The notes beneath the pieces were generated by a model, which was given only the letters and a program-made list of their open reading frames with translations, was not told the origin of the DNA and searched no databases. A program made the position numbers and the translations under genes. From Bacilli bacterium (GTDB taxonomy: Bacteria > Bacillota_I > Bacilli_A > RFN20 > CAG-826), in assembly GCA_024413875.1 (NCBI GenBank), contig JAKSVY010000025.1:1-24082 (forward strand): a stretch of 24,082 nt of DNA, given 5' to 3'. Numbering within the stretch: the stretch's first letter is position 1; each line of letters begins with the position of its first letter. Shown in pieces: positions 1-24,082 of the stretch.

Positions 1-3000
1 CTTACAATTGGAGCAGGTGCTGGTGTTGCAAGTGCAGTTATTGCTTCAAAGAATGCTGTTGCACCTAGTCAACTTGATGACTTAATTAAAGATGTTTATA
101 AGTTCAACGATACTTTGGAAATCCCAAGTGTTGCAATCGATGGTGCTACTGATGTTTCAACTACATTGATTTATCCAAATGGTGTTGCTAAAAAGAGCTC
201 AAAAGTAAAACTCGATCAAGCTGGTAAATATAAACTTAGATACACATACACCAAAGATGGTGAAACCAAGTTTGTAGATAAATATTTTGATGTTAAATAC
301 GGATTATATTATTTTGCTAGTGATGGTGAATCGCAATCAAGAGCAGAATATACATCTTTCAGTGAATATGGCGAAGGTACTGACTTTACATATCCAGGAT
401 CTAATGGTTCAAAAAATCCATTAACAATTAAATTAAGCAATACATCAATTTATCCAAATACTGGATTATTAGTTGATCTTGCAAAAGGAGAAAAGATTGT
501 TTTCAGTGAACCAATTAACGTAAATAATCTTACAGGTGAAGAATTCCTTTCTCTTTTTGCTGTCCCATACAGCCAATTAACAAACGATTTCTCAACATTT
601 TATATCAATTTAACTGATGCTGAAGATCCAAATACTTACATTAGTTTTAAAATGCATAAAATTGTTTTCTCAGTTGGTAACTATGAAGCTATCAGTGCAT
701 TAAATGTTGCTGGTCAAAACCAAATTTATGCTGGCACTGAAATTAAATCATCTGGCAATAAGATTCACAAAAACGATGCATGGGGATGTTTAGTTGATCA
801 CTCATTCCAAGCATCTAGTAACTATAACAACGGATGGCCTGATTACCAAGGCACTATTTGTGGTATTCCATCAAATATTCTTCAACTTTCATTAGGCTGT
901 GATGTAAAGACAATGAATTGTTTTACTAACCTTACTTCATCTTGGTATAGAGTAGCTTTCCCTGAAAACAAGATGACTTCTTTTGCGGATCTTGATTCAC
1001 CAGCGTTATATGATGATGCATGGACTGGTTTTAAATCAGATAAAGCATATCTTTCTATCTCTCTTGATGGATACACTGGTACATCTGGAAGATTCATGAT
1101 TTCTAATTATGCTTTCAATGATTTATCAGCTGAATATATCGAAGATGTTGAAGCTCCAAAATTAGTTGTTAACACTCCATACACTCCATCAAATATGCCA
1201 AAGGCATATGTTGGAAAAGAATATCCTGTTCCAACTGCAGATGCTTATGATGCATTATGTGGTAAAACAGATGTTAAGGTTACAGTGGACTATAACCATA
1301 TCAGCGGTAATCCAACTAATGTAAAAATTAATAATGGTAAATTCTTACCAGATAAAGCAGGCGCATATCGTATTAACTATGTCGCTAAAGATCCATTTGG
1401 TAACGAAACCAAAGTATCTTATTTCGTTGAAACAAGTGATGAAATTGAACCAATTTCTGTTGTTGTTAACGATAGACACTCAAAAATTGATTTAGGTGAT
1501 ACATTTACATACGATACACCAGTTCTTAGTGGCGGTTCAGGATCGCTAGAATATCGTGTTGTTTTAGAAAACGACGGAAATGAATACGACATCACAGAAA
1601 ATCGCTCAATGGTTATTAACAATTCAAAAGATTGGTTAGTTAAATATATTGTTAATGATTACGCTGGTGGTGAAAAAATCTTCTCTTATTTCTTAAATGT
1701 AACTGCAACAAACAAGGCATTTATGTATGAAGAGCCAATTTTTGACCCATATTTATTCAATAATGTCCCAACATTACTTCCAAACATCAAAGCTTATGTT
1801 TATTCAAGTGGAGTTCAAGAAGAAGTAACTCCTAATGTTGAAATTTCTTATAAAGGAAACACTAAAACATATTCAGCAGGTGAAAACTTCTTACCACAAG
1901 TTGAAAACACCCAAGATGAAATCGGAATTACTTATTTTGTTGGTGAAACACGCTTTAATACCATCTATAAATCAGTAATTGATATTGGTGATGCTAATTA
2001 CTTAAAGATCCAAAACTATTTCTTAGGCGCTGAATCTAACGCTGAATTAGATGATAAGGGTGTTCAATTTGTTAACACTGGTTCTAATAGTGAAATTTCA
2101 TGGACTTTTGCTAATAAGTTCTTAGTAAATAACACTGGTATTAACCTAGGTAATATCTATGCAAAGAACACAGGATCTAGAAGTAATCTTGCCGAATTTG
2201 ATTTCACATACGTTGATTCAATCAACTCAAATTTAAAGGTTACTGTTAAAGCTAGTGTTGGTGTAGATAGCATTGCTTTTGAAATTAATGGCAATACCTA
2301 CAATGTTGCAACTAAATTAAACGCTGCAAAATCAACAAACTTCACAGTAAGTTATAGCGATGGCAGCATTGTCTTTGAAGAAGGTAAGACAAAACTTGTA
2401 ATGCCTATTAATACTTATGATAATGGTGATTTCTTCACAAAATTCCCATCATCAAGTGTTTCAATTTCTTTAACTGCAAAAGGAATTAAAGAAAATAATG
2501 GTTATTACTTATATAAGATTGGTGGATGTCCAGTCTCCGAATACACAACAGATGACTCAATTGCACCATATGTTTACACAACATCATCTCCATTCGGTTC
2601 ATATAAGAAAGGATATGTCTATACAGTTAACAAATGTTTAGGCAGTGACGTTTTAGCACCAAGAGTTAACACTAAATTATCAGTAGTTGGTCCTGATGGA
2701 AATTATGTTACATCAGTTGCTGGTGTTGAACTTAATAAGGTCGAATGTGATGTCCCGCATCAATTTGTATTAGAGAAAATTGGTATGTACCAAATCGTTT
2801 TCGAAGTAGTTGAAAAAGATTGGCACTGGTCAAACCCATCTTCTTCTATGATTAACGCTGACTGTGTTGATACAGTTGCACCTACAATTGAAATCTTAGA
2901 AGAAGTTCCAACTGAAGTTCGTGTTGGTGATATCGTCTATATCCCAGCCTTCAGAGTATCTGATGATGAAACACCTGTTGAAAAATTAACAGTTTCTGCA

Positions 3001-3153
3001 ACAGTTATTTTCCCTAACATGAGAGACTATGAAGTTGATATCAATGGTGGTTTCAAGGCAACATTACCTGGAACATATACACTTATGATTTCAGCTCGTG
3101 ATGAGTCAAATAGATTTACAGTGGTCCAATTCGTGATCAACTGTGTTGAATAA
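1..3153 (+). CDS. Large Ig-like surface protein, 5' end missing
   Basis: The reading frame is open from base 1 and ends with TAA at 3153, so the true start lies left of the window; the first in-frame candidate, TTG at 115, has no ribosome site and is unlikely to be real. The first visible residues (LTIGAGAGVASAVIASKNAV) are a small, hydrophobic stretch that could be the end of a signal or membrane anchor. The rest is a long beta-rich protein. At least two Ig-like or HYR-like modules are recognisable, around 1147-1434 (a 'DKAGAYRINYVAKDPFGNE' type strand pair) and 2877-3150 (ending 'PGTYTLMISARDESNRFTVVQFVINCVE', shortened here to its key strands TYTLMI and TVVQFV). No catalytic motif was seen. 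It heads the visible part of an operon with carbohydrate-type lipoproteins and an ABC ATPase, so a glycan-binding or adhesin role is inferred. Family assignment beyond 'Ig-like' is uncertain. Confidence 0.85.
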   Translation, partial: LTIGAGAGVASAVIASKNAVAPSQLDDLIKDVYKFNDTLEIPSVAIDGATDVSTTLIYPNGVAKKSSKVKLDQAGKYKLRYTYTKDGETKFVDKYFDVKYGLYYFASDGESQSRAEYTSFSEYGEGTDFTYPGSNGSKNPLTIKLSNTSIYPNTGLLVDLAKGEKIVFSEPINVNNLTGEEFLSLFAVPYSQLTNDFSTFYINLTDAEDPNTYISFKMHKIVFSVGNYEAISALNVAGQNQIYAGTEIKSSGNKIHKNDAWGCLVDHSFQASSNYNNGWPDYQGTICGIPSNILQLSLGCDVKTMNCFTNLTSSWYRVAFPENKMTSFADLDSPALYDDAWTGFKSDKAYLSISLDGYTGTSGRFMISNYAFNDLSAEYIEDVEAPKLVVNTPYTPSNMPKAYVGKEYPVPTADAYDALCGKTDVKVTVDYNHISGNPTNVKINNGKFLPDKAGAYRINYVAKDPFGNETKVSYFVETSDEIEPISVVVNDRHSKIDLGDTFTYDTPVLSGGSGSLEYRVVLENDGNEYDITENRSMVINNSKDWLVKYIVNDYAGGEKIFSYFLNVTATNKAFMYEEPIFDPYLFNNVPTLLPNIKAYVYSSGVQEEVTPNVEISYKGNTKTYSAGENFLPQVENTQDEIGITYFVGETRFNTIYKSVIDIGDANYLKIQNYFLGAESNAELDDKGVQFVNTGSNSEISWTFANKFLVNNTGINLGNIYAKNTGSRSNLAEFDFTYVDSINSNLKVTVKASVGVDSIAFEINGNTYNVATKLNAAKSTNFTVSYSDGSIVFEEGKTKLVMPINTYDNGDFFTKFPSSSVSISLTAKGIKENNGYYLYKIGGCPVSEYTTDDSIAPYVYTTSSPFGSYKKGYVYTVNKCLGSDVLAPRVNTKLSVVGPDGNYVTSVAGVELNKVECDVPHQFVLEKIGMYQIVFEVVEKDWHWSNPSSSMINADCVDTVAPTIEILEEVPTEVRVGDIVYIPAFRVSDDETPVEKLTVSATVIFPNMRDYEVDINGGFKATLPGTYTLMISARDESNRFTVVQFVINCVE

Positions 3154-3168
3154 TAGGAGGGTGAAACA

Positions 3169-5238
3169 ATGAAAACAAATAAATTTCTTGCTTTATTATC
3201 TATGTTCACTGTTATTCCTGCTTTAGTAGGTTGTACAAATAGCAGTGGTAACAGCAATCACAATCACGGTAACACTGATATTGAATCTTATAACGACCCT
3301 CACTCAGGTACAATTTTAGATGAAAAATTTGACCACCAAGTTGAAGGCACAACACACTCATTCAAATCAAAACAGAATTCAACAGTCTTTGGTAAAGTTA
3401 ATGAATTTGTTAACTACAAGGTTGTCTATAACGCAAGTGATGATAATACTAGAACAACATCTATTTATCTTAGAAAGCACCTTGTTGGAGCGTTTAACAC
3501 AGAAATAGCCTCAGCCGCACCTCTTCAAAATAGTTATACTTTCAATGAAAACGATAAAATCATTTTTGTTGGATGCTATGACACATTTAGACAAGCTGGT
3601 TTAGTTGAAGAAATTGATGTCGGAAAAAACGGCTACACATTAAAGAGTAAAGGAAACGCTATCTTTATATTAGCAAAAGATATTTATGCATATTATTTAG
3701 GTATTAATCGTCTCCTTGAATTAGTTGTTGGATATGATTATTACATGGATAGTGTTTTCACATATGAAAAGACTGAAAATCAATCAACAATTTATTCATA
3801 TGATTTTAATGATGCTGAAATTCCAGATTATCAATATCGTCTCCCAGCAGGTTGGGGTAATTCAGAATATGTTATTTCATCAGGCTGTACATCTAATCCA
3901 ATTATTAATACCAGTGATTACAACTGGATTCATAATGCTTTCGCTTTATTAGGAGAACATTATTATGATCACCCAGAATGGTTCGATGAAACAGTTGGTT
4001 ATCGTCCAAACCATCCTGATACACCAATTCACCAATTATGTTATACAGCTCATGGTGATAGTGAATCTCTTCAACTTATGGTTGAAGCAGGCGCTGATAA
4101 GATTATTTCTCTTTTAACTTCACATCCTGGTAAAAATATTGTTTCTATTACTGCAGAAGATACATCTGCTTACTGTAAGTGTCCTACTTGTATGACTTCT
4201 ATTAATAAATATAAAACTGAAGCAGGTAGTATTATTCAATACGTTAATAGAGTAGATAAGATTGTTTCATCATATTTTAGAAATGACGGCACATACAAAG
4301 GTTCAGTTCCAAGAGCAGATTTAACTACTTTCCCAACTGATTTTGACTTTACGATCTTCTTATTTGCTTACCATAACACAGTTACTGCTCCTACAAACGA
4401 AATCAATGGTGAATATGTCCCAATTGATGATAGCGTTATTTGCGGTGAACACGTTGGTGTTATGATGGCACCTTCAAATGGTAGATATATTTATTCATTC
4501 TATGATGAAAGAAACGCTGCTGTTGCTAGCCAAATTAAAGCTTGGTCAAAATGTACAAAGCGTTTCTTAGCATACCTTTATTCAGATAACTGGAGAGGTT
4601 ATACATATCCTTATAACTCATTTGATACTGACGTTGAAAATATGAAATTCTTCAAAGAACTCAACGCAATTTGGATGTTTGACTCATGTGGTGGTGAAAA
4701 CCCATGGCTCCCTGGTTTCCAAGAATTAAAGAAATACATTGTTAACAAAGCAATGGTTAATGTTAACTGCAATGTCAGTGAATTAACACAAAAATTCTTC
4801 CGTAACGTTTATAAAGATGCTGCCCCACGAATGATGAAGATGTATCAATCTGAAAGAGCATATTGTTTAAGTATTGCTGATGTTTATGTTGGTAATATTA
4901 ACGATGATAATATGTTTAGTGGTGATACCGCTAGAGCAAGATGGCCAAGAGGCTTACTTCTCGAATGGTGGCAAATGTGCGATGACGCAATGCAAGATTT
5001 ATCAGTTCTTGAATACACAAACCCAGATAAATTTAAAATAGCTAGATTAGGTGTTCTTATTGAATCTATTTTCCCTAGATTTGCAATGCTTGATTTACAT
5101 CAAGATTATTTCGAAGAAAATGAATTCAAAGTTTTAGCAAAGCAACTTAAAGATGATATGCTTGAATTACGCTTTACGCATGTTAAAGAACACGATACTG
5201 GTATCTTACAACAATGGTTTGACCGTTGGGGTGTTTAA
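3169..5238 (+). CDS. DUF4838 / GH67N-like lipoprotein
   Basis: This 689-residue lipoprotein starts at an ATG 8 bases after a strong AGGAGG (3155-3160). The signal peptide ends in the lipobox LVGC (Cys22), followed by a His/Asn-rich linker. Residues about 120-200 resemble the N-terminal domain of alpha-glucuronidases (GH67N), including the YAYYLGINRLLE stretch. The following region carries hallmarks of DUF4838: 'HPEWFDE' near residue 270, then 'ITAEDTSAYCKCPTC' near 325-340 and 'QYVNRVDKIV'. DUF4838 proteins are predicted TIM-barrel glycosidase-like proteins with no firmly established activity, so I call it a probable polysaccharide-acting or polysaccharide-binding lipoprotein on the outer face of the membrane. 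Its gene lies 15 bases after the Ig-like gene and 17 bases before the next lipoprotein gene, clearly one operon. Confidence 0.85.
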   Translation: MKTNKFLALLSMFTVIPALVGCTNSSGNSNHNHGNTDIESYNDPHSGTILDEKFDHQVEGTTHSFKSKQNSTVFGKVNEFVNYKVVYNASDDNTRTTSIYLRKHLVGAFNTEIASAAPLQNSYTFNENDKIIFVGCYDTFRQAGLVEEIDVGKNGYTLKSKGNAIFILAKDIYAYYLGINRLLELVVGYDYYMDSVFTYEKTENQSTIYSYDFNDAEIPDYQYRLPAGWGNSEYVISSGCTSNPIINTSDYNWIHNAFALLGEHYYDHPEWFDETVGYRPNHPDTPIHQLCYTAHGDSESLQLMVEAGADKIISLLTSHPGKNIVSITAEDTSAYCKCPTCMTSINKYKTEAGSIIQYVNRVDKIVSSYFRNDGTYKGSVPRADLTTFPTDFDFTIFLFAYHNTVTAPTNEINGEYVPIDDSVICGEHVGVMMAPSNGRYIYSFYDERNAAVASQIKAWSKCTKRFLAYLYSDNWRGYTYPYNSFDTDVENMKFFKELNAIWMFDSCGGENPWLPGFQELKKYIVNKAMVNVNCNVSELTQKFFRNVYKDAAPRMMKMYQSERAYCLSIADVYVGNINDDNMFSGDTARARWPRGLLLEWWQMCDDAMQDLSVLEYTNPDKFKIARLGVLIESIFPRFAMLDLHQDYFEENEFKVLAKQLKDDMLELRFTHVKEHDTGILQQWFDRWGV

Positions 5239-5255
5239 TTAAGGAGGCAAAGAAA

Positions 5256-8200
5256 ATGAAAAAGATTAGAAAAATTGGATTTGCTTGCCTTGGCTTATCT
5301 TTAGCTCTTACTGGAATAAGTGCATGTACATCCTCAAACACAAACACAAACACAAATACTGGTTCATCTCAACAAACAGATGATACTTACGAATTAACAT
5401 TATCCCAAACAGTTGCTTCAATTGAATGGTATAGCGAAATTCGTCTTAATTGTTCTGTTAAAGGCGCAACTGAATACAAAATCGGTTGGTCAAGTAGTGA
5501 TGATAGCATTGCTACTGTTGATGAGACTGGACTTGTAAAAAGTTTAAACAAATCAGGCACAGTTCAAATTACAGCTACTGTTGGATCATCAAGCGCATCA
5601 TGTACAGTTGTTGTTGTTGAAAGTGCGTTAGCACCAACAATTCAATTAGAGACTACTTCATTAAGTCTCAGCATTGGTGATGCCTATCCTGTTGTTCCTT
5701 CTATTTTATGGGGAACAAATGATATCACTGACGAATGCTCATTAGATTGCAAAGTTGATAACAATTGCGTCGAAGTAGAGAAAAAAGGTGATACATTCAC
5801 ATTTAAAGGTATTAAAACTGGCCACGCTACTGCAATGTTCTCGTCTACAGTTAGAGGATTTGTTGTTGCAGAATCACTTGAAATTCAAGTCATTGATAAC
5901 AGTGTTGTTTTTATGATTCCTTCTTCAAGTGAATTAAAAGTCACTAATGATGGATTTGAAGCTGAAATTACCTGTGCTGCATATACTGGATTTACTAATA
6001 GTATTGAACTTGATGTTATCGCCTATGTTAATGGGGTTAAATCAGATTCTCCAATTACATATGCTTATGAAAATGCTACTGATGTAAATTACGCTGCTCT
6101 TTCAAAGAGAAGTGGAAAAGATAGAATCACTGGTAAAAAGTTTGGAAAGATTTATCTTCAAGGTTCTTTTGATGATGGCGAACATGTATCAAGTTTTAGA
6201 GTCGCTGTTAATATCACAAGACCTATTGTAAAGATTTCTACTTCATCAGTAATCGAAGTTGAAAACTTACAAAAAGAATATGATATTTCATCTTTATTAC
6301 TTGCTGATGGCGGAGCAACTGGTGAAGTTAATTATTTAGGTAAATCTATTGGCACTTTAACTAACGGAAAATTATCTTTAGTTAAGAACAAATTACCAAA
6401 GAATGCTTCAGATTTAGGCGATGTCAAATTATCAGTTGTTGTTGATAGATATGAATATGAACTCAGTGTTAAGTTAGTTACTCTTCTTATTAATGATAAG
6501 GCTGAATTAGACTCTATGAACAAACTCGCTATCGCAAATGATTCAAGAGCACAATTTGCCGATGGATATTTTGCTTTAGGAAATAACATTGACTATGGAG
6601 GAGTATTTACTCCAATGTTCAATGAATCTAGCTTTGCTGATATTGGTGCAGTTGGTCAAAACTGGATCGACGGCATGCTTTGTGGTTTCAAAGGAGTCTT
6701 TGATGGCCAAGGTTTTAACATCGAGGGACTTGAAATTGAACCAACTATTAGAAAAGATGTCTATTCAGGTGGTATTTTCGGTGTCTTAGCAACCGGAAGT
6801 ATTATTAAAGATGTTTCCTTTAGTAATGCAGTTGTTGCGGCTGAAACAGCTTATATTGCAACTGCTGGTGATGGGAAGATTGAAAACGTTTATATTCAAT
6901 ATAAATCAATGGGTTATAACAAAGACGATAGATGGTCACAAAATGTCAATGATCCAATGAAACGTAACTATAGTGGTTCATTCTTCACAAGCGCTAACCC
7001 AGTCGCTATGGGTAAGAATGCAAGTATTGAAAATTGCGTTATTGATGCTTCATCTGCTCGTATTTACGATAACGAAAAATTGGATGCAAATAATAACAAG
7101 ATTCCTGGTGTATATTTTGTCTCTAATCCAACACTTAACAACCGTGTAAATGCTCTTGGTATTTATAATGGCGATTATAATGAAGATAATTCAAGCGCTA
7201 AATACAGCGGTGCTTCATTTGCAAAAGCAACAGCGTCAGTTGAAGCTAAATCTTTTGTAAATAATTTAGATACAAGAATTTGGAAAACAAGTGATGATTT
7301 CGCTATCTTCAAATCATTATATACTCAATTAAGTAGTGCAATTACTGTATCTCTTGATAAGGAAGTTATCCATGCTGGTGATGAACTTAGAATTGATGTT
7401 AACTATCCAACATCATTAGTGGATTATGAAATTTCTGATCCAACTTATGGTGAATTTAAGTACGGTTATTTCTTCGCAAATTCTTCTTTTGCAGGAGCAA
7501 GTAAAACTCTTACATTAACTGTTACTTCAAAACTTAACCGTTCTAACAAGAAATCAGTAACATTTGATATTTATAAAGATGCAAATCTTGGAAATATCGG
7601 TAAAAACTATTTAAATGAAGATATTGCTTCATTAACTGCAACATCTATCACTTATGAAAAGGATAATTATGATTTTGATTTAACTAATGTTTCAAGATCA
7701 TTAAGCGGAACATTTGAAGGTATTGTTGTCAACAATAAATTCTATAATTCAGGTGTTTCATATAATAGCTCTACTAAGAAGTTAACAATTTCAAAGACTA
7801 TTCTTGGACTTAACTATGGTGAAACAACTATGTACGCAAGATTTAGTGGTGTTGACTATAAATTCAATGTCACTCTTGTTACTAAAGTATTAAAGAATTC
7901 AAATGATATCAAATCATTCTTGAGAATCGGTAAGATTCTTGAACCAACAAGTGCCTTCTTGTATGGTGGTTATTTCGAACTTGGAAATGATATTGATTAC
8001 GATTATCGAAACGTAGTATTTGATATTGGCTCAGGCTCTACACCTAGAGATGGTATGGGTGATGTGTTCCACTGGGTTTCTGGTATTGGAAATATTCTCG
8101 ACTATAGAACTGATGGTACTGATGGATTTAAAGGTGTCTTTGATGGATGTGGATATTCAATCAAAAACCTTGAACTCGTCAATAAGTGGGCTTTTGGTGG

Positions 8201-8813
8201 GTTTATTTCTGTTATGCATAATGAAGGTGTATTACGCAATACAGCATTCATTGATATTAGATTAGGTACAGACGGACCAACTAAAGTTAAAGGTTACGAT
8301 GGCGATACAAGTATCGTTATGGCAGGGGCAGGTTTAGTTGAAAACGTCTATGTAACTCAAGAATGGGTTAACGTTACAAGACCTGCAGAAGGTTTATTCT
8401 ACAATAAGAACTTTATCGCATACGCTGCTAAACCAGTTATGAGAAACGTTGTTATCGATCTTGCAAAATTCGATGGAAAGAGTGATGCTGAACTCAACCT
8501 TCGTAACGCAAAACTAGATGCATCTGGAAACTATGTTGTTTCAATCAATGGTAGTGTTTGTACAGGTATTGGTACATGTAAATTAACTGCAATTAATGTT
8601 GGCTTAGTTTCATCTCACCAAACAATTATCAATTCATTCACAACTTCAGGTGATAAAGAATGGACAGGCAAGGGTCTTAACCAAAGCTTACATAATGAAT
8701 ATGTAACTATTAAGTCAGACCTCCAAAGCTTATATTCATCATTTGGTAGTTCATTCAAAACCGAATGGAACAATGTTTGGAAAAACAATGCAGCTGTAGC
8801 AAAAGTAAGATAA
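5256..8813 (+). CDS. Big_2 lipoprotein with two GLUG-like modules
   Basis: I chose the ATG at 5256 because AAGGAGGC (5241-5248) lies 7 bases before it and it gives a clean lipoprotein signal (MKKIRK, hydrophobic core, lipobox ISAC, Cys24). An in-frame ATG at 5226 lies inside the previous gene and would spoil the signal. After an Asn/Thr-rich linker, residues about 45-122 form a bacterial Ig-like Big_2 domain (WSSSDDSIATVDETGLVKS). Two copies of a GLUG-like beta-helix module follow, near residues 420-550 (ALGNNIDY, FKGVFDGQGFNIEGL, GGIFGVL) and 880-1050 (ELGNDIDY, FKGVFDGCGYSIKNL, GGFISVM). GLUG-type repeats occur in surface adhesins. The 1185-residue protein probably binds a surface polymer or glycan. 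No enzyme motif was seen. The next gene (the ABC ATPase) begins one base after its stop. Confidence 0.85.
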   Translation: MKKIRKIGFACLGLSLALTGISACTSSNTNTNTNTGSSQQTDDTYELTLSQTVASIEWYSEIRLNCSVKGATEYKIGWSSSDDSIATVDETGLVKSLNKSGTVQITATVGSSSASCTVVVVESALAPTIQLETTSLSLSIGDAYPVVPSILWGTNDITDECSLDCKVDNNCVEVEKKGDTFTFKGIKTGHATAMFSSTVRGFVVAESLEIQVIDNSVVFMIPSSSELKVTNDGFEAEITCAAYTGFTNSIELDVIAYVNGVKSDSPITYAYENATDVNYAALSKRSGKDRITGKKFGKIYLQGSFDDGEHVSSFRVAVNITRPIVKISTSSVIEVENLQKEYDISSLLLADGGATGEVNYLGKSIGTLTNGKLSLVKNKLPKNASDLGDVKLSVVVDRYEYELSVKLVTLLINDKAELDSMNKLAIANDSRAQFADGYFALGNNIDYGGVFTPMFNESSFADIGAVGQNWIDGMLCGFKGVFDGQGFNIEGLEIEPTIRKDVYSGGIFGVLATGSIIKDVSFSNAVVAAETAYIATAGDGKIENVYIQYKSMGYNKDDRWSQNVNDPMKRNYSGSFFTSANPVAMGKNASIENCVIDASSARIYDNEKLDANNNKIPGVYFVSNPTLNNRVNALGIYNGDYNEDNSSAKYSGASFAKATASVEAKSFVNNLDTRIWKTSDDFAIFKSLYTQLSSAITVSLDKEVIHAGDELRIDVNYPTSLVDYEISDPTYGEFKYGYFFANSSFAGASKTLTLTVTSKLNRSNKKSVTFDIYKDANLGNIGKNYLNEDIASLTATSITYEKDNYDFDLTNVSRSLSGTFEGIVVNNKFYNSGVSYNSSTKKLTISKTILGLNYGETTMYARFSGVDYKFNVTLVTKVLKNSNDIKSFLRIGKILEPTSAFLYGGYFELGNDIDYDYRNVVFDIGSGSTPRDGMGDVFHWVSGIGNILDYRTDGTDGFKGVFDGCGYSIKNLELVNKWAFGGFISVMHNEGVLRNTAFIDIRLGTDGPTKVKGYDGDTSIVMAGAGLVENVYVTQEWVNVTRPAEGLFYNKNFIAYAAKPVMRNVVIDLAKFDGKSDAELNLRNAKLDASGNYVVSINGSVCTGIGTCKLTAINVGLVSSHQTIINSFTTSGDKEWTGKGLNQSLHNEYVTIKSDLQSLYSSFGSSFKTEWNNVWKNNAAVAKVR

Positions 8814-8814
8814 T

Positions 8815-9531
8815 ATGCCAAATATTGAGGTTAAGAATTTAACTCATATTTACAACAACAGAAGAGACAAACAAACATCATTAAACGATATTTCTGTTTC
8901 TTTTAAATCATCTAAAATTAACGTGATTTTAGGCGAAAGCGGTGGTGGAAAGACCACCCTTTTGCGTTGTTTAATGGGTCTTGAAAAGTATAAAGGTACC
9001 ATCCTTTTTGACGGAAGTGATGTTTCTTTATTTCAAACAAACGAAAGAAATATTTCTTATGTAAATCAAAACATATCTTTATATCCTCATATGACAATAT
9101 TTAATAATATTGCCTATCCATTAACTTTAAAGAATATCGATAAAGATGAAATTAGAGAAAGAGTGTTTGATATCGCTAAAGAATTTGGTATCGAAGAACT
9201 CTTATTTAGAAAACCAAGAGAACTCTCTTTAGGCCAATGCCAAAGAGTCGCAATTGCAAGAGCGATTATCAAAAGACCTAGTTTATTACTTTTAGATGAG
9301 CCATTCTCAAATCTTGATGAAACTAATTCAACAAATATTGGTTCGTTTGTGAGGGAATTTGTTACAAAACTTGGTCTTACAACTATTTTTGTTACACATA
9401 ATCAAAGTGAAGCTTTACGTTTAGGCTCTAGCATTACTATTATTGAACAAGGTAAAATATTAACTAGTGGTGAATCTTTCGAAGTCTTTAAAGATCCTCG
9501 ACCTGAGATTCATAAATATTTCATAAAATAA
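8815..9531 (+). CDS. ABC transporter ATP-binding protein
   Basis: This is a 238-residue ABC ATPase of the cytoplasm. It has Walker A GESGGGKTT (40-48), Q-loop Gln85, signature LSLGQ (137-141, with Leu in place of the usual first Gly), Walker B LLLLDE (157-162), D-loop SNLD and the switch His195 (VTHNQ). It most resembles the ATPases of carbohydrate and other importers (MsmX/UgpC, PotA type) but stops at the nucleotide-binding domain and lacks the C-terminal TOBE region of about 120 residues that MsmX-like proteins carry. The ATG lies one base after the previous stop with no Shine-Dalgarno site, so translation is probably coupled. No classic permease lies in the window; its partners could be the small membrane proteins downstream or permeases to the left of the window. 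The substrate is unknown; the surroundings point to sugars. Confidence 0.93.
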   Translation: MPNIEVKNLTHIYNNRRDKQTSLNDISVSFKSSKINVILGESGGGKTTLLRCLMGLEKYKGTILFDGSDVSLFQTNERNISYVNQNISLYPHMTIFNNIAYPLTLKNIDKDEIRERVFDIAKEFGIEELLFRKPRELSLGQCQRVAIARAIIKRPSLLLLDEPFSNLDETNSTNIGSFVREFVTKLGLTTIFVTHNQSEALRLGSSITIIEQGKILTSGESFEVFKDPRPEIHKYFIK

Positions 9532-9533
9532 TT

Positions 9534-10007
9534 ATGTTTACATTAGAAGAATTAAATGAGTATAGAAAGAATCTAAAAATAAGTAGAATTGTTACTTATT
9601 CTCTTTTAGGTGCTTTTATTATTTTCTTAACTCTTTCTTTTATCTTTGTGAGTAGAGAAAATAGAAACTTCATGCTTCCAATTATGATAGTCGTGTCCTC
9701 ATTACTTCTTATTGGATTTATTTTTGGTTTGTTTTATCTTCTTTTCTATAAAGAACAAGTCAAGTTTTTCAAGTTTGTTTTAACAGGTGAAGAAACTGAA
9801 ATCATTAGTGAAGTAACATACATAGATCAAAAAGCATATAGCCTTGATTTTAATAAAAAAGTTTATCAAATTAATATTATTAAAGATGAAGAAACTTATG
9901 TGGTTTATTTATATTCAGTTTACCATAATGCATTAGTGGAATCTAAAACATATAAGTTTGTTTTAAGGGGAAATTTTATTATTAGTTATGAAGAATACGT
10001 TAGTTAA
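9534..10007 (+). CDS. Small two-helix membrane protein, unrecognised
   Basis: I do not recognise this 157-residue protein. It has a charged N-terminal stretch, two hydrophobic helices (about 18-39 and 47-71) and a hydrophilic, probably beta-rich C-terminal half rich in Lys, Glu and Tyr. By the positive-inside rule the C-terminal part probably lies in the cytoplasm. The start follows the ATPase stop as TAA-TT-ATG with no Shine-Dalgarno site, so it is probably translated by re-initiation, and its end overlaps the next gene by 20 bases. Such tight coupling between an ATPase and two membrane proteins suggests a shared complex. No permease signature (EAA loop) was seen. Confidence 0.75.
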   Translation: MFTLEELNEYRKNLKISRIVTYSLLGAFIIFLTLSFIFVSRENRNFMLPIMIVVSSLLLIGFIFGLFYLLFYKEQVKFFKFVLTGEETEIISEVTYIDQKAYSLDFNKKVYQINIIKDEETYVVYLYSVYHNALVESKTYKFVLRGNFIISYEEYVS

Positions 10008-10575
10008 AATCCCATTAAAACAATATATTGTTAAATATTTATATTTGTTCTTGATTCCGTTAGTAGTCGTACCTTTTGCGGTGTCATATGGAGTTAATCA
10101 AAAACTTAAAACAAAGTCTTTTGAGCAACTCAATGTTTTCATTTCTTCACCTGTTAAAGAAAACAAAGAAGAAGAACTTGCAAAAAAATTATTCACTGGA
10201 CTAAGTGAACAAATTTTAAGTGTTAATATCTATACTTTTGATAAGGATAACGTTAATGGACAAGAATCTTTATATTCATATTATCTTTCCATTTCCGATG
10301 TCATCATTCTTGATTCAGTAATTTTAGAAGGTTCCACTATGAGTGTTTTCTCATCCCTTCCTGATGAATATAAAAATGAATCAACATACAAAGAAAAATA
10401 TGGTTATAAAGTTTATGATAAAGAATCAAAAACAGGTTATTGTGTAGATTATTTATCTTATAAAGAGTATGACTACTATATGTTTATTAATAAAAGTAGT
10501 GAACATCAAAAAGCAATCGATGAACAATCAGTTAGTAATGATGCATTCACTGTATTTAATAATTTTATAAGTTAA
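9988..10575 (+). CDS. Single-helix membrane-anchored protein, unrecognised
   Basis: This 195-residue protein has one N-terminal hydrophobic helix (about 13-33) and a mixed alpha/beta domain, probably outside the cell. The domain opens with 'LNVFISSP', followed by an amphipathic helix and 'DVIILDSVIL'. This order is reminiscent of the first lobe of a solute-binding protein, but the domain is far too short to be a complete one, so the likeness is only suggestive. It overlaps the preceding gene by 20 bases; an AAGGGGA lies too far upstream (about 18 bases) to be a convincing ribosome site. The next gene follows as TAA-TT-ATG. It may be an accessory part of the ABC system encoded around it. No family assigned. 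Confidence 0.72.
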   Translation: MKNTLVKIPLKQYIVKYLYLFLIPLVVVPFAVSYGVNQKLKTKSFEQLNVFISSPVKENKEEELAKKLFTGLSEQILSVNIYTFDKDNVNGQESLYSYYLSISDVIILDSVILEGSTMSVFSSLPDEYKNESTYKEKYGYKVYDKESKTGYCVDYLSYKEYDYYMFINKSSEHQKAIDEQSVSNDAFTVFNNFIS

Positions 10576-10577
10576 TT

Positions 10578-11429
10578 ATGTTTGGTAGATATAAAGCAAA
10601 AGAAAAAGACTTTTCGAAAGAAAGCCTTCCAACAACAAGAAGACAACAATTTAAAGCTTTTCTTAAAAATGAAAAGATGACCATTTTTAAAATAAGCCTT
10701 ATTCTCTTTTTATTTTCTATTCCATTTCTTGCAACTATAACTTATCAAAACATCGTTTTGGTTGCGTTACAAAATGAAGTTGAAGCCGGTTCAATGACTC
10801 AAACAGATATGTTCTATACATATGCGTTTGAAGATTTGATCTTTAATGCGATTAAATTAGCAACACTTATTATCTTTGGTATTGGACTTTCTGGTGCGCT
10901 TAGAATCATTCGCAATCTTTGTTGGAATGAGGGCGTTTTCTTTGGTGATGATTTTAAAAAAGGAATCAAACAAAATTTTAAACAAGTTCTTTTGCCTAGT
11001 GTTTTAATTGGTCTTGCTATTTACCTTATCGCAGTCTTTAAAGATTTCTATAATTTAACCGGTTCTTTAATCCTTGAAATTGGATACATTTTAAGTATCG
11101 CGATTACATTTATTTTAATAATTCCATTCATTTTATTTTTGATTTCGCAAATCACATTTTATGAGGGAAAGTTGTTTACACTTGTCTCAAATGCCTTCAC
11201 TTTAATGCTTTCAAAATATTTAATAGTGATATTATTTTCTACTTTTGTCGGAATTATCTGGTTTGTTTCAAGTTTATTCGGATTATTGTTCTATTCCCTT
11301 GTAGTTGGCGTGTTTATCGCGTTATTTTCCGGTATTTTCTTGGTTATTTTCCATCTTTATTCACTTTCTGTGTTTGATAAAGTTATCAACTTTGATGACA
11401 AAAAACACTATCGTAAAGGCCTATATTAA
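10578..11429 (+). CDS. YesL/DUF624-like integral membrane protein
   Basis: This 283-residue protein has about six membrane segments (near 36-56, 90-110, 138-156, 168-190, 214-232 and 236-262). The loop after the second segment (LRIIRNLCWNEG, then FKKGIKQNFKQVLLPSVLIG) resembles the conserved 'Trp ... Phe ... Lys-x-Asn-Phe-Lys' region of DUF624 (YesL) proteins, which commonly sit in sugar ABC transporter operons of Firmicutes and whose function is not established. The resemblance was judged by eye and is moderate. It is the last gene of the operon. Its start follows the previous stop as TAA-TT-ATG without a Shine-Dalgarno site, and its own TAA lies inside the terminator hairpin. Confidence 0.78.
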   Translation: MFGRYKAKEKDFSKESLPTTRRQQFKAFLKNEKMTIFKISLILFLFSIPFLATITYQNIVLVALQNEVEAGSMTQTDMFYTYAFEDLIFNAIKLATLIIFGIGLSGALRIIRNLCWNEGVFFGDDFKKGIKQNFKQVLLPSVLIGLAIYLIAVFKDFYNLTGSLILEIGYILSIAITFILIIPFILFLISQITFYEGKLFTLVSNAFTLMLSKYLIVILFSTFVGIIWFVSSLFGLLFYSLVVGVFIALFSGIFLVIFHLYSLSVFDKVINFDDKKHYRKGLY

Positions 11430-11441
11430 TATAGGTTTTTT
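11420..11441 (+). terminator. Intrinsic terminator overlapping a stop codon
   Basis: A perfect palindrome, CCTATATTAATATAGG (11420-11435), is followed directly by TTTTTT. The stop codon TAA of the YesL-like gene (11427-11429) lies in the middle of the hairpin. It ends the long operon. Confidence 0.85.
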
Positions 11442-11472
11442 ATTTTGATGCTCCAAACTATTTTTTTTGAAT

Positions 11473-11494
11473 TATAATTGAGTCATAAAAGGAG
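11473..11494 (+). promoter_or_regulatory. -10 box and ribosome site of the His/Cys lipoprotein gene
   Basis: TATAAT (11473-11478) lies 27 bases before the ATG and AAAAGGAG (11487-11494) about 11 bases before it, giving a very short leader. No convincing -35 was found at 17 bases; TTGATG (11445-11450) is 22 bases away. TAATTGAGT at 11475-11483 also equals the left target guide plus core of the IS110 element at the right of the window. Confidence 0.6.
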
Positions 11495-11505
11495 ATTTTA
11501 AAACT

Positions 11506-14076
11506 ATGAAAAAATTAACTTTAATTTCGATTGGTTTAATGTCTTTAAGCGTACTTGCTGGATGTGGCAAGAAGCATGAACATGAATTTGTAGATTTAAT
11601 TCCTGAAGTTCTTGCAACTTGCACAAGCACAGGTATGGCTGCTCACTATGTTTGTTCATGTGGCAAATATTTTGATGAAAACAAGGCAGAAACAACTGAA
11701 GGACAATTAGTTTTACCAGTATTAACAAGTCATAACTGGGAAACAAATTGGTCAAGTGATGACACATATCACTGGCACAAATGCTCAAATCCTGAATGTG
11801 GGGAAACAAACGATAAAGGTGAACACTCGTGGGTAGAGGAACCTGATAAATACGTTGAACCAACATGTACAGAAACAGGTACACAATGGTTTAAGTGTTC
11901 AACATGTGGTAAAGAAAAAGCAGTTCCAGTAGTGGAAGCTGGTCACGACTATGATTACGAACACGCTGTCGCATCATTAAGTGCAGATAAGACAAGCGCT
12001 ACATTAGTAGCTAAATGTAAAAATAATTCAGATCACACAGTTGAAGCAACAAATGTTACACTCACTAAAGGCGCATATTCTGCTCCAGCATGTGAAACAG
12101 CTGGTAAACAAGTTTATTCAGTTACAGGTTATTTTGGAGAAAACAAAGTAACAGTTTCTCTTGAAGATCCTATTAGAGCACTTGGACATAACTTTGATTA
12201 TGATAATCCAGTAGTTCATCAACACGGAAACTGTGAAGATGATGAAGTAATCTGGTACTACTGTACAAATGACGGATGTGATAAATATGATGAAGAAATC
12301 GTTACTCATCCAGGACACTCAGCAGCTAGCGAATGGTCAACAGGTGATGTTAATGGTGTTCAAAGCCACTGGCATGATTGTTTAAATGATGGCTGTGATG
12401 CAAAACTTGAACTCGGAACATGTGTAGCAGGTACAGAATACGGATCAGATGAAGAATATCACTGGCTTAAATGTTCTGTTTGTGGTGGAGGCGAACTTCA
12501 AAAAGCACCACACAACGTTACAAGCTGGACAATTGATAAGGATTCTACATGGAGAGAAACTGGTTTAAAACACGGTACATGTACATGTGGTAAAGAAGTT
12601 GAAGAAATCATTCCTAAGAAGGAAATGACTCCAGAAGAACTTGCAAGCGAAATTGCAAACTTAAAGATTAAACTCGATGAAATCTCAACAGTTAATGTTG
12701 ATGGTGATTATGAATCTGAAATGAGAATGGAAGAAGTTGAAAAATACTTAGAAGAAACTCCACAAGTAGTTACAGGTCTTGAAACTGACACAACTGGATG
12801 TAAAGAAGTTCTTGCTGCTAAGAGACATTATGTTTCAGGTTATGCAAGCGGTGAAACAGCTTATGATTTGGATAAGGATCACTGGTTCTTCAATATTGAT
12901 AAGCTTATCCCTGAAGGTGGAACAAAAGCTGATCACTATGAATTCAGCAATGATTCAGTAATTGGTGATACTATCAAATTACATGTTGGCAAGAATGTTG
13001 ATCCATGGGCTGGATTTATGGTTATCAACAATGAAATCGGTTCTGCTGAAAAAGGAAACTTAAAGAATCAAAATCTTCTTAACGATGATGCATTAACAAT
13101 GTACTTCGCTATCAAGTCATCTACATCATTTAAGTTCTTAGTCCAAGCATTAGCAGGTTTTGCAGGAAGTGACTACAACGTTACAGTTCCAGCAAACAAA
13201 TGGACAACAATCGTTATTCCTAGATGGAACTTCTTAAGCTATCAAGCAGCTTGGAAGGCAAATCCAGGAGCAGGCTTACAACTTAAAGTTGGAAATGGTT
13301 CAGTCCTCCCAGCAGGCGCAGAAGTTGAAATGTCTGATATTAGATTCATTAAGAATCCATATGAAGGATATGATGGCCAAGTTGAATGGTCTAACTCATT
13401 CTCACAATGTAGTGGTCAACCATTAGACATTACTGATCAAGCCTCATTCGATGCAGCTCTTGCTCAATATGGTATGCTCTTTACAGGAACATGGTGTAAT
13501 AGAGGTACAAACACAACTACATATACACCTGGTACAAAATACTACGCATGTAAGTCACCATTTGTTTATAAAGAATACAACCAATATAAACATAACATTA
13601 ACGCAACTCAATTCTTCACAGGTGCACAATTTGTTCAAAACCATGCATTCTTAACAGATGAAGATTCAACAAAATCACCTGCAGTATATTCTGGTTATGA
13701 ATACTGGAACCCATTCGGTTATCCAGCTGGTGGTGCTTATACACCATTTGAAATCATCTTCCCAGATATTGAATGTTCAGAAGTCACAATTCCAGTATTT
13801 GTTAATAAGGCATTAACATTTAAGCCTGGCAATGTTGATGGACTTAGATTTATGCCAAAAGTTAATGGCGCAGCAGTTTACGACCTTAACTATGCAGGTG
13901 CTGGTGAAACATTACTTCCAGGATGGAACTTCATCACAACAAGTGATGCAAAAGTTATGACACAACTCAAAGCTGGTGCAGGCACTAAGTTCTCAATTGG
14001 ACTTTATTACTCATCTGCTATTGAAGCTGGCACAGGTATCTATGTTGGTTCTGTAATGTATAAGTTAGCTCAATAA
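11506..14076 (+). CDS. His/Cys-rich repeat lipoprotein with C-terminal beta domain
   Basis: This 856-residue lipoprotein has the signal MKKLTLISIG and lipobox LAGC (Cys20). Residues about 22-365 hold at least seven short zinc-ribbon-like units built on CxC or CxxC knuckles with nearby His and Trp: CSCGKYF, HWHKCSNPEC, CSTCGKE, CTNDGC, HWHDCLNDGC, HWLKCSVCGG and CTCGKE. Units of this 'CTETGTQWFKCSTCGKEK' type are common in Firmicutes surface proteins; metal binding is plausible but not established. A charged alpha-helical spacer follows (about 370-420), then a beta-sandwich-like region with carbohydrate-binding character (HWFFNIDKL, ANKWTTIVIPRWNF) and further beta-rich sequence to the end. 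It is monocistronic between its own promoter and terminator and is a paralogue in style of the lipoprotein at 19901-22123. Surface binding is inferred; no catalytic motif seen. Confidence 0.87.
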   Translation: MKKLTLISIGLMSLSVLAGCGKKHEHEFVDLIPEVLATCTSTGMAAHYVCSCGKYFDENKAETTEGQLVLPVLTSHNWETNWSSDDTYHWHKCSNPECGETNDKGEHSWVEEPDKYVEPTCTETGTQWFKCSTCGKEKAVPVVEAGHDYDYEHAVASLSADKTSATLVAKCKNNSDHTVEATNVTLTKGAYSAPACETAGKQVYSVTGYFGENKVTVSLEDPIRALGHNFDYDNPVVHQHGNCEDDEVIWYYCTNDGCDKYDEEIVTHPGHSAASEWSTGDVNGVQSHWHDCLNDGCDAKLELGTCVAGTEYGSDEEYHWLKCSVCGGGELQKAPHNVTSWTIDKDSTWRETGLKHGTCTCGKEVEEIIPKKEMTPEELASEIANLKIKLDEISTVNVDGDYESEMRMEEVEKYLEETPQVVTGLETDTTGCKEVLAAKRHYVSGYASGETAYDLDKDHWFFNIDKLIPEGGTKADHYEFSNDSVIGDTIKLHVGKNVDPWAGFMVINNEIGSAEKGNLKNQNLLNDDALTMYFAIKSSTSFKFLVQALAGFAGSDYNVTVPANKWTTIVIPRWNFLSYQAAWKANPGAGLQLKVGNGSVLPAGAEVEMSDIRFIKNPYEGYDGQVEWSNSFSQCSGQPLDITDQASFDAALAQYGMLFTGTWCNRGTNTTTYTPGTKYYACKSPFVYKEYNQYKHNINATQFFTGAQFVQNHAFLTDEDSTKSPAVYSGYEYWNPFGYPAGGAYTPFEIIFPDIECSEVTIPVFVNKALTFKPGNVDGLRFMPKVNGAAVYDLNYAGAGETLLPGWNFITTSDAKVMTQLKAGAGTKFSIGLYYSSAIEAGTGIYVGSVMYKLAQ

Positions 14077-14098
14077 TCTTTAATTAACATTTATTAAA

Positions 14099-14127
14099 AC
14101 CTCTCGCACGCAAATGTGGGAGGTTTT
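14099..14127 (+). terminator. Intrinsic terminator after the His/Cys lipoprotein gene
   Basis: ACCTCTCGCA (14099-14108) pairs with TGTGGGAGGT (14115-14124) across a 6-base loop, including G-T pairs, and runs into a T tract. The rest of the gap to the next gene (14128-14237) is AT-rich, and I saw no RNA fold or small gene in it. Confidence 0.85.
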
Positions 14128-14237
14128 ATATATTAATAAGCCCCTTTAAAGACGATAAAATGGTTAATGGTAAATAATTCATTAATGTAGAAAACGCGCC
14201 TTAAATTGAATGTTTTAATACAAACATAATCTATATA

Positions 14238-14246
14238 TGCTATACT
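14238..14246 (+). promoter_or_regulatory. Extended -10 promoter of the ZIP transporter gene
   Basis: TGCTATACT is an extended -10 (TG-N-TATACT). Its last base is 8 bases before the ATG at 14255, so transcription should begin at or within a base or two of the start codon. No Shine-Dalgarno site lies between. A leaderless mRNA is inferred. Confidence 0.65.
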
Positions 14247-14254
14247 TTCGACGT

Positions 14255-15109
14255 ATGAATTTAGAAGTATTAGGTTGGATTGCCTTAATTACATTCATTG
14301 CTGGTTTCGCTGGAACTGGTATTGGTGGACTCATAGGCGTTATTCTTAAAAAAGATTCAAGTAAGATTGTTTCTTTATTACTTAGCTTTGCAGCAGGTAT
14401 GATGCTTGCTGTTGTTTGCTTTGACTTAATGCAGGAAGCATTAAATCCTACAGTAGAAGATCATCCTGTTCATTTCCTTTTCGTTATCTTATTTACCGCG
14501 ATTGGTTATGGGCTTGTTTGGCTTCTTAACTACTTTATTGATAAACACTCAAACAAAGAGGTTCCTCATATTGATGAAACTCACCCTAAAACACACGATG
14601 ATCTTAATGAAATGATTCACGCTGACCATTTAGAACACCATAGAGGAAATAAAAAGCAATTATTTATTGCTGGGTTAATTATGGCGATCGTTATTGCTTT
14701 ACATAATTTACCTGAAGGTATGGTTATTGGTGCTAGCTATGCGACTGATGGGGCAAAGATTATTGGTGGTAGCGGATTCCTTATTGCTATTGTCATTGGA
14801 TTACACAATATTCCAGAAGGTATGGCAGTTTCTGTTCCTTTAGTATCTGGTGGAATGAAAAAGTGGAAAGCATTACTTGTAACTGCGTGTTCAGGAATTC
14901 CAACTGTTATTGGTGCGGTTCTTGGCTATGCCTTAGGCTTAATTAATCCATTTGTATTATCAGTTTGTTTAAGTCTTGCATCAGGTGCGATGCTTTATGT
15001 TATCTTTGGTGAACTACTCCCAGAATCAATCCTTATGTGGAGATCAAAAATCCCGGCCTTATTCCTTCTTATTGGTTTATTGATAGGATTTGCTCTAGTT
15101 CTCATTTAA
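14255..15109 (+). CDS. ZIP-family metal transporter (ZupT-like)
   Basis: This is a 284-residue integral membrane protein with about eight helices. The paired ZIP metal motifs are clear: HNLPEGM (from His150) and, 40 residues later, GLHNIPEGMA. Between helices 3 and 4 there is a His/Asp-rich loop (HIDETHPKTHDDLNEMIHAD, then HLEHH), typical of ZIP proteins and thought to bind metal. Members import Zn(2+), Fe(2+) or Mn(2+), or in some bacteria act near equilibrium channels; the exact metal cannot be read from sequence. I chose ATG 14255 rather than the in-frame ATG at 14237, because the latter overlaps the extended -10 box and adds six residues without family support. The gene is monocistronic. 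The adjacent His/Cys-rich lipoprotein gene makes zinc an attractive substrate, but that link is inference. Confidence 0.93.
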   Translation: MNLEVLGWIALITFIAGFAGTGIGGLIGVILKKDSSKIVSLLLSFAAGMMLAVVCFDLMQEALNPTVEDHPVHFLFVILFTAIGYGLVWLLNYFIDKHSNKEVPHIDETHPKTHDDLNEMIHADHLEHHRGNKKQLFIAGLIMAIVIALHNLPEGMVIGASYATDGAKIIGGSGFLIAIVIGLHNIPEGMAVSVPLVSGGMKKWKALLVTACSGIPTVIGAVLGYALGLINPFVLSVCLSLASGAMLYVIFGELLPESILMWRSKIPALFLLIGLLIGFALVLI

Positions 15110-15132
15110 AAGTGTTAAAAGTATAAATGATT

Positions 15133-15154
15133 AGGCATAGCAATATGCCTTTTT
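15133..15154 (+). terminator. Intrinsic terminator after the ZIP gene
   Basis: AGGCATA (15133-15139) and TATGCCT (15144-15150) form a perfect 7-bp stem around a GCAA tetraloop, followed by a T run. Confidence 0.9.
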
Positions 15155-15210
15155 GTTTTGGAGAAATTTCAATAAAAATGCTGAAAATATGTAATAAAAT
15201 ACAAAAAGCG

Positions 15211-15238
15211 TTGAAAATTTGCGAATATTTAATAAAAT
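15211..15238 (+). promoter_or_regulatory. Promoter of the DUF3990/HTH cassette
   Basis: TTGAAA (15211-15216), 16 bases, then TAAAAT (15233-15238). The predicted start of transcription, about 7 bases on, coincides with the A of the ATG at 15245, and there is no Shine-Dalgarno site. This is the clearest leaderless promoter in the window. A similar AT-rich block (CTGAAA at 15181 and TAAAAT at 15195-15200) lies just upstream and could be an operator half, which is speculative. Confidence 0.7.
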
Positions 15239-15244
15239 ATAGTC

Positions 15245-15907
15245 ATGGAAAGAATCGTTATTTATCACGGAAGTGAAACAATTATTGAAAAACCAATTTA
15301 CGGATATGGTAAAACCTCTAATGACTATGGATTAGCATTCTATTGCACAACCTCTTTAGAAATGGCAAAAGAGTGGGCAAGTAGAACCAATGCATCAGGA
15401 TTTGCAAATAAATATTCTTTTAATGTAACTGGTTTGAATGTCTTAGATTTAACCGATCCTTCTTTTAATGTTCTTAATTGGATTGCAATATTAATGCACT
15501 TTAGAGAATTATCTCTGTCACAAAAAACTCTCTATAAAAGGCGCTTGGAATTTTTAGAAAAGAACTTTTACGTTGATGTTACAAAGTATGATGTTGTTAT
15601 AGGGTATCGTGCGGATGATGCGTATTTTAAATTTCCATTATTTTTCTTGCAAAATGAGCTATCCATTGAAAGTCTTGAAAATATTTATAAAGCTGGCGAT
15701 TTAGGTAAACAAATAGCTTTAATAAGCGAAAAGGCTTTTGCTAGATTATCTTTTATAAAAGCAATTAAAGTTGAACGTGTCTATAAAGAAAAATACTACA
15801 CAAAAAAAAGTCTTGCTGATTCAAGATTTGAAGAAATTAGAATTAATGATGTAAACAATACCAATGACAAATTGGAGGATCTGATGAAGAATTATGATAA
15901 ACGTTAA
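15245..15907 (+). CDS. DUF3990 domain protein, ADP-ribosyltransferase-like toxin candidate
   Basis: This 220-residue soluble protein matches the DUF3990 pattern over its first half: VIYHGSETIIEKPIYGYG, then NDYGLAFYCTTSLEMAKEWA and the beta-strand 'SFNVTGLNVLDL'. DUF3990 is placed in the ADP-ribosyltransferase-fold superfamily, and members often sit beside small partner genes in toxin-antitoxin-like pairs. The YHG and FYCTTS elements fit the NAD-binding core. I cannot certify a catalytic Glu; KYDVVIGYRADD (about 114-125) is the usual conserved second-half strand. The downstream gene overlaps it by 14 bases and encodes a helix-turn-helix protein, strengthening a toxin-antitoxin or anti-phage reading. 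The cellular target is unknown. Family assignment is from motif memory and is fairly secure; toxicity is inference. Confidence 0.82.
   Translation: MERIVIYHGSETIIEKPIYGYGKTSNDYGLAFYCTTSLEMAKEWASRTNASGFANKYSFNVTGLNVLDLTDPSFNVLNWIAILMHFRELSLSQKTLYKRRLEFLEKNFYVDVTKYDVVIGYRADDAYFKFPLFFLQNELSIESLENIYKAGDLGKQIALISEKAFARLSFIKAIKVERVYKEKYYTKKSLADSRFEEIRINDVNNTNDKLEDLMKNYDKR
15874..15878 (+). promoter_or_regulatory. Displaced ribosome site before the HTH gene
   Basis: GGAGG lies 15 bases before the HTH gene's ATG (15894) but only 5 bases before an ATG (15884) that is in frame with the DUF3990 gene and would give the 7-residue peptide MKNYDKR. No other start is possible for the HTH gene, since TGA at 15885-15887 blocks its frame upstream. 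The site may load ribosomes that reach the HTH start by coupling. Confidence 0.5.
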
Positions 15908-16952
15908 TGATATTAATAGTATTTCCTTGCTTCTTTCTTCCACATTTTTCTATGGGTTTGATAGACAAATTTCGGAAGATGTAATCGAAGCAAGAATTAT
16001 AAATAATAAATATATTGGTTATCTTGAGAATGGTGATTCTTCATTTTTAATATACACAAAACAAGAAACAATAATTGAATCAATTTTTGAAAGAAACATT
16101 GATCCAGAGGTTATTTTAAAAACGAATCCTTTATCATTATGGCTAGGGGATATTTATACAAAATTATTTTTCACTTTTAACAAATCTTTTTCGTTTTTGT
16201 TTTTGTATCTTCCTATTAAGAAAGCAATTGAATTGTTTTCTGTCTATCATGAGATGGATAACTCTCAATTAATTGATTTATTCGAAAAAATGGTAAAAGC
16301 AAAAACTGTTATCTCTCTTTTGCTGGAAAGGGAACAATTAACAATAGGCGAACTAAGTTCACTAACTGGCGTAAACTATAACACTATTGTTAGTTATACT
16401 AGGGATAATGAATTTATCTACAATGCTAAGCTGGATTCAATTTATAAAATCAGCCAAGTTTTAGATGTGAACATCAATTTGTTTGTCAGAAAAATCAATA
16501 ATCTTACAAATAGTAGTTTTTATGAATTTGATAAAACTAATTATAGATACCGTCTGTATTTGGCGTTCTATCTTGCTTCGTATATTGATAAAGAATTAAG
16601 AAACTCATCTTTCGAATTAAATGATGAAAAACTCCGCGACGCTAAGAATGTTTTTGATGTTTTATGGACTGATTCAAACAATGAAGATGTCTTGCTATTA
16701 GCACAAGAATATAAAAAGAATAAAGATGTTACAAATACAATATTGTCAATTTTTGATTATAAGAAGACGGTATCTAAAGAAAGTTTGGATAGATTTGAGA
16801 CATTAGGATATAAAAAAATATTCATCATCAGTGCAACAAATATATACAAAATCACAAAAGACTCAAAAGTTAGCAAAGAGATTACTTCGACAATTAATGA
16901 TTCAATGATTAGACAAGCCAAATTAAAAGGTAATAGTGATTTTGCAATCTAG
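15894..16952 (+). CDS. Large helix-turn-helix protein, candidate antitoxin/regulator
   Basis: This 352-residue protein overlaps the DUF3990 gene by 14 bases. Residues about 149-200 (LTIGELSSLTGVNYNTIVSY, then SIYKISQVLDVNINLF) read as a Xre/Cro-like helix-turn-helix, embedded in the middle of the chain rather than at an end. The N-terminal region of about 130 residues has alternating hydrophobic strands and helices with no recognised family, and the C-terminal region (about 205-352) is helical and Lys-rich. No membrane anchor is evident. Antitoxins paired with ADP-ribosyltransferase-like toxins are often much smaller DNA-binding proteins, so this length is notable. It may bind both its own promoter (15181-15238) and the toxin. 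Function is inferred from context and the HTH only. It ends in TAG. Confidence 0.72.
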   Translation: MINVNDINSISLLLSSTFFYGFDRQISEDVIEARIINNKYIGYLENGDSSFLIYTKQETIIESIFERNIDPEVILKTNPLSLWLGDIYTKLFFTFNKSFSFLFLYLPIKKAIELFSVYHEMDNSQLIDLFEKMVKAKTVISLLLEREQLTIGELSSLTGVNYNTIVSYTRDNEFIYNAKLDSIYKISQVLDVNINLFVRKINNLTNSSFYEFDKTNYRYRLYLAFYLASYIDKELRNSSFELNDEKLRDAKNVFDVLWTDSNNEDVLLLAQEYKKNKDVTNTILSIFDYKKTVSKESLDRFETLGYKKIFIISATNIYKITKDSKVSKEITSTINDSMIRQAKLKGNSDFAI

Positions 16953-16984
16953 ATAAATAATTATTCACAAGATGATTGATAGAC

Positions 16985-16999
16985 TATATTATTTATAAT
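16985..16999 (+). promoter_or_regulatory. AT-rich -10 region of the secreted-protein operon
   Basis: TATATT (16985-16990) lies 9 bases before the ATG at 17000; a second -10-like TATAAT (16994-16999) abuts that ATG. TTATTC (16961-16966) is a weak -35 at 18 bases. With no Shine-Dalgarno site, a leaderless or near-leaderless start is inferred. No terminator separates it from the HTH gene. Confidence 0.45.
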
Positions 17000-17566
17000 A
17001 TGAAAAAGGTTTCTCATGCATTAATATCTTTATCACTCTTAGGAGCATCCTTACTTTGCCTTTCAAGAGGAAATTTTTCTAACAAGAAAATTAATGTAGT
17101 GGATGCGGCAGAAGTTGATGCAGTATCAATGAAAGAAATAAGTGATTATCTTTCAACTAAAAAAGAACACTATCCATTATCAGATGAATTTATTGAAAGA
17201 TATCAACAAACTAGTGGTGGATACATTCAATACGCTAAACAATTAGGATTAACAGTGGATAAAGAACTTCATCTTCCAGATCAAAAGTGGCATTTTTTCA
17301 CTTCTTGGATTGGACAAAGTTTAACTGAAGGAACTTTATCTTATGAAGATGACGCTAAAACACGTGTATATAATGGGCTTCTTTGTCCTGAACTTTTACT
17401 TTGGATTTACGAGGCATCAAGTGTAGATCCTAACAAGGTTAGAGAAGCTAAGATTGTAGCGGAACAAGGAAAAGTAGCAGGTACTAATGTATCAACTATC
17501 GCTAAAAACATGAGAGCGTGTGTTCCTTGGGAAGATATCAAGGCTAATATTAGAAGTGGTAAATAA
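17000..17566 (+). CDS. Secreted protein, unrecognised
   Basis: I do not recognise this 188-residue protein. I chose the ATG at 17000, which gives a typical Sec signal peptide (MKKVSHALISLSLLGASLLC) with possible cleavage near 'VDAAEVDA'; the in-frame ATG at 16976 lies upstream of the -10 box. The Cys at residue 20 follows Leu-Leu and is not a good lipobox. The mature part is soluble and largely helical, with aromatic patches (DQKWHFFTSWIGQSL, CPELLLWIYEAS) and only two Cys. The gene is first in a three-gene operon: the next gene follows as TAA-TT-ATG and encodes a Big_2 lipoprotein. A cell-surface or secreted role is inferred. Confidence 0.75.
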   Translation: MKKVSHALISLSLLGASLLCLSRGNFSNKKINVVDAAEVDAVSMKEISDYLSTKKEHYPLSDEFIERYQQTSGGYIQYAKQLGLTVDKELHLPDQKWHFFTSWIGQSLTEGTLSYEDDAKTRVYNGLLCPELLLWIYEASSVDPNKVREAKIVAEQGKVAGTNVSTIAKNMRACVPWEDIKANIRSGK

Positions 17567-17568
17567 TT

Positions 17569-18690
17569 ATGAAGTTTAGTAAAGCTGTTTTATTATTTGT
17601 TATTCCTTCTTTCTTAGTAGGATGTTCTTCACAAGAAACAAGTTATGTTCCTGAAACTTTAACAATTAGCGAAGAATCAATTGATTTAATTATTGGTAGT
17701 GTTAGAGATTTAAATGATATTGTTACTTTAAATTTCTCACCAAACTATCAATATGATAGAAGTGTTACTTGGACCACTAATGAAACAAGTGTTTTTACAT
17801 TAACTGGTTCAACAATAACCGCTAATAAAGTTGGTAGTGGCGTTGTCACTGCAACTAGCACTCTTAATCCAGAATTAAGTGCTAACGTAACAATTAACGT
17901 CTATGATCCAATTCATGAAAAATATAGTGTCACTATTGAAGGTGAAGGCTTTACCTGTGTTGGACTTGAAAATGAATATTATGAAGAAAGTGAAGTAACA
18001 TTCACTATTTCAGTAACAGAAGAAAACAAAGAAGTTAAAGAAGTTTTAATGAATGGAACTATATTAACTCCTAATGAAGATACATATCGTTTTATTATGC
18101 CAAGTCGTAATGTAAAAATTAGTGTATCTTTAAAAAAGATATCTACTGGTATTGACTATGTTACAAGTTATTCAATTAGCTATGATTTAGGCACAAGAAA
18201 AACCGCGAAAGCAATTGAAAGCAATGAAGAATTATTCAATACGTTTGTGCCAACTGAAGAAGGAGACGGAATCTTAGATTCAGTATCATCTTTTGAACTT
18301 ATGTATGGTGGTGCAAATGGTGGACGTAATGAAACAGCCTGGTATCGTGGAGATATCTTAAAGATTGGTTCAACATCCGTTAATGGTTATTTTGCTGTGA
18401 CATTAAATGAAGCTATTTCAAAAGTTAGAATTACTGGTTATGCATATGCAACCGCCACAAAGATCCAAGTAGGTGATGCCTCGTCTACTGATTGGAGTGA
18501 AGACACTAATGATAATAAAACAACACTCTACACATGTGATGGTTTAACAGTAGCGGGTTTAGAAACTGTTTCTGCTAACCAAGAAACAACTATTGAAGTT
18601 AGTTTTGAACCTACTCAAGAATTAAAGATTGCTACCACTAATAAGAAACCAATCTTTATTACTGGAATTGAATTTGTATTAGAAGAATAG
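17569..18690 (+). CDS. Big_2 domain lipoprotein
   Basis: This 373-residue lipoprotein has the lipobox LVGC (Cys19). Residues about 28-115 form a Big_2-like Ig domain (VTWTTNETSVFTLTG, then GSGVVTATSTLNPELSANVT). Residues about 120-195 look like the repeat with 'VTFTISV' and 'YRFIMPSRNVKISVSL' seen in many surface proteins of Firmicutes. The C-terminal part (about 195-373) is an all-beta domain with Asn/Thr-rich strands, possibly carbohydrate-binding, without recognised family. Translation starts two bases after the previous stop with no Shine-Dalgarno site and the next gene repeats this (TAG-TT-ATG), so the three proteins are probably made in step. No enzyme motif was seen. Confidence 0.83.
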   Translation: MKFSKAVLLFVIPSFLVGCSSQETSYVPETLTISEESIDLIIGSVRDLNDIVTLNFSPNYQYDRSVTWTTNETSVFTLTGSTITANKVGSGVVTATSTLNPELSANVTINVYDPIHEKYSVTIEGEGFTCVGLENEYYEESEVTFTISVTEENKEVKEVLMNGTILTPNEDTYRFIMPSRNVKISVSLKKISTGIDYVTSYSISYDLGTRKTAKAIESNEELFNTFVPTEEGDGILDSVSSFELMYGGANGGRNETAWYRGDILKIGSTSVNGYFAVTLNEAISKVRITGYAYATATKIQVGDASSTDWSEDTNDNKTTLYTCDGLTVAGLETVSANQETTIEVSFEPTQELKIATTNKKPIFITGIEFVLEE

Positions 18691-18692
18691 TT

Positions 18693-19775
18693 ATGAAAAA
18701 GTTAGGATTATTGTTTATCTCTATCCTTGGATTAACCGCTTGTAGTGGAAATACAACAGGTGTTCTTTTTGAACAAACATTTACAGTCATTTGGCAAAAC
18801 TTTGATGGAACTATCCTTGAAAAGGATGTTGATGTTAAATTAGGCTCTTTACCTTCTTATGATGGAGCAACTCCAGTAAGAGAAGGAAAAGCAAATTATA
18901 CCTATGAATTTAAAGGTTGGAGTCCTGAACTTATAGAGGTAACACATAACGTAACTTATACTGCTACATATAATAAAGTCACTTCAACAGATGATGAAGC
19001 ATATAACCCTGTTTTATCTAGTGATGGAAAAACAATTACCTATGGTTTATATCCTCAATCAGTGGTGAAGGATGAAACTTTATTAAGTAATCTTGAATCA
19101 CTTTCACCAACTGAAATTAATGATTGGTGTTTCTTTGAAGATAACTACTACGTTAAGAAAACATCCAATGTTTATAACAATGAGTCATATACATTTAATG
19201 ATGGAAGTGCGGTTGAACAAAATAAAGAATATTGGTTTAAATGTGAACCAATCTCATGGAATGTTTTATCTAATGATAACGGTAAATATTATGCTATCTC
19301 ATCAACCTTATTAGATGTTCATAATTTCTATAGCGATTATCAAACAAGAACTCTTAATGGTGAAACCATCCTTCCAAATAACTATTTATATAGTGATGTT
19401 AGAGAATATCTAAATAATGAATTCCTTGAAACTGCATTTACATTAAGTAATTCATTCTTAAAATCAAATTCTGATAAAGATAAAGTATCTCTTCCAAGTA
19501 AAGAAGATATGCTTAATACTCAATATAGCTTTGAAAATAACGAAGACGCAAAATCAAAAACAAGGGAATGCAAGAGTAGTGAATATACTCGTTCAATGGG
19601 TTCATGGGTTTCTAAAGAAACAGCCTATAAAAACAATGGAACATATTGGACAAAATCATCTTCTGGTGAATTTGACTATGCATCAATAGTTGTTAATGCG
19701 GGTGGATACTTATCTAACTATGCAGTTGATGGAACAAGTCACTCTATAAGACCTTGTATTACAATTGAATTATAA
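18693..19775 (+). CDS. Flg_new / DUF6273 lipoprotein
   Basis: This 360-residue lipoprotein has the lipobox LTAC (Cys17). Residues about 27-92 form one Listeria-Bacteroides (Flg_new, InlB B-like) repeat: TVIWQNFDGTILEKD, PSYDGATP and YEFKGWSPELIEVTHNVTYTATY (key end TYTATY). Residues about 110-360 match DUF6273: 'YGLYPQSVV' at the start, 'PISWNVLS', 'YAISSTLLD', 'NNYLYSDVREYLNNEF', 'YWTKSSSGEF' and the closing 'HSIRPCITIEL'. DUF6273 is widespread on Firmicutes surface proteins and its function is unknown. The gene ends the operon before a clear terminator. Family calls are good; the role is inferred as surface binding. Confidence 0.87.
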   Translation: MKKLGLLFISILGLTACSGNTTGVLFEQTFTVIWQNFDGTILEKDVDVKLGSLPSYDGATPVREGKANYTYEFKGWSPELIEVTHNVTYTATYNKVTSTDDEAYNPVLSSDGKTITYGLYPQSVVKDETLLSNLESLSPTEINDWCFFEDNYYVKKTSNVYNNESYTFNDGSAVEQNKEYWFKCEPISWNVLSNDNGKYYAISSTLLDVHNFYSDYQTRTLNGETILPNNYLYSDVREYLNNEFLETAFTLSNSFLKSNSDKDKVSLPSKEDMLNTQYSFENNEDAKSKTRECKSSEYTRSMGSWVSKETAYKNNGTYWTKSSSGEFDYASIVVNAGGYLSNYAVDGTSHSIRPCITIEL

Positions 19776-19777
19776 TA

Positions 19778-19798
19778 AACTCCAGTAAGGAGTTTTTT
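19778..19798 (+). terminator. Intrinsic terminator of the three-gene operon
   Basis: AACTCC (19778-19783) pairs with GGAGTT (19789-19794) around AGTAA, followed by a T run. Confidence 0.85.
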
Positions 19799-19838
19799 AT
19801 TAATTTTTAGCCTAGATTAAAAAAATATTAATTTTTTC

Positions 19839-19867
19839 TTTATGTGTACGCGTATTTGGAGCATAAT
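19839..19867 (+). promoter_or_regulatory. Possible promoter of the second His/Cys lipoprotein gene
   Basis: TTTATG (19839-19844), 17 bases, then CATAAT (19862-19867). Both boxes are imperfect. Transcription would start near 19875, upstream of the strong GGAG at 19891-19894. Confidence 0.35.
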
Positions 19868-19900
19868 TTATATGCCTATTTTTTAAAAAAGGAGAAAAAA

Positions 19901-22123
19901 ATGAAAAAATCAAGCATTTTTGCTCTTTTGATGTCTTGCGCATTAATCGCAGGATGTAAGAGCACCGGCGGTGGTTATAGTACTAATACTGGTTCATCTG
20001 CAACAGATACAGGTACTACAGACACTGGAACAACTGACACAGGCACAGATACTACAGACACTGGTACTGACACAACTGATACTACACCTCCTCATACACA
20101 CGCAGCAACAGGTGGATATCAATACACAGATTCAGAACACTGGCAATTATGTGAATGTGGTGAAAGAGTTGGACAAACATCTCACGCTTATGATCAAAAA
20201 GTCGCAACTGAAACTTATTTCAAGTCAGGCGCAACATGTGAAGTAAAAGCACAATACTTCTATTCATGTGTTTGTGGTAAAGCAGGAACTACAACATTTG
20301 AAACTGGTGAACTTGGACCTCACACTCCATCATCAACATGGGGCTATCATGAAAGCAAACACTGGCATCCATGTGAAGTCTGTGGACAAGCAGTAGGTAC
20401 TGCAGACCACGTATGGCAAAATGTTGAAAAAGCTTCATGCTTAAAGTCTAAAGGTGACTGTGTTACTCCAACTGTCTACTACAAGTCATGTGAATGTGGA
20501 AGAAAGAGTACTGAAACATTCGAAGTTACTGCACCAGGACACAAACAAGTTGGAGATTTCCAATCTAACAATTTAACACACTGGAGACTATGTGAAAACT
20601 GTGATAAACATCTTAATGAAAACCCTCACAAATTAACTAATGTTTCAACTCATAGTGGCTCTGGAACATATAGCGATGTTAGTGGTAAATGTTCTGTATG
20701 TAATAAGACAGTTCGATATACTGCAGATGAAAGCTATACATACGAAATGTTTGTTAACGTTATTCCAACATACAAAGATGGCGGTAAATTAACAATCACA
20801 GCAACTAAAGATTCTACTGTATCAACATTTGTATACAATTTGCCTTCACTCAAAGATGATTTGGCAAAAGAAGAAGCTGATAGAGTTTATAGTGCTTACC
20901 AAGTATACGCTGCAAGCGAACTCGCTAATACTACTTATCAATTCGGTATTCATTTTGATGTTAACAATATTATTAGACTTTTACTTAGCGAAGACGCTGA
21001 AATTACAAATCCTAATAATATTGATTTAGGTGGACTTATCCCAGTTGTTCGTAAATTTAGAACTAATTGTGATGACTATCTTGCAGAAATTCCATATACA
21101 CAAACAGTTGCAAACTTCTTTGTTGAAGAAATATATACAATTACTGGTCAAGGCACAGTAGTTACTGGAACTCTTAATGGTGCTAGTGTAGAAATTGGTG
21201 ACTCAGCTAAAATTTATAATCCAGGTTCATCTACACCTATTTCAACAATTATCACTGGTATCGAATATGCAAAAAAACTCTTAGATTCTGCTGAAGCGGG
21301 TTATGAATACGGATTCCGCGTAAGAGGTGTTAACGCTTCTGACGTTGAAAGAGGAGCAAGAGTTGTTGTTGGAGGTACTGAAGTTACACCTATTACAAAA
21401 GGTACTGCATCTATTAGACTTTTCTCTAAAGTTGAAGGTGGTAGACACACACCTATTGCGACTAAATATAGACCACAACTTTATATCGGAAACACCGATG
21501 TTACTGCTCAACTTACATTTGATGTAGATATGATTTCACCAGGTGGTTATGAAGATTTAATTAACTTTGAATTAATAACATCTATGGCAATCACAAAAGG
21601 CCAATTCATTTATGTTAGAGAAGGTGGAAAAACAATTGGTGAAATGATTGTTTCAAGCACAATCTTAGCAGGTTCTACAAAACTTCAATTAGAAAACAGT
21701 TCTGATTATCACAACGGTGATTATGGCGAAGGATATATTCTTAACTTTGATGACGATGCAAATCTTACAAGCATCATGGTTGCACCAGGTGATATGAACA
21801 TTACATTAACAGAATCTGACGGTGACTCTGGTAGCTACCTTCCTTCATATGTTGCCTACAAGGTATTAACAGAACACGAAGAAGACCTTGAAATCACTTT
21901 CCAAGTTGAGCTTCCAAACGGCACAGTCCGCACTCCATTTAGATATAGCAACTACAATAACATTGGTAGCATTTCTAAAGTAGGTTATGAAAGTACATTA
22001 GTCCTTGCTGGTCAACCAGAAGACTGCCCAGAATTATTCGATGCTTCTGGCAAATGGAATTACTCAGACTCAGAAACTCTTAAACTTATTGTTTATATCG
22101 AACTCGGCACAAACGCAATGTAA
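19901..22123 (+). CDS. His/Cys-rich repeat lipoprotein with TD/TG linker
   Basis: I chose the ATG at 19901, 6 bases after GGAG (19891-19894) and giving a proper lipoprotein signal (lipobox IAGC, Cys19); an in-frame ATG at 19844 lies in the promoter region. The 740-residue protein has a low-complexity Thr/Asp/Gly linker (about 35-62), then six zinc-ribbon-like units (about 65-280): HWQLCECGE, CVCGK, HWHPCEVCGQ, CECGRK, HWRLCENCDK and CSVCNK, with a His before each pair. The rest (about 285-740) is beta-rich; residues near 410-500 (GQGTVVTGTLNGASVEIGD, VRGVNASDVERGARVVV) strongly resemble domain 2 of elongation factor Tu-like beta-barrels, an unexpected module for a lipoprotein. It is monocistronic. 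Metal or surface binding is inferred. Confidence 0.87.
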   Translation: MKKSSIFALLMSCALIAGCKSTGGGYSTNTGSSATDTGTTDTGTTDTGTDTTDTGTDTTDTTPPHTHAATGGYQYTDSEHWQLCECGERVGQTSHAYDQKVATETYFKSGATCEVKAQYFYSCVCGKAGTTTFETGELGPHTPSSTWGYHESKHWHPCEVCGQAVGTADHVWQNVEKASCLKSKGDCVTPTVYYKSCECGRKSTETFEVTAPGHKQVGDFQSNNLTHWRLCENCDKHLNENPHKLTNVSTHSGSGTYSDVSGKCSVCNKTVRYTADESYTYEMFVNVIPTYKDGGKLTITATKDSTVSTFVYNLPSLKDDLAKEEADRVYSAYQVYAASELANTTYQFGIHFDVNNIIRLLLSEDAEITNPNNIDLGGLIPVVRKFRTNCDDYLAEIPYTQTVANFFVEEIYTITGQGTVVTGTLNGASVEIGDSAKIYNPGSSTPISTIITGIEYAKKLLDSAEAGYEYGFRVRGVNASDVERGARVVVGGTEVTPITKGTASIRLFSKVEGGRHTPIATKYRPQLYIGNTDVTAQLTFDVDMISPGGYEDLINFELITSMAITKGQFIYVREGGKTIGEMIVSSTILAGSTKLQLENSSDYHNGDYGEGYILNFDDDANLTSIMVAPGDMNITLTESDGDSGSYLPSYVAYKVLTEHEEDLEITFQVELPNGTVRTPFRYSNYNNIGSISKVGYESTLVLAGQPEDCPELFDASGKWNYSDSETLKLIVYIELGTNAM
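20003..20086 (+). repeat. Thr-Asp-Thr-Gly coding repeat
   Basis: Short degenerate units of ACA/ACT, GAT/GAC and GGT/GGA/GGC codons encode repeated TDTG and TDT blocks just after the lipid anchor. Codon choice varies between units, so the DNA repeat is imperfect. It is a flexible spacer lifting the Cys/His units off the membrane. Confidence 0.75.
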
Positions 22124-22136
22124 TTAATTACTCAAT

Positions 22137-22165
22137 AAAGTTAGGCGTAAAAACCTAACTTTTTT
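22137..22165 (+). terminator. Intrinsic terminator after the second His/Cys lipoprotein gene
   Basis: AAAGTTAGG (22137-22145) pairs perfectly with CCTAACTTT (22154-22162), followed by a T run. Confidence 0.9.
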
Positions 22166-22177
22166 GTTTGCAAAAAA

Positions 22178-22186
22178 TGATATAAT
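22178..22186 (+). promoter_or_regulatory. Extended -10, probably the stranded promoter of the HAD gene
   Basis: TGATATAAT is an ideal extended -10. It lies just outside the inferred left end of the IS110 element. If the element is removed, this box would be followed by TAAGT and then the ATG of the HAD gene, the same leaderless layout seen at 14255 and 15245. At present it would transcribe into the left end of the element and its bridge RNA. Confidence 0.6.
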
Positions 22187-22213
22187 TAAGTTATCTGTTT
22201 AACAAATAAGCTA

Positions 22214-22254
22214 ATCTAATCATGTACTGGTTAGATTTTCTTTTTATCTAATCA
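22214..22254 (+). repeat. Subterminal direct repeat and hairpin in the IS left end
   Basis: ATCTAATCA occurs at 22214-22222 and 22246-22254. Between and overlapping them, AATCTAA (22213-22219) pairs with TTAGATT (22231-22237). These may be transposase contact sites or part of the RNA leader. Confidence 0.5.
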
Positions 22255-22256
22255 AG

Positions 22257-22262
22257 TATAAT
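22257..22262 (+). promoter_or_regulatory. -10 box for the bridge RNA / transposase transcript
   Basis: TATAAT lies about 8 bases before the first paired base of the predicted bridge RNA (22271), so a transcript starting near 22269 would begin right at the fold. No good -35 is visible; in this family a fuller promoter may form at the circle junction. Confidence 0.45.
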
Positions 22263-22268
22263 TAATTT

Positions 22269-22439
22269 ATGCCGTTATCCTGCTTAATTGAAATACAGCA
22301 TTGACTGTCGGACTTCATACTCAGGCATACGGCTTTTCTTTTATTCGCTAATAGGTTGTTTAACGCTCTGACGTTCCTTAACAGATAGTTCGATAAGATA
22401 AGCCGATATGAATATAAAACGGCAAGAAAGGAGACCGAC
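22269..22439 (+). ncRNA. Predicted bridge RNA of the IS110 element
   Basis: Folded by eye, the region has two similar loop structures and a 3' hairpin. Target loop: GCCGT (22271-22275) pairs with ACGGC (22329-22333), CCTG (22279-22282) with CAGG (22322-22325), and ACAG (22295-22298) with CTGT (22305-22308) around hexaloop CATTGA, leaving 12- and 13-base single-stranded arms. Donor loop: TTAT-CG-CTA (22341-22350) pairs with TAG-CG-ATAA (22386-22396), and AACG (22362-22365) with CGTT (22372-22375) around hexaloop CTCTGA. A third stem GCCG/CGGC (22402-22405, 22420-22423) follows. Known IS110 bridge RNAs, such as that of IS621, lie in the same place and have a target loop followed by a donor loop. 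The ends of the transcript are estimates. Confidence 0.72.
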
Positions 22440-23648
22440 ATGGAGTTTTATGTTGGAATCGATATTGCTAAGTATAAACATACAGTTGCAATTATCGATA
22501 ATGATGGAGTTGTTAGAAAAGAAAACTTTAATATTTCTAACAATTTAGAAGGGTTTAATTCTCTCTTAAATGAATTAGGCTTGCTCGGCCAAAAAGAGCA
22601 AATAAAAATAGGGATGGAGGCAACAGGTCACTACATGACTTGTTTAGCAAAGTTTCTCAATCGAAACGGGTACAGAGTCCAAATATATAATCCGTTTCTG
22701 ATTCACAGATTCAAAGAGTCCGAAACTTGTAATGGAGCTAAAACAGATAAATTAGATTCATTACTAATTGCTAGGTATGTATCTTTCCATACCTTTACCT
22801 CATCCCCACAATTATCTTACAACATTGAACAAGTTCGTAAAATCGAAAGAGCAAAGTATTTTTTATTCGCTGATAAAATAAGAGCTTACAATCATTTGCT
22901 AAGATATCTAGACGAAGTTTTTCCTGAATTCTGCAAATTTTTTGAAAAAAATGAAGATGGAACTAGGAAAAATATAGGTCGACATATATTTGAATCACCC
23001 ACAATTAGATGGATATTAAAAACTTATCCATCCCCTCAAAAAATAGCTAATTTAAGAGTTGAAACTGGAGAAAAATTAAGAAAGATGTCAAGAGGCTCTA
23101 TTAGTTTTAATAGATTTCAACAATTAAGAACATTGGCTAAAAATTCAATTGGTTTTGCAACCGAATCCGATGAACGAATTATCGTTTCATTAGTTAAACA
23201 AATCGAAACAATTGATAATCAAATTGATGAACTTTCTAAATCGTTGATCCCATTAATGAATGAGATTGATTCACCTATTGTTACTATTCCTGGTATGGGG
23301 ATAAATTTAGCCGCGATGATTATTGGAGAGATAGGTGATATTGCTAGATTTGATTCACCTGAAAAACTAATTAAATTCGCTGGTCTTGATATCTCTGTTT
23401 ATCAATCTGGAACAATGTGTTCAAGAGGTAGAATTACTCGTCGTGGATCACCAATATTAAGGTATGCTCTTTCACTATGTGTTCAGAAACTGAGAATCCA
23501 TTCGCCTGTATTTTCGGAATATTATTATTCAAAACTTGCTCAAGGAAAATGCACAAACGTTGCCATCATTGCAACAACAAGAAAATTGATTAGAGTCATT
23601 TGGAAGATGATGATTTCTAATAAAAAATTTGAAAACATTAATAAGTAA
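22440..23648 (+). CDS. IS110-family transposase (DEDD recombinase)
   Basis: This 402-residue protein is a typical IS110 transposase and acts as a bridge-RNA-guided recombinase. The N-terminal RuvC-like domain has GIDIAK (Asp8), GMEATGHY (Glu60) and GAKTDKLDSLL (Asp103, Asp106), matching the DEDD residues. The C-terminal Transposase_20 domain begins near PIVTIPGMG (279-287) and includes GEIGDIARF, KFAGLD and YQSG with Ser323, the likely catalytic serine that attacks DNA, then RGRITRRGSPILR. A helical insert separates the domains; the total length is usual for the IS110 family, longer than the 326 residues of IS621. The frame is intact, with AAAGGAG (22427-22433) 6 bases before the ATG, so the element is probably active or recently so. 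Confidence 0.95.
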   Translation: MEFYVGIDIAKYKHTVAIIDNDGVVRKENFNISNNLEGFNSLLNELGLLGQKEQIKIGMEATGHYMTCLAKFLNRNGYRVQIYNPFLIHRFKESETCNGAKTDKLDSLLIARYVSFHTFTSSPQLSYNIEQVRKIERAKYFLFADKIRAYNHLLRYLDEVFPEFCKFFEKNEDGTRKNIGRHIFESPTIRWILKTYPSPQKIANLRVETGEKLRKMSRGSISFNRFQQLRTLAKNSIGFATESDERIIVSLVKQIETIDNQIDELSKSLIPLMNEIDSPIVTIPGMGINLAAMIIGEIGDIARFDSPEKLIKFAGLDISVYQSGTMCSRGRITRRGSPILRYALSLCVQKLRIHSPVFSEYYYSKLAQGKCTNVAIIATTRKLIRVIWKMMISNKKFENINK

Positions 23649-23676
23649 AAATTAACTATTTCACAAAATTTTAAAA

Positions 23677-23701
23677 AAAGCATAGCTTTAAGATGTTTTT
23701 G
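23677..23701 (+). terminator. Weak hairpin after the transposase gene
   Basis: AAAGC (23677-23681) pairs with GCTTT (23685-23689) around ATA, and a T run follows only after 6 bases. It might weakly end the transposase transcript. The remaining right end is AT-rich with AAAATTTT-type palindromes. Confidence 0.3.
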
Positions 23702-23727
23702 TTATACACTTTTTAAAAATTTTATAA

Positions 23728-23733
23728 GATAAT
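23728..23733 (+). promoter_or_regulatory. -10 box of the HAD gene supplied by the IS right end
   Basis: GATAAT (overlapping TAAGAT at 23725-23730) lies 6 bases before the ATG at 23740, so transcription should start at the ATG. There is no ribosome site. TATACA (23703-23708) is a possible but distant -35 (19 bases). In a circular form of the element the same box would face the left end and the bridge RNA. Confidence 0.5.
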
Positions 23734-23739
23734 AGTTGT

Positions 23740-24082
23740 ATGATTAAAGTAGTGCTTTGGGATATTGATGGAACAGTTCTTGATTTTATAGCAGCGGAAC
23801 ACGCGGCAATCAAGAAATGTTTTGAAGTCGTTAATTTAGGTGAATGCACAGATGAAATGATTCATAATTACTCAATCATTAATGTAAAGTGGTGGGAACG
23901 ACTTGAACGTAATGAAATTACTAAGAAAGAAGTTCTTGTTGGACGCTTTGTGGAATTCTTCTCTAAGTATGGTTTAAACACCTCAAAAGCTGAAGTTTTT
24001 AACAGTGAATATCAGGTTCGTTTAGGTGACTTTATCTACTATCAAGAACATGCTAGAGAAGTATTAAATTACCTTAAAGGTA
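23740..24082 (+). CDS. YjjG-like HAD phosphatase, 3' end cut by window
   Basis: The gene runs off the right edge after 114 codons. The N-terminus has HAD motif I, LWDIDGTVLDF (nucleophile Asp8, acid Asp10), followed by the helical cap of the YjjG/YfnB branch: NYSIINVKWWERLERNEITKKE, of which the key part is NVKWWERLERNEIT, then VGRFVEFFSKYGL, and 'HAREVLNYLKG'. Proteins of this branch are nucleotidases acting on (non-canonical) pyrimidine nucleoside monophosphates and related phosphates in the cytoplasm. Motifs II to IV lie outside the window. The ATG has no Shine-Dalgarno site; it directly follows the inferred right end of the IS110 element. Family call is good, substrate is inferred. Confidence 0.85.
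   Translation, partial: MIKVVLWDIDGTVLDFIAAEHAAIKKCFEVVNLGECTDEMIHNYSIINVKWWERLERNEITKKEVLVGRFVEFFSKYGLNTSKAEVFNSEYQVRLGDFIYYQEHAREVLNYLKG

Follow-up and report, generated by a model that had tools for sequence, protein, structure and literature searches.

Organization of the element and its surroundings

The stretch of DNA analyzed here (24,082 nt, hereafter the window) carries an intact IS110-group element, recognized from its sequence, a profile search and comparison with relatives, in which the recombinase gene (22440-23648) lies downstream of a predicted bridge RNA (about 22268-22430; Table 1). Positions 1-22123, upstream of the element, are occupied by what we take from the translations to be a run of large surface or lipoprotein-like proteins, some with Cys/His-rich repeats, and presumably also encode an ABC-type ATPase and a ZIP-like membrane protein. 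The left end of the element (22193-22439, 247 nt) is longer than the right end (23649-23739, 91 nt) and contains a non-coding RNA region.

The recombinase has a DEDD (RuvC-like) domain and a Tnp domain with the catalytic Ser, and its profile aligns with IS621 in the PDB. Residues D8, E60, D103, D106 and S323-G324 were invariant among 20 aligned relatives; in IS621, according to the excerpts of PMC11208158, the DEDD residues and S241-G242 are either catalytic themselves or assist catalysis.

Table 1. Coordinates of the element, its predicted RNA and the flanking target features in the window.
Feature	Position	Strand	Basis
TATAAT, -10 box (left target) of the promoter that the element occupies	22181-22186	+	Sequence; -10-like hexamer in 47/47 left flanks
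TAAGTT, six target bases separating the -10 box from the core	22187-22192	+	Sequence; spacing 6 in 23/47
Left core AT	22193-22194	+	AT 44, GT 3 of 47 left junctions; L006 empty-site comparison
Left end 5' of the bridge RNA: hairpins around a T tract; TATAAT at 22257-22262, possibly a promoter element	22195-22267	+	Fold z -3.26
Predicted bridge RNA, limits approximate	22268-22430	+	Alignments, consensus folds, guide matching
Target loop: CCTG/CAGG, ACAG/CTGT, loop CATTGA	22279-22325
Left target guide AATTGAAA(T); the final T, invariant among copies, may be a linker	22286-22294	+
Right target guide TTCAT, complement of ATGAA, covering core and start codon	22314-22318	+	CAT in 25/26 readable copies
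AC, putative handshake-type bases opposite the GT at the right end of the element	22319-22320	+	AC/GC in 23/26 copies; model in excerpts of PMC11208158
Donor loop: AACG/CGTT, loop CTCTGA	about 22345-22392
Left donor guide TAATAGGTTGT, resembling right end TAATAGTTGT	22349-22359	+	Sequence, clade alignment
Right donor guide AACAGAT, complement of left end ATCTGTT	22380-22386	+	Sequence; co-change in L010
IS110 recombinase, 402 aa	22440-23648	+	PF01548 and PF02371, both well above cut-off
Right end: -10-like GATAAT and AGTTGT (left donor site)	23728-23739	+	Same layout across clade A right ends; clade B GATAAT at spacing 7
Right core AT, first two bases of start codon ATG	23740-23741	+	AT 48/48, ATG 44/48 right ends
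Downstream gene, HAD-like hydrolase, running past the window edge	23740-24082	+	Pfam Hydrolase 21.5 bits, below cut-off 26.4; homologues in 5/224 genomes

Relatives and junction samples

A genome scan for relatives of the recombinase returned 20 loci. Eleven form clade A (L001-L010 and L019; 63-73% identity to the window recombinase; L009 and L019 are partial) and nine form clade B, assigned by element ends (L011-L018 and L020; 41-50% identity). Their hosts are gut and rumen Bacilli, mostly labelled Erysipelotrichaceae, Bacillales or Bacilli. Of 224 genomes belonging to one such family, 34 have a relative with E ≤ 1e-60, and 20 contain a match to the left-end pattern of clade A. Many copies show one end only, because contigs often end inside the element. 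Viral contigs yielded five distant loci (28-31%), and the 2,731 plasmid records were all below 60% identity.

The left-junction set comprised 47 junctions, 40 of clade A and 7 of clade B, with L006 kept in the counts although its left flank sits inside another element; the pattern search had given 40 left-end places, one of which (G057) was unlike a left end and was dropped. For the right ends, the first pattern included RTG and was biased toward ATG, and the search was repeated with those bases free. This gave 51 hits, of which 48 were kept and three (G055, G109, G009:C1) dropped for a mismatch inside the right end; seven of the 48 (G056, G063, G076, G123, G137, G174, G176) come from genomes in which no clade A left end was matched, and could be remnants or look-alikes. 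The reversed pattern, used as a control, gave 7 hits in the 224 genomes.

Element ends and the core dinucleotide

Elements of clade A begin with [AG]TCTGT and end in GATAATAGTTG[TC], while those of clade B have the left end [AG]TCTCATTAAC and the right end CTTGATAATTGTAGGT. The crossover dinucleotide at the left was AT in 44 and GT in 3 of the 47 junctions, and the bases preceding it vary; at the right all 48 ends continued with AT although the following bases had been left free in the search. The comparison thus yields a core with T in second place that is common to donor and target, as in elements of the IS621 type.

A pre-insertion site could be read for L006 (genome G006), a clade A element with an antisense clade B recombinase gene at its left and a Sir2 gene at its right, an arrangement that suggests insertion into another IS and then recombination between copies. 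Five of the eight clade B recombinase genes inspected read ATTTAAGC followed by ATAGA, and L006 reads ATTTAAGC followed by ATCTG; the copy is rearranged and the site continues ATA, not ATG. The target sequence therefore extends up to the AT, and GT is not the core. In another copy, L015, the left core is GT and the right core AT. Of the left junctions with core GT it alone has a right end that can be read, and that end reads ATG, as if the core of the target stayed at the left and that of the donor went to the right; this would fit cleavage 3' of the core as described for IS621 in the excerpts of PMC11208158.

The original prediction had proposed the same bridge RNA with a GT core, ends at 22191/22192 and 23739/23740, and a target reading TAATTAA-GT-ATGA. 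The window itself lends this some appeal: GT precedes ATG at the right end and TAATTAAGT the left end, and TCATAC in the right target guide is fully complementary to GTATGA. Yet GT is absent from the left junction of most copies, where the two bases vary and AT is what both ends have in common. The comparison of L006 with the unoccupied clade B genes also contradicts a GT core, and with the core one step left the T that IS621 needs is lacking in 13 of 47 junctions. We therefore regard this version as highly improbable. Its right boundary stands, as the 5' edge of the core, whereas related copies move the left one by one to two bases and make T22192 part of the target. By the same comparison, the core is AT at both ends, at 22193-22194 and 23740-23741. 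What remains of the match between TCATAC and GTATGA is its first part, TCAT pairing with target ATGA; the AC faces the GT of the element's own right end and is most likely a handshake-type pair between that end and the last two bases of the right target guide. AC or GC occupies this place in 23 of the 26 copies that could be read. In L010 a right end with GC is accompanied by handshake GC, but GC is also found in three copies whose genomes have GT ends, so that the pairing is consistent with the handshake model rather than strong evidence for it.

Because IS621 needs T as the second core base, a core placed one step to the left (N-T before ATG) was also considered in its own right. T occupies that place in only 34 of 47 left junctions, and C stands there in the right ends of L010 and G093, as against the AT common to both ends throughout; this candidate was rejected.

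Predicted bridge RNA and its guides

Folded alone, the RNA of the window was unremarkable (z -1.05; 32 of 200 shuffles folded as well), and a covariance-model search with it matched no Rfam family at its gathering score. The case for a bridge RNA therefore rests on the relatives. Eight target-loop stem pairs were kept in 13 of 13 clade A sequences; these are 91% alike, and hence none of the 41 predicted pairs showed compensatory change. In a sister-clade set of 11 sequences (nine of clade B together with L046 and L047, which are 43-45% identical to the window protein) 11 of 40 predicted pairs were changed on both sides. The two-sided changes fall in the outer and inner target-loop stems and in the donor-loop stems, and nearly all come from L046 and L047, the most distant members. 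Upstream of the predicted RNA, mutually exclusive hairpins can be drawn in the window (22193-22267) and in clade A left ends: a terminator-like AATCTAGCC/GGTTAGATT stem followed by a T tract, or an inverted repeat that encloses this tract (fold z between -2.7 and -3.5 for three copies of clade A; -3.26 for the window).

As in RNAs of the IS621 type, two internal loops carry guides for target and donor, with a strong signal for the left target guide and a weak one for the right guide beyond the ATG. Part of the original prediction is borne out here. Both loops lie directly before the recombinase gene at the positions given, all four guide-end matches quoted are present in the sequence, and the bridge RNA, the approximate places of its guides and the predicted covariation between guide and target hold up in related copies. 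The left target guide, placed by it at 22285-22291, is better read as 22286-22294 (AATTGAAAT) against 22184-22192 (AATTAAGTT). In the window this guide has six identical or wobble positions and mismatches at the others (6.5/9, wobbles counted as half), only a moderate match.

The fit between left guides and their own sites was evaluated by permutation on those clade A left junctions with a contig long enough to include the guide, 22 of 40, carrying 16 distinct guides; all guide permutations ignore relatedness among copies. With the guide anchored at the -10 box, the match scored 6.93/9 to the own site vs. 5.12/9 to the sites of other copies (0/50,000 permutations), and with one row per distinct guide 6.84 vs. 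4.90 (0/50,000). The signal was also seen at positions 4-7, beyond the -10 box (3.14/4 vs. 1.78/4; 0/50,000), and position 9 gave none. Anchoring at the core without a gap weakened the result (55/50,000). A guide that includes the core, as in IS621, was rejected, since it gave no signal (32,948/50,000); contiguity of guide and core of the IS621 type was not found in these copies. For the seven clade B left guides, a flexible gap gave 216/20,000 with the -10 box included and no significant match outside it (3,303/20,000). In each of the genomes G002, G054, G068 and G074, the copies that could be read carry a single guide, and G006 holds two guides. In G054 and G068, copies with the same guide are found at different spacings; the tolerance of spacing is therefore not only a product of old drift.

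The right target guide contains CAT in 25 of 26 readable copies and TAT in the remaining one, L073. Beyond the ATG it fits its own target when clades A and B are taken together (267/50,000), and no fit was seen in clade A alone (8,276/50,000). By inspection, the donor guides fit both ends of the element; in L010 the right donor guide (TACAGAT) and the left end (ATCTGTA) change together.

Insertion sites correspond to -10 boxes and start codons

The original prediction missed what the guides point to, namely a -10 box at the left and a start codon at the right. A -10-like hexamer lies 5-11 nt before the core in all 47 left flanks; a score as high occurs at 23.9% of random host positions. The hexamer is TATAAT in 24 and TAAAAT in 10 of the 47, and the spacing is 6 nt in 23. 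Matches to a -35 hexamer (at least 4 of 6) were found in 18 of the 47 flanks vs. 14.9% of control hexamers, and TGn in 14 vs. 5.7%. Both are enriched, lie beyond the reach of the guides and mark real promoters.

At the other side, right ends searched with free bases continue ATG in 44 of 48; the exceptions are three ATA, all in G171, and one ATC (G093). Elements found through their recombinase and having a readable right end read ATG in 11 of 11 cases in clade A and 7 of 7 in clade B. Open frames were counted for 57 right junctions, part of which come from the ATG-biased pattern, and five with at most 6 bases of flank were left out. The remaining 52 included 48 with ATG; 42 opened frames of at least 40 codons and 37 of at least 100, as compared with 21.6% and 13.1% of 5,631 host ATGs. 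The ten junctions lacking a 40-codon ATG frame are the three ATA, the one ATC and six with short frames (L005, L010, L160, L164, L166, L176). In G171, the ATA ends are three of the four right ends of the genome (L180, L181, L182), and the guide with TAT belongs to L073 in genome G152; a retargeted right guide could link the two.

A Pfam scan of ten downstream proteins gave hits for eight: Obg (ObgE), TruB, peptide deformylase, RimM, DNA polymerase III delta, a LytTR response regulator, Sir2 and, below its cut-off, the HAD-like hydrolase of the window. Homologues of the window gene occur in 5 of 224 genomes, and in three of them the gene start could be read. The unoccupied L197 reads TATAAT-CTCAAT-ATG and L195 reads TATGAT-TTAGCG-GTG, where the start is our own reading; the third, L196, has no clear -10 box. 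The exact empty allele of the window insertion was not found among the homologues in the 224 genomes. Sir2 loci numbered 30, with 16 readable unoccupied orthologues. Three of these (L205, L209, L223) have TAAAAT-N6-ATG or GTG, and 13 lack the layout of -10 box, six bases and start.

These data bear on the idea that the right end is a mobile promoter with its own ATG and that the sequence following it is unselected. Donor and target both have AT, so that these two letters of the start codon can be assigned to neither, which leaves room for such a reading. It is set against a third base that is not fixed (three ATA and one ATC of 48), frames that start at the N-termini of named families, and the ATG or GTG present at this place in unoccupied homologues, and we give it hardly any credence.

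Another view is that targeting is loose and that only insertions between promoter and start codon were kept, others being harmful, with the guide matches secondary. The small, gene-dense genomes of the hosts, the retention of sites before indispensable genes such as obgE and def, and the variable spacing of 5-11 nt between -10 box and core speak for it. However, left guides match their own sites at positions 4-7, beyond the -10 box, to an extent (3.14/4 vs. 1.78/4) never reached in 50,000 permutations, CAT is present in 25 of 26 right guides, and the right core is always AT. Selection does not easily produce such a guide match, and we consider survivorship of this kind unlikely.

The reading that we favor, and regard as probable from the comparison of sequences, is that of an IS110-group element whose predicted bridge RNA recognizes the junction between the -10 box and the start codon of leaderless genes. 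In the host stretches sampled, an SD-like motif preceded 71 of 153 first ATGs of genes, and a -10 box 3-10 nt upstream preceded 13 of 153; among 969 internal host ATGs, a set contaminated by true starts, the numbers were 48 and 39. Leaderless starts are thus a minority in these stretches, and the element picks a minority class.

One insertion is orthologous in two species (L079/L117 in G054 and L093 in G052), with flanks 84% identical. Its presence in both indicates that the element has been retained over long times. The left junctions differ by two bases, with an extra GT in one, and so drift of the spacing occurs too.

Proposed mechanism and the right-end promoter

In the mechanism that we propose, the bridge RNA would be expressed from the left end and its left target guide would pair with the bottom strand, over the 3' half of the -10 box and the bases that follow it. 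Pairing of the right target guide (CAT and letters of codon 2) would be with the top strand, at the start codon. Strand exchange by the recombinase would then take place at the AT core of this codon and insert a circular form of the element, and the junction of this donor circle would share the layout of the target: a -10-like box, about six bases, and AT. After insertion, the host promoter would stand before the left end, facing the element, and GATAAT with six bases of the element would stand before the ATG of the gene, which may in this way be kept expressed. GTG starts may be converted to ATG by insertion (cf. L015).

The right end of the window element indeed reads GATAAT, six bases and AT. 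Box and spacing are constant at right ends, and of the nine inspected only two, both of clade B, have a good -35 at 17 nt. A promoter consensus scan of positions 22100-23800 found 4 matches vs. 9.2 expected by shuffling, none of them at the right end or at the other boxes discussed here; the putative right-end promoter therefore rests on the -10-like box and its spacing.

A further step, to which we would give slightly less than an even chance, is RNA-guided promoter exchange. Here the bridge RNA would read a grammar of -10 box, about six bases and AT, and the stretch from the paired left segment to the core would be elastic. Insertion would place the RNA and the recombinase of the element behind a host promoter and supply the host gene with a leaderless one; even indispensable genes could in this way be hit without loss.

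Comparison with known guided elements

Bridge RNAs were described for IS621 and predicted widely in IS110 elements (PMC11208160, PMC11208158). As far as the excerpts of these two papers go, the window element resembles IS621 in having the RNA in the left end before the recombinase, with the target loop followed by the donor loop, a 5' arm resembling the left top strand, a 3' arm complementary at the right, and handshake bases after the right guides. A DEDD and Ser recombinase and T as the second core base are also shared. The core differs, being AT here and CT in IS621, which tolerates AT. The targets differ as well, a junction of -10 box and start codon here and a REP element for IS621. In addition, the left target guide of the window element is in register with the -10 box and ends a variable 0-4 nt short of the core, unlike that of IS621.

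A likeness exists also to the seekRNA elements ISEc11 and ISEc21, in which an RNA from a non-coding region guides a DEDD transposase to a short fixed target, in the excerpts of PMC11187229. The joined circle ends of these elements form a promoter, as those of the window element may do. The same excerpts report no gene-start targeting for them, and the RNA of ISEc11 lies downstream of the transposase gene.

Among open-licence papers, which are weak evidence of absence, we found no report of a bridge RNA aimed at sites of -10 box and start codon. By this analysis, the window element would be a bridge-RNA IS110 element aimed at leaderless gene starts. Should this hold, the guides are directed at the starts of genes, about as generic a site as a genome offers, and one that is imitated by the element's own end. 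This would account for the ability of the element to spread in small, gene-dense genomes without killing genes, and the recombinase would be one with an AT core and a guide for which the distance to that core may vary. It would then become testable how a bridge RNA accommodates the varying distance and how guides diverge between species yet stay on promoters.

The nearest precedent in the choice of target appears to be IS900 of Mycobacterium avium subsp. paratuberculosis, another IS110-family element aimed at gene-start signals. Its target motif CATGNNNNNNTCTCCTT contains CAT and a Shine-Dalgarno complement, according to the excerpts of PMC8141618, the reference list of which includes a 1997 title stating that IS900 targets translation initiation signals. 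Unlike IS900, clades A and B use the -10 box and ATG in sense, and an antisense arrangement of Shine-Dalgarno and start codon was not found for them. The same hosts harbor distant IS110 elements that we term clade C (L036, L038, L050, L052, L053, L054, L056; 37-40% identical to the window recombinase). When their flanks were joined, a Shine-Dalgarno sequence, a few bases and ATG were read on the opposite strand in all 7 loci, out of 11 tried, for which both sides were readable, and a GGAG, GAGG or GGGGG stretch was present in 9 of 9 readable right target guides. Judged by these sequences, clade C elements look like bridge-RNA counterparts of IS900 targeting.
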